From contig RDOE01000018.1 of assembly GCA_011364975.1 (NCBI GenBank), positions 1 through 47,231 on the forward strand: a stretch of DNA of 47,231 nucleotides, read 5' to 3'. Origin of the DNA: Promethearchaeota archaeon. Lineage in GTDB: Archaea; Asgardarchaeota; Lokiarchaeia; Sigyniarchaeales; SOKP01. The notes beneath the pieces are model-generated. The model was not told where the DNA came from, did no database searches, and saw only the letters and a list, made by a program, of their open reading frames with translations. Below are positions 1-47,231 of the stretch, piece after piece. The translations under genes were made by a program, and so were the position numbers. Within the stretch, counting starts at the first letter, position 1. Each line of letters begins with the position of its first letter.

Positions 1-1310
1 TCTTTTTCCCATTTTTCAAATTCTTTATCTAGTATTGTATAGGTTTTTTCTACTTCCTTTTTTCTCTTTTCTAGCTTTCTATATGGTAATTTTTTAATAA
101 AGATAATGCAAGCTTTTAGAGTAAACACTAATCCCGGGATGATATCAAGGCATAAAAAAATCCAAACTGAACCAAAAATCACATTTAAACTTAATTCACT
201 TTCTTTCAAAATCACCGGATCAAACCGATCAAATAAATAAAATTTATACCCTGTAGACGCAATAAAATAATTACCATTTGCGGATATTTTAACAGATGGA
301 ACCCTTCTATTAGGATTATAAGTTATAATTGGAGTCGAATTATTTCGATTAAAAAGATATATTGCATTAGATTCAACTCCAACACAATAATATTGCCCAT
401 CAGAACTCATATCTAAGGATATTACTTCTCCTAACATATTATTGGTTATAATAGGGTTAGAATTATCCATTACGAATAAATGTACACCTTGGGTAGTTCC
501 AGCAATACTATAATATCCATCTGAAGATATGGCAACCGTTCTGATATAATTTGATGACCTGTAACTCCACATCGGAGTTTTGGGGTTCATATCAGAATTA
601 TTAAAAAAATAGAAATAACGATCTTGTCCTCCAGCGCATAAATATTCTCCGTTAGAACTTATTGCTATTTTTAAAGTATAGTCTCCTTGAGCAAAAGACC
701 AGATTGGATCCGCGTTATTAATACTATAAAAATTTAGGTTCCGATCTGGGCCTACAGTACTAATATAGTTGCCTTCTTTTGAGATTACACTAAAAGAACC
801 GCCATAGTTATTTACCCATAATGGATTTGGGCTTGACTTATGGAATACATAAATACGCCCTGGGGAAGAAAGAATTATAGATCCATCTTGAGAAATTGAA
901 ACCGGACCTCCTCCTGCGGATTCATTAATCCAAATTGGAATAGGATAGTTTCGATTAAATAAATATAATTTTTCATTTCTTACTCCTGCAACGATGTAGT
1001 TACCATCAGATGAAATATCAACCCCAGAAATATCATATTGCATCTTATATGTCCAAACGGGAATAGCACTCCATTTGTTAAATAAATATAAAACATCATT
1101 TGCACTCCCAACAACTAAATAATTGCCATCATCAGAGATAGCAATAGATGATTCATATTCTTCTATGTCATCTGTTAAACTATAAACCCATGATTTATTT
1201 TGAAGAATATGATTTAAGAATAGAGATGGAATTATTAGATTTCCAACAATTAATAAAAAAAATAAAATTCTAACTGAGATTGTTTTTTTTTCTTTCCTAA
1301 TTAAAATCAC
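1..1310 (-). CDS. Secreted beta-propeller membrane protein, 3' end cut by window edge
   Basis: The minus strand is open from a GTG at 1310-1308 to the left edge, giving 436 residues with no stop, so the C-terminal end lies outside the window. The N-terminus is basic followed by a hydrophobic signal-anchor. Then come about seven repeats of some 45 residues, each with a core like SSDGNYIVAG, then LYLFNR and an 'NPxPIW' turn, as in WD40/PQQ-like propellers. A transmembrane helix lies near residues 390-412, followed by a basic, coiled-coil-like tail ending in EFEKWEK. The downstream neighbour at 1311-2666 has the same plan and the same tail, and its stop directly abuts this GTG, so the two are tandem paralogues in one transcript. 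The propeller should face outside and the tail inside. Ligand and function are unknown. Confidence 0.8.
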   Translation of the reverse strand, partial: MILIRKEKKTISVRILFFLLIVGNLIIPSLFLNHILQNKSWVYSLTDDIEEYESSIAISDDGNYLVVGSANDVLYLFNKWSAIPVWTYKMQYDISGVDISSDGNYIVAGVRNEKLYLFNRNYPIPIWINESAGGGPVSISQDGSIILSSPGRIYVFHKSSPNPLWVNNYGGSFSVISKEGNYISTVGPDRNLNFYSINNADPIWSFAQGDYTLKIAISSNGEYLCAGGQDRYFYFFNNSDMNPKTPMWSYRSSNYIRTVAISSDGYYSIAGTTQGVHLFVMDNSNPIITNNMLGEVISLDMSSDGQYYCVGVESNAIYLFNRNNSTPIITYNPNRRVPSVKISANGNYFIASTGYKFYLFDRFDPVILKESELSLNVIFGSVWIFLCLDIIPGLVFTLKACIIFIKKLPYRKLEKRKKEVEKTYTILDKEFEKWEK

Positions 1311-2666
1311 CTAATCATTATTTTCATATTTTTTGTCTTTCTTTTTCTCCCATCTTTCAAATTGCTTGCTTAAATCGTCATAAAATCTTTTTCCTAATTT
1401 TTCCTCAGCATGAACAATTTGTTTAGCATAGCGCCTCTTTATTACTATGAAATCTAATAAAAATGAGATAGATATAAATGCAGTGCAAGGAATTCCTAAA
1501 AAGAATAGAATATATAAAAAACCTTCTATGTAATCCATACGAGGAAAGATTGACAAGAAATCGATTTTATAGATCATTTTATGAAAATCGGCATTAACCC
1601 CAACTACAATAAAATCCGCTTCATGTCCTAATTTTAATATATTTTCATACCCATTAAAATTTTTACTCCATATTGGTGTAGCTTGGTATTTTTTAAAGAT
1701 ATAGACAATGGATTTTGATTCTTCCCATGGAGACAAATCCATGGTAATAGTAAAAAATTCAGCACTAAAAGAAACATCACCATCTTTCGCGTATGTATTT
1801 TGCCCAATAACCTTATATGTCCATAATGGTGTTGAACTCTCTTTTTTAAATAGATATAATAATTTATTAGAAACAGTAATGATATAATTTCCATCTGGTG
1901 AGAGAATTACTGGATTTGGATAATTATAAAAATGATAATTCCATATTGGTGTGGCACTTTCTCTTCTAAATATGTAAAGACTAGCATCAAAATCATCTCC
2001 AATAATGATATAATCTCCACTATTAGATATTGAGATTGAAGCAGGAGAGCATCCAAGAGTCCAAATAGGATTAGAACCTAATCTAGAGAAAAGACTCAAA
2101 CCATAGGATCCGCCTATAATGAAATAATCTCCATTTGATGTAATCGACGTTTTTGTCACAGATATCGGAAGCTCCCATATTGGGATTGAATTATCTCTGG
2201 AAAAGAAAAATAATTTATCAACGGAACTAGGACTCCAAGAGTAATAACTTGAACCTGCGACAATAAATTCTCCATTATCTGAAAAACTAAATATACCACC
2301 GGTATTATAACTCACACTATATTCTCTTATGATATTTGAACTAGTTTGACTAAAAAGGAGCAATTTCTCTCTAATTCCTACAACTATATATTTACCATCA
2401 GCACATATATCAACTTTAAAAACTTCTTCATTAATATTGTAGATCTGGATAGGATTTGGATTATTTTTGTGAAATAAATAAACATAACCACCATAAGTTC
2501 CTGCAATTATATATTCATCATTACTGGAAATATCAATAGAATTGATATGTGAATCAACCTCATAAGTCCATGAATTGGAAATATTAGAACATATAATAAA
2601 TGCGGAATAGGGAAAACCTATACAAAATGTCAAAGTTAAAAGATATATCCTTAAATATCTATTCAA
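1311..2666 (-). CDS. Secreted beta-propeller membrane protein (tandem paralogue)
   Basis: This is a 451-residue protein starting at TTG. A signal-anchor occupies residues 7-25. Seven to eight repeats follow, each with a core like S-x-x-G-x-Y-I-I-x-G, then a LYLF strand and an 'xTPIW' turn, which fits a seven-bladed propeller of the WD40/PQQ-like superfamily. A transmembrane helix lies near residues 393-418. The cytoplasmic tail is charged, with a KQFERWEKKK segment matching the neighbour's tail. No catalytic motif is visible. The family plan suggests an extracellular binding domain tethered to the membrane. It is the first gene of a pair with the gene at 1-1310. The start is uncertain because no ATG is available near the signal-anchor. 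Confidence 0.8.
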   Translation of the reverse strand: MNRYLRIYLLTLTFCIGFPYSAFIICSNISNSWTYEVDSHINSIDISSNDEYIIAGTYGGYVYLFHKNNPNPIQIYNINEEVFKVDICADGKYIVVGIREKLLLFSQTSSNIIREYSVSYNTGGIFSFSDNGEFIVAGSSYYSWSPSSVDKLFFFSRDNSIPIWELPISVTKTSITSNGDYFIIGGSYGLSLFSRLGSNPIWTLGCSPASISISNSGDYIIIGDDFDASLYIFRRESATPIWNYHFYNYPNPVILSPDGNYIITVSNKLLYLFKKESSTPLWTYKVIGQNTYAKDGDVSFSAEFFTITMDLSPWEESKSIVYIFKKYQATPIWSKNFNGYENILKLGHEADFIVVGVNADFHKMIYKIDFLSIFPRMDYIEGFLYILFFLGIPCTAFISISFLLDFIVIKRRYAKQIVHAEEKLGKRFYDDLSKQFERWEKKKDKKYENND

Positions 2667-2749
2667 GAGTTAATACTCTCAGCTATATTTTTATCTTTAT
2701 ATTCTTAATAGATCATTTGTTAATATAAAAGTTATTTTCGGATTTTTTG

Positions 2750-4591
2750 TTATTGAATTCCTTTTAAACCCAAATATTCCATTTTTTTTTCACTTGGTAA
2801 ACCCGTCTCGAAATTCCAATCTCGGTGTTCATAGAACAATCTCTTTAATTTATCGAAGTCAGGAGATTTCCCCGCAGAGCCTCCTTCTTGGAATTTACGT
2901 AATAATATAGCCGGTAGCTTATCATTAGCTGGTTTCAATCCCATTTTTACATTGAATAATCTTTTCATAGTAAGAATTCTCTCTCCATAGCGTTTAATCT
3001 CATCGATACCAAATTTTAATCCCGTCGCAGCTTCAACTATCGCAGCATTTTGCGAAGGTAATGGATTGCAGAACGAACACATTATCATAGAGCTATATAA
3101 CGCCCGATAATCCATATCTATACTGCAATATTTCGCCATATCTTTTCCATCACTATATTTATCTATGAGTTCCATTCCAATCTCTTCCAATGGAACTCCA
3201 ACTAAAGTAAAGTAGGGATCACAAGCATTATGAGATGGTCCCCTATATGCACCCCCAATCCCATAAGCAATCGCCATCCCATAATTTGAACGAAGATCAT
3301 GATAAGTGACCTCTAATCCTACAACCGTGGCAATTTCATCCGAATAAATATTAAATTTTTTACCGAGGGCATTTGATCCTTCTGCTAAAAGATCTCCAAT
3401 CCCTTTTCGATAACTTATTTTTTCTAGGAGTAGTTCAATTAATTCAACATCGCCCCATTCTGGGATTAATCCCTCGATATCTTCTGATGTAATTTTTCCC
3501 TGCTTAAAGTGGTGAATTAAGCATGATATCGTTCCTCCCGAGCTAATGGTATCGATCCCATAATCGAAGCATTTTCTATTTAAATGTACAATTGCTTCTA
3601 AATCGTCATTTAAGATAAGACTTCCAAAACTAACAATTGTTTCGTATTCGGGCCCTTCAATTTCATCAGTTTTATACTCACCTTCCTTGATTTCAACCCT
3701 TCGACCACAACCTATAACACATGAATGACAAAATCTATTCTTGACTAAAATTGTCTCTGCCATTGTAGCGCCTGAAATTTTATAAGCACGATCCCATTGA
3801 GGTTGGGAAAAATATTTTATTGACAACTCTCCCGTTGTGTTGTACATATCTAACGCTCCGGAAGTCCCAAGTGCGCTTAGAACCTGAGTCCCAAAAGAAG
3901 CTTTTACATTATCTCTAGCTATTGTAATTGCTTTTCTTAGTTGTTCTTTATCATGCACCTCCAACTGAACATGACTTCCTTTAACAATAATAGCTTTCAA
4001 CTTTTTCGAACCTAAGACAGCCCCCATACCGGTTCTTCCCGCGGCTCTCTCTTCGGAAATGATATTAGCATATTTAACTAAATTCTCTCCTGCTGGTCCG
4101 ATACATGCAACCATTGCCTTCTTATCTCCAAATACTTCTTTCAATTTTTCAGTAGAATATATAGTCCCCTTACCCCATAAAAACTCCGCATCCTCCAACT
4201 TCACTTCATCATCTTTTATACTTAAATAAACTGGTGTTTCAGAAGCTCCTTTAATGATAATCCCATCGTATCCCGCTTTCTTAATCTCGGCCCCAAACCA
4301 ACTTCCACAATTAGATTCACCCCAAATCCCTGTATAGGGTGATTTAGAGCATACAACCCACCTTCCTGTATTCGGTGCGAATGTCCCGTTCAAAGGACCC
4401 GTCATTATCATTATTATATTCTCTGGTGAAAGCGGTTGTGTATCTTTATCTAATTTATCATATAAATATCGACACGCATAACCCGCTCCTCCCAAAAAAT
4501 TCTCAGCAATAGCTTGATCTAAAGGTTCAGTTGAAATATGATGAGTTGATAAATCCACATTGAGTAATTGCCCTCTAAATGCTTTTAACAT
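2750..4591 (-). CDS. aor: Aldehyde:ferredoxin oxidoreductase (tungsten-dependent AOR family)
   Basis: This 613-residue protein has the usual AOR length. AOR enzymes oxidise aldehydes to carboxylic acids with ferredoxin as acceptor, using a tungsten-bis-pterin cofactor and one [4Fe-4S] cluster. The N-terminus (FRGQLLNVDLS) and the segment TGPLNGTFAPNTGRW are typical of the pterin-binding domain. The cluster ligands are visible as CHSCVIGC near residue 290 and a fourth Cys in MCSFC near residue 504. RTGMGAVLGSKKLKAI is another family signature. The ATG at 4591 is supported by a TATA box at 4613-4620, which places transcription start at the start codon. Which subfamily (AOR, FOR, GOR or WOR) it belongs to cannot be decided from the sequence alone. 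It is monocistronic here. Confidence 0.95.
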   Translation of the reverse strand: MLKAFRGQLLNVDLSTHHISTEPLDQAIAENFLGGAGYACRYLYDKLDKDTQPLSPENIIMIMTGPLNGTFAPNTGRWVVCSKSPYTGIWGESNCGSWFGAEIKKAGYDGIIIKGASETPVYLSIKDDEVKLEDAEFLWGKGTIYSTEKLKEVFGDKKAMVACIGPAGENLVKYANIISEERAAGRTGMGAVLGSKKLKAIIVKGSHVQLEVHDKEQLRKAITIARDNVKASFGTQVLSALGTSGALDMYNTTGELSIKYFSQPQWDRAYKISGATMAETILVKNRFCHSCVIGCGRRVEIKEGEYKTDEIEGPEYETIVSFGSLILNDDLEAIVHLNRKCFDYGIDTISSGGTISCLIHHFKQGKITSEDIEGLIPEWGDVELIELLLEKISYRKGIGDLLAEGSNALGKKFNIYSDEIATVVGLEVTYHDLRSNYGMAIAYGIGGAYRGPSHNACDPYFTLVGVPLEEIGMELIDKYSDGKDMAKYCSIDMDYRALYSSMIMCSFCNPLPSQNAAIVEAATGLKFGIDEIKRYGERILTMKRLFNVKMGLKPANDKLPAILLRKFQEGGSAGKSPDFDKLKRLFYEHRDWNFETGLPSEKKMEYLGLKGIQ

Positions 4592-4612
4592 CGTTATTTC
4601 ACACTTTTTTTT

Positions 4613-4620
4613 GTTTTATA
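4613..4620 (-). promoter_or_regulatory. TATA box of the AOR gene
   Basis: On the minus strand this reads TATAAAAC. Its centre is about 26 nt upstream of the AOR start codon, so transcription should begin at or next to the ATG, which would give a leaderless mRNA. No Shine-Dalgarno sequence lies between them. Confidence 0.6.
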
Positions 4621-4746
4621 TTAGAATAAACGATTCAATTTTTATTTATTATTTTTACTCTTTAATTCTATTAGTCATACTATTTTGAGAATTATTTTAT
4701 GGATCATTAAAATAATTTTTTTATGGAAAATAATTATTAAGTAATT

Positions 4747-5247
4747 ATGGATGCGAACTATAATCTTCGATGGGATGATTTAGTCTCTCCTACGATGAGT
4801 CCTGATGATTATCTAGGAATGTACAAGGAAAAAATAGCTCCTAATTATGACACCTATGATCCTAAATCTGAAATATTAGAAAAAATCGAAAATTTACTTA
4901 TTAAAAGGAATGAGAAATTAAAGATTGTCGCATTAGGCGCTGATTGGTGTCCCGATTGTAATAGAAATGTCCCTCGAATGATAAAAATCGTTCAGATAAT
5001 GAAAAATGAACACGTTGATTTTCGGATATTGTATGGAATAATGAAAAATGCTTTACATAAACCGGGAGAAATCATATGGCATAAGACCCGGTCTCCACCA
5101 GAAGCCACAAATCCTAGGTTTAATTTAAAAAAGGTCCCTACATTCTATTTTTTCAACAAGGATCATGAACTTATAGGAATGATCCAAGAAAATCCAAAAA
5201 AATCGATGGAAGAAGATCTCTTAGAAATATTAGAATCTAATTATTAA
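4747..5247 (+). CDS. Thioredoxin-like fold protein with CPDC motif
   Basis: This is a 166-residue cytoplasmic protein. Residues 60-71 (VALGADWCPDC) are a beta strand followed by the WCxxC redox site of thioredoxin-like proteins, with C68 and C71. The cis-proline loop follows as KKVPTFYFF near residue 130, before a closing strand (LIGMIQE) and a terminal helix. The N-terminal 50 residues are longer than in a classical thioredoxin and resemble bacterial 'thioredoxin family' proteins with a CPDC centre. It is probably a thiol-disulphide oxidoreductase. It diverges from the AOR gene, so the 155-bp gap carries both promoters. A T-rich TATA-like segment about 27 nt upstream suggests a leaderless start at this ATG. 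Confidence 0.8.
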   Translation: MDANYNLRWDDLVSPTMSPDDYLGMYKEKIAPNYDTYDPKSEILEKIENLLIKRNEKLKIVALGADWCPDCNRNVPRMIKIVQIMKNEHVDFRILYGIMKNALHKPGEIIWHKTRSPPEATNPRFNLKKVPTFYFFNKDHELIGMIQENPKKSMEEDLLEILESNY

Positions 5248-5297
5248 TCTGCAGAAACCCTTTTTCTCCTCTCTTACTCTTAATTAAATCCTTAAGA

Positions 5298-5305
5298 TTT
5301 ATATT
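5298..5305 (+). promoter_or_regulatory. TATA box of the DUF4139 gene
   Basis: The box reads TTTATATT, with its centre about 27 nt before the ATG at 5328. That spacing supports a leaderless transcript starting at this ATG and argues against the in-frame TTG at 5304, which would overlap the box. Confidence 0.6.
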
Positions 5306-5327
5306 GGTAAATCTCCATAATATCTCT

Positions 5328-7376
5328 ATGTCCAAATTAAAAGTAAAAAAAGTCATTATTTTCAAACACGGAGTTTCTTATTACATTCTTGAAGGAAATG
5401 TGAAAGGTTCAGATATTCTTGAACTCGAATTTAAAATAGATGAAATGGATGATGTGTTGAAATCCTTATTTGTATTAGATACCAGTGAAAAAGGGTACAT
5501 CAGTTCTATCTCTTATGACGCTGCTCTTGATACTTCGCAACTTTTAAAATCTATTATGCTCGATATCCCCGATATGGATTCATTCTCCTCCTTTTTAACT
5601 CAGATTAAAGGTGCTAACGTTACTATGACCATTAAAGGTGGAAAAGTAATAACCGGTACCATAATGGGCATAGAACAAATAGAAAAACTAAGCAAAGATG
5701 AAAAAATAGCCGAAAAGCAATTAATCTTGCTTGAAGATGATAATGGCATTTCCAAAATCAATTTTGATGAAATTAAATCACTCGACATTTTAAACGAGGA
5801 TCTCAAAAAAGATTTAAAGTTCTTCCTTGATACAGTGGTTTCAGGTAAAAAAAAGGATGCCAAAAAAATCATGATTAATTGCGAATCAGGAGGAAATGAC
5901 ACAGTCGAAAGAGATATTTATGTATCTTATATACGTGAAAGTCCGATCTGGAAAACTTCTTATCGCCTAATTATGAGCAAAGAACAAGCACTCAAAGAAC
6001 AATCCTTGCTTTCTGGATGGGGATTAATTGAAAACACTACAAATCAAGATTGGGAAAAAATTGAATTATCCTTAGTAGCAGGAATGCCTGTTTCTTTTAA
6101 ATATGAGTTCTATCGTCCAATTTTTATGGATCGTCCAGTAGTACGCCCTCCGAAAACGTTAAGCGCACGTCCGACCGAAATTGAAGAAGGCTTAGAGATG
6201 GAGAAATTTGCTGATTTTGCTATGGCCGAAGCTGAACCTGTGGGTGCTGTTATGAAAGAAAAGGCTAAAAGGATGGCTTCAAGAGCACCACCTGCCCCAG
6301 GAGCTGCTACCGGAGGCCGTTATCAAGCTATAATGGGAGGAATGGCTGATGATGCGTTAATGGATAAAGTTAAGACCCAAACCCAAACTCAAACGAAAGA
6401 CTTAGGGGAACTATTTGAATATAACATATCTAACCCAGTTACTATAAAAAGAAAACAATCGGCCTTAGTTCCGATATTGGCAGAATCTATCAAAGCAAAG
6501 AGGGTATTACAATATAATAAAAATGAAAACGATAAAAATCCCAACGCTTGCTTGGAAATTACTAATAATACACAATTAACCCTTGAAAGAGGACCGGTAA
6601 CCATTATTTACGACGATAATCTTGCGGGAGAGGCCATCATCCCTTTCCTTAATAAAGGAGATACTCGCCTACTAAATTATGCGGTGGAACAAGCTGTTAT
6701 AATTAACCACGAAGCGAAATCCGAAAATCTTAGTGTTCACAAAGTCACATTTGGAAGTGGATACTCCTATGAATATTACTATACTAATCTTGAAACGATT
6801 TATAAAATAAAAAATAAAACTACTGAAGAAAAAGAGCTCTATTTAGATCATCCAAAGAATTATAACTATAAATTTATTGAAAAACCACTTGAACCTGAGG
6901 AGACCGCCAACTTCTGGCGCTTTAAGATTAAACTAAAACCAAATGATGCCATCAACTTTAAACTTAAAGAGCAAAAAGAAAATTATTCTAGCAATTATCT
7001 TTGGAATTGGTCCAAAGATGACATCCTCAAACGCGTAGGATTTTATATCAAACATAAATTTATAGACCAGACTATTGAAACGAAATTGAAAGAGATTGCC
7101 GAACTTATTCAGAATCTACAAGATACAACTACTTCGAGAAATAAATTAAATGAAGAAAGAAATTTGATGACAAATGAACAAGCTAGATTACGAGAAAATA
7201 TCTCTGTACTTGGTGATGATAATCAGTCTGTCACCCTTAAAGAACGCTATATTAAAAAATTAAGTGATCAGGAAAATCGATTTGAAGAAATCTCGATAAA
7301 TGTTAAAAAGTTAGAAAAGGAGATAGACGCTCTTAACAAGAAAATTCAAGATAAAATGGATCACCTTAAAGTATAA
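5328..7376 (+). CDS. DUF4139 domain protein with C-terminal coiled coil
   Basis: This is a 682-residue protein. The N-terminal strand-rich region opens with VKKVIIFKHGVSYYILEG, the usual start of the DUF4139/MuiA-like family. A DUF4139 core follows, with YVSYIRESPIWKTSYRL near residue 200 and WGLIENTTNQDWEKIELSLVAG near residue 235. A low-complexity Ala/Pro/Gly segment lies near residues 310-340. The second half of the beta domain ends around residue 570, and a heptad-like coiled coil runs over about 580-680. There is no signal peptide and no membrane helix, so it is cytoplasmic. The family has no established biochemical function. The ATG at 5328 is preferred because a TATA box lies 27 nt upstream. 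Confidence 0.8.
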   Translation: MSKLKVKKVIIFKHGVSYYILEGNVKGSDILELEFKIDEMDDVLKSLFVLDTSEKGYISSISYDAALDTSQLLKSIMLDIPDMDSFSSFLTQIKGANVTMTIKGGKVITGTIMGIEQIEKLSKDEKIAEKQLILLEDDNGISKINFDEIKSLDILNEDLKKDLKFFLDTVVSGKKKDAKKIMINCESGGNDTVERDIYVSYIRESPIWKTSYRLIMSKEQALKEQSLLSGWGLIENTTNQDWEKIELSLVAGMPVSFKYEFYRPIFMDRPVVRPPKTLSARPTEIEEGLEMEKFADFAMAEAEPVGAVMKEKAKRMASRAPPAPGAATGGRYQAIMGGMADDALMDKVKTQTQTQTKDLGELFEYNISNPVTIKRKQSALVPILAESIKAKRVLQYNKNENDKNPNACLEITNNTQLTLERGPVTIIYDDNLAGEAIIPFLNKGDTRLLNYAVEQAVIINHEAKSENLSVHKVTFGSGYSYEYYYTNLETIYKIKNKTTEEKELYLDHPKNYNYKFIEKPLEPEETANFWRFKIKLKPNDAINFKLKEQKENYSSNYLWNWSKDDILKRVGFYIKHKFIDQTIETKLKEIAELIQNLQDTTTSRNKLNEERNLMTNEQARLRENISVLGDDNQSVTLKERYIKKLSDQENRFEEISINVKKLEKEIDALNKKIQDKMDHLKV

Positions 7377-7469
7377 TAATAAATTTTAATAACCTTCTTT
7401 TTTTCTATTCTTAATTAAGTAATCTAATTTTTTTCACTATTTTATAAAAAGCATAAATAGTAAGTTTGA

Positions 7470-7477
7470 TTTATAAT
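7470..7477 (+). promoter_or_regulatory. TATA box of the small coiled-coil gene
   Basis: The box reads TTTATAAT, with its centre about 27 nt before the ATG at 7502, again matching a leaderless start. A GGTG just before the ATG could instead act as a ribosome site if transcription starts at the other TATA-like run near 7441. Confidence 0.5.
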
Positions 7478-7501
7478 CACAAAAACAGAAAGGTGTATGA
7501 T

Positions 7502-7717
7502 ATGAGTATTGATGAACTTGAAGAACAAATCGAAAAGCTATTAGATCAAAGAGATCAGCTAGAGGAAAAGTGCGATACTTTACCAAAATGCGAAGAAGAT
7601 GACGGTTGTGAAACTTGTCAAGTGTACGAAAAAATATCAGCAATCGATGATAAGATCGAAGCGTTAGAAGATAAAATTGAAGCTTTGATGGGTGAAGAAG
7701 AGGAAGAAGAGGACTAA
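7502..7717 (+). CDS. Small acidic coiled-coil protein with four cysteines
   Basis: This is a 71-residue protein, MSIDELEEQ to the acidic tail GEEEEEED. Two helical heptad stretches (residues 2-22 and 42-62) flank a loop with four Cys: C24, then C31, C38 and C41, the last pair as CETC. The arrangement looks like a helical hairpin with a zinc or disulphide-clamped turn. The family is not recognised. The ATG at 7502 is chosen over an in-frame TTG at 7466, because a TATA box at 7470-7477 and a GGTG at 7492-7495 both point to it. It follows the DUF4139 gene on the same strand after a 125-bp gap. Confidence 0.7.
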   Translation: MSIDELEEQIEKLLDQRDQLEEKCDTLPKCEEDDGCETCQVYEKISAIDDKIEALEDKIEALMGEEEEEED

Positions 7718-7900
7718 AAAATATCATTCCGTTAGAAATCTCAAAATTATATTTTATTTTACTCTTTAGATTTTTCTTATTTTATTAAGCTATTTTAGAG
7801 GATATACTGTTTATTTTATTGTTTTCTTATAGTTCCTCTTTTATTTAAACTTTCTTTTGAAAAAAAGTTAAAAAATGAATTCCCACTATCCTTCTTGTTA

Positions 7901-7910
7901 TTTATAAATA
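7901..7910 (+). promoter_or_regulatory. TATA box upstream of acyl-CoA dehydrogenase 1
   Basis: TTTATAAATA lies about 42 nt before the ATG at 7948, predicting a leader of roughly 15 nt without a Shine-Dalgarno site. The rest of the 230-bp gap 7718-7947 is AT-rich and shows nothing else. Confidence 0.5.
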
Positions 7911-7947
7911 GATAAAAATACAAAGTTAAATTAAAAAGCGAAATAAA

Positions 7948-9243
7948 ATGCCAGGTAAAAAGTTTGAAGTACAAGCCATAAATGATGAAATTCTCGAAAA
8001 ATTTAGCTTAAAAAATCGGTATAATTTCTTAAACAATAACTTAATGTCCATCTTAAGTCCCAATGAGTTCAACTTTTTAAAAGAAGTACAACGATTTTGT
8101 ATGCGTTTCGAAAAAAAAAATGAAATTACTCATGGCCCAGATGAAGATATTTATGATTGGGTTCCTGCGTTCGGAGAACAGGGGTATATCACTCGTCAGC
8201 ATAATTTTGAAATGTGCGATGTAAATTATGAACATTGGGGGCTTGCTCCTGATTTTATGAGAAATCTTGCTTTAGACATGTTCGATCCACAATTTGCGAT
8301 GGGCGGGGGGGCCACCGTTCTTGCTATAAATCCCGTATATGAACATCATGAACATGTACCCATTAGGCTAGAAGCGTTAAAAGATTTAATTACAGGAAAG
8401 TCTCCCGGGGCAATCTTAATTACCGAACCTGAACGTGGATCGGATGCGGTCCATCAATTAACCACCTGTACTGAGCAATCTGATGGTAGTTTTCTCTTGA
8501 ATGGAACTAAAATCTATAATACTAACGCACCTAAATCCAAATGGGTGGTATCTTATGCAACTGCAGAGCAGAACAACGGTAATATGATGGCTCAGTTCTT
8601 AGTTAACACGAATTGGGAAGGTTTTAAAGTAGAGCGAGTAAACATACCTTGGGTGCCGAAATTGTTTTTGGGAAAAGAAACCTTTACCAATATGCGTGTA
8701 CCAAAAGAATATATCCTCGGATCTGTCGGAAAAGGAAGAGAACATTTATTCGAAGGTTTGGTACCAGAGCGAATTTCAATTGCGATTATGGGTATGAGTG
8801 AATGCTGGGGCGCTCTTGCTCATGCTGTCATTTATGCGAACCTAAGAAAGCAATTTGACCAAGAGATCTTGAAGTTTCAAGGGGTAGGGTTCCTTTTATC
8901 AGACTTATGGGCACAAACTACTAATGTAACAATTGGTTTGCTTAAATTTTGCGAGGCATACGATGAAAAGTTTGAGAAATTTCAAGGAAACATACCGAAT
9001 AATATCAAACAAGCGATGGTTGCTTCCGCAAGTCAGTTCAAATACCATGCAGCAAAGCTTTCCAGAAAAGTGTGCTATGAATCTGCAAACCTTATGGGGG
9101 GTGCCGGTTTGTGTGATAACACACTTATGCACGACTACTTAAATATCTCAAGGATTCAGGAAATTGTAGGAGGCTCAAGGCAGATCCAGCAGTATATAAT
9201 GTCCCTTTCCCTTCGAACGTTGTATAAAATGTCCGTATCTTAA
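7948..9243 (+). CDS. Acyl-CoA dehydrogenase family protein 1
   Basis: This is a 431-residue flavoprotein of the acyl-CoA dehydrogenase superfamily, which catalyses FAD-dependent alpha,beta-oxidation of acyl-CoA. The middle beta domain has ILITEPERGSDAVH, the family's 'TEPxxGSD' flavin/substrate motif. The C-terminal helical domain has the RKQFDQEILKFQGVGFLLSDL signature helix and the NLMGGAGLCD motif. The MCAD catalytic Glu position is a Gly here (IVGGSRQIQ, about residues 406-414). A Glu is present in LVPERI (about E274), the position used by isovaleryl-CoA and long-chain enzymes. It is therefore probably active with that alternative base. It is closely similar to the gene at 10325-11626. 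The substrate is unknown, and no ETF genes lie in the window. Confidence 0.9.
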   Translation: MPGKKFEVQAINDEILEKFSLKNRYNFLNNNLMSILSPNEFNFLKEVQRFCMRFEKKNEITHGPDEDIYDWVPAFGEQGYITRQHNFEMCDVNYEHWGLAPDFMRNLALDMFDPQFAMGGGATVLAINPVYEHHEHVPIRLEALKDLITGKSPGAILITEPERGSDAVHQLTTCTEQSDGSFLLNGTKIYNTNAPKSKWVVSYATAEQNNGNMMAQFLVNTNWEGFKVERVNIPWVPKLFLGKETFTNMRVPKEYILGSVGKGREHLFEGLVPERISIAIMGMSECWGALAHAVIYANLRKQFDQEILKFQGVGFLLSDLWAQTTNVTIGLLKFCEAYDEKFEKFQGNIPNNIKQAMVASASQFKYHAAKLSRKVCYESANLMGGAGLCDNTLMHDYLNISRIQEIVGGSRQIQQYIMSLSLRTLYKMSVS

Positions 9244-9424
9244 CTTTTTTTTATTTTTTTTCTATAAAATGTGTATATTTTTTATCTGATTTATCCTCAA
9301 CGTCAAGATTTATATAATCAAAAGATATGTGGAACGAATTAATATTTCCAATCTTCATTGTTTTCCATATTTTTGAAAAATAAAAAAATTAGTTAAAAAG
9401 ATTTTTCAACTATTACTTTTTTTC

Positions 9425-9901
9425 TTATCTTTCTAACTTTATAGGATTCTTGATATGATTATTTGTTTTAATTCTACATTCCTTACAGAACTTTTCTCGA
9501 TTATCTTTCTTTTGATGAATTTCTACTATTGGGCTATCATGATAATTAGACAACCCCCCACTACTCGTAAATTGATTACAAGTATGAAAATGACTTTCCG
9601 CTACCTTTGATGATTTATGATAAGACCAATATTTTTTATATTTATATTGCCTTTCACAATTTTCACAAATTCCTATTGTGTCTGGTTTATTTCGCTTCCA
9701 TATAAGAAAAATTGGTACTAGAATAAAAGTAACTCCAATAACATTCATTATTATAAGAGGCAAATCTATTACATCACTATGATTTTGTGAGAGGAAAAAT
9801 ATTACCCATGGTATATAAATACCAATAGATCCAAAGATCCAATAAGTAAAATACCAAGCCCATCTTTTTGAATGGATTTTTAATTCTCTTTTAACAATCA
9901 T
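9425..9901 (-). CDS. Small membrane protein with CxxC pairs
   Basis: This is a 158-residue protein with no family I recognise. Two transmembrane helices lie near residues 17-38 and 46-68. The remaining C-terminal part is soluble, with CENC near residue 80, a single Cys with nearby His residues (SHFHTC) and CKEC near residue 140. These could form one zinc-ribbon-like site facing the cytoplasm. The start is ATG. Its promoter must lie in the gap 9902-10324. Confidence 0.6.
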   Translation of the reverse strand: MIVKRELKIHSKRWAWYFTYWIFGSIGIYIPWVIFFLSQNHSDVIDLPLIIMNVIGVTFILVPIFLIWKRNKPDTIGICENCERQYKYKKYWSYHKSSKVAESHFHTCNQFTSSGGLSNYHDSPIVEIHQKKDNREKFCKECRIKTNNHIKNPIKLER

Positions 9902-9945
9902 TTTCTGAAGAATAAAAATAGTGAATTAGAATAACTTTTTTAATG

Positions 9946-9969
9946 ATAAAATGAATGTCATCATTTTAT
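9946..9969. repeat. 9-bp inverted repeat in a 423-bp gene-free stretch
   Basis: ATAAAATGA and TCATTTTAT are perfect inverse copies separated by 6 bp. They lie 45-68 bp upstream of the start of the membrane protein gene, where an operator could sit. The rest of the gap 9902-10324 is very AT-rich; I see no gene, tRNA or further repeat in it. Confidence 0.35.
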
Positions 9970-10324
9970 AGTTACGACATCTTACTCTCTTCTTTATAAA
10001 ATCTTATCCTCATATTAATAACACATAATAAAGTTTACAACGAAATTACCATAAATTCACTCTAATTGGTATTATATCCCTTTATATAAAGCCAGCAATA
10101 AATTATCTCATTGATTCTACATACCTTATTTAAAATGACAATTTGTTAATTTTTTCTCTTTTTTCTTAGTTTTTAAAAAGTGTATTTTTAAAATCTATTT
10201 ATCTTCTTTAAGTAAAGAATTTATTTCTAAAAGAAAGATGGTATGATTTGATTGAAGATTTGGTTTTTCTTAATTAAAAATCAATTTCAAGCAGAATAAA
10301 TGAATAAAAATAAAAAAATTAGTT

Positions 10325-11626
10325 TTATATTCCAGTCATTTTGTAAAGCTGACGCATTGCCATACTTAAAATATAAAGCTGAATTTGGCGGGATCCACCT
10401 ACAATTTCCTGGATTCTCGATATATTTAAAAGATCATGCATTAAAGTATTATCACAGAGCCCAGCGCCTCCCATTAAGTTAGCTGCTTCATAACATATAT
10501 CTTTAGAGAGTGCGCATGTATGATATTTAAGTTGGCTTGCTGCTGCTACCATAGCCTGAGACATATTTTTTGGAAGTTCTCCACCAAACTTTTCAATCGC
10601 AGCATCATATTTTTCCGTGAACCTTAAAAGACCTTGTGTGACATTCATTAATTGAGCCCATAAATCAGTTAATAAGAATCCTACTCCTTGAAACTTCAAG
10701 ATCTCTTGGTCAAATTGCTTTCTATTATTAGCATAGATAGATGCGAATGCTAAAGCATTCCAACATTGAGATGTAGCATCAAGGGCGATCCCAATTCTCT
10801 CAGGAACTAAGCCTTCAAATAAATGCTCACGACCTTTACCGATTCCACCTAACACATAATCTTTAGGCACATGCATATTATTGAAATGCTCATGACCAAT
10901 CCATACTTTTGGAACCCAGGGGATTAGTACACGATCGCAACTCCATCCATCCCATGACGTATCCACAAGAAATTGAGCCATAGTATTTCCGTTATTTTGT
11001 TCTCCTGTGGCATACATTACTACATAATCGGATTTTGGAGCATTAGTATTATAAATTTTCTCCCCATTTATTATAAAACTACCATCATCGTTCTCTTTAC
11101 AAAGAGTTAGTTGGTGAACCGCATCTGAACCACGCTCAGGTTCAGTTATAAGGATTGCCCCAGGGGTAACACCAGTTACGAATTTCTTTAAAATTTCTAA
11201 CCTTAGTGGTATCCCTTCATGATGGAAGTATACCGGATTAATCGCGAGTATTGTAGCTCCACCTGCCATGGAGAATTGAGGATCAAAGAAACTGAGGGCT
11301 AAACACCTCATAAGCTCGATAGTTAAACCATAATCTTCAAAATTCATATCTATTTCGGAATAGGGATGAGCTCTTGAAATCAACCCTTCCTTTCCAAAAT
11401 CAGGAATCCAATGATAAAATTCTTCATTGGGAGCGTGAGTGATCTCATTTTTCTTTTCATATCTAACACAGAACTTCTGAGCTGATTTAAGAAAATTCAT
11501 TTGATTTTGCTCTAAAACCGTCATTAAGTTAGTATTTAAAAAAGCATACCGGTTTTTCAAGCTCATTTTTTCAAGAATTTCCTCATTTATTGCTCGATCC
11601 ATATATTTTGTTTTTTTCTCTTCCAT
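10325..11626 (-). CDS. Acyl-CoA dehydrogenase family protein 2
   Basis: This 433-residue paralogue of the protein at 7948-9243 is similar over its whole length. It shares TEPERGSDAVHQLT, the DQEILKFQGVGFLL helix, LMGGAGLCDNTLMHD and RIQEIVGGSRQIQ. As in its paralogue, the MCAD-type catalytic Glu is Gly and a Glu is kept in LVPERI. The two genes converge, with the small membrane protein gene between them. They may serve different acyl-CoA substrates or form a hetero-oligomer; the sequence cannot decide. The ATG at 11626 follows a GGGTGT at SD distance; a second Met (residue 9) aligns better with the start of the paralogue's conserved region. Confidence 0.9.
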   Translation of the reverse strand: MEEKKTKYMDRAINEEILEKMSLKNRYAFLNTNLMTVLEQNQMNFLKSAQKFCVRYEKKNEITHAPNEEFYHWIPDFGKEGLISRAHPYSEIDMNFEDYGLTIELMRCLALSFFDPQFSMAGGATILAINPVYFHHEGIPLRLEILKKFVTGVTPGAILITEPERGSDAVHQLTLCKENDDGSFIINGEKIYNTNAPKSDYVVMYATGEQNNGNTMAQFLVDTSWDGWSCDRVLIPWVPKVWIGHEHFNNMHVPKDYVLGGIGKGREHLFEGLVPERIGIALDATSQCWNALAFASIYANNRKQFDQEILKFQGVGFLLTDLWAQLMNVTQGLLRFTEKYDAAIEKFGGELPKNMSQAMVAAASQLKYHTCALSKDICYEAANLMGGAGLCDNTLMHDLLNISRIQEIVGGSRQIQLYILSMAMRQLYKMTGI

Positions 11627-11887
11627 TTTTTACACCCTTTTTAAAATGAATACTTTATTATTAGAGAAATAGTATTACTTGAAAAAATATGAGTTAACTT
11701 TTTAATTTTTTTAATAATTATTGTAAAAATCAGAAATTTTAGTATTTATTTTAGAAATTTTAATAGAAATCGTACATATAAGAGTAGGTTTAAACCATCG
11801 ATATATCGTATATTTATAAAAGTTACTAATAAATTCAATAAAAAAATGCTACGAGTGGTGTATTTAATTAATGAATTAATTGATATT

Positions 11888-12634
11888 TTATAGAATTAAT
11901 TTCTTCATCCTATTTGAAAACTTTTTTGAAATAATAAGTGCAGTCTCAAAGGGGCATTTCTTTTTAAATTGGATTACCGAAATAAAATTATCAATTCCAA
12001 CTAAAGAAAGAATTCCATAATCCTCTAGTGAAATTAATTCATTTATGCGTGAATTACCTATTATGAACCTACTTTCTAATAGCCTAATAATATCTGAAAG
12101 TACATTTACGTTAAGATATGAAACAATGACTCTTCCTGTCTGAGTTAAAAGTGCAGAAGATATGACAAAAGGAGAAAAAGTGTGTAATTCCTGAATTACA
12201 TCCATTAGATCTTTTTGTATATCTTGCGAAACTAGTTGTTTACTTTTTTCCATTATTTCATCAACGTTTTTCTCAAACTCTTGGTATTTTGAGACTTCAC
12301 CATCAAATTTTTCAGTTAATTGACGGAGATCAAACTTTCTTAAGAATTCATCCTTAATTTCTTTTAATTGGTTTCTTAATTCCACTAAATTGTCTGTTCG
12401 ATCAGAAAATAATGCAAACATAAGTTCACTTGAATCTGCTTTTTCAACTTCAAAAATAAATCGATATAGTCCCACTTCAATTTCAGATAATTCTTTAGTT
12501 TTAAGGGTTTGTTTAACGAATGAAAAGATCGCACTCAAGAAACTGCTGGTTAATTTAATATTAAAAATATCTTCATAAGTCTTATAAAAAATCAATTCTC
12601 CGGTGGATTTCATTATGAAGATATTTTTTATCAT
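11888..12634 (-). CDS. Longin-like / roadblock-like two-domain protein
   Basis: This 248-residue cytoplasmic protein has an N-terminal part (residues 1-100) starting MIKNIFIMKSTGELIFY. It has the strand-turn-strand opening, a central helix (SSFLSAIFSFVKQ) and the strands of a longin fold (YRFIFEVEKADSSELMFALFSD). A charged helical linker (105-140) leads to a second alpha/beta segment (about 145-245, opening VISSALLTQTGRVIVSYL). That segment resembles a roadblock/LC7 or second longin-like domain. Such domains are common in Asgard genomes, and in eukaryotes they act as GTPase partners and GEF components. The Ras-like GTPases at 15902 and 17000 are nearby. The fold assignment is from strand patterns only. 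A TATA-like TTATAAAAC about 26 nt upstream supports this start. Confidence 0.6.
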   Translation of the reverse strand: MIKNIFIMKSTGELIFYKTYEDIFNIKLTSSFLSAIFSFVKQTLKTKELSEIEVGLYRFIFEVEKADSSELMFALFSDRTDNLVELRNQLKEIKDEFLRKFDLRQLTEKFDGEVSKYQEFEKNVDEIMEKSKQLVSQDIQKDLMDVIQELHTFSPFVISSALLTQTGRVIVSYLNVNVLSDIIRLLESRFIIGNSRINELISLEDYGILSLVGIDNFISVIQFKKKCPFETALIISKKFSNRMKKLIL

Positions 12635-12864
12635 GATGATTCATAGTTCGGTTTTATAATAGGTTTATAATAGTTTTGGTTTAAAAATTCTTGTATAAAT
12701 ACAATTATGGATTGTAGCGCAACAAGGGTAAAATTTTGATCTAAAAAGTAAATCAAATTACTGCAAATAAGATAATATTATGGATTAAATCTCGGGACTT
12801 TTTGACTAGAACAATTTTAAAGAGTTCAATTAGAAAAATCGTTTAAAAAATAGGAATAAAAAAG

Positions 12865-13611
12865 TTAAAATCCATCAAATTTGGACCATTCATCGTCATC
12901 TTCAAATTCTTCTTCCTCTTCATCATAATCTTCTGATAAATCTTCTTTGCTGGTTTCTGTATATTCTTCTTCAAGCTCATCATAATCTTCATCAAAAGTA
13001 ATTGCTTTTTCAAGATCAGCAGATACTCGTCCTTCTGCAACTGTAATTTCAGGCATCTCTTCTCTCTCAAATTTCTTCTTTTCCACTAATTTCAAATAGT
13101 CTCCATGAATTTTGATCGTGATCGGGGTTTCTTCTTGGAGCAGCCTTACAACTACTTCTTCACTACTTGACGTGTCATGAGGCATTCTCATTACAATTGC
13201 CCTTGATCCTTCAAATACTCCACTAATTATCTCTACAGTATCACCTTCTTCAAGATATTCAGTCACGCTTCTTGGAAGGAGTACATGTTTCAATTCTGTT
13301 AATTTTATGTTCTGAACAATCCTTCCCTTGATATGAGGGATTCCTTGGACGGCTATCTGCACTTGCCTTTTGGTGGGCGCCTCGAAAAAGACATATCCTG
13401 GCAATAAAGGGCTTACGAGCATCGCTCGAATATCTGGTACAACATCCAAGATTTTAAACCGATAGAATATTTGTCTTAGGATGTTACTCTCTTGATTGAT
13501 GGTGGTACGTACTGCAAATAATGTCGTTAGATCCTCTTTTGTTTCATTATCATCTGCAATGATATTATTTTCTCCCAAATTTTGGTTTTCTCCATTATCT
13601 TGATCCACCAT
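12865..13611 (-). CDS. spt5: Transcription elongation factor Spt5 (NusG family) with long acidic tail
   Basis: This is a 248-residue protein. The NGN domain (about 30-115) has LFAVRTTINQE and MLVSPLLPGYVFFEA, typical of archaeal Spt5, which binds the RNA polymerase clamp and supports processive elongation. The KOW domain (about 120-180) has LEEGDTVEIISGVFEGSRA. Residues 190-248 form a very acidic tail ending EEFEDDDEWSKFDGF, and the first 28 residues are also acidic. Archaeal Spt5 is usually about 150 residues, NGN plus KOW only, so both extensions are extra. In many archaea spt5 sits by secE and L11; here it lies between the longin-like gene and aIF1A. The ATG has a GGTG 7 nt upstream. Confidence 0.93.
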   Translation of the reverse strand: MVDQDNGENQNLGENNIIADDNETKEDLTTLFAVRTTINQESNILRQIFYRFKILDVVPDIRAMLVSPLLPGYVFFEAPTKRQVQIAVQGIPHIKGRIVQNIKLTELKHVLLPRSVTEYLEEGDTVEIISGVFEGSRAIVMRMPHDTSSSEEVVVRLLQEETPITIKIHGDYLKLVEKKKFEREEMPEITVAEGRVSADLEKAITFDEDYDELEEEYTETSKEDLSEDYDEEEEEFEDDDEWSKFDGF

Positions 13612-13793
13612 TATTTCACACCATTCCTTATTGAATTATCCTTAATTTAAATATTTATTAAAAATTTATTATAAAAAAAGTCTAAGATCTAAAGGAAATG
13701 CTAAATTATAAAATTTTGGGTTCTTAATAGTCTAATATTTAGTAAGCTATATATCAAATCATTTTTATTATCCAATTAAATTCAATGATTCAA

Positions 13794-14162
13794 TTATAAC
13801 GGAATTCGATTTATATCTAAAATTTCTGGAATTTTTCTGTTTCTTTCAAGCCACTGAATTTCTGCGCTGGTATAGCGCCAACTAATTTCGCACTTATCAT
13901 CTTCGAAATCCCAAGGATTAACAATTATAAGATCTCCTTGGCGAATCCATACACGTTTCTTTATCTTTCCTCGAATTCTGCCGATTCTACTTTTTCCATC
14001 CTCACAAAAAACTCTCATTCGATCATTTCCTAAGATATCAGTGACCCTACCAAACATTTCTCCCATTTTTCTAGAAGGAAACTTGACTCGAGTTATTACT
14101 GGTTCTTCAGTACTAGCTTTTCCTTTTCCTTTTTTACTTTGAGTTGGTTTTTTTTTTGCCAT
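13794..14162 (-). CDS. eif1a: Translation initiation factor aIF1A
   Basis: This 122-residue protein has a Lys-rich N-terminal tail (residues 1-17). An OB-fold of the eIF1A/S1-IF1 type follows, with MFGRVTDILGNDRMRVFCEDG, then RIGRIRGKIKKRVWIRQGDLI and the WDFEDDKCEISWRYT strand. It binds the decoding A site of the small ribosomal subunit during initiation. The length is near the archaeal norm of about 110, with a slightly longer basic tail. It is on the same strand as Spt5, with a 182-bp gap downstream. Confidence 0.95.
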   Translation of the reverse strand: MAKKKPTQSKKGKGKASTEEPVITRVKFPSRKMGEMFGRVTDILGNDRMRVFCEDGKSRIGRIRGKIKKRVWIRQGDLIIVNPWDFEDDKCEISWRYTSAEIQWLERNRKIPEILDINRIPL

Positions 14163-14195
14163 AGTTATCCATTTGTATTATTATTTAAATTTATA

Positions 14196-14531
14196 CTATA
14201 TTTTATCTTCTGGTTTATATTCTCCTTTGATAAAAATTATTTTAATAGATTTATTGGAATCATTTCGAATATTATGCATCTCTTTGGGCTCAACTAAAAA
14301 CACAGTACCCTGTGGAGCAGGAAATTCTTTATCATTGATAATCATTATACCATCCCCTTCTGTAAAATAAAATGTTTCGTCTACAAAGTTATGTCCATGA
14401 GAGTTTTCTGCCATTGATTCTCCGGGATTTAATAAAATAACACCCCAATCTATACTGGGACCTCTCATTAAATATTTAACTCCAGAATTTCCGCCTCTGT
14501 ATTCCAAATCATTTTCATTAATTTGCTTCAG
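14196..14531 (-). CDS. Cupin domain protein (probable CTG start)
   Basis: This is a small single-domain cupin of 111 residues if started at the CTG at 14531. The metal-binding motif is visible as ENSHGHNFVDETFYF with a later EMHNI, giving three His and one Glu. The best start is CTG, because AGGTGA at 14538-14543 lies 6 nt upstream. That start also gives the usual eight or so residues before the conserved EYRGGNSGVKYLMRGP. The only other in-frame start is TTG at 14507, which cuts into this region. Small cupins bind metals or small acids; the substrate is unknown. It sits 33 bp upstream of aIF1A on the same strand. Confidence 0.75.
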   Translation of the reverse strand: MKQINENDLEYRGGNSGVKYLMRGPSIDWGVILLNPGESMAENSHGHNFVDETFYFTEGDGIMIINDKEFPAPQGTVFLVEPKEMHNIRNDSNKSIKIIFIKGEYKPEDKI

Positions 14532-14695
14532 TTTAGTTCACCTTTACTCTTATATAGTATATAACACAAAATATCTATTTTTCATTAAAAATCTTTTCAT
14601 ATAATCTACATTTACATACAATCCAAATAATTAATTACCGTTGTAAATTATTGAGGATTAACTAAATAAAAGTTAAAAAGGGTTACAAACTAATT

Positions 14696-15889
14696 TTGCA
14701 GATAATTCCATCATTCAATTTCGCCAGTATACCTAATATTATATTCGGACCGGGCAAAATAGCTGAGCTTTATCACATTATCCCCCGATTCGGGAATAAT
14801 ATCCTATTTGTTACTGGAACAAGGTCAATTAAAAATTCAGGAAAATGGGATAATATAATCTCTGAAATTGAGGAAAGGGGTTTTAATTTTTGGAATGTGT
14901 CTGTAAACCATGAACCCTCACCACAATTAATAGATGAAGTAGCTACCAAATTCAGAAATAAAAACATAGATTTAGTAGTAGGTATTGGTGGAGGTAGTGT
15001 GACTGACGCCGGAAAAGCTATTTCAGCAATGCTTCCAAAAAATGATTCAATAAAAAATTATCTTGAAGGAATAGGTTCTAAACTCCATGATGGACAAAAA
15101 ATTCCATACATTGCAATACCCACTACTTCAGGTACAGGAAGCGAAGCAACAAAGAACGCAGTGATAAGCGAAATTGGCCCTAATGGGTTCAAAAAGTCAC
15201 TTCGACATGACAAGTTAGTTCCAGATTATGCGATAATCGACCCTGAGTTTATGTTATCATGTCCACCCACAATTACAGCCGCTTGCGGAATGGATGCATT
15301 TACCCAACTATTAGAAGCTTATGTTTCTTCTAAGGCTAATGCAATGACTGATTCCTTAGCCTATAGTGGAATGCAACATATAAAGGATGCTATAATTCCT
15401 GCTTGCTCTACTAGTGCTTTAGATATAAATGTTAGAACTAATATGGCTTATGGCTCTCTTATGTCTGGAATAACGTTAGCTAATGCAGGACTTGGGATTG
15501 TCCATGGATTAGCTTCTCCCATTGGAGGATATTTCAATATTCCTCATGGAATTGTATGTGGAACACTTCTTGCGCAGAGTACTAAACAAAATATTCATAA
15601 ATTGGAAGAATTAGGGTCTCAAGGGAAAAATTTCTTACAAAAATATGCGAAAGTAGGTGCCTTATTGTATAATGAGGAAAGTATTAACGAGAAAGATATT
15701 ATGAAACAGTGTTCTAAACTAATTACAATTCTTGAAAAATGGACGGGTGATTTAAAAATACCCCGTCTTGGAACTTATGGGCTTTCAGAGAATGACATTG
15801 ATAAAATCATAGAAGGGACAGCTCTTAAAAATAATCCTGTCGTACTTAAAAAAAGTGAAATCAAGCATATAGTATTAAGCCGGCTTTAA
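14696..15889 (+). CDS. Iron-containing alcohol dehydrogenase
   Basis: This is a 397-residue group III alcohol dehydrogenase. The NAD(P)-binding motif is GIGGGSVTDAGKAIS (about residues 96-110), preceded by the NIIFGPGKI opening. The second signature is IPTTSGTGSEAT. The metal ligands are expected in GMDAFTQLLEAY and in the His-containing HGLASPIGGYFNIPHG. The family reduces aldehydes or oxidises alcohols with NAD(P)H. Paired with AOR in the same genome it could interconvert alcohol, aldehyde and acid, but the two are not linked. The start codon is TTG, and no ATG is available upstream. It diverges from the cupin gene. Confidence 0.93.
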   Translation: MQIIPSFNFASIPNIIFGPGKIAELYHIIPRFGNNILFVTGTRSIKNSGKWDNIISEIEERGFNFWNVSVNHEPSPQLIDEVATKFRNKNIDLVVGIGGGSVTDAGKAISAMLPKNDSIKNYLEGIGSKLHDGQKIPYIAIPTTSGTGSEATKNAVISEIGPNGFKKSLRHDKLVPDYAIIDPEFMLSCPPTITAACGMDAFTQLLEAYVSSKANAMTDSLAYSGMQHIKDAIIPACSTSALDINVRTNMAYGSLMSGITLANAGLGIVHGLASPIGGYFNIPHGIVCGTLLAQSTKQNIHKLEELGSQGKNFLQKYAKVGALLYNEESINEKDIMKQCSKLITILEKWTGDLKIPRLGTYGLSENDIDKIIEGTALKNNPVVLKKSEIKHIVLSRL

Positions 15890-15901
15890 AGTAGAAAAAT
15901 T

Positions 15902-16423
15902 TTATCCATTTATTGTTTTTAATAATTTTCTTGCTAATAATTCAAATGCTAATTCTACATTCATACCAGTTTTACTTGAAACTTTGATATAATCAAATAA
16001 ATCATATTGTTCTTTAACTTGTAAAGCATATTCATCACGAAAATTAATCGAATTTACCAAATCTGATTTAGAACCAATAAATAGGATTGGTAATTTATAA
16101 TTTTCGGAACGACATATTTCAACCCACTCGCCTACATGTCCTAATGTTTGGATACGTGTCAGATCAAAAAGAAGCAAAGCCCCTTTTGCACCCATCGCAT
16201 AATTCTTTAATAGAAAACGAAACCGTTCCTGCCCTCCAAAATCCCAAATTTGTAATAATAATTCATTTCCATCGATTATTAATTCTTTTAGATGAAATTG
16301 GACTCCTATAGTCATTTTAGTATCTGCTATGAATTTTCCTTCCACATATCGATGGAGTAGCGTTGTTTTTCCCACTCCTCCCTCTCCAGCAATGATTGTT
16401 TTAAGCACGATGGGTTTTGGCAT
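15902..16423 (-). CDS. Ras-like small GTPase
   Basis: This 173-residue protein is a single G domain. The P-loop is GEGGVGKT (residues 13-20). Switch I lies around a TIGV sequence (residues 38-41). Switch II is WDFGGQERF (60-68), mixing the Rab-like ERF with the Arf-like GGQE. The base-specificity motif is SKSD in place of NKxD, and SSK stands for SAK. There is no C-terminal Cys, so no prenylation, and no membrane helix. It is a GTP-dependent switch whose partners are unknown; the longin/roadblock-like protein at 11888 is a candidate by family logic only. It is about 55-60% identical by eye to the protein at 17000-17521. Confidence 0.95.
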   Translation of the reverse strand: MPKPIVLKTIIAGEGGVGKTTLLHRYVEGKFIADTKMTIGVQFHLKELIIDGNELLLQIWDFGGQERFRFLLKNYAMGAKGALLLFDLTRIQTLGHVGEWVEICRSENYKLPILFIGSKSDLVNSINFRDEYALQVKEQYDLFDYIKVSSKTGMNVELAFELLARKLLKTING

Positions 16424-16540
16424 AACAACATCACAGATCTAATAGTTTATTAAGAAGAATTAATAGATAATATCTCTAACTTAGAACTAAGTTATTTGCT
16501 ATTATATTGAAATATTAAAATGTAATAAATTTTTTTAAAT

Positions 16541-16972
16541 TTAATCAAAAACTAGATATTTCTTTTGTTTTAGATAAATTGTGTGAATTCCTTGCTTGTA
16601 CGCCCTTTTTCGTAGATTAGAATCATTAGTTGCTAAATATACACTGCTTTCTTGTGCTTTATAATTTAAACATTCGTTTATTAAAAATTCGTCAGTTGTT
16701 TCATTGAAATTCTTTCTCTTTTCGATGTAATGGATGTTATATTTATCCTTATTCTTTTCTAGATATTTTTTACTTGCTAGTAGATCCTTTTCGAATTGTC
16801 TTGCATTAGGTTCGCGTTTACGTTTAGAATTTAATTCATCTATTATCTGTTGAAAAATAATAATTTTCGATTTTCCTCCTAAATTCATTTCAATATCGTT
16901 TAAATAATCAATTTTAAATTGAAAAGGAAGGAATAAAAAGTTCGAGTCAATTATCACATAATAATCATTCAT
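16541..16972 (-). CDS. PIN-domain protein (FCF1/VapC9-like)
   Basis: This is a 143-residue single-domain PIN protein. The opening YYVIIDSNFLFLPFQF carries the first conserved Asp. The central helix carries a conserved acidic residue in IIDELNSK, and the end has TDEFLINE and LATNDSNLRKRA with the remaining Asp residues. The '..DSNFL..PFQF' form is common in archaeal FCF1-like PIN proteins linked to RNA processing, rather than in toxin-antitoxin VapC. No antitoxin gene is adjacent. The ATG at 16972 is preferred to the TTG 9 nt upstream. It lies between two GTPase genes on the same strand with gaps of 117 and 27 bp, so it may share a transcript with the upstream GTPase. Confidence 0.85.
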   Translation of the reverse strand: MNDYYVIIDSNFLFLPFQFKIDYLNDIEMNLGGKSKIIIFQQIIDELNSKRKREPNARQFEKDLLASKKYLEKNKDKYNIHYIEKRKNFNETTDEFLINECLNYKAQESSVYLATNDSNLRKRAYKQGIHTIYLKQKKYLVFD

Positions 16973-16999
16973 TGTTAACAATATATTAAGAAATAGAAT

Positions 17000-17521
17000 T
17001 TAATAGGTTTGACCTTCTAAGATTTTTTTCGTTAACATATCAAAAGCTTTAGCAACATTTTCACCAGATTTACTTGATATTCGTAAATAGTCGAAAAATC
17101 CAAATTCGTCCTTGAATGAAAGCGCATATTCATCATTCACCATTAATTCATTCTCTAAATCATTTTTGGTTCCCAAAAATAAAATTGGTAAATTTGGGTC
17201 ATTCTTTCTCACGAGTTTAACCCATTGGTCTAAATTTTCTAAGGTTATAGGTCGAGTCAAGTCAAACATCAATAAAGCTCCCTTTGCGCCTAACACATAG
17301 CTTTCTAACAAAAATCTAAACCGTTCTTGACCACCAAAATCCCATAGTTGTAATGTGCAATGAAGGCTGTCAATGTTTACCTCTTTTAAAAAAAATTCAA
17401 CTCCTATCGTCATGCGTGTGTCAGCACTGAATCTTCCTTCCACATAACGATGGAGAAGGGTAGTCTTACCGACGCCTCCCTCTCCTGCTGTAAGGATTTT
17501 TAGTATAAATTTCTTGGGCAT
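17000..17521 (-). CDS. Ras-like small GTPase (paralogue)
   Basis: This is a 173-residue G-domain protein, the same length as the GTPase at 15902 and clearly a paralogue. It has GEGGVGKTTLLHRYVEG at the P-loop, TIGVEF in switch I, WDFGGQERFRFLLE in switch II, TKND at the guanine-specificity motif and SSK at G5. There is no lipidation Cys. It is probably the first gene of a three-gene group (GTPase, PIN, GTPase). The 371-bp gap upstream holds its promoter. Confidence 0.95.
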   Translation of the reverse strand: MPKKFILKILTAGEGGVGKTTLLHRYVEGRFSADTRMTIGVEFFLKEVNIDSLHCTLQLWDFGGQERFRFLLESYVLGAKGALLMFDLTRPITLENLDQWVKLVRKNDPNLPILFLGTKNDLENELMVNDEYALSFKDEFGFFDYLRISSKSGENVAKAFDMLTKKILEGQTY

Positions 17522-17803
17522 AATATCATTGATTGAATAGTTAATTTTACTTAATATTTGATAATATTGGGCGTCTTTTTGCTGCTTTTTTGCTATTTTG
17601 ATTAATAAAATAGTATTTCTTCTATTATTGAAATAAAATTCATAATAACAAATACTTATTTAATAATAATCTTCTTTTTTTATTCTTTTGATTTACTTAA
17701 ATTTAAATTCATATTATTTTAATATCTAAAAAAATCATAGATTCAATCTTTAAATATATTCATTTTTCGCTACAATCTAAGTATTTTAAATTTAATTTTT
17801 AGA

Positions 17804-17820
17804 TTGGAAAAAAATTCCAA
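17804..17820. repeat. Inverted repeat in the divergent GTPase/cupin gap
   Basis: TTGGAA, five A residues, then TTCCAA form a 6-bp inverted repeat 73 bp before the cupin gene. The whole 17522-17892 gap is very AT-rich and must carry two divergent promoters. Nothing else stands out in it. Confidence 0.3.
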
Positions 17821-17892
17821 AGATTTAATTTTTATTTTAAAGATACTTATACTTAAACAAAATGAATAATAGAACTAAATCAAAAAGAATAA

Positions 17893-18180
17893 GTGGCAAA
17901 TATGAAGAAGAAAAAACCAACTGAAGATCTGTTAAATAATTTAGGTGTGAAATCTTGGGGAACTTGGGAAAAAGAAAAGAGTATTTTTGATTGGTCTTAT
18001 GATGAAACAGAAACGTGTTATATCTTAGATGGCGAAGTGGAAGTAACGGATTCGGAAACTGGTCAAAAATTAGAATTTAAAAAAGGCGACTTAGTTCAAT
18101 TTCCAAAAGGATTAAATTGTATTTGGAACGTTAAAAAACCAGTAAGAAAATATTATAAATTCGGGGATTTAGAAATATAA
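17893..18180 (+). CDS. Small cupin (DUF861 / ureidoglycine aminohydrolase-like)
   Basis: This 95-residue single cupin domain has KSWGTWEKEKSIFDWSYD, ETCYILDGEVEV and FKKGDLVQFPKGLNCIW, the pattern of the cupin_3 (DUF861) family. Classical metal-binding His residues are lacking, as in many members. Function is unknown. The start may be GTG at 17893 or ATG at 17902; the latter gives MKKKKPTEDLL. It stands alone between the GTPase group and the PAS gene. Confidence 0.8.
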   Translation: MANMKKKKPTEDLLNNLGVKSWGTWEKEKSIFDWSYDETETCYILDGEVEVTDSETGQKLEFKKGDLVQFPKGLNCIWNVKKPVRKYYKFGDLEI

Positions 18181-18345
18181 CAAGGTAATGTTTTATTTTT
18201 TTTTATTCTCTTTAAATCTTCGAAAATTAAATAACTTCTTAAATAATTGATTGATTAGTTATATTCAAAAATAAAATCAATTAAAATATTAAGAAGAAAC
18301 TATCGATTTTACAACTAAAGACTTATTTTACATTCCAGGCTTAAA

Positions 18346-20451
18346 GTGAAAAATAAGATGGAAGGACTTAAGAGGGAAAATTTTTACTCTGAGAAATATA
18401 TTAAAAATCTTTTTGATAGTATACCTATTCCTTCTTATGTATGGCAGAAACGGGATAATGATTTCATTCTAATAGACTTCAACAAAGCAGCCAAAAACGC
18501 TACTCAAGAAAAAGCTGAAAATTTGTTATATGAAAAAGCATCTATTAGCTATAAAGACAGACCCGATATTATTGGTGCCCTTAATGAATGTTTTAATCAG
18601 AAAAAATCAATATCACTCCAAACTAAATACACTGTGAAAATCACTGGTGAGGAAGTATATCTCTCTATCAGGAATTATTATATTCCACCAGATTTAGTAG
18701 TAGTTCATGTAAAAGACTTAACCAAAAGGAAATTAGCAGAGAATCAATTATTAGAATCTGAACAAAAATACAAAATGCTTTTTGAAAATTCTCCAATCCC
18801 AATTGTGTTATTAAGTCTTAAAGGAAAAATACTTGATTTCAATCATGCTACCGAAAAAATATTCGGATATGATAAGGAAGAACTCATAAATAAGAATTAT
18901 TTAAGTTTGTGTTTTTATCCATCCGATAATTTACCCCGCTTTAAATCGAGACTTTCTAATTTAAATCAAGGAAAGTCTGTAGAACCAACTGAATTTCAAA
19001 TATTTAAGAAGGATGGAGAAAAAGTGTGGATTTATACCGAAATTTCATTAATCAGAATTAATGATGAATCACTAATTCAAGCTTTTATATTTAATATTAC
19101 AGAGCGTAAGAATTTTGAACAAAAAATTGAACGCATGCTTAGAATTGAGCGATTAATATCAACTATATCATCCAGATTCATTGGATCTGATAATATAGAT
19201 GATTCAATAAACAACTCTCTTATAGAGATGGGGTCTCTCATTCAAGCTGAAAGAGCCTATATTTTGCTTTACAACGAAGAAGACACTTTAGAGTTCTATA
19301 CGCAAGAATGGTGCCTTAAGGGGATTGCGCCACAAAAGATTAATCCAATCGTAATTCAACCAAATAATTTTCCATGGGCTCAAGAACAATATATGAAAAA
19401 TGGTTACATTTATATTGCAAATAAGTTAAACCTTCCAGAATCCGCGGATAATATAAAACAAGTGCTTAATGATTTGAATATTGACTCGCTCCTCTTATTT
19501 CCCATAATCATTAAAGGGGAATTATATGGATTTATAGGATTTGACAACGTTAAGAAATTTCAAGAATGGCATAAAGAAGAGATAGATTTATTTCGAACGT
19601 CATCGGAAGTAATTGGAAATGCTTTAGAGAGGAAATGGTCTGAAGAAACATTAAAAGGAAGTCACCAATTATTAGCGGGGATCATATCTTCATTAACAGA
19701 ATCAATTTGTCTTATTGATTTTAATTTTAATATTATTTGGACTAATAATGTATCCAACCAATTATTCGGACAGCATTTGGTTAATAAAAAATGTTACAAA
19801 ATATTTTTTCAACGAGGAAAACCTTGTGAAAATTGTATAGGGTTTAAAACCTTTACAGATGGAAGAATCCATGAAAAAGAGGTTGAATTAAAAAATTTAG
19901 ATGGTGAGAAGATAATTTGTTGGTACACCTCAAGCTCAGCAGGATTGAATATTGAAGGAGAAACAGAATTTGCAGTATTATTTTTTCGTGATATTACTAA
20001 AAGAAAAACGATCGAGGAATCATTAATTAAATCAGAGCAATCTTTACGCCAATTGAATGAATTCCTAAAAGAAAAAATTGAAGAACGAACTAAAGAATTA
20101 AAAGAATCAGAAGATAATTACAAACGTATTTTAAATGATCTTGACGTAGGATTTTATAAAGGCCAATTTAAAGGAGAATTGTTGATGCATAATTCAAAAT
20201 TAAATCAGATTTTGGGACTAGATGCTTCTATTTCGTTAGTAGGTCTTCAGGCAGTAAAATTTTTTGTGGATGATAACACTCAGGAAAATTATTACAACAT
20301 TCTTACGAGAAGTGATTATGTGAAAGATTTCGAGGCTAAAATTAGAAGACCAGATGGAACAATCATAAAAGTAAATCTAAACTCTCATTTAATTCGTGAT
20401 AATGATGGAAATCCAAAGGAAGTGGAAGGTACTGTTATTCTGATTGAATAA
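18346..20451 (+). CDS. PAS-PAS-GAF-PAS-PAS sensor protein lacking an output domain
   Basis: This is a 701-residue cytoplasmic protein. The order is PAS1 (about 20-120), PAS2 (133-255, with NSPIPIVLLSLKGKILDFN), GAF (265-425) and PAS3 (440-550). An acidic/basic coiled coil (560-592) and PAS4 (595-701, ending at the last PAS strand) follow. PAS3 holds the Cys cluster CYKIFFQRGKPCENC, a form seen in PAS domains that bind a metal, cluster or haem. The linkers have DLTKRK, NITERK and DITKRK, the usual ends of PAS domains. No histidine kinase, cyclase, EAL or HTH domain follows, and no response regulator is adjacent. The start is GTG at 18346 or ATG at 18358. It probably relays a signal by protein-protein contact. 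Confidence 0.85.
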   Translation: MKNKMEGLKRENFYSEKYIKNLFDSIPIPSYVWQKRDNDFILIDFNKAAKNATQEKAENLLYEKASISYKDRPDIIGALNECFNQKKSISLQTKYTVKITGEEVYLSIRNYYIPPDLVVVHVKDLTKRKLAENQLLESEQKYKMLFENSPIPIVLLSLKGKILDFNHATEKIFGYDKEELINKNYLSLCFYPSDNLPRFKSRLSNLNQGKSVEPTEFQIFKKDGEKVWIYTEISLIRINDESLIQAFIFNITERKNFEQKIERMLRIERLISTISSRFIGSDNIDDSINNSLIEMGSLIQAERAYILLYNEEDTLEFYTQEWCLKGIAPQKINPIVIQPNNFPWAQEQYMKNGYIYIANKLNLPESADNIKQVLNDLNIDSLLLFPIIIKGELYGFIGFDNVKKFQEWHKEEIDLFRTSSEVIGNALERKWSEETLKGSHQLLAGIISSLTESICLIDFNFNIIWTNNVSNQLFGQHLVNKKCYKIFFQRGKPCENCIGFKTFTDGRIHEKEVELKNLDGEKIICWYTSSSAGLNIEGETEFAVLFFRDITKRKTIEESLIKSEQSLRQLNEFLKEKIEERTKELKESEDNYKRILNDLDVGFYKGQFKGELLMHNSKLNQILGLDASISLVGLQAVKFFVDDNTQENYYNILTRSDYVKDFEAKIRRPDGTIIKVNLNSHLIRDNDGNPKEVEGTVILIE

Positions 20452-20492
20452 AACAATGCATTTAAAATCATTATAACTATATAATAAAGAAC

Positions 20493-21035
20493 TTACGCGA
20501 ATCTTTTTTTGTCTTGATATTCTTTAACTGAGACTTCTCTATTATTTAGTCTATTAAATTTTAGTAGAGCATCTTCAATTGCTTTAATTTCTGCTCTTGT
20601 GTTAATACCAATATTTTGTAGTTTTTCTAAGATTTCTTTCTCACCATATCCCTTATTAAATAAGGTTTTAAATGTTTCAATGATTTTTTGGTTGTAATAA
20701 AAGTATTGTTTATTAATGTATATAATTAGCCATGATTTTTTTGCTTGATTTTTAGATAAAATATGCATTTTTTTTTGAATCTTTGCTAAGGGCTGTTTAA
20801 GCCTTCGAGCAAGATTTTTATCATCTATAATCATCACATTATTTAATGTACTTCCTAGTTTCTTGTTAAAAATAATGGTGGGAATATATGATAAGATAAA
20901 GAACAAAAGAGTTATAACCGCCATAATCAACGCTGCAATTTGGTTAAAAATGAACACAATAATAATGATTATTACTAAAAAAACAAACCATTTCCTTCCA
21001 ATTGACCTCAAGTATTTAATAAATTTTGATGTCAT
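20493..21035 (-). CDS. Membrane protein with cytoplasmic helical domain
   Basis: This is a 180-residue protein not assigned to a family. Two adjacent hydrophobic helices (about residues 16-33 and 35-55) form a hairpin. A basic, mainly helical cytoplasmic region follows, including a stretch with GYGEKEILEKLQNIGINTRAE, which resembles a small HTH/UBA-like helical unit. It starts at ATG 21035 and converges with the PAS gene. Confidence 0.55.
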   Translation of the reverse strand: MTSKFIKYLRSIGRKWFVFLVIIIIIVFIFNQIAALIMAVITLLFFILSYIPTIIFNKKLGSTLNNVMIIDDKNLARRLKQPLAKIQKKMHILSKNQAKKSWLIIYINKQYFYYNQKIIETFKTLFNKGYGEKEILEKLQNIGINTRAEIKAIEDALLKFNRLNNREVSVKEYQDKKRFA

Positions 21036-21120
21036 AATATTTCCTATTAAAAATTAAATGTACTACTACAAATATATGATATAATTGATGCTTTAAAAAC
21101 GTTTTTCAATAGGAATAATT

Positions 21121-21131
21121 AAAAGGTAAAA
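21121..21131 (-). terminator. T-rich terminator after the permuted 5S gene
   Basis: On the minus strand TTTTACCTTTT follows directly after the closing stem of the RNA gene (ends at 21137). Archaeal termination on short T-runs fits this. There is no further stem-loop. Confidence 0.45.
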
Positions 21132-21158
21132 TCACTTTAACCACATTACTAAAAAGCG

Positions 21159-21161
21159 ATT
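21159..21161 (-). other. 3' bulge of the BHB-like splice motif
   Basis: The bulge is AAU, 3 nt, between the 4-bp CCGG/CCGG helix and the outer stem CGCTTT. Cleavage after its second base (between 21160 and 21159) would end the 5S body at ...CCGGAA. Confidence 0.55.
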
Positions 21162-21308
21162 CCGGGTTCGGATGGGACCGGGTACTATCCTGTATCGCCA
21201 TGACCGTAGCCGAAGCTACAGTTTACAAGTTCCCACAAATCGCAAATCTGCAGTGCGAAGATATAATAGCACTTTTGCAGTACTATTTGCAACGCAAAAC
21301 AGTTTAAC
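21160..21308 (-). rRNA. rrf: 5S rRNA, circularly permuted (predicted 149-nt circle)
   Basis: The identity rests on sequence and structure. Loop C plus helix III read CCCATCCGAACCCGGAA and, after joining, GTTAAAC, the near-universal 5S core. Helix I is GCTACGGT (21203-21210) with ACTGTAGC (21215-21222), one G-U pair. Helix II is GCGATACAG (21190-21198) with CTGTTTTGC (21294-21302), 8 of 9 paired. Helix III is CCGG (21178-21181) with CCGG (21162-21165), followed by the two bulged As. Helix V has GCAAAT (21285-21290) with ATTTGC (21242-21247), and helix IV has AGTGC with GCACT around a 12-nt loop. AGTACTGC sits at the loop E position. Without the TTCG it is 145 nt, longer than the usual 115-125. 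The extra lies mostly at 21223-21241, between helix V and helix I. Confidence 0.85.
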
Positions 21309-21310
21309 TT
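21308..21310 (-). other. 5' bulge of the BHB-like splice motif
   Basis: The bulge is AA(G) on the opposite strand, between CCGG (21311-21314) and GTT, which can pair with AAC at 21166-21168. Cleavage after its second base (between 21309 and 21308) would start the 5S body at GUUAAAC. It is a 2-nt bulge if G pairs and 3-nt if not. Confidence 0.55.
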
Positions 21311-21365
21311 CCGGCGCTTTAGCGTTTCGCTACAGTAAATGTGGTTAACATTTAATTACCAACCA

Positions 21366-21373
21366 TTTTATAA
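21366..21373 (-). promoter_or_regulatory. TATA box of the permuted 5S rRNA gene
   Basis: The minus strand reads TTATAAAA, one of the best TATA boxes in the window. Its centre is about 22-27 nt before 21342-21348, so transcription should start at the outer edge of the terminal stem. The gap between this gene and the peptidase gene (21349-21533) holds nothing else. Confidence 0.7.
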
Positions 21374-21533
21374 GCTCGGCTATTTTCTTCTGAAATGCTT
21401 TACTTATATGGTTATGAGTAATTAGAATAGTTAAAAGTACTAATTAAACTTTTTCATAATGATCAATTAAATTTAAAAAGCATGGTTTTAAATGGACTAA
21501 CATTATTACTATGAAATTAGAACCCTCAAATAA

Positions 21534-23693
21534 CTAATTTCTCTTAATTTCTGTTGACACGCGTTTACATTTTTTGATATTTATATAGAGAATTGACAAT
21601 GAGATGCTAGCTAATCCAATAATCATGATACTTGAGACGATAAGAGCATAATCACTGAAAGGCTTTGCAATAGTAAAATTAAATGAATCTTCATAGAGAA
21701 AAGTAGTTTTGTTGCTATAATCCCGGGCAACAAACATAAAGGAATACGCCCCAGGTACTAGTTTATTTAAGGTCAGATTAAAATCAAAATTATTTTCATC
21801 AAAATCATTAATTATTCTATGTATCGAAAAATCATGAGAATTATCCTTAAATAGTAATAAAATAATACTTTCAATTCCAGAATGATTATCATACGCCTTT
21901 ACTGAAAAATGTACATTATCTGATACGGTTGGTTCGTTTGGATATCGATAAGCATTAGAAATTACTGGTTGTTCCGAATCTGGAATAGTTATAAAATTAT
22001 AGGATGTTGGAATTAAATTATGCCCAGTTATAAGAACACTATAGTTTTCATTGACTTGAGCCGGTAATCTAAATTTTACATTGCCACTTTTATCCGCATA
22101 GATCGTTCTATTTTTTCCATCTTCTGTTCTGAAATTCAATCTAGCGTAGGGTACCGTGTTATTAAAAATGTCCTTTATTTGTAAAGCAACCAATTGGCCC
22201 TCATAATAAGTTCCTGTAAATGGATTTGAAGCACTTATAGGTATATTTGTATATATATCCACTTCAGGATCTCCTAATAAATTATATGCCAATAGATTTT
22301 TCCGTTCCCACTCTAGCTCCGTAGAAACACTTGGTTGGTTAAAATAATCGCTATTTAGATAAGAAACTTTTGACTCATATAACGCCATTCCCTGCTGAAA
22401 TTTCTTTTCTTCAAAAAATTCTTTCCAGAACAGTTTTGCATTTGCTCGATTCAGCTTCTCAAGATTCGTATCATTCTCAAAATACCAAGTTACTCTTATT
22501 CCACCTATATACCCTATTGCTCCAGAATTTGATTGCTTTATTAAGCGCTCACCTATACTATCATCACCTTTATCATAAGAGGCGGTAGTACACACGTCTG
22601 CATATACAAGTGAAGGCATATTTATGTTAGTACTTGATAAAGCATCGGTATTACTGTAAAAATTCTCACTAGTTGCATCTGTAAAACGTGTAGGATCTCC
22701 ATGACCTGCAAAAATTATTGTTGAATATCCTGAATTTAAATTATTACGAAAGCTTGTGTTGTTAAGACCCCCTAATTGGTTTAATAAAGGAGGTGCTGTT
22801 GGACTAAAAGAGCTAGTGGTTTTTGTTAAATGAGTAAAATTCATATCAGAAAGAACATAATTTTGCCAAATGTATTCCGTAAGACGAGCTTCATCTTCTG
22901 GAGGATTATAAGAAGAAATTCCTCCTGCTAAAAGCATTCTATTCATCCAATTTCCAATATTCATAGCTTTTTCATAATTTAATGTTTTATTTATCATCAA
23001 AGATAACTCTAATGGATTATTTGCAGGTAATCGTCCAACATAAACTTCAGGAATCCAAGAAATTTCATCAACACTCCCTGATTTTGCAGCAGACTCTCCA
23101 AATATGCCATTACCATTATCATCCCAAGTACCACTAAGGTCCGAATAATAGAAATCAGTAGGTTTATAATATTCATCCCAGTTTGAGTATTCCGATTCAC
23201 CCTCAATTTCAGCAGTATCAGGATTATAAACGTATCTAATTGGTATTAAATTTTCATCAGCATCCCCTGCTAAGAGAACCCATCTAATATTATGGGAGGA
23301 ATAAAACGATTTAATCATATTTCTTATCTTTTCTGCTTTATCCCTGCCTTCATAATCGGAATAATTATATAATGCTATGGTTTTAACCCCCTTATAATTT
23401 TTCCATTCCACTAATGGAGTTACCGCATCTAAATAACTCGTATCATTTATAATAACTAACATCTCAATCTTTTGTTCATACCATAATTCATTTAATTCTT
23501 TATAATTGATAGGAGGTAGTGAATTAAGATCTATTTCAGGTATAATTGAGCTTAAGTTTAAATTTAATTTGTTATTTATATCGTGATTATCATAAAGGGG
23601 TTCATATTTTGGAATAATTAAACTAAAGAGTGGCAGAAGAATTACTAGTATAACAAAAATAAATTTAAATTTCTTATATTGATTTAGAACCAT
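21534..23693 (-). CDS. Gingipain-like peptidase C25, membrane-anchored
   Basis: This is a 719-residue secreted protease. A signal-anchor occupies residues 9-27. The caspase-like C25 domain (about 75-500) has WVLLAGDADENLIPIRYV, WIPEVYVGRLPANN and the catalytic dyad: His331 in IIFAGHGD and Cys368 in YADVCTTAS, 37 residues apart, close to the gingipain spacing. An Ig-like/beta segment (about 510-660) contains a carboxypeptidase-regulatory-like stretch and an 'SDNVHFSVKAYDNHSGIES' module. A transmembrane helix at about 680-702 and a basic tail anchor it, so the catalytic domain faces outside. C25 proteases cleave after Arg or Lys; specificity here is open. It lies directly upstream of the 5S gene on the same strand, 185 bp away. 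Confidence 0.9.
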   Translation of the reverse strand: MVLNQYKKFKFIFVILVILLPLFSLIIPKYEPLYDNHDINNKLNLNLSSIIPEIDLNSLPPINYKELNELWYEQKIEMLVIINDTSYLDAVTPLVEWKNYKGVKTIALYNYSDYEGRDKAEKIRNMIKSFYSSHNIRWVLLAGDADENLIPIRYVYNPDTAEIEGESEYSNWDEYYKPTDFYYSDLSGTWDDNGNGIFGESAAKSGSVDEISWIPEVYVGRLPANNPLELSLMINKTLNYEKAMNIGNWMNRMLLAGGISSYNPPEDEARLTEYIWQNYVLSDMNFTHLTKTTSSFSPTAPPLLNQLGGLNNTSFRNNLNSGYSTIIFAGHGDPTRFTDATSENFYSNTDALSSTNINMPSLVYADVCTTASYDKGDDSIGERLIKQSNSGAIGYIGGIRVTWYFENDTNLEKLNRANAKLFWKEFFEEKKFQQGMALYESKVSYLNSDYFNQPSVSTELEWERKNLLAYNLLGDPEVDIYTNIPISASNPFTGTYYEGQLVALQIKDIFNNTVPYARLNFRTEDGKNRTIYADKSGNVKFRLPAQVNENYSVLITGHNLIPTSYNFITIPDSEQPVISNAYRYPNEPTVSDNVHFSVKAYDNHSGIESIILLLFKDNSHDFSIHRIINDFDENNFDFNLTLNKLVPGAYSFMFVARDYSNKTTFLYEDSFNFTIAKPFSDYALIVSSIMIIGLASISLSILYINIKKCKRVSTEIKRN

Positions 23694-23817
23694 TTAAAAT
23701 CTATTATTTAATAAGTATCTTGATATATAATTATTTTTAGAGAATAAAATATATTTACCAATATTATAACCAATTAAAAATAAGTAACTTAATAATAAAC
23801 GATAGGATGTGATTTGT

Positions 23818-24042
23818 TTGCCATTACGATTTAACAGCTGTCCCCATTGTGACCAAAGAATTGTGTTTAAAATTGAAAAAGATGATATAGATACGTCCCA
23901 ATATCCCGCTCCAGTATATGTCATTCATAAGATAGATTCTTGTGGTAAATTATCTACGTTTTATGTTGATAGTCTTTTAAGAGTTTCATATACTGAACTC
24001 GAGAAAAAACCGGGTGGAATAAAAATCTTAGAAGCAAAATAG
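23818..24042 (+). CDS. Small CPHC zinc-binding protein
   Basis: This 74-residue protein has CPHC at its N-terminus (LRFNSCPHCDQ) and a later single Cys (IDSCGKLSTFYVD). The rest is strand-rich, like a small zinc-ribbon domain. The TTG at 23818 is preferred, because GGATGTGAT (23805-23813) lies just upstream as a Shine-Dalgarno site; a GTG at 23809 would sit inside it. It diverges from the peptidase gene and precedes aIF2-gamma on the same strand by 138 bp. Function is unknown. Confidence 0.65.
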   Translation: MPLRFNSCPHCDQRIVFKIEKDDIDTSQYPAPVYVIHKIDSCGKLSTFYVDSLLRVSYTELEKKPGGIKILEAK

Positions 24043-24180
24043 AATGGATATTTATTAAAACTTATTGTAAACATTATATTCAAGGAATAATTTAATAAAA
24101 AATACATTCTATATTTTTCATACGGAATTTAGAAAAATGAAAATTATCTTTTAATTAAAATTTCTTAGACATAAAAAGTA

Positions 24181-25743
24181 ATGGCGCACAATTTAGAAGA
24201 TGTAGCAGGTATCGGAAAAGCAACTGCAGACAGATTAAGAGCAGCTGGAATTGACACTGTAGAAAAGTTGGCGAACTCAGATCCAGATATGTTAATCGAC
24301 CTTAAAATTAAGGGTGTCGGAGAATCAACTGCCCTTAAGTACATTAGTAATGCCAAAACACTTCTTGAAGATATACAAGACGCTATTCCATCTGATACCA
24401 AACAAGAAACAAAAATACCTAAGGAACCTGAGAAACAAAAAGTAGCTAAAAAACCAGATGAAGGGAAACTTAAATCCTTAAAGGAATTTCTTAAAAAACA
24501 AGCAGAATGCAATATTGGGTTAGTAGGGCACGTAGACCACGGCAAAACGACCCTGGTAAAAGCTTTGACTGGAGATTGGACAGATAGACATTCTGAAGAG
24601 CAAGAAAGAGGTATCTCAATAAAGCTTGGTTATTCAAATGCAACAATTCTTTATTGTTCTGTATGTGATGAATATTTAACTTCATATATGGCAGAGAAAG
24701 AAAAAGAACAAGGTAGACCTAAATTTACATGCCCAAAATGTTTAGAAACCTTAGAATTCAAAAGAAATATCTCATTTGTGGATGCTCCGGGACATGAAAT
24801 TTTAATGGCAACTATGCTTAGTGGTGCCTCATTAATGGACGGAGCTTGTTTGTTGATCGCAGCTGATGAAAAATGTCCTCAACCACAAACGAGAGAACAT
24901 TTGGCAGCATTAAACATCGCAGGAATTAAAAAAGTAATTATAATCCAAAATAAGATTGATGCGGTTTCTAAAGAACAAGCACAAGAGAATTATATGCAAA
25001 TAAAAAGATTCATAAAAGGAACTGTTGCTGAAAATGCTCCAATTATACCTGTTTCTGCTGTTTTTGGTGCAAACATAAACTTAGTAGTCCGAGCTTTTGA
25101 AGAGGTAATCCCAACTCCAGAATTAAAAGATAAGGAAGAATTTCAGTTTTTAGTAGCACGTTCTTTTGATATTAATCGTCCCGGTACAGAGATAGAGAAA
25201 TTGAAGGGGGGTGTTATTGGTGGTTCCGTATTAAAAGGGAAAATAAAAGTTGGTGAAGAGATAGAAATAAAACCTGGTTTAAGAACCAAAAATTTATACT
25301 CTCCAATCAAAACCAAAGTAATAAGCATCAGTCAGGGAAATAATTTACTTGAAGAAGCTAACCCTGGTGGTCTAATAGGCTTGGGAACAAAGCTAGACCC
25401 TGCGTTGACTAAAGGAGACTCTTTAATTGGTCATTTAGTTGGAAAACCTGATACTCTACCTCAAATTATATCTGAAGTTGAGCTTGAAGTTCATTTACTT
25501 GATAGAGTAATAGGAGCCGAGGTACAAATGAAAGTGCAACAATTAAAACATAATGAAAAATTATTGTTGGTCATAGGAACTGAAAAAACAGCTGGTACTG
25601 TAACTAAGATACTAAAAAATTCCTTTATCTTAAGTTTAAATCCTCCTATTTGCCCTCCAGAAAATTTTATATTTGCCATCTCTAGAATTATAAATCGGCG
25701 TTATCGATTAATCGGGTATGGTAAAATACTCAACCATAAATAG
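24181..25743 (+). CDS. eif2g: Translation initiation factor aIF2-gamma with N-terminal HhH domain
   Basis: This is a 520-residue protein. Residues 108-520 are a complete aIF2-gamma. G1 is GHVDHGKTT (116-124), and the G2 region is ERGISIKLGYS. The zinc knuckle is C159/C162 with C184/C187. G3 is DAPGHE (201-206), G4 is NKID, and domains II and III follow. It delivers initiator Met-tRNA to the small subunit as part of the aIF2 trimer. Residues 4-62 are an extra helix-hairpin-helix domain very like the N-terminal domain of RadA (LEDVAGIGKATADRLRAAG, then IKGVGESTALKYI). A charged linker (64-107) joins the two. Normal aIF2-gamma is about 410 residues with no such domain. The reading frame is continuous, and the ATG at 24181 is the only sensible start. 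Confidence 0.95.
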   Translation: MAHNLEDVAGIGKATADRLRAAGIDTVEKLANSDPDMLIDLKIKGVGESTALKYISNAKTLLEDIQDAIPSDTKQETKIPKEPEKQKVAKKPDEGKLKSLKEFLKKQAECNIGLVGHVDHGKTTLVKALTGDWTDRHSEEQERGISIKLGYSNATILYCSVCDEYLTSYMAEKEKEQGRPKFTCPKCLETLEFKRNISFVDAPGHEILMATMLSGASLMDGACLLIAADEKCPQPQTREHLAALNIAGIKKVIIIQNKIDAVSKEQAQENYMQIKRFIKGTVAENAPIIPVSAVFGANINLVVRAFEEVIPTPELKDKEEFQFLVARSFDINRPGTEIEKLKGGVIGGSVLKGKIKVGEEIEIKPGLRTKNLYSPIKTKVISISQGNNLLEEANPGGLIGLGTKLDPALTKGDSLIGHLVGKPDTLPQIISEVELEVHLLDRVIGAEVQMKVQQLKHNEKLLLVIGTEKTAGTVTKILKNSFILSLNPPICPPENFIFAISRIINRRYRLIGYGKILNHK

Positions 25744-25758
25744 CCCTTATTTTATACA

Positions 25759-26088
25759 TCAGTGAGAATAGGACAAGAAAATTTCTCTTATTTTGCCATT
25801 TATTAATTTTAGAGAAGGATCTACTTGGCTAAATATAGCTTGAATGGATTCAATTACCTCCTTATTTATATCTTCATTATTTGCTTTAGAAATAGTTTGC
25901 TTTGTTTCATATAGTATCAAAGTATCACCAGCTTTAGCAAGAAAATGTAAAATTACTTCCTTTTTTATATCCAAAGATAAATCTGATTGATTTTTAACAT
26001 CTTTAATCTCATAGAAAATTTCATCCATTATTCTTTTTGCTAAAAAACTCAAGAAATTCTCGATTTGATCAATAAAAATTACGATCAA
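25759..26088 (-). CDS. Hypothetical helical protein
   Basis: This 109-residue, mostly helical, acidic protein has no motif I recognise. It begins 6 bp after the membrane protein gene at 26095-27810 and is probably in its transcript. The start is uncertain: TTG at 26088 fits operon spacing, and the first ATG is 20 codons in. It converges with aIF2-gamma. Confidence 0.5.
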   Translation of the reverse strand: MIVIFIDQIENFLSFLAKRIMDEIFYEIKDVKNQSDLSLDIKKEVILHFLAKAGDTLILYETKQTISKANNEDINKEVIESIQAIFSQVDPSLKLINGKIREIFLSYSH

Positions 26089-26094
26089 CGCAAT

Positions 26095-27810
26095 CTAGCT
26101 ACGTTTTTTATAATTAAAATAAAATATAAGCCCAATAAATGTTGATATAGCACTAATACTTCCAAAAATTATAATCCAAAGAGGAAAATGTATAACATTT
26201 GACCGTATGATATTAACAAGACTAAAAGTATTAATTAATTCTTCCCTAACCAATCGCTCATTTTGATAAACTTTCACGGTATAATTACCATTAGGCACGT
26301 TTTCAATTATTATTTCTCCATTTTCATTCGAATAAGCTGGAGCCATTGGTTGGTTCAAATCGTTTGAAATATAAGTTCCATATAATTTTTCATAATAATA
26401 TAATTCTATTCTATTTCCTACCAAAGGCATATTAATATTATCTGTTAAGATAATTCTAAGATCGTTTGTTGCGCTATATTTTAACACAAATGGATTAGTT
26501 TCTCCTGCAATCATATAAGGGATAAACAACCGTAAACCCTTTCTTTTTACAGCGTTTCGAGTAAAAATTAGGCTATATTCTACTGATTGTTGAGAAACTG
26601 AGACAATTACATCGAAATAATTGATATCTCTTTTAAAAACCGAATAATTACCTACAACTTGATCTATAGTAATGGTATTCTCGATAAAGGTCACATTTTC
26701 TAAATATATATATTGGGGTCCTGAAATAATAGAAGGAATATATATTCTTTCCCGTATACTACGACCTTCCACTAATCTATCGATAGCCCAAGTAAAATCA
26801 ACGGGATCTATAAACATCATAGTGAAATTGACTTTAAAACTTAATTGAAACATTTTGAACCCAGCTGACATCGTAAAATTTAACCTATTATCGGATTCCA
26901 AAAAATTATTTACTTCTTTATCATCAATCGAAAGGTGGTGGTCAAAAAATAAATCCTTATCAAGTGGGTCAAGAATCAACTCAACCTCTAGATTTGTAGC
27001 AGGTACAGGTATCAACGTTAGATTAGAATAATATTTAGTTCCAGATAATGCAAACTCATAAGTAAAACTTGGACTAAATGTGTGTTGAGAACTAGTCATC
27101 TGTAATATATTCCCTGAATCTTGAATGATATGCCAATTTTCAAGCTCTAAAGTATATTCAAAAATGATATACATTGAGAAATTGTGAGAATTAGCTTTAA
27201 AATAATTCTTATATCCAAATTTAATAAAACCATCCGAATCTAAGGAATAATCTTCACTATTAAGCTCTTCAATAATAGATGATGATTGATTCTGAACTAA
27301 AAGATGCTTCAATTCACGGGGGTAGAGCCTGAGATTGTATATCAAAAATCCTTCTGAATTTTGAATTGAATTATTGTATTCTACACTAATACTTTCGTTC
27401 ATAAGAATAATTATTTTATTAGATTCTCTTACAGTATCATCTAAATTATTAAATTGAGCAATTTGAACGGTTTCAATATAAGACGTTTCATAATAAATTA
27501 TATCTAATGCCCCCGAGAGCAAATCATCATCCAATTCTGGAAATTTTATAGAATAGTTTACAATTCCCATTTCATTAAAATTCAATCTTGTAAGATTAAT
27601 ATTACCTAAACCATGTTCTTGAGTTTCCAAAATAGGTTTATAATCTTCTTTAGAAAAACTATTTAGTTTGGGCTCAAATATATTATTATTATTATTTATT
27701 TCTAAAGGAAAATAATTAAAATTTGGGTATAAACTGAGGAAAATAGGAAGAACAAAAACAAATATTATAATTAGTAAGTTTAAAATTTTCCTATATTTTT
27801 TATACATCAT
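26095..27810 (-). CDS. Secreted membrane-anchored beta-rich protein
   Basis: This is a 571-residue protein. A signal-anchor lies at residues 10-28. The large extracellular part is rich in Asn and strands, with many N-x-S/T sites. Near its C-terminal end (about 455-535) there is a carboxypeptidase-regulatory/Ig-like module (SNENGEIIIENVPNGNYTVKVY). A single transmembrane helix (about 543-563) and a short basic tail (YKKRS) follow. No enzyme motif is seen. The architecture is that of an archaeal surface or adhesion-like protein. It shares a transcript with the small gene at 25759. Confidence 0.7.
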   Translation of the reverse strand: MMYKKYRKILNLLIIIFVFVLPIFLSLYPNFNYFPLEINNNNNIFEPKLNSFSKEDYKPILETQEHGLGNINLTRLNFNEMGIVNYSIKFPELDDDLLSGALDIIYYETSYIETVQIAQFNNLDDTVRESNKIIILMNESISVEYNNSIQNSEGFLIYNLRLYPRELKHLLVQNQSSSIIEELNSEDYSLDSDGFIKFGYKNYFKANSHNFSMYIIFEYTLELENWHIIQDSGNILQMTSSQHTFSPSFTYEFALSGTKYYSNLTLIPVPATNLEVELILDPLDKDLFFDHHLSIDDKEVNNFLESDNRLNFTMSAGFKMFQLSFKVNFTMMFIDPVDFTWAIDRLVEGRSIRERIYIPSIISGPQYIYLENVTFIENTITIDQVVGNYSVFKRDINYFDVIVSVSQQSVEYSLIFTRNAVKRKGLRLFIPYMIAGETNPFVLKYSATNDLRIILTDNINMPLVGNRIELYYYEKLYGTYISNDLNQPMAPAYSNENGEIIIENVPNGNYTVKVYQNERLVREELINTFSLVNIIRSNVIHFPLWIIIFGSISAISTFIGLIFYFNYKKRS

Positions 27811-28091
27811 CTATCTTTGAGAATCTCTTCTTTACAACACAAAATTAAATAAAATTAATTAATTTTACTTAATGTTTTAAATTTTTCTTTAGTATTGTGT
27901 AATGTTTTCACTTGATAGTAATATTTAAATTTATTGAATATATGTTTATTTTACTTAAAAGAGCTATTAAAACCGTACAAAAAGCTATAAAGTCACATTA
28001 TAATTAAGAAAGAAGTTGAATTCAGTGGGATTCCAACACCCTTGATCAATAGATTATGTAGCTGTTTTAAAATTAGTGATCTACGATAAAT

Positions 28092-29477
28092 ATGACTCAA
28101 AATCCTAGCGAAAAAAGATTTTTAGAAGCTCTTGATAATGCTGTTGACTTATTTTCGGATCATGCGAAAAATGTTTATTCAAAAGTAATTGCAATCTCCC
28201 ATAATGATGCTGATGGAATAAGTAGTTTACAACTTATTCAAAATTTACTCCATAAAATAAATATTGAATACGATTATTTTATATATAATAGATCCAGTTC
28301 CTGGACCAATTATCTTAATGGAATTCTACCTAAGGTACAAAATAATAAAACTGCTTTTATTTTTACTGATGTTGGCTCTACACTTTCTGAGCTTATTCCA
28401 ATAATTAATAAAAGGAAAGAACATTTCTTTATTCTTGACCATCATGAAGTAGATGTTAATATTAATACTCAAAAGCTCCCAGATAATCTTATTTTTGTGA
28501 ATCCTACTACTTATGGGTATGATGGATTAGAGCATATAGCAGGAGCTTGTTTAACCTATATGTTTTCAAAACGAATTAAAGCTTCAATAACCAAGCAAGG
28601 ATGGCTAACAATCATTGGAATCGCTGGTGACTCTTTAAAGTCAATGGACAAACTTCAATCTTTTAATAGAGAGATCTATCAAGAAATACTTAATGAACAA
28701 CTTATTGAAGAAAATGAAGGATTAGCGTTATTCGGAGGAATGCATGAGAATATTAAAGATGGATTGAAGCATAGTATCTTACCTTATATAAAAGGTTGTG
28801 GAGGTGAACCTGACATAAAAATAAAATCTACTTTAGATGAGTTAGGTATAAATCCTACTAAAAAGCTAATTGATTTAGAAAAATCTGAAATTGAAAGCAT
28901 TTCAAATCAACTAAAAATCCCTATTGGGACTTATGCGCTTCTACCTCAAAAACAAGGATTATTAAGATTTGTATTTGAACACGCTTTATTATTAAACATT
29001 CTCTCATTTAAAAATATTAGTGCTGCTCTTTCAATAATACAACAAAAATCGATTACTAGATATGCTAAAACGATATATAATGAGTATATTGCCGAATTAG
29101 TTAAGAATTTGAGGTTACTTTCACAGGATTTGCCTCGTTATGAAACTGAAAAAGCAGTATTTATTGATGCAGGAAATGGTAAAATTACACCTAGTAGTTG
29201 GTCTGATACTGCTAGTTTTTCTACAGTAAATAATCTTCTCCCCCCAAATAAAATGGTATTTTTGGGAGGTCTTGAGAAAAAGACGCAAATGATAAAACTG
29301 AGTATAAGATGTTCCCGTGAATATTTGCAAAATAATAAGATGGGAGTGAATGAAATAATAAATAGAATAAAAGAAGAATTAGGCGGAACTGGTGGAGGCC
29401 ATAAACTAGCGGGAGGATTAAGATTATCTAAACCATCATTTAATATATTGAGAGAAAAAGTGGATCACATAATTTAG
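28092..29477 (+). CDS. RecJ-like DHH/DHHA1 phosphoesterase (GAN-like)
   Basis: This is a 461-residue protein. The DHH domain has SHNDADGISS (about residues 36-45), IFTDVGS and ILDHHE, with a fourth metal Asp in GIAGDS. A DHHA1 domain closes the protein with GGTGGGHKLAGGLRL. This is the archaeal RecJ-like set, which hydrolyses single-stranded DNA or RNA with Mn or Mg. One archaeal member, GAN, works with GINS at the replication fork. The family could also include nano-RNases, but the length fits the RecJ-like type. The DUF167 gene follows after 21 bp on the same strand. The 281-bp gap upstream is AT-rich; I see no RNA gene in it. Confidence 0.88.
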   Translation: MTQNPSEKRFLEALDNAVDLFSDHAKNVYSKVIAISHNDADGISSLQLIQNLLHKINIEYDYFIYNRSSSWTNYLNGILPKVQNNKTAFIFTDVGSTLSELIPIINKRKEHFFILDHHEVDVNINTQKLPDNLIFVNPTTYGYDGLEHIAGACLTYMFSKRIKASITKQGWLTIIGIAGDSLKSMDKLQSFNREIYQEILNEQLIEENEGLALFGGMHENIKDGLKHSILPYIKGCGGEPDIKIKSTLDELGINPTKKLIDLEKSEIESISNQLKIPIGTYALLPQKQGLLRFVFEHALLLNILSFKNISAALSIIQQKSITRYAKTIYNEYIAELVKNLRLLSQDLPRYETEKAVFIDAGNGKITPSSWSDTASFSTVNNLLPPNKMVFLGGLEKKTQMIKLSIRCSREYLQNNKMGVNEIINRIKEELGGTGGGHKLAGGLRLSKPSFNILREKVDHII

Positions 29478-29498
29478 ATAATATTATAAGGGAATATC

Positions 29499-29804
29499 AT
29501 GAGTTTTTTCCAAAAAATCTCCAATAAGGATGTTATTCTAAAAATTCATGCTAAACCGAATTCAAAAGTCCAGAAAATACAAAAATTCACAGAGGAAGAT
29601 CCATTTCTTTCAGTAATGCTTTGTTCTAAAGCTAGTAAGAATAAAGCTAATAAGGAGTTAGTTGAGCTATTTAGAACAAAATTCAAGATTAACTCAAACC
29701 AAATTGAAATTATCTCTGGAATAAAAAGTCAAACAAAAATGATAAAAATATCTTTTCTGGAGGAAACTTCTTTAAGGGACTTGATAAATAAACTCAAGGA
29801 ATAA
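29499..29804 (+). CDS. DUF167 / YggU family protein
   Basis: This is a 101-residue protein. The family signature is seen in LKIHAKPNSKVQKI near the start, SKASKNKANKELVELF in the middle and IEIISGIKSQTKMIKI at the end. This small alpha/beta fold occurs in all domains of life and has no firm function. It follows the DHH gene closely and is probably co-transcribed. Confidence 0.88.
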   Translation: MSFFQKISNKDVILKIHAKPNSKVQKIQKFTEEDPFLSVMLCSKASKNKANKELVELFRTKFKINSNQIEIISGIKSQTKMIKISFLEETSLRDLINKLKE

Positions 29805-29813
29805 TGTAGACAT

Positions 29814-30170
29814 TTAACTACCAATCTTTTTCATTTTTCCACATTTTAGGCAAGTGATAAAATGAGTCATACCTTCATCTGCTCTTCTGGTTTGCCGTGT
29901 TTCTAAATGTGCTTTATCATAACCACATTTGGGACATCTAAAGTTTTTGATTGTAGTTCGCAAATTTTTTTCTTTCCAATCTAAAACTTTTTGAATATTA
30001 ATAACTTCATCTCGTATAGGATGTTCGATAGTTGTTTTAATTTTATAAGAATCAGAATAGGTTTCAGAAAATGGTTTAATTGCACCACACTTGCACTTAA
30101 ACACTTTTTTCCCGTTTAATTTAGATGGAAGCATCATACTTCCACAATCGTTACAAAATTCCATATTCAT
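29814..30170 (-). CDS. tfs: Transcription factor S (TFIIS/RPB9-like)
   Basis: This 118-residue protein has two zinc ribbons: C6/C9 with C26/C28, and C79/C82 with C107/C110. The tip of the C-terminal ribbon carries RRADEG, with D98 and E99 the acidic pair that TFS inserts into the RNA polymerase funnel to stimulate cleavage of backtracked RNA. That makes it an active TFS rather than RpoM/RPB9 only. The length matches archaeal TFS. It converges with the DUF167 gene. Confidence 0.92.
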   Translation of the reverse strand: MNMEFCNDCGSMMLPSKLNGKKVFKCKCGAIKPFSETYSDSYKIKTTIEHPIRDEVINIQKVLDWKEKNLRTTIKNFRCPKCGYDKAHLETRQTRRADEGMTHFITCLKCGKMKKIGS

Positions 30171-30237
30171 TCAAGAAGATATTTTCATTTAATTTTTCAT
30201 ATATACATAATGCGAATTAAAATCAAATAGTTTTCTA

Positions 30238-31200
30238 TCATATTTTTAAGCCAAAAATTAACGCACAAAAAATGATACCTGCAATAAGATCTGCCGTAGT
30301 TCCTGGATTTAACCTGCCATTCTCTTTTTGTATTTTTTTATCATACTTTAATGCTAATTTTAGTCCTTTTTTAGTTAAAATACCATTATACTTTAGAATT
30401 TTTAAGGCTAAATTAGAAATATACATAGCAGATTTCTTATCGGCTTTTCTAATAATTAAAGTATCGGGGTGAACGCTAAGTAGCTTTAGATACGTATTTA
30501 CAATGGAGATATTCAAATCTTTAGTTTTATTAAACGTTTCGAAAAAGTATGGTAAACCTTCATTAATTATAATCTCAAATCCAGAAACATATTCTTGGCT
30601 AATTAAATCATAATGCATCGAAAATTGAAAAATTTCTTTCAGTCTTATATTGTCTTCTTTAAGTTGTTTGATGGATTGATTGTTATATACATCATACTTG
30701 GTAATATTGCCTAAACCCCCCGGGTTGCAAATTCGTATTGCCTCATATAAATTTATCGTATCTTCTAACGTAGCGTCATTTATTACTTTCTCAACTATCC
30801 TCTTGAACTCCTTAATAGAAGTAAACCCTAATTTAATACTAACTGCTGCAGCAGAGGCAAGAGGTGCTAAGATGAGAATATGCCCCAATATAACGTTTCC
30901 CCCTGATTGCCAATTCATCATATCCTCAGCAGCGTTCTTGAAGAATAACCCTAATCTGATAAAACTTAGGTCATCTTCTATATTCTTTACATTCTCGATT
31001 ACTCTGTCAATTAAAGATCTAAAATTCGGTTGAATTGCAACTATTCCTGCTAAGAAATGTTCATATTTTGTATTTTTAAAGTTTCTTGTTCTATGTACAT
31101 TTCCAATCTTCGGCCAACCGAATAGCTCCAAATGACTTGAAAGGTGTACACACCTAATTAAATCTTCAAAACTCTTAATATTAATTTGTATATGAGACAC
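30238..31200 (-). CDS. CitG-like triphosphoribosyl-dephospho-CoA synthase family protein
   Basis: This is a 320-residue helical protein. Family motifs include the GGNVILGHILILAPLA core (the CitG 'SGNxxLGxxLLxxPL' region), HPDTLIIRK near residue 237 and LNPGTTADLIAGIIF near the C-terminus. CitG makes the prosthetic-group precursor of citrate or malonate lyase. Archaeal homologues occur without these lyases and no lyase gene is seen here, so the true substrate is open. The start codon is GTG. It lies 49 bp downstream of eL22 on the same strand. Confidence 0.8.
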   Translation of the reverse strand: MSHIQINIKSFEDLIRCVHLSSHLELFGWPKIGNVHRTRNFKNTKYEHFLAGIVAIQPNFRSLIDRVIENVKNIEDDLSFIRLGLFFKNAAEDMMNWQSGGNVILGHILILAPLASAAAVSIKLGFTSIKEFKRIVEKVINDATLEDTINLYEAIRICNPGGLGNITKYDVYNNQSIKQLKEDNIRLKEIFQFSMHYDLISQEYVSGFEIIINEGLPYFFETFNKTKDLNISIVNTYLKLLSVHPDTLIIRKADKKSAMYISNLALKILKYNGILTKKGLKLALKYDKKIQKENGRLNPGTTADLIAGIIFCALIFGLKI

Positions 31201-31249
31201 TTTAGAACTAACATTATTTCATTCTACAATTATATAACTAAAAAAAGGA

Positions 31250-31561
31250 TTAATAATACGATAATTCCATAGCTTTTTTTTCCTTAATCATATAGCCCTC
31301 ATGATCTGCAGTTCTATAAGAAATTGGACGAAATTGATCCTTAATGTTTTTTTGATGAAGAAATTTTTTCAATCTTAGCTTTAGTGTTCTTTTAGACATA
31401 CTATGGGGGATTATAACCTCCACTTCGTTTGCTGTTCTGGATAACTCTATTTGAGGTAATTGTTCTGTTAAAAACCTTAATAAATCTTCCACGTGTTGTT
31501 CTTTTTCTAAACTTAAGTCTTTCACATTAATGATAAAACGTTTAGTTTCTGCATTACTCAT
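31250..31561 (-). CDS. rpl22e: Ribosomal protein eL22 (L22e)
   Basis: This 103-residue protein matches the eukaryotic large-subunit protein eL22. The N-terminal strand leads to a helix, VEDLLRFLTEQLPQIE, then a strand with NEVEVIIPHSMSKRTLKLR. The signature KKFLHQKNIKDQFRPIS corresponds to the eukaryotic 'KKYLKKNNLRDWLRV'. It lacks the acidic tail of the animal protein. eL22 is absent from most archaea and is known from some Asgard genomes. It sits between RuBisCO and the CitG-like gene, not in a ribosomal cluster. Confidence 0.88.
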   Translation of the reverse strand: MSNAETKRFIINVKDLSLEKEQHVEDLLRFLTEQLPQIELSRTANEVEVIIPHSMSKRTLKLRLKKFLHQKNIKDQFRPISYRTADHEGYMIKEKKAMELSYY

Positions 31562-31644
31562 AAAATAATCACTCTGTAGTTAAATTAAACGTATAATAAA
31601 ATTTTTTCCATTTTTAACTATAATTATTTAAAAATTAATCCTTA

Positions 31645-32919
31645 TCAAATAGGAGTTTCATCTCCCCATAACTTCAATGCTTGAGCTAATTCTTGATGGG
31701 TTTTTGCATAATCTTTTACAGTTATCTCTTTCATATATGCATCAATTGCTTGTCTTAATGCTTTAGCGCCGCTTTGCGTACCTCCCGGATGGCCTAAAAC
31801 TCCTCCTCCTGCTTGAATGACTATGTCCGTCGAAAGAAGATCCATTAATCTATGCATGATTCCGGGATGTAAACCTCCAGAACAAACACTAAATACAGGT
31901 TTTATTCCATACCAATCTTGTTCAAGCATTTCAAAATCGGTTACATTTGACCCCGAATAACATTTAATATAGTTATTTTTTACTTCGGTTCTTCCTCCCG
32001 CTAATTTCCCTAATCCTCCTATATGAAGTTGATCAACCCCTTGCATTCTAGCTATTTCAGCAAGTACCTTCATAGAAATGCCATGTTCAGGATTCCGATC
32101 GAATGCAGCATGAAATGCTCGATGAGCATGAATTGCCAATCCTAAGTCTTGGCAAATATCCCGTATTGTCTGCACAGATGACCAACCAGTGGTAAAGATA
32201 TCAATCATAATATACTCGTTGTTATAATCTTTTACCAATCGAGCCCGCTTTTTCATTTCTTCTACTTCAGCGGTTATATTTATTAAATAACTTTTTCTTT
32301 CTCCCGTTTCATTTTCAGCTTTATCTCTCATTTTCATGCTTAATTCAAGCCTCTCTTTGAATTTATTAAATTTCTGATTTGAGAGGTTCTCATCATCCTT
32401 AAGAAGATCTACCCCGCCTGACCATATTTCATATCCATGTTGAGCATGTTCTTCAGCGTAATAACCAACTTTAGGCTTTGGAACTGTGGCTGTAATCGGA
32501 CGTTTATCTATCTTTAAAATTTTTCTTATTCCATCTACACCAAATTGAGGACCTTTAAAAGATCTTATAATATTTAAGGGCCACTTCACATCAATGAGCC
32601 TTAAACCATCTAAAGCTTTCATCCCAAATACATTTCCTGCTATAGAACTTAAAATTTGTGGCATATTTCCTTCTTCAAATAAGTCATTAGGATATGCAAT
32701 TTTAACATATTCTCCATCAATGCTATATACCTTGGCACTTAATTCAATAATGTGGTCTGGAATTTTAAGGGCTGTCCATGTCCCATTACTACTTTCAGCA
32801 GCAACCCTAATAGCAACCTTCTCAACTGAGAATCCTTTTGCAGGTTTGATCTTAAACAAACATATAAGGTCCTCCTCGCTTGGATTATAATCTAAATCAA
32901 GAAAATCTTCATATTTCAA
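31645..32919 (-). CDS. rbcL: RuBisCO large subunit, type III (archaeal)
   Basis: This 424-residue protein has all the catalytic residues I can check. These are E42 in the ESSNGTWT loop, N96 in GNVFGMK, K148 in TVPKPKVG, and the carbamylation/metal set K174, D176 and E177 in LLKDDEN. H266 and R267 (HAHRAFHA), H299, K305 in loop 6 (GLGKLAGG), S347 in CSGGLHPG and the phosphate loop GGGVLGHPGG complete the set. It is therefore an active carboxylase rather than a RuBisCO-like protein. Archaeal type III enzymes convert ribulose-1,5-bisphosphate from nucleotides, with CO2, to 3-phosphoglycerate. The upstream gene makes that substrate. The start is TTG with AAGTGAT upstream. It lies 24 bp downstream of the isomerase gene. 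Confidence 0.96.
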   Translation of the reverse strand: MKYEDFLDLDYNPSEEDLICLFKIKPAKGFSVEKVAIRVAAESSNGTWTALKIPDHIIELSAKVYSIDGEYVKIAYPNDLFEEGNMPQILSSIAGNVFGMKALDGLRLIDVKWPLNIIRSFKGPQFGVDGIRKILKIDKRPITATVPKPKVGYYAEEHAQHGYEIWSGGVDLLKDDENLSNQKFNKFKERLELSMKMRDKAENETGERKSYLINITAEVEEMKKRARLVKDYNNEYIMIDIFTTGWSSVQTIRDICQDLGLAIHAHRAFHAAFDRNPEHGISMKVLAEIARMQGVDQLHIGGLGKLAGGRTEVKNNYIKCYSGSNVTDFEMLEQDWYGIKPVFSVCSGGLHPGIMHRLMDLLSTDIVIQAGGGVLGHPGGTQSGAKALRQAIDAYMKEITVKDYAKTHQELAQALKLWGDETPI

Positions 32920-32943
32920 TCAATATCACTTTTTTAATAGGTG

Positions 32944-33900
32944 CTAAGATTTATTTTCAACCAATTCAGGATATAATTTATAGAAATAAAAGTTTACAAA
33001 ACTTGGAGCAAATATCCCCGCTTCCGTTATTAATCCATCTATATACCTCCTACTAACGGTCTCAAAAGCGGGATTTAATACCGTTAATCGCTCCGGAGCA
33101 TCTTCCCATATCTCTTTTGGATCTCGCATTTCAATCTTTTCTAAAATACCAAAAGAGGTTTGAGGATTATATTTCAATAAGGTAGATGCAACATAAAACG
33201 GGACATGTTCTTCATGAGCTACTAAAGCTAACAATCTAGATCCAATCTTGTTAATAATTGTTCCTTCAGAAGTTATGGAATCTGCTCCTATAAGGATTAA
33301 ATCTACTTCATGATGATTTACTGCCCAACGCATAGCGCTGTCAACAACATGAATAACTTCTATCCCAGCATCTAATAACTTTTTAACAGTTTTTCTTCCT
33401 TGATAGAAAGGTCGGGTTTCGGTCGCTATAACTTTAAAATTATCTTTACCTTGCTGTTTTGCTTCTAAAAGAATCGCATTTACTACGCTAGAATGACAAT
33501 GAGTCATAATGCAAAATTCATTATCAGTTGTCACATCGGGGATTCTTCTTGCTCCAATTTCCGCTATTTTCTGTTTAGCATTCTTTATCACAAACTTAAA
33601 TTCTTCATTTCCTTTTGAAATTATTTCTAGTATTTCATTAATTGAATGTGTGCTTACATTTTTTTCCACTTTATTTAAAATAAAATTTAATCCATTTCTT
33701 AAAGCGGGTTCAGTCACTCGGGTTTGGACTAAAACTTCTCGTGCTTCAATTAATTTTTCATACAGTTCTTTGGGTGTGAGATTTTTACCAACTCTATGAG
33801 CATAATCACTCAGAAACTGAATTGCACTAGTGGCAACATTACTTGCCCCTTGTATCTCTAAGGACTTTATTTTCTTAGCTTCTTTCAATAATTCCTTCAT
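32944..33900 (-). CDS. Ribose-1,5-bisphosphate isomerase (eIF2B-alpha family)
   Basis: This 318-residue member of the eIF2B/MtnA superfamily has the archaeal R15P isomerase features. The catalytic Cys is in MTHCHSSVV (C135) and the Asp in IGADSI (D207), close to the positions known from Thermococcus. ATETRPFYQGR is the phosphate/sugar loop. It turns ribose-1,5-bisphosphate into the RuBisCO substrate in the AMP degradation pathway. The direct RuBisCO neighbour strongly supports this over a translation-factor role. AMP phosphorylase, the first enzyme, is not in the window. Confidence 0.92.
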   Translation of the reverse strand: MKELLKEAKKIKSLEIQGASNVATSAIQFLSDYAHRVGKNLTPKELYEKLIEAREVLVQTRVTEPALRNGLNFILNKVEKNVSTHSINEILEIISKGNEEFKFVIKNAKQKIAEIGARRIPDVTTDNEFCIMTHCHSSVVNAILLEAKQQGKDNFKVIATETRPFYQGRKTVKKLLDAGIEVIHVVDSAMRWAVNHHEVDLILIGADSITSEGTIINKIGSRLLALVAHEEHVPFYVASTLLKYNPQTSFGILEKIEMRDPKEIWEDAPERLTVLNPAFETVSRRYIDGLITEAGIFAPSFVNFYFYKLYPELVENKS

Positions 33901-33941
33901 AAAAAATCGTCTTGAATTCCTACTTTTTTTTATATAATAAG

Positions 33942-34145
33942 TTAATCTATTTTTTTAGAATCTTTAATGTTATTATTTGAATCTTGATCTAGTTCATAAT
34001 CTTCCGGATCTATTTCAAGATAGAAAGAACCAATATACTTACAAGAAGTGCATTCAAACATATTTGGTGCTAACCAGCCAGAAACATTAACCGCATTTTT
34101 TAAAGTTGGTTTTTTACATTGAGGGCATATTCTAATCCGTGTCAT
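33942..34145 (-). CDS. Small zinc-ribbon protein
   Basis: This 67-residue protein has a zinc ribbon made by CPQC (residues 8-11) and CTSC (32-35), with an acidic, unstructured tail. It is the first gene of the isomerase/RuBisCO group, 41 bp upstream of the isomerase. The family is widespread in archaea without known function. Confidence 0.75.
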   Translation of the reverse strand: MTRIRICPQCKKPTLKNAVNVSGWLAPNMFECTSCKYIGSFYLEIDPEDYELDQDSNNNIKDSKKID

Positions 34146-34365
34146 CTTAATTAATAGGATCTAAGAATTATTTTTAAAGATAATTTAAATTTATTCAAAC
34201 TAAAGTAATTTTATGAAAAATTTTTTTTAACCTTTATTCTGCTTATATTCAATAATAGCAAATAACATTTACTCTCACAGTCTTTTAAATATTATAGAGA
34301 TTATAAAATCATACTTATAACTAATAAAATACAAAATTTAAAAATTCTAGATTTACCTTGAATTA

Positions 34366-36198
34366 ATGAATAATTTAGAGCTTACGAGAAAAAGTTTACC
34401 CAACGAACCAGGAGTTTACTTATTTTGGGATAATAATAATAAAATTATTTATGTAGGCAAAGCTCTGAATTTACGAAAGAGGGTTAATCAGTATTTTGTT
34501 AAAACTCATTATACTGATCCTTATTATGAGGAGAAAATAACTGAATTAGTAAAAAATATCGCCTCAATTGAGTATATCGTTACAGAAAATGAAAAAGAAG
34601 CATACTTATTAGAAAATATTCAAATTAAAAAGCATCAACCTCGCTTCAATGTCATTATGCGTGATTCAAAATCATATCCTTGGGTTGCGATATTTTATTC
34701 AGAAGAGTATCCTAGAATTCGAATTATTAGAGGCCCAGAAAAGTACTCTAAAGATAATATATATTTAGGTCCATATACTGATAAAAAGGAAATATCTCGC
34801 ATATTAAGGGATTTAAGGAAGATATTCCCTTATTGTTCATGTAAGAAAAAGATGAAAACGAAAACAAGGACTTGCCTTTATTTTCAATTAAAATTATGCC
34901 CTGGCCCTTGTATTCAAGCAGTAAGCAAAGAAGAATATTTAGAAAATATCAAGCAGATTGAATTATTCTTAAAAGGAGAAAATGAGAAACTTAAGGCACA
35001 AATTTTGGAGAAAATGAATAAAGCCTCGGAAAAACAAAATTATGAAGTTGCAGCATTTTGGAGAGACAAATTACAAGCAATAGATAATTCCACAACCTCC
35101 CAAAGTGTGTTATCGAATAATATTGAAAATAAAGATATAATTAGCTATTTTTTAGATAAAGATACTAAATATATAGCATTAATAATTATTCATATAAGAG
35201 AAGGTAGGATCTTCAACAAAAGTTCATTTGTTTTTGATCTAAAAGATAAAATTATTCGTAAAGATAAACTATTTCCTTCCATTATAGAACAATTTTATCA
35301 AAATACCTCAGAAAATTTACCCGATAACATCGTAGTTCCCAAATTATATAAAGGAATTAGTGTTTTTTCTGAAGTTCTTAAGGATTTTAAGGCAAACATT
35401 CTTATTCGGACTCCGTATAATAATGAATTTGGTTTAATGCGAATTGCAAATAAGAATGCTAAAGTTTTAGTCCAACAAGAAATAAAAATGGAAGAAATAA
35501 AAGAAAGAGAAAAAGATGAGGTTCTAGAAGCACTTGAAGAAGCTACCAAACTCCTTCACTTAAATAACATACCTCGAATTATAGAAGGATTTGATATTTC
35601 TAATATTGAAGGTACTAATGCTACAGGATCAATGGTCTTCTTCCTAGAAGGAAAGCCTTATAATAAATACTATCGACATTTTAATATAAAGTCAAAATCC
35701 ACCCCTGATGATGTGGCTATGATGAAAGAAGTTATTCGAAGAAGATATACTTATCTTTTGGAAAATAATCTGGAATTACCTGATCTCATACTTGTAGATG
35801 GCGGTAAAGGACAATTAAATGCAGGAGTAACTATTTTAAAGGATTTAGGGATAGATGGGATTCCAATAATTGGATTAGCGAAAAAATTTGAAGAAATATA
35901 CCTTCCAAACGAAAAAAATCCTCTTATTTTATCAAAAGATTCATCTCTCCTCAAACTTTTTCAGAGAGTAAGGGATGAGGCTCATAGATTTGCGGTAAGA
36001 CTCCATAAAAAACAACGTGAGAAACAAATTACCGGTTCTATATTAGATGATATTAAAGGAATCGGACCCTCAACCAGAAATAAACTTTTATCTCACTTTG
36101 GGAGCGTTAAAAATTTGAAAAAAGCTTCTATTGAAGAAATTGCTCAAATTGTGAAAAAAGAATTAGCTTACAAAATTAAGAAAATTCTGGAAGATTAA
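34366..36198 (+). CDS. uvrC: Excinuclease ABC subunit C
   Basis: This is a 610-residue, full-length UvrC. The N-terminal GIY-YIG nuclease reads PGVYLFWD ... IIYVGKALNLRKRV. A Cys-rich stretch (YCSCKKKMKTKTRTCLYFQ, and CPGPC) follows, then the UVR motif around NYEVAAFWRDKLQAI. The RNase H-like nuclease has FDISNIEGTNATGSMV and LVDGGKGQLN, and the C-terminal HhH pair has IKGIGPSTRNKLLSHFG. It makes the dual incision in nucleotide excision repair with UvrA and UvrB, which are not in the window. In archaea uvrABC is patchy and usually acquired from bacteria. Codon and base use here look like the neighbours'. The start is ATG; TATA-like ATTATAAAA runs lie upstream. Confidence 0.96.
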   Translation: MNNLELTRKSLPNEPGVYLFWDNNNKIIYVGKALNLRKRVNQYFVKTHYTDPYYEEKITELVKNIASIEYIVTENEKEAYLLENIQIKKHQPRFNVIMRDSKSYPWVAIFYSEEYPRIRIIRGPEKYSKDNIYLGPYTDKKEISRILRDLRKIFPYCSCKKKMKTKTRTCLYFQLKLCPGPCIQAVSKEEYLENIKQIELFLKGENEKLKAQILEKMNKASEKQNYEVAAFWRDKLQAIDNSTTSQSVLSNNIENKDIISYFLDKDTKYIALIIIHIREGRIFNKSSFVFDLKDKIIRKDKLFPSIIEQFYQNTSENLPDNIVVPKLYKGISVFSEVLKDFKANILIRTPYNNEFGLMRIANKNAKVLVQQEIKMEEIKEREKDEVLEALEEATKLLHLNNIPRIIEGFDISNIEGTNATGSMVFFLEGKPYNKYYRHFNIKSKSTPDDVAMMKEVIRRRYTYLLENNLELPDLILVDGGKGQLNAGVTILKDLGIDGIPIIGLAKKFEEIYLPNEKNPLILSKDSSLLKLFQRVRDEAHRFAVRLHKKQREKQITGSILDDIKGIGPSTRNKLLSHFGSVKNLKKASIEEIAQIVKKELAYKIKKILED

Positions 36199-36225
36199 TC
36201 TTTTTTTTTAAAAATAAAAAATTCT

Positions 36226-37665
36226 CTAAATTCGATTTATAATCAATTTAATTAACTCAGTTGTTGCTTCACAATACACTCTCGCTAAAGAATCACTTTT
36301 TGCTTCACTTATTACCCTAATTACTGGCTCTGTATTTGATGGATGAATAAGAATAAACCATTCTTTGTCATGACCAAATCTCAGATCGTTATTAATTCGC
36401 ACAACTTCCTCCCCCTCTTCATTTAAAGCTAGTTTAGTTTCAGAAATAACAAAACTTGTATCAATATTTTCAGTATTAATTAATCTTCTGTGAGAGTAAA
36501 ATTTTGGGAGCTTAGATACTAATTCTGAAACTTTTAGTTCCGTTTTTATTAATATTTCTATAATTTTCGCAGCTGCAAAGATTCCATCTCTTGTATTATT
36601 AAATAATGGGAATATAATACCCCCGCATGATCCTTCACCGCCAAATACTAAACTTTTCTTCTTTGCTTCTTTATTTTTGTTTAATATTTTGGTTATCTCA
36701 TTTGATAGGAAAACTTCTCCAATAGGGGTTCTTATAACTTGAGCATTATAAGTATCAGCAATAACTTCAAACATTAAAGATGAAGCTATATTAGTTACGA
36801 AAATTATCTTTTCATTATCTTGATTAATATTTTTTAAATAATAGTCCATGATGAGAGCTAAACCAATGTCTTCGGGATAGCAAGTTCCATCGTCACCAAC
36901 AATTGCTAGTCTATCGGCATCACTATCATGAGCAAATCCGATATCGTATTTTCCTTGCCAAACTTCCATGATTAAATCTTTTAAATTTTTTCGGACTGGT
37001 TCAATCTCTCTTGGAAAAGAACTTTTTAAAATGAATTCATTATTAATTAATTTAACCTTGCATCCAAGTTCTTGGAGTAGTTGGGGGGTAACTATTTTTC
37101 CAGCCCCTGCCCCGGTGTCAATTACAACTTTAAGCTTGTTCCGCTCTTTTAAGGTTTTAAAATCAATATAATTTTTTAAATCCTCTCTATAATGCGGAAC
37201 AGGATTGAAATAAGTCGTTCTTCGTTTTATCTCTGAGCTTTTAACTTTATAATCTTTTATCGAAATAGTCTTCATTAAATTAGAAATCTTCGATATATCC
37301 TCATTACTCAAATAACCTTCTGAATTAAGAAGTTTAATGCCATTCCATTTTTGTGAATTATGCGAACCTGTGATAATTATTCCTGCAGGTATATTGTTTA
37401 TGGTTTTTGCATGAAAGATAACTGGAGTAGGAATTATACCAACATTTACTACTTCAAAACCTGTAGTAATTAGTCCTTCAATTATACCTTTCTCGAGATA
37501 TTCTCCGCTTGGGCGAGTATCTCTCCCTAAAATGATCTTCCTTTCATTCTCTTTATAATATTGACCAAAAGCGATTGCTAATTTTTTTGCCACTTCATAA
37601 TTAAGATGTTTTCCTACAACCCCCCTAATTCCACTGAAAGTAAAAATTAAATTCTCCTTTATCAT
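36226..37665 (-). CDS. Phosphohexomutase (phosphoglucosamine/phosphomannomutase family)
   Basis: This is a 479-residue alpha-D-phosphohexomutase. The catalytic Ser101 is in ITGSHNSQKWNGIK, and the Mg loop is DSDADRLAIV. The sugar-binding loop is FGGEGSCGG, and the phosphate loop near the end is HPSNTEPVIRV. The opening FTFSGIRGVVG is the family start. It probably feeds glycan synthesis as a glucosamine or mannose mutase. It ends a four-gene set with the hydrolase, radical SAM and ROK kinase genes; the ROK gene is 20 bp upstream, which suggests a joint role in sugar activation. Confidence 0.92.
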   Translation of the reverse strand: MIKENLIFTFSGIRGVVGKHLNYEVAKKLAIAFGQYYKENERKIILGRDTRPSGEYLEKGIIEGLITTGFEVVNVGIIPTPVIFHAKTINNIPAGIIITGSHNSQKWNGIKLLNSEGYLSNEDISKISNLMKTISIKDYKVKSSEIKRRTTYFNPVPHYREDLKNYIDFKTLKERNKLKVVIDTGAGAGKIVTPQLLQELGCKVKLINNEFILKSSFPREIEPVRKNLKDLIMEVWQGKYDIGFAHDSDADRLAIVGDDGTCYPEDIGLALIMDYYLKNINQDNEKIIFVTNIASSLMFEVIADTYNAQVIRTPIGEVFLSNEITKILNKNKEAKKKSLVFGGEGSCGGIIFPLFNNTRDGIFAAAKIIEILIKTELKVSELVSKLPKFYSHRRLINTENIDTSFVISETKLALNEEGEEVVRINNDLRFGHDKEWFILIHPSNTEPVIRVISEAKSDSLARVYCEATTELIKLIINRI

Positions 37666-37685
37666 AATTTAATGCCAAATAAAAT

Positions 37686-38687
37686 TTAAGAAATAATTGG
37701 ATTTCCTTCTAATTTATATTTCACCAAAACTAGGGCACCTCTTAAACCAATATTTTCTAAATATTTAGTTTTCTTAATTTTAGGGGGGCGATTGATGGTA
37801 AACAAGAGAGGATCATTTTCAAATTGATCTATAATCGGCGGTAATATGAGATCATGATCTTTTAACATAGCTCCACCAAAATAAATAGCTTTACAATCAT
37901 AAAAGTTATTAATTAAACCTACTCCAACTTTTGTAAAATAGATGCATTGATCTACAATACTTTTAGAAAACTTATCTGCGCCACGAGCCGCTTGGAAAAT
38001 TTCCTTAGCGGTTAATTTCGTTAAATCATTATCAATCATGTACATCAATATTTTTGAACTTAAATTAGTTTTTTTTATAGCTTCAAGAGCGCGATTCCTT
38101 ACTCCCGTTCCTGAACTGTATACTTCCCAGCATCCAAATGCCCCACAATTGCATTGAAAACTACTTTGGGGATTTACTAATCCATGTCCAATTTCCGCAG
38201 CATTACCATCTTTTCCAAGTAAAAGATGTCCATTGCATATTACACCGCCACCAATTCCTGTTGACATGGTAACATAAACTAGATTATCCTTCTCTTCTTC
38301 TGTGGCTTCGAAATAATGAATTCCCAACGCTGAAGCGTTTGCATCATTTATTATATAAATAGGAATTTCTGTAAAGATTTTTTGCAATGGTTCTTTTAAA
38401 GGAATTACTTTAAAGCCCAAATTTGCATTATTAAAAATCTCTCCCTTTTTGATATCTATTGGTCCAGCAGTAGCGATTCCTATACCGATTAAATCTTCTT
38501 TATTTAAATCATTCTCATATAAGATGCTTGTGATTAATGAGGAAAGCGTTTTACTTATTGATAATTCATCAGCTTTGGGGGTGTTAAGCATTTTAATTTT
38601 GATATTTTGCTCTTTTAAATCTTTTGTGCAGAGCGCCACACGAATCCAAGTACCCCCAATATCTGCTCCTATAATATATTCATACAT
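37686..38687 (-). CDS. ROK family sugar kinase (glucokinase-like)
   Basis: This is a 333-residue protein. The ATP-binding N-terminus is IIGADIGGTWIRVAL. The catalytic Asp is in IINDANASALG. The zinc site is GHGLVNPQSSFQCNCGAFGCWE, with one His and three Cys, as in ROK glucokinases. It phosphorylates a hexose or N-acetylhexosamine with ATP. With the mutase just downstream it would provide sugar-6-phosphate for conversion to sugar-1-phosphate. Confidence 0.93.
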   Translation of the reverse strand: MYEYIIGADIGGTWIRVALCTKDLKEQNIKIKMLNTPKADELSISKTLSSLITSILYENDLNKEDLIGIGIATAGPIDIKKGEIFNNANLGFKVIPLKEPLQKIFTEIPIYIINDANASALGIHYFEATEEEKDNLVYVTMSTGIGGGVICNGHLLLGKDGNAAEIGHGLVNPQSSFQCNCGAFGCWEVYSSGTGVRNRALEAIKKTNLSSKILMYMIDNDLTKLTAKEIFQAARGADKFSKSIVDQCIYFTKVGVGLINNFYDCKAIYFGGAMLKDHDLILPPIIDQFENDPLLFTINRPPKIKKTKYLENIGLRGALVLVKYKLEGNPIIS

Positions 38688-38730
38688 TTTAATCCTTTTT
38701 TTATTAGAATTGAGCTTTTTTCCTTCTTTA

Positions 38731-39519
38731 TTAATAATAATCTATTTTTATTAAATCGTTATTAATAGTTTTTTTAATTATTTTTACAATTTCTCTTTTT
38801 CTTTCTTCATCAATTGCAAATACAAATGGTTCTGATGGAATTCTTGCTATTGAATAAATTTGTATAATATCTGGATTTATTTTTTTTAAAGCATATGCTA
38901 ATTGATTAATATTCTCATTATTGTTATTAGAAATAAAATCTTTTCTATTTGAATTATAAATTAAGCACTGTATTGCTAATTTATTAGGTTTCATTTCTCT
39001 TTTTAGTTTTTCTAATGAGTTTATAATTACATCAAGACTAGGACATTCTTGGTGAGGTTGGTTTGTTTTTTGAAAATCAACATCGACGGCACTATCTAAT
39101 TTTGCTAAGACTAAATCAAAATATTTAACTCTTTCACGAATTTCATCAGAATATAAAGTACTTGAATTTGTAAACAAAGTTATTTGTGGAGGTTTTTTAT
39201 CCCATTTTAGTAAATCTCGTACGTTCTTCGTAATGGTATAAAAATCTAGCAGATTTTCGTTAAGAGTCGGTTCTCCATTATACCCAAGTGTAATTGAGTC
39301 TAGATGAGGTACATATTTCAGAATATCTTTTAACTCTCTTGAATAATTAAAAGATGGAGGGGCTTTTATCCTACATTTAGGAGAAACTACTTTATTTGTT
39401 GGTCCAATTTCGCAATATACACAATTATAAGTACAAAGTTTATTTTTTGGTAAAATATCTACCCCCAAAGAAAGACCAAGACGCCTTGATTTGAATGGAC
39501 CATAAGTATATTGACGCAT
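38731..39519 (-). CDS. Radical SAM protein (COG0731-like)
   Basis: This is a 262-residue protein. The opening YGPFKSRRLGLSLGVDILP is typical of the COG0731 radical SAM group related to wyosine synthases. The cluster motif CTYNCVYC (CxxxCxxC) is near residues 29-36, and ITLGYNGEPTLNEN holds the SAM-binding GGEP-type loop. It is shorter than TYW1 and lacks a flavodoxin domain. The substrate is unknown. It is 43 bp upstream of the ROK gene and 16 bp downstream of the hydrolase. Confidence 0.88.
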   Translation of the reverse strand: MRQYTYGPFKSRRLGLSLGVDILPKNKLCTYNCVYCEIGPTNKVVSPKCRIKAPPSFNYSRELKDILKYVPHLDSITLGYNGEPTLNENLLDFYTITKNVRDLLKWDKKPPQITLFTNSSTLYSDEIRERVKYFDLVLAKLDSAVDVDFQKTNQPHQECPSLDVIINSLEKLKREMKPNKLAIQCLIYNSNRKDFISNNNNENINQLAYALKKINPDIIQIYSIARIPSEPFVFAIDEERKREIVKIIKKTINNDLIKIDYY

Positions 39520-39535
39520 TTCAATATATAAATTT

Positions 39536-40300
39536 TTAATTATAATATTTGTTTATAAAATTCTTTATTGCACTATTTACTTCTTTAGGTTTTTCAATCA
39601 TAACCATATGTCCCGCATCTTGAATGACGCTTATCATTGACTGTTCTATTTTTTTATGAAAAAATTCAGAATATTTGACTGGTGTTAAATTATCTTCATT
39701 TCCAACAATAATTAAACAAGGAACTTCAATCATATGTACTTTATCTAGCATATCGAAATTATTGCAGATAGAAAAATCATTAAATGTGACTTCAGCACTA
39801 ACTTTAGATGCTTCAACCGTTGCCTTTTTAATAAGATCCTTGCTGGTAACGCGAGAAAAAGCTCCTACAAATAAGGTTTCTAAGTATTTTAAATGATTAC
39901 ATTTCAAAGTATCAAGAATATTAGGACTTACTCTTAATCTCCCTCCAGTACCAACTAGAATCAACCCTGTTATCTTATTAGGTGATTGATGATATAAGTT
40001 TTGAATGATTGCTCCTCCTAATGAATGACCTGCTAAAATTACTTCTCGTAACTTTAGTTCTTCCATTAATTTTTTAACAACATTGGTATACAAGTTCAAG
40101 TTGAGCTGTTCGAATTCATCTGATTTACCATGTGATGGTAAATCTAATGCGATTAATTTATAATTAATATCAATCTTAAATTGATCTTTCCAAACTTCGA
40201 AGTTTCCTCCAGAACCATGGATGAAGATTATTGCTTTGTCGATGTCTGGACCTTTTATTTGATAATATATTTTCTTTGTTAAATAATTTAGATAAGAAAT
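39536..40300 (-). CDS. Alpha/beta hydrolase with probable ATT start
   Basis: This is a 254-residue hydrolase. The oxyanion motif is IIFIHGSGGN (H28-G32). The nucleophile is Ser93 in LAGHSLGG, the acid Asp203 in VGNEDNLTP and the base His231 in DAGHMV. No ATG, GTG or TTG precedes the oxyanion motif in frame before the stop at 40306-40304. The first 67 residues are nevertheless clearly coding. The best start is ATT at 40300, because GGGAG at 40308-40312 lies 7 nt upstream and gives the family's usual short lead. Starting at the first TTG (40099) would delete the oxyanion strand. Such enzymes hydrolyse esters, lactones or peptides; the substrate is unknown. Confidence 0.85.
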   Translation of the reverse strand: MSYLNYLTKKIYYQIKGPDIDKAIIFIHGSGGNFEVWKDQFKIDINYKLIALDLPSHGKSDEFEQLNLNLYTNVVKKLMEELKLREVILAGHSLGGAIIQNLYHQSPNKITGLILVGTGGRLRVSPNILDTLKCNHLKYLETLFVGAFSRVTSKDLIKKATVEASKVSAEVTFNDFSICNNFDMLDKVHMIEVPCLIIVGNEDNLTPVKYSEFFHKKIEQSMISVIQDAGHMVMIEKPKEVNSAIKNFINKYYN

Positions 40301-40401
40301 CTTTTATCTCCCTAATTTAAGAATTCTTTAATATAATAATTAAAAGAAACTAAATTAATTTTCTTAATATATGAAATAGAATTACCATTAGTTATCAAAA
40401 T

Positions 40402-42912
40402 TTAATTTTGGGCTTCAATATCTCGATGTTGCATTTCTAAGAGGCGTTTATATTTTCCGTCTAGTTTTAGAAGCGAATCATGTGTTCCTTGTTCTACTAT
40501 CCCCTTTTTCTCGGAACTTAACACTATGATACGATCAGCATTCTTTATAGTTGAGAGTCTGTGAGCAATGATGATAGTCGTTCTTCCCTTTCTCGCTTTA
40601 TCCAAAGCATCTTGAATTAAGGTTTCAGTATAAGGATCTACAGAAGAAGTCGCTTCATCTAAAATTAGAATTTTAGGGTCAGTTATCAACGCCCTTGCAA
40701 ATGCAATAAGCTGTCGTTGTCCTATAGATATGTTGGATGCATTCTCTTTTAATTTTGTATCATATTTCTTATGCAAAGCTTCAATAAAATTATGTAATCC
40801 TAAAAATTTTGAAACTTCTAACATTTTTTTCTCTATTTCAGGTGTGATTTCATCAAACGCATAAAGTAAATTCTCTTTAATTGTGCCTGTAAAAAGAAAT
40901 GCATCTTGAGGCACCAAACCAATCAAATTTCGAAGCTGTTCTTTACTTATCTCTCGAATATTAACGCTATCTAACTTAATACTACCTTTATTAATATCGT
41001 AAAAGCGCGAGATTAATTTGATTATTGTTGTCTTGCCTGCTCCCGTTTCTCCAACAATAGCAATCGTTTTTCCATTAGGAATCTCTAAGGTAACATCGTT
41101 TAAAACAAAACCTGTTGAATGTTCACGTTGAACAATTTTCCTCTCTTCTTCAATAGCATCAATAACTATTTTTGGGATTTGAGCATAAATATCATCAGGA
41201 ATTTTAATTCTAGCTAGCATCTTTGTCATATTTTGTGGAGAAATTTGATTTATTCCCCCACTTACCATTCCTGACCCTTCACTTTGCAATCCACTAGCGG
41301 AATTTTGCTGAAATAAGCCTTTACGCCTTAAATTGCTCTCAAGCAACTTAGACATTTGTAAAATTGCTTCAGTAGGAATAATTGGTAACTTTATATCGAC
41401 TGAACGCTGATCCACAGATGGAAATGTTGTTTTGAGTTGTGGATTCTTTCTAGCACTCTCTGAATTTGGAATTGCATACCCAAATTCTGCTAAAATATGA
41501 TCAATGATTTCTGATACCTGTTCAGGTTTCTTTCCCATTAAATTAATGAATAACTTATCTCTTAAATTCTGAGGGAAGTTAATCGCATTTTTCAATATGA
41601 AAGATGAATATGGCTGAGGAAATAATTTTATAATCCCTATTAATTCTTGTAATATTGGATTGTCTGAATTAAGTTGTGATTTTTCCTTGATTGGCTTTCT
41701 CTCTTTAGATTTTGAACCAAGATTTATCAACTGATTCTCATCTATATTATATCCAAAACTAACAGAATCAAATTCAATTGTTCCCTCTACATTTTCTATT
41801 ATTTTTGGATTATCTATATCAGGGATTTCCACTTTTTCCTCCAATAAGGTATAAATTCTATCACTTGCCGCTAAAGCTGCCGCAGTGACTTCTTGGATTT
41901 GCATGAGTGTCATGAATGGTCTAAAAAATTGTCCTAATATTGAAATATATGCACTCAATACACCAACCGTAACCGGAATCCCTAAGATGGTAACATGTCC
42001 AAGAACCGTGAAACCACCCGCCAATAATACTCCTGCAGTTAAAATTGACGTGGATAAAGTAATTAGAGGGAAAATTGTAGCCATAAATTTTCGTATTTTA
42101 AGCATTGCGTTATAATTTGCTGTATTTGCTCTATCAAATTCACTAGAAGCTCTCTTCTGCTGACCATAAGCTTGAACTACTTTAGCTCCCGCAACATTCT
42201 CTTGAATTGAGGATGTAACACTCCCGATAGTCTTTCTTGATTCTTTAAATAAATTCATAGCGACTTTTCTAAATAAGTATGTGATAATAAAAAAGATTGG
42301 GAATACAATCATAGAAATTAATGCAAGATATACATTTAATAGATACATGATAAGGACTGTAAGACTTAAACTGACAATACTGGAAATAATTTGAACAAAT
42401 TGTCCCCCGACTAGCTGATTTAAAAGCGTAACGTCATTTGTAGTGATGGAAATAATATCACCAGAAGAACGTAGGTCAAAATAACTTAAGGACATATCCT
42501 GTAACTTAAAGAATAAATCATTTCTTATTTCGAAAGTAATTTTTTGAGATATTTTCCCCATTCCGTATTGGGAGTAATAAGTACCTATAGCCATGATAAC
42601 GAGCAGTGAAAAATAAAAAGTGCTCATAAAAACAATATAATAACTATTTTTAGCTATAATACCGTTATCTATAATACTTGCTGAAATTATAGGGGTTATG
42701 GAAGAAATTAGCGTACCAATAAGTAGTAATACTAAATATATCATAAATTTACTGCGAAAAGGCTTTATATAAGAAAATATCCATTTCCATAACTCTTTCC
42801 GTGGGTGTATTAATTTTGATTTCTCCCCTTCCATGAAGAATCGGGGCCGTGAACTTGCACTAGGTTGTATTATCTCTTTATCTTCTTCATTATTTAAATC
42901 CTTTTTACTCAA
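40402..42912 (-). CDS. ABC exporter half-transporter with large insertion in its ATPase domain
   Basis: This is an 836-residue type IV ABC exporter. The transmembrane domain (about 55-350) has six helices. The ATPase domain opens with IEFDSVSFGYN near residue 380 and resumes at LNDVTLEIPNGKTIAIVG near 605. Walker A is GETGAGKTT. The signature is degenerate, ISIGQ instead of LSGGQ. Walker B keeps the catalytic Glu (LILDEATSSVD). Between the first strand and Walker A there are about 210 extra residues, mostly helical and Ser/Asn-rich. Usual half-exporters are about 580-620 long. It pairs with the neighbour at 42905, overlapping it by 8 nt. The start is TTG behind GGGGTG. Confidence 0.93.
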   Translation of the reverse strand: MSKKDLNNEEDKEIIQPSASSRPRFFMEGEKSKLIHPRKELWKWIFSYIKPFRSKFMIYLVLLLIGTLISSITPIISASIIDNGIIAKNSYYIVFMSTFYFSLLVIMAIGTYYSQYGMGKISQKITFEIRNDLFFKLQDMSLSYFDLRSSGDIISITTNDVTLLNQLVGGQFVQIISSIVSLSLTVLIMYLLNVYLALISMIVFPIFFIITYLFRKVAMNLFKESRKTIGSVTSSIQENVAGAKVVQAYGQQKRASSEFDRANTANYNAMLKIRKFMATIFPLITLSTSILTAGVLLAGGFTVLGHVTILGIPVTVGVLSAYISILGQFFRPFMTLMQIQEVTAAALAASDRIYTLLEEKVEIPDIDNPKIIENVEGTIEFDSVSFGYNIDENQLINLGSKSKERKPIKEKSQLNSDNPILQELIGIIKLFPQPYSSFILKNAINFPQNLRDKLFINLMGKKPEQVSEIIDHILAEFGYAIPNSESARKNPQLKTTFPSVDQRSVDIKLPIIPTEAILQMSKLLESNLRRKGLFQQNSASGLQSEGSGMVSGGINQISPQNMTKMLARIKIPDDIYAQIPKIVIDAIEEERKIVQREHSTGFVLNDVTLEIPNGKTIAIVGETGAGKTTIIKLISRFYDINKGSIKLDSVNIREISKEQLRNLIGLVPQDAFLFTGTIKENLLYAFDEITPEIEKKMLEVSKFLGLHNFIEALHKKYDTKLKENASNISIGQRQLIAFARALITDPKILILDEATSSVDPYTETLIQDALDKARKGRTTIIIAHRLSTIKNADRIIVLSSEKKGIVEQGTHDSLLKLDGKYKRLLEMQHRDIEAQN

Positions 42913-44734
42913 TAGTTAACACCCCAGTTTGAATTTTGGATTTTTGTTTATAATATAAAGTTTCATAAATTTGCTTATATAACACATTTGAAGCAATTAA
43001 TTCATGATGATTCCCAAAACCTACCACACGCCCTCTATCTAATATTAATATTAAATCTGCATTTCGGATTGTAGAAATTCTCTGTGTAATAATGATGGTT
43101 GTAGTGTCTTTCATTATGCTCGCTAAAGCTTCTTGAATGTTGTATTCTGTCTCTACATCCACAGAACTAGTTGAATCGTCAAAAATTAAAATTTTAGGTT
43201 TTATTAACAAAGCTCTAGCAATGGATAAACGTTGTTTTTGACCTCCAGATAATCGAGTCCCACGTTCTCCTACTACAGAATCGTATCCTTTAGGTAAAGA
43301 CATTATAAAATCATGTAAGTCTGCTATTTTAGCTGCATTTATTACTTCTTCTAATTTTGCTCCTTCTTTTCCATAGGCGATATTTTCAAATATGGATTTA
43401 TTAAACAAAAAGGTTTCTTGAGATACGATTCCAATATTACGGCGTAAATCCTTTAAAAGATATCTTTTAATATCCATACGGTCTATTCTTATTCTTCCCT
43501 CATTAATATCATAAAAACGAGGAATAAGATTTATAATTGTAGACTTACCTGAACCAGTTGTACCTAAAATAGCCATAGTTTTGCCTGCAGGAAGTTTAAA
43601 CGAAATTTCCTTTAAAATCTTATTATCGGGGATATACCCAAATGAAACATTATCAAATTCAATATCACCATTTATAAATTTAATTGGCAAAGCATCAGGT
43701 AGGTCTTCTATTTCTGGAGAGGATTCAAGTACTTCCCTTACACGTGTTAATGCCGCATCTGCTTGAATATAAATTAACATTATCTGGCCTAACATCATTA
43801 AAGGAAAGCCCAGAGCTGCTATATAGGATTGCAAAGTTATAATTGTTTGCAAATCCATTGTTCCTTCAATAACCCAAATACCTCCAAGGAAAAAGGTGAT
43901 AATCGTCATAAAGCCTATTATCACATAGATCAAAGGCATATACATTGAATTAAATCTTACAGAATCTACACTTGCCTTATAAAATCTTTTATTATTTTTT
44001 GAAAATTTTAATCTCTCTTTTTGCTGAGTATTAAATATTCTCACAACCTCTGCTCCTATTATATTTTCTCTTATTGTATTAGTTAATTCACCAAAACTCT
44101 CTCTTGTTTCTAAAAAGATAGGTTTTAGTTTTTTAGCGATATAATAAGATATACTGAGTGAAATGATGAAAGTAATGATTAAGAATGCAGATAATTGTAG
44201 ATTGAAAAATAGAAATCCTATTAAGATTCCAATCAATTGAAGCGATGATTGTAAACCAACAGTTAAGCCGAAACCAAAAATCTGTTGTGTTTCTTCGATA
44301 TCACTGGTCGCTCTTGCGATTAATTGTCCCGTTTCAGTTTTATCAAAATATGAAAAAGATTGGCGCGAAATAGCATTACTTATATCATTTCGAAGATAAT
44401 AGATTGCTCGTGATGAAACCTCTGCTCCTCTTAATCTTGCAGCCCTATTTGAGATATAGGTTAAAAACGCAAACATGACTACTAAAAGAAAATTGATAAT
44501 TAACTGAAAGACAGTTGTATTTAATGAGTTATTAGGATCAAGACTACCGACAATTCTACCTATGAATACAGGAGTTAAAGTATAGAAAATAGTTGATAAT
44601 GTCAAAAAGCTAATTTCTAGAATAAAATCTTTTCTCGATTTTAACCAATATTTAAATATCATTCTTGCAGAATTCAATTTTATACCCTTGGTTTCATTTT
44701 TGATTCTAATTGCTAATCTTAAGCTCTCGTACAA
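42905..44734 (-). CDS. ABC exporter half-transporter (partner)
   Basis: This 609-residue type IV exporter has six transmembrane helices (about 45-330) and an ATPase domain: Walker A GTTGSGKST, signature LSGGQ and Walker B ILIFDDSTSSVD. Asp stands where the catalytic Glu is expected, while the partner keeps Glu but has a degenerate signature. Together they would form a heterodimer with one active and one degenerate ATP site, as in LmrCD or TM287/288. The start is uncertain: TTG at 44734, or the later ATG at residue 25. Confidence 0.93.
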   Translation of the reverse strand: MYESLRLAIRIKNETKGIKLNSARMIFKYWLKSRKDFILEISFLTLSTIFYTLTPVFIGRIVGSLDPNNSLNTTVFQLIINFLLVVMFAFLTYISNRAARLRGAEVSSRAIYYLRNDISNAISRQSFSYFDKTETGQLIARATSDIEETQQIFGFGLTVGLQSSLQLIGILIGFLFFNLQLSAFLIITFIISLSISYYIAKKLKPIFLETRESFGELTNTIRENIIGAEVVRIFNTQQKERLKFSKNNKRFYKASVDSVRFNSMYMPLIYVIIGFMTIITFFLGGIWVIEGTMDLQTIITLQSYIAALGFPLMMLGQIMLIYIQADAALTRVREVLESSPEIEDLPDALPIKFINGDIEFDNVSFGYIPDNKILKEISFKLPAGKTMAILGTTGSGKSTIINLIPRFYDINEGRIRIDRMDIKRYLLKDLRRNIGIVSQETFLFNKSIFENIAYGKEGAKLEEVINAAKIADLHDFIMSLPKGYDSVVGERGTRLSGGQKQRLSIARALLIKPKILIFDDSTSSVDVETEYNIQEALASIMKDTTTIIITQRISTIRNADLILILDRGRVVGFGNHHELIASNVLYKQIYETLYYKQKSKIQTGVLTIE

Positions 44735-44745
44735 AAAATATTTAT

Positions 44746-45540
44746 CTATTGACTAACTTCCATCTTATTAAATGATCTTGCACCAATGAATATCAATAAT
44801 GCTCCAAAACCAACAGTTACAGTTAGATCAAGCCAAAATGGATAATATGAAACACCAAGCAAAGTTAATCTAAATAAATCAACGCTATAAGTAAAAGGAT
44901 TAAGCATCAATATAATTTGTAAGGAGGATGGAAATGCTATTAAAGCTCCCGATAACCAAAACATAGGCATAACAATAAATGTTTGGATTAAGCCAAAGGA
45001 CTGCATATCACTCAAGCGAGTACTAATAATTAATCCAATTCCAACCACACCTAGGCTGGCCAATAACGAAACGGGAATAATTAACATTATACGCCAAATT
45101 AAATTGAGATCATATCCAAAATATCCAATCGCAACACTTAAAATAATTATGGTAACTACTTGTATTACCGTTTGTAACGCTACTCCTAAAGTTCTTCCTA
45201 ACATTAACGTTCCTCGGCTAACTGGGGCAACTAATAATTCTTTCATAAAACCAAACATTTTATCTCTAAAAATTGACATGCCCCCAAATATACCTGTAAA
45301 TAATATTACAATAGCCGCCATTCCTGAAGCCACAAAAGCTCTAGGATTAACAATTATCCCTTGAATAGTAACTGGACTTGATGAAAAACCCGCCCCAAAC
45401 ACAAATAAAAACAATAAACCCTGTGCTAGTGATGAAATAATTCTTGATTTGCTTCTCCAATAACCTATTAATTCTCTTTTTGCTAAAATCCACACTACAC
45501 TATAATTCATTTTTGTTCTTAACACTTTTGATTCTAACAT
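44746..45540 (-). CDS. ABC-2 type transporter permease (DrrB-like)
   Basis: This is a 264-residue membrane protein with six hydrophobic helices, of the ABC2_membrane family. It has the coupling region KELLVAPVSRGTLMLGRTLG and the conserved NPFTYSVDLFR near the end, as in DrrB and NodJ. It exports a drug, lipid or glycan with the ATPase encoded just upstream. The ATG lies 7 nt after the ATPase stop, and GGAAGTGAG gives a Shine-Dalgarno site. Confidence 0.92.
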   Translation of the reverse strand: MLESKVLRTKMNYSVVWILAKRELIGYWRSKSRIISSLAQGLLFLFVFGAGFSSSPVTIQGIIVNPRAFVASGMAAIVILFTGIFGGMSIFRDKMFGFMKELLVAPVSRGTLMLGRTLGVALQTVIQVVTIIILSVAIGYFGYDLNLIWRIMLIIPVSLLASLGVVGIGLIISTRLSDMQSFGLIQTFIVMPMFWLSGALIAFPSSLQIILMLNPFTYSVDLFRLTLLGVSYYPFWLDLTVTVGFGALLIFIGARSFNKMEVSQ

Positions 45541-45546
45541 CTAATC

Positions 45547-46878
45547 TCACTTCCTCAATTGCCTCATTTGAATCATTTTTTTAACATCTTTTGATAGATT
45601 TGAAGATTCTTCTCGAATTGCAGTCCCAACATAATGAAGGAACACATCCTCCAAGGTAGGTTGATGCATATTTACAGTTTTGATAATTAAATTACTTTCA
45701 TTTACTTCATGGATAATGAGTGGTAATTGTTTACCACCATTCTCACATGAGATCGATATTGAAGGCTCATTATTATTTTCGTCCTCGATAAGCTCGCCCT
45801 TTTTTATTTTTATTAGTTCTTCCTTTATGTTATCTGGAACCTCTTCTATAAGTTTTTCATCAAACATGTTTGCAATCTGCTTTTTCATGGCTAAAGGAGC
45901 ATTAAGGAACATATTCGCAGCCATCGGCATTTTTTTCCAAGCCATAAGTAATTTGTTAGGGTCTGATAAGATGTCTCGCATTCTGGCTTTTATCATTTCG
46001 GGATCAATATTAGGCATCCCTTTAGGGAGTTGAATATCAGGTATCATTTCCTGTGTACTATCAGCAGTTCCAAACCTTACGTTTTTCACGCCAGATATTC
46101 CTTTAATTTTATTTATGAGCATAGGTACTTTAAATCTATCTTCTAATGACTCAAACTGGATGTCAATAACATCTCCAGATATTTGTTTCTTTAAATTTTC
46201 AGATGTGTCCATTGCAATTATTTTTCCATGATCCATAATACAAATTCTATCTGCAAGAATATCTGCCTCTTCCATGTAATGAGTCGTAATTAAAATAGTC
46301 ATTTTGGAATTACCTTCATTTAATTCCTTAATTTTATCCCAAATCTTTCTACGAGTTTGGGGATCCAAACCTAATGTGGGTTCATCAAGAAATAAGACCT
46401 TTGGTTCATGAATTAACCCTCTCGCAATTTCCAAGCGTCTTTTCATTCCTCCAGAATAATTCTTCACTAAGGTATTTGCTTTATCCTCAAGATCTACTAA
46501 TTTTAAAACTTCTTTGATCTTTAATTGTCGTTCCTTCTTTGGCATTCCGTATAAAACTGCATGTAATTCCAAATTTTCCCAACCTTTCATTTCACTATCT
46601 AATGATGGTTCTTGAAAGACAATACCAATACTTTTTCTAACCTTATCTGGGTCCTCATTAACATTAAAATTATTAACAATAACTTCCCCTTGTGTAGAAG
46701 ATAATAGAGTTGCAAGAACACTTATAGTAGTGGTTTTTCCTGCACCATTTGGGCCTAATAATGCAAATATCTCCCCTTCTTTAATGTTAAAGTTAATATT
46801 ATCTACAGCTTTCACATTTCCAACTTCATATATCTTAGTGAAATTTTTTACTTCAATTATATTTCCATTCAAATTCAA
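45547..46878 (-). CDS. ABC transporter ATPase (DrrA-like) with C-terminal insertion
   Basis: This is a 443-residue ATPase. Walker A is GPNGAGKTT (about 39-47), the signature YSGGMKRR, Walker B LFLDEPTLGLD and the H-loop TTHYMEEAD. The first 240 residues are a normal DrrA domain. The C-terminal part has about 110 extra residues (about 265-375): a Met/Pro-rich, helical segment with PNIDPEMIKARMRDIL and AMKKQIANMFDEK. A DrrA-type end with PTLEDVFLHYVG follows. Typical DrrA is 310-330. The start is TTG, overlapping the PadR stop by 4 nt. Confidence 0.92.
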   Translation of the reverse strand: MNLNGNIIEVKNFTKIYEVGNVKAVDNINFNIKEGEIFALLGPNGAGKTTTISVLATLLSSTQGEVIVNNFNVNEDPDKVRKSIGIVFQEPSLDSEMKGWENLELHAVLYGMPKKERQLKIKEVLKLVDLEDKANTLVKNYSGGMKRRLEIARGLIHEPKVLFLDEPTLGLDPQTRRKIWDKIKELNEGNSKMTILITTHYMEEADILADRICIMDHGKIIAMDTSENLKKQISGDVIDIQFESLEDRFKVPMLINKIKGISGVKNVRFGTADSTQEMIPDIQLPKGMPNIDPEMIKARMRDILSDPNKLLMAWKKMPMAANMFLNAPLAMKKQIANMFDEKLIEEVPDNIKEELIKIKKGELIEDENNNEPSISISCENGGKQLPLIIHEVNESNLIIKTVNMHQPTLEDVFLHYVGTAIREESSNLSKDVKKMIQMRQLRK

Positions 46879-47231
46879 TTACCTGTAATTTTTCTTTTTA
46901 ATATATCAATTCTTTCATTTATTCTCTTAAGTTGTTCACTCAAATTTTTAATATCCCTTGAAGTTCTTACTCTTTGAAGTTCAAGAAATTCTAGTTGTTC
47001 TTGTCCTGATTTCTCATCAAATCTATTTAAAATTAGATTAACGGGGTGAAGCTTATGTATGTCCTTGGGTAAAGTAGCCTTCTCTTCACCTAACATTGCA
47101 ATTTTCAGGGTTTCGAATGAGTTTTCGATTAAGTTCTTCTTTTCTAACATAATTCTTAAGGTTGATTGACCTTTCGGAGTGATTTCATATATTTTCCGAT
47201 TTCTTCCTTCAACTTGTTCTTCTTGGTAGGC
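46875..47231 (-). CDS. PadR-family transcriptional regulator, 5' end cut by window edge
   Basis: The reading frame is open to the right edge, so the N-terminal winged-helix is partly outside. Visible are the wing (EGRNRKIYEITPKGQSTL), typical of PadR, and a C-terminal helical dimerisation region ending in a coiled coil (NLSEQLKRINERIDILKRK). PadR repressors commonly sit next to the transporter they control and respond to its substrate. Here its stop overlaps the DrrA start, so it is the first visible gene of the transporter operon. 119 residues are visible. Confidence 0.85.
   Translation of the reverse strand, partial: AYQEEQVEGRNRKIYEITPKGQSTLRIMLEKKNLIENSFETLKIAMLGEEKATLPKDIHKLHPVNLILNRFDEKSGQEQLEFLELQRVRTSRDIKNLSEQLKRINERIDILKRKITGN

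Follow-up and report, generated by a model that had tools for sequence, protein, structure and literature searches.

In the permuted tRNA genes of Thermofilum pendens and Cyanidioschyzon merolae, the 3' half lies upstream of the 5' half, and these genes also have a bulge-helix-bulge (BHB) at the junction, a short linker and extra BHB introns (PMC3218864, PMC3978253). A permuted order is shared by the mtPerm-5S genes (RF02547) of brown algal and other protist mitochondria, as described in later papers (Valach 2014, via PMC10085705 and PMC11528492). Also, the same endonuclease and ligase logic acts on archaeal rRNA, with BHB circularization of pre-16S and pre-23S and a permuted 23S in Pyrococcus furiosus (PMC7714728, PMC7758197, PMC12918454). 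The motif of the archaeal splicing endonuclease consists of a 4-nt helix and two 3-nt bulges (PMC7714728), and 5S processing has been stated not to use the BHB circularization route (PMC12918454). The ordinary archaeal 5S rRNA (RF00001) has helices I to V, a loop C reading CCCAUCCGAAC and a length of 120 nt. We know of no BHB processing of mtPerm-5S, and a literature search, with preprints outside its scope, found no paper on a permuted 5S in archaea.

Here, we analysed a stretch of 47,231 nt from a Lokiarchaeia archaeon (contig RDOE01000018.1; hereafter the window), in which a sequence-only reading had placed a circularly permuted 5S gene at 21137-21348 of the minus strand. We could confirm this order, which is far above chance expectation: from 21308 to 21160, the 3' half (helices II 3', V, IV and I 3') comes before the 5' half (Table 1). 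The permuted 5S does lie inside the span first claimed, but the outer nucleotides on each side belong to a processing stem and not to the 5S itself. The gene body is 149 nt long with its intron and 120 nt without it. A UUCG tetraloop stands where ordinary 5S has its free 5' and 3' ends, loop A reads CAU, and helix III (CCGG/CCGG) lies entirely inside the 5' half; from helix III and loop C to the outer stem the sequence reads ...CCCAUCCGAACCCGG-AA^U-CGCUUU (^ marks a cut or a join). Helices I-V, loop C and the 120-nt length are thus those of ordinary archaeal 5S, whereas the gene order, the capped helix I, the BHB flanks and the introns are not. The small hairpin that separates the outer stem from the BHB has counterparts at this position in f1 and f12 relatives (our codes are f for families, G for genomes and L for loci). 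Further upstream, an AT-rich leader hairpin, which lies between the processing stem and the likely promoter, is kept in most f1 relatives and may serve as a leader element that binds a protein. The probable promoter of the gene is the upstream block with the highest conservation; a second TATA-like block beside the outer stem was dropped as a candidate because the AAAAAGTTTAATTA block is better conserved.

Table 1. Features of the permuted 5S locus, in window positions.
Feature	Positions	Strand	Basis
Permuted 5S gene body, predicted excised and circularized segment	21160..21308	-	R1 match, BHB cuts, circle size
3' half, preceding the 5' half: helix III end/loop B (GUUAAAC), helix II 3' strand, helices V and IV, helix I 3'	21215..21308	-	
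Helix I 3' strand ACUGUAGC	21222-21215	-	sequence
UUCG tetraloop closing helix I	21211..21214	-	sequence
5' half: helix I 5' strand GCUACGGU, loop A, helix II 5' strand, helix III and loop C CCCAUCCGAACCCGGAA	21160..21210	-	
Outer processing stem, 5' strand UUAACCACAUUUACU	21334..21348	-	complementary to 21150-21137; fold
Outer processing stem, 3' strand AGUAAUGUGGUUAA	21137..21150	-	sequence; fold
Small hairpin AGCG-AAA-CGCU between outer stem and BHB, on the 5' strand	21321..21331	-	
BHB 5' side: outer helix h AAAGCG (21320-21315), central helix H CCGG (21314-21311), bulge AAG (21310-21308)	21309..21320	-	
BHB 3' side: H CCGG (21165-21162), bulge AAU (21161-21159), outer helix CGCUUU (21158-21153)	21153..21165	-	
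Predicted 29-nt BHB intron in helix IV: H CUGC/GCAG, bulges AA^A and AU^U	21246..21274	-	
Leader hairpin AACCAUAUAAG...CUUAUAAAAUGGUU	21361..21416	-	alignment of upstream regions
Probable promoter: BRE-like GAAAAAG, then TATA-like TTTAATTA	21441..21455	-	inferred from upstream alignment

We built a covariance model of the permuted core (R1) from 11 sequences, including an intron-stripped copy of the window gene, and it matches the window at 21308-21186 with 93.3 bits. A second model (R2), made solely of in-silico spliced and rotated Loki sequences in canonical order, matches the collinear 5S of families f2, f18, f26, f27 and f28 across all 120 positions (best match 84.5 bits, E 6e-17, the E-values of our home-built models R1, R2 and R3 being rough). 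On the window, R2 gives two half matches, 21342-21214 (42.3 bits) and 21213-21139 (40.0 bits), which join within the tetraloop, at 21213/21214. After in-silico BHB excision and intron removal, each of the 23 loci compared at the outset gave a circle of 120-121 nt. The permuted gene has the three-way junction with helices I, II/III and IV/V and the conserved loop C, and compensatory changes in 17 of the 26 core pairs indicate that the permuted locus is under selection as an RNA. In single-sequence folding, the minimum free energy of the circle is not clearly lower than that of shuffles, and the precursor structure containing the BHB lies 2.6 kcal/mol above the minimum.

With the region as encoded, no Rfam family matches the window above its gathering score. 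RF00001 gives a sub-threshold match to the 5' half only, also when each half is scanned separately (21211-21120, 22.7 bits against a gathering score of 38), a shortfall that the permutation would explain, and the mtPerm-5S model has no match in the window, even at E<=10. mtPerm-5S, to which the gene had first been likened, shares the permuted order; it is organellar, and the anatomy described here matches instead that of BHB-processed permuted tRNA genes. A separate normal 5S gene, which would have counted against the permuted one, was found neither by RF00001 nor by R2 over the 3.74-Mb, 99%-complete genome (a draft assembly with 6% contamination), where R2 detects nothing beyond the two halves at the window locus, each in one copy. 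By these searches, the permuted gene is the sole 5S rRNA gene of this archaeon.

The terminal BHB was missed by the sequence-only reading, as was the helix IV insert (21274-21246). Its layout, AAAGCG-CCGG-AA^G ... CCGG-AA^U-CGCUUU, is that of a 4-bp helix with two 3-nt bulges and the right handedness; the predicted cuts fall after AA on both sides (21309/21308 and 21160/21159), and joining at these cuts recreates the canonical GAACCCGGAA^GUUAAAC; in other families the corresponding junction would read ACACGGA^AGTYAAGC (as DNA). The upstream CCGGAA had been taken for the 3' strand of helix III, which comparison with relatives overturned: the flank strand reads CUGG (CTGG in DNA) where helix III 3' strand reads CCAG, and CCGG where it reads CCGG, as in the window. 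Since it changes as the complement, the flank strand is not a copy of the helix III 3' strand but one strand of the BHB, and upstream CCGGAAGUU was rejected in that role for the same covariation.

We then scored the BHB in 126 permuted genes, requiring that the join give the canonical base number and using flanks swapped between families as a control. First, a 4-bp H with 3-nt bulges at the canonical join was found in 78% of the genes, compared to 26% with swapped flanks. Second, a BHB with an outer helix of at least 6 bp was present in 33% of them (control, 0.2%) and one of at least 10 bp in 22% (control, 0.04%). Third, the third pair of H takes all six standard forms (C-G 57, G-C 17, U-A 15, A-U 12, G-U 11 and U-G 5), and the usual 5' bulge is AA^G or AA^A, the usual 3' bulge AA^A, AA^U, GA^U or GA^A. 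In f8, f9, f10, f13, f17, f19, f20, f24 and f25, the best example of each family carries 10-16 bp of outer helix immediately next to H, such as AGUGGUGCGGCAUCC-CGUG-AAA ... CACG-GAA-GGAUGCCGCACCGUU in f10. In some f1 and most f12 genes the outer helix adjoining H has at most 3 bp, so that their BHBs are relaxed, and the strict geometry fits f14 genes poorly. The junction is placed elsewhere in G148 (L130), where it falls in loop C with a BHB-like geometry and a canonical sequence on joining (both read by eye), and in G026 (family f3), whose permuted 5S is opened near loop B.

These features suggest the following route. The precursor would be transcribed 3' half first; its two flanks would pair into a stem, and the BHB would bring the new ends together inside helix III. 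The tRNA splicing endonuclease would cut both bulges (CCGGAA^GUUAAAC and GAACCCGGAA^UCGC), and RtcB, which in archaea ligates BHB cut products, would join the ends of the freed segment into a ring reading ...GAACCCGGAA^GUUAAAC.... With the 29-nt intron of helix IV removed by the same route, the ring would be an intact 120-nt 5S whose helix I is capped by UUCG. The source genome encodes RtcB, uL18 and two endonuclease-domain paralogs, and the latter would be consistent with an alpha-beta enzyme that accepts relaxed motifs. We infer cutting, ligation and intron removal from sequence and give the whole reading (a sole, permuted 5S gene with BHB excision, ring closure by RtcB and a spliced helix IV intron) a probability of about 0.88.

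In most permuted genes, helix I is capped by a UNCG-type or another short loop (some f12 loops, mis-parsed as 3 nt long, were reassigned to UNCG by eye), which favours a closed ring. In this, the Asgard linker differs from that of permuted tRNA genes: in many cases it is a UNCG tetraloop that caps the terminal helix, and tRNA end-processing enzymes are not applicable. The ring might nevertheless be an intermediate, with a nuclease opening the helix I loop after BHB ligation to give an ordinary linear 5S. Indeed, the precursors of permuted tRNAs mature into functional tRNAs and lose their linker (PMC3218864), and archaeal rRNA rings are believed to be relinearized before they function, although 23S rings have now been reported from within ribosomes (PMC12918454). 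However, a linker that is usually a UNCG-type or other 3-6-nt helix I loop looks selected for staying closed, and the circles are already of 5S length, with no leader or trailer left to remove. We regard reopening as unlikely, albeit the most serious of the alternatives, and lean towards a ring that stays closed in the ribosome. We know of no permuted 5S gene in Halobacterium or Sulfolobus. In both, circular 5S reads were observed and interpreted as possible products of degradation (PMC12558985). Among the permuted genes, three loci of genus g15 (L110, L123 and L127, in G135, G136 and G138) have a helix I loop about 30 nt larger, through either an intron or an expansion.

A permuted linear RNA might also be used without ligation, like mtPerm-5S, given that helix III of the window gene lies wholly in the 5' half, forms locally and needs no ligation to pair. 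Yet the cut sites are BHB sites, whose products RtcB would ligate, the join restores the canonical base number around the junction in most genes, and in G148 and G026 the position of the junction makes ligation matter for the structure of the loop. Use of the unligated RNA is thus improbable, and we keep the ligated ring.

Removing the 29-nt insert of helix IV leaves exactly 120 nt and restores ACUGCAAUUGCGAUUUGUGGG, identical to the uninterrupted relative L013. A loop C insert of 30-31 nt (CAUCCGAA[...]CCCRG) occurs in 18 f1 genes, and its BHB cuts restore the canonical loop C exactly. A different helix IV insert, located at the tetraloop, is found in G151 and G158, the latter of which has a loop C insert as well. 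Such inserts could be retained expansions as in Halococcus 5S, where an archaeal ribosome tolerates a large one (PMC7530397), but each has BHB geometry, the cuts restore the sequence of uninterrupted relatives, and inserts of 29-31 nt stand at several separate sites. Retention is accordingly doubtful, and we read the inserts as introns. Two further inserts were seen. In L222 (G035, family f4), a long one lies between the helix III 5' strand and loop C of a gene with otherwise strict BHB flanks. The collinear f28 5S L303 (G212:C15:39893-40044) has about 30 nt in excess near the helix III/II boundary, which may be another 5S intron.

We searched related genomes for the permuted gene. By DNA match or R1, the arrangement is present in 22 of the 24 genomes of the same genus; G001 and G016, of this genus, had no match for a permuted 5S, probably because of assembly gaps. 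Across the phylum, R1 finds the permuted core in 69 genomes, and a model built from 13 non-f1 genes (R3) matches it in 148, of which 8 (f18, f26 and f27; E 5e-5 or weaker) were left out as collinear genes matching weakly. In total, about 140 of 228 genomes and 22 of 28 families have the permuted core, as found with strict filters in genomes that are mostly draft assemblies, and RF00001 scores above cut-off in 64 of the 228, mainly in f28, f2, f18, f26 and f27. The permuted 5S is therefore the majority state across the Asgard phylum and not a single oddity. This breadth, in a ribosomal RNA, again sets it apart from permuted tRNA genes. A pattern scan of all genomes gave archaeal matches only in Lokiarchaeia/Lokiarchaeota and one Baldrarchaeota, being too narrow to exclude other archaeal phyla, and its bacterial matches were at about chance number by our own rough estimate.

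Single-contig chromosomes with the permuted order include G046, G174 and CP070831.1, and G046 (3,326,783 bp) holds two permuted copies. Elsewhere, L277 (G093:C510) has two tandem permuted copies, 157 nt apart. Some collinear 5S matches in permuted-family genomes were set aside: that of G009 is on a plastid contig, those of G140 and G080 are on bacterial-looking contigs, and that of G068 is merely the 5' half of a permuted copy. That the order is an artefact (a mis-assembled contig, several normal 5S genes in tandem array, or a pseudogene whose true counterpart was left unassembled) is very improbable, despite the contaminated draft source, given the identical order in so many genomes and on single contigs, the strong covariation, the plastid or bacterial-looking contigs of collinear matches, and the single copy of each half, which also led us to reject the tandem array.

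The junction common to most families suggests one old permutation. Family f2, collinear and of the same order as the window archaeon, is likely a reversal or a replacement. Within it, L032 (G030, a single-contig 4.4-Mb genome) has three tandem collinear copies with a spacing of about 375 nt. On a contig of uncertain ownership, L136 (G051:C117:8277-8414) is an archaeal 5S in collinear order whose BHB intron occupies the site of the permutation junction (CACG-GAA-CAGUCU...AGACUG-CGUG-AAA-GUUAAAC), and it is possibly a missing link between collinear and permuted 5S. Hypothetically, tandem duplication of such an intron-bearing 5S, followed by loss of the outer halves, would give a permuted gene with the intron stem as flanking stem. 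The wider proposal, for which we see about even odds, is that the only 5S of most Asgard archaea is permanently circular, made by tRNA-splicing enzymes from a permuted gene, and that the permutation is ancient and arose from a 5S containing a BHB intron.

Prediction of 5S is reported to have failed in closed Heimdallarchaeum genomes, among them the 3.32-Mbp Ca. Heimdallarchaeum endolithica (PMC8813620). A permuted 5S in most Asgard archaea would explain why the gene is often not found, there and elsewhere, and annotation pipelines based on RF00001 miss it in most of the phylum. We know of no earlier permuted 5S gene outside organelles, in a cellular chromosome, and of no earlier 5S gene containing a BHB intron; as far as known, this would be the first of each. 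Pre-16S and pre-23S genes are collinear, unlike the Asgard 5S, and splicing-endonuclease processing would now cover each of the three archaeal rRNAs, in the sister group and closest known relatives of eukaryotes. Permuted versus collinear 5S would also be a new phylogenetic character for Asgard archaea, with apparent gains or reversals, and a circular ribosomal RNA becomes directly testable.

Follow-up and report, generated by a model that had tools for sequence, protein, structure and literature searches.

5S rRNA is among the most conserved RNAs, and its ends are paired in helix I. In archaea, the SRP RNA of Thermoproteus (T. tenax) is known to be permuted, to be cleaved by the splicing endonuclease, and to form a circle (PMC4731332). 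For rRNA, circles of 23S and 16S transcripts have been observed in Asgard archaea (PMC12918454), and the same study stated that 5S rRNA is not circularized in the archaea studied there. A permuted 5S rRNA with joined normal ends is reported to occur in mitochondria of brown algae and their relatives (Valach et al. 2014; Rfam mtPerm-5S). For this RNA, which is organellar and eukaryotic, no involvement of a bulge-helix-bulge (BHB) or of splicing machinery of the archaeal kind is known.

A rotated 5S rRNA gene

We analyzed the window, that is, the whole stretch of 47,231 nt, and found on its minus strand, from 21308 to 21160, a circularly permuted 5S rRNA gene in which the 3' half precedes the 5' half. 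The features of the locus, in the order in which they would be transcribed, are as follows.

21366..21374, minus strand: TATA-box-like element CTTATAAAA, read from the sequence; its function is untested.
21334..21348, minus strand: 5' strand of the outer leader/trailer stem, TTAACCACATTTACT, pairing with 21137-21150 in the minimum-energy precursor fold.
21320..21332, minus strand: leader hairpin TAGCG-AAA-CGCTA, an inverted repeat in the sequence that is absent from the lowest-energy fold.
21315..21319, minus strand: 5' strand of the BHB outer helix, AAGCG, with 5/5 pairs to 21154-21158.
21311..21314, minus strand: 5' strand of the central 4-bp BHB helix, CCGG, with 4/4 pairs to 21162-21165; it copies the helix III 5' strand.
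21308..21310, minus strand: leader bulge AA^G, with the predicted cut between 21309 and 21308; the match to rotated model R1 begins at 21308.
21215..21308, minus strand: 5S 3' half, GTTAAAC ... ACTGTAGC, first in the gene (R1 match).
21247..21277 (approximate), minus strand: insertion of ~30 nt in the helix IV arm (R1 match).
21203..21222, minus strand: helix I closed by TTCG, with sealed native termini (sequence, cap scan, covariation, and shuffles).
21160..21210, minus strand: 5S 5' half, GCTACGGTCATGG ... CCGAACCCGGAA, last in the gene (Rfam and R1 matches).
21162..21165, minus strand: 3' strand of the central BHB helix, CCGG, which would become the helix III 3' strand after excision (BHB pairing and covariation).
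21159..21161, minus strand: trailer bulge AA^T, with the predicted cut between 21160 and 21159; the R1 match stops at 21160.
21154..21158, minus strand: 3' strand of the BHB outer helix, CGCTT (BHB pairing).
21137..21150, minus strand: 3' strand of the outer leader/trailer stem, AGTAATGTGGTTAA (minimum-energy precursor fold).

The rotated order is shown by a covariance model, R1, for which 15 canonical 5S genes from other families of the phylum were rotated in silico at the GGAA/GTTAA junction, given a neutral GAAA linker, and aligned (alignment A1). Since R1 was built without any sequence from the window, the rotation test is free of circular reasoning. R1 matched 21308-21160 of the minus strand from end to end (model positions 1-123 of 123; 52.0 bits; E 4.6e-11) and was the sole match in the window. 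The unrotated Rfam 5S model (RF00001) gave no collinear match above its gathering score of 38 at this gene, only a half match of 21.7 bits in the part with the 5' half, which is the expected outcome for a permuted gene. An Rfam scan of the 300-base region with E values up to 10 returned RF00001 only and no match to mtPerm-5S.

The gene has the complete set of 5S helices and the conserved positions in rotated order, as judged from the full-length R1 match and from the covariation of helices I to V. It also has the hallmarks of a circularly permuted RNA gene: the 3' half comes first, the native ends are joined, and the new ends lie inside a helix/loop. Over the whole structure, an alignment of 68 sequences yielded a covariation score of 0.793, versus 0.220 when shuffled and at most 0.154 when slid; the alignment was fitted to the model, which favors the structure, and the slid and shuffled controls were far lower nonetheless. 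A scan of the genome to which the window belongs (3.74 Mb, 99.25% complete) with the Rfam 5S model revealed no other 5S gene, and a full archaeal 23S gene is present on another contig. The predicted mature 5S has 149 nt, versus about 120 nt in most relatives, because of the insertion of ~30 nt in the helix IV arm. A comparable expansion of this arm was seen in one other locus (L007, 150 nt).

Sealed native ends and the motif at the new ends

A preliminary description, made from the sequence alone, had claimed that a C(UUCG)G-capped helix I seals the native 5S termini at 21203-21222. Both parts held, the second at the level of the gene. It was silent on the strand: the 5S gene lies on the minus strand, where 21222-21203 reads ACTGTAGC-TTCG-GCTACGGT, corresponding to ACCGTAGC CGAA GCTACAGT at 21203-21222 of the plus strand. 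The hairpin has eight pairs, one of them G-T, and a C(TTCG)G closure. A TTCG loop on an 8-bp stem occurs only once in the whole window, at this position; dinucleotide shuffles gave a mean of 0.19 per window and at least one such hairpin in 36 of 200 cases. With this expectation by chance, we rejected the hairpin as a remarkable feature by itself; its meaning comes from its surroundings, a rotated 5S gene. What goes beyond chance is its place between the 5S 3' half and the 5' half, together with its conservation, with compensatory changes, across the phylum. In the 68-sequence alignment, none of the seven helix I pairs is invariant, six have changed on both sides, and 99.6% of the cells are paired. 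At the level of the gene, the native ends are thus shown to be fused through a tetraloop while helix I is kept by compensatory changes, both in this genome, where no other 5S gene exists, and in about 100 of the 195 genomes of the phylum.

Evaluation of the cap in a hairpin scan of 60 loci revealed TTCG in 27, TGCG in 6, TACG in 5, CTCG in 3, and other sequences in the rest, so that the cap is mostly TTCG/TNCG and mostly 4 nt long. The C(TTCG)G closing pair of the window is not universal: A-T or G-C takes its place in many relatives. Because the cap varies and many closing pairs are other than C-G, the conserved feature is strand continuity and not the special stability of cUUCGg. For the same reason, the preliminary wording of a "designed" replacement of the ends did not hold; "evolved" fits, as the cap sequence varies. 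Three loci (L021, L023, and L024) carry a long extension of the helix I cap in place of an expanded helix IV arm.

The more telling part of the locus, overlooked in that description along with the phylum-wide spread, is a splicing motif at the new ends. The leader AAGCG-CCGG-[AAG] and the trailer CCGG-[AAT]-CGCTT form a BHB within the outer stem TTAACCACATTTACT/AGTAATGTGGTTAA, with a 4-bp helix (4/4 central pairs), two 3-nt bulges, and outer pairing (5/5). The new ends, at helix III / loop C, fall exactly at this BHB. If each bulge is cut behind its second base and the products are joined, ...CCGAACCCGGAA would come to lie directly before GTTAAAC..., which is the exact 5S consensus. As the leader CCGG is a copy of the helix III 5' strand, the precursor pairs it with the strand that would pair inside the 5S after excision.

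A strict BHB criterion, requiring all four central pairs, four or more of the five outer pairs, and 3-nt bulges, was passed by 46/60 loci, in 14/18 families, compared with 131 of 2,990 control combinations (4.4%) in which leader and trailer came from different families. Most of the 14 failing loci missed by one or two pairs; the clear failures were L104 and L071 (2/4 central and 3/5 outer pairs) and L101 (zero outer pairs). Several positions of the outer helix use four to six standard pair types, i.e., the outer stem covaries, and the leader element covaries with its partner in relatives, e.g., CTGG with CCAG. The BHB geometry, its covariation, and the consensus at the junction are thus shown at the level of the gene. 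Family relatives also keep a TGTGG-type outer stem, and many family loci have a comparable inverted repeat in the leader.

Spread in Asgard archaea and other break sites

We scanned 195 genomes of the phylum with R1 and found 94 with a score of at least 49 bits, covering 19 families, including the window's own family (f1) and families f4 to f6 of the same class; canonical 5S genes score lower with R1 than permuted ones. The Rfam 5S model gave canonical matches above its cut-off in 61 of these genomes, mainly in families f7, f2, f12, f14, and f18. Only three genomes (G041, G193, and G122) were in both lists, and a fourth (G022) combined a canonical match with a weaker R1 match (43.0 bits). The canonical matches in G022, G041, and G193 were read from the sequence as bacterial 5S on contaminant contigs, because these genomes also carry the permuted gene, and the match in G122 (38 bits) overlaps the permuted gene. 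The tally is 94 genomes with this permutant, 6 with a second permutant, and about 57 with a normal gene. Named records carrying the permuted gene include Candidatus Lokiarchaeota/Lokiarchaeia, Candidatus Jordarchaeia, Candidatus Jordarchaeum, and "Asgard group archaeon", which identifies the phylum as Promethearchaeota, and the window is assigned to an archaeon of the Lokiarchaeota type; the pattern scan behind these names is not a census. Its candidates outside Asgard (records of bacteria, Bathyarchaeota, Methanosarcinaceae, and Euryarchaeota) were rejected as canonical 5S or chance matches, with R1 scores below 38 bits. None of the 299 genomes from two other archaeal phyla (151 and 148) reached 49 bits with R1; the maxima, 41.9 and 37.9 bits, are at the level of the canonical genes in f7. 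The description of two Asgard metagenome-assembled genomes with a 5S gene (PMC9723677) is consistent with a mixed distribution.

The second permutant has its opening in the 5' strand of helix III and was found in six genomes (G014, G027, G032, G034, G038, and G046) from two genera of f1. A model rotated at this second site, R2, scores 60 to 64 bits on them, and R1 scores below 37 there. The BHB of the second permutant consists of CTGG-[AAC] with CCGG-[TCA], and cutting and joining would bring ACCCGGTC next to CCATCCGAAC, again the 5S consensus (five of the six loci could be parsed). Both permutant types occur in genus g8. Two distinct break sites, each restoring the consensus, strongly support excision and joining, which we consider the probable course. 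One locus of family f24 (L260; G114:C30:2600-3450) may have a third site of opening, located at the loop C tip, with ends near CCCATTCGAA and CACAGAAGATAAG.

Some loci show other arrangements. L266 (G208:C510) contains a tandem pair of permuted 5S genes with a spacing of about 160 nt; by eye, each has a leader/trailer pairing of its own. The permuted genes L261 and L262 have a loop C insertion of about 30 nt between CATCCGAA and GAACCCAGAA. In L264 (G138:C1:1399500-1401100), from a family in the same order as the window's genome, three canonical 5S genes form direct tandem repeats of about 375 bp. Elsewhere in the window, as judged from translations alone, a small Ras-like GTPase is encoded at 17000-17521 (minus strand), and a GTPase resembling translation initiation factor 2 gamma, with a helix-hairpin-helix region at its N terminus, at 24181-25743 (plus strand).

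Proposed maturation and comparison with known systems

A host that processes an RNA at a BHB requires genes for the splicing endonuclease and RtcB, and both are shown to be present in the window's genome: one RtcB gene (553.7 bits) and two proteins with a splicing-endonuclease catalytic domain (102.9 and 66 bits). Upstream of the gene, the TTA of a TATA-like box begins 25 nt before the start of the outer stem, and similar A/T-rich boxes lie at about the same position in many family loci. This box would fit independent transcription of the 5S gene, a possibility that is inferred from the sequence alone, as the function of the box is untested.

We propose that the splicing endonuclease excises the 5S and that RtcB circularizes it. 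We consider this likely; cleavage, ligation, the circle, and its use in the ribosome are all inferred, as there are no transcript data. The transcript would run from the leader through the 5S 3' half, the TTCG loop of helix I, and the 5' half to the trailer. Leader and trailer would pair and form the BHB exactly at the new ends (helix III / loop C), and the endonuclease would cut both bulges, at CCGGAA^G in the leader and at CCGGAA^T in the trailer. RtcB would then ligate the excised piece, joining ...CCGAACCCGGAA to GTTAAAC..., into a covalently closed 5S circle of 149 nt; the freed helix III 3' strand would pair with its 5S partner, and the circle would join the large subunit with its native termini uncut. 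The preliminary claim that no cut is needed at the native termini is therefore only partly upheld: it is a sound inference, because the BHB at the new ends would yield a complete 5S, and it is not shown, since, in the absence of RNA data, cleavage of the cap at a later step remains possible.

Three other readings of the locus were weighed. The gene could be a rearranged pseudogene or an assembly artefact, with a normal 5S gene having been missed; the window does come from a metagenome assembly of 200 contigs with 6% estimated contamination. However, the same rotated order, with compensatory changes, recurs in 94 genomes (this one included) of 19 families, some of them assembled as a single contig, and no canonical 5S was found in the window's own genome, so that this reading is all but excluded. 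It is also conceivable that the BHB is cut without ligation, so that the mature 5S is a linear, permuted RNA that ends in loop C and keeps helix I sealed. Such a course would leave the anatomy of the gene unchanged, since endonuclease cleavage alone requires the BHB, and permuted 5S RNAs are known from organelles (Valach et al. 2014, cited in PMC11528492). Against it, the cut sites of both permutants rejoin to the exact, uninterrupted 5S consensus, an RtcB gene is present, and in archaea ligation is the normal sequel to excision at a BHB (PMC4731332); we hold a lack of ligation to be very improbable.

We give as little credit to a circle that is reopened in the helix I cap to produce a 5S with near-normal ends, in the manner of the Pyrococcus furiosus 23S rRNA (helix 98 loss). 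In its favor, a circular rRNA intermediate that is relinearized is known (PMC7758197), the cap sequence varies, and a later cut, e.g., in the cap, would leave no trace in the DNA. However, the cap, mostly 4 nt long, is short, has mostly a TTCG/TNCG sequence, and sits on a fully paired and covarying stem; selection for a good tetraloop would be easier to understand if the loop were retained.

Returning to excision followed by circularization, a bolder reading is that a covalently closed 5S serves in the working ribosomes of a large part of the Asgard phylum and that the opening site has shifted in evolution, among two or perhaps three sites; taken as a joint claim, we hold it to be more likely than not. 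Maintenance by the tRNA-splicing machinery would, on this reading, have freed the 5S gene from its native ends. If it is true, then, with the circular 23S rRNA reported in archaea including Asgard, some large subunits would lack any free rRNA ends.

A major archaeal group, comprising the closest known relatives of eukaryotes, has a rotated 5S gene whose product apparently depends on the tRNA-splicing machinery. A permuted gene would account for the failure to predict 5S genes in closed Heimdallarchaeum genomes (PMC8813620), for annotation tools calling the 5S missing, and for Asgard genomes failing genome-quality criteria that require a 5S gene; rotated covariance models recover the missing genes. 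Our search of the open-access literature found no "circular 5S rRNA" or "permuted 5S" and no permuted Asgard 5S; preprints and most subscription papers were not covered, and prior publication is possible. Within the limits of this search, the finding is probably of a known kind, the BHB-circularized permuted RNAs, and apparently new as the 5S rRNA of cellular ribosomes.

Like the Asgard 5S, the T. tenax SRP RNA is a universal archaeal RNA that was overlooked by annotation due to its permuted gene (PMC4731332). It likewise has its new ends at a loop, a BHB formed by leader and trailer, and a TATA box shortly upstream, and its loop is restored by circularization via the splicing endonuclease and probably RtcB, a step that is inferred for the Asgard 5S. 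Its circle was shown by RNA-seq and in vitro cleavage, whereas that of the Asgard 5S is inferred only. The Asgard case differs in that the RNA is ribosomal, the permutation is spread over roughly half of the Asgard genomes sampled, and there are two or more break sites. The 16S and 23S pre-rRNAs (PMC7758197, PMC12918454) are likewise cleaved at a BHB and circularized in archaea, as inferred here for the 5S, which would extend BHB circularization to a third rRNA. However, those rRNAs come from collinear genes, with the circle as an intermediate or variant form, whereas the 5S gene is permuted and needs circularization to give a complete 5S. Permuted tRNA genes with a BHB (PMC3218864, PMC3978253) share the 3' half placed before the 5' half and the processing at the BHB, but there the circle is a mere intermediate and is opened again at the native ends, which in the Asgard 5S are a sealed tetraloop. 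In topology, the Asgard 5S matches CH84, an engineered E. coli 23S-cp5S hybrid in which a 4-nt connector links the native ends and the 5S is opened in loop C (PMC7283268). That hybrid is man-made and fused into the 23S rRNA, whereas the Asgard 5S gene, free-standing and far from the 23S gene, is a natural counterpart to a 5S opened at loop C.
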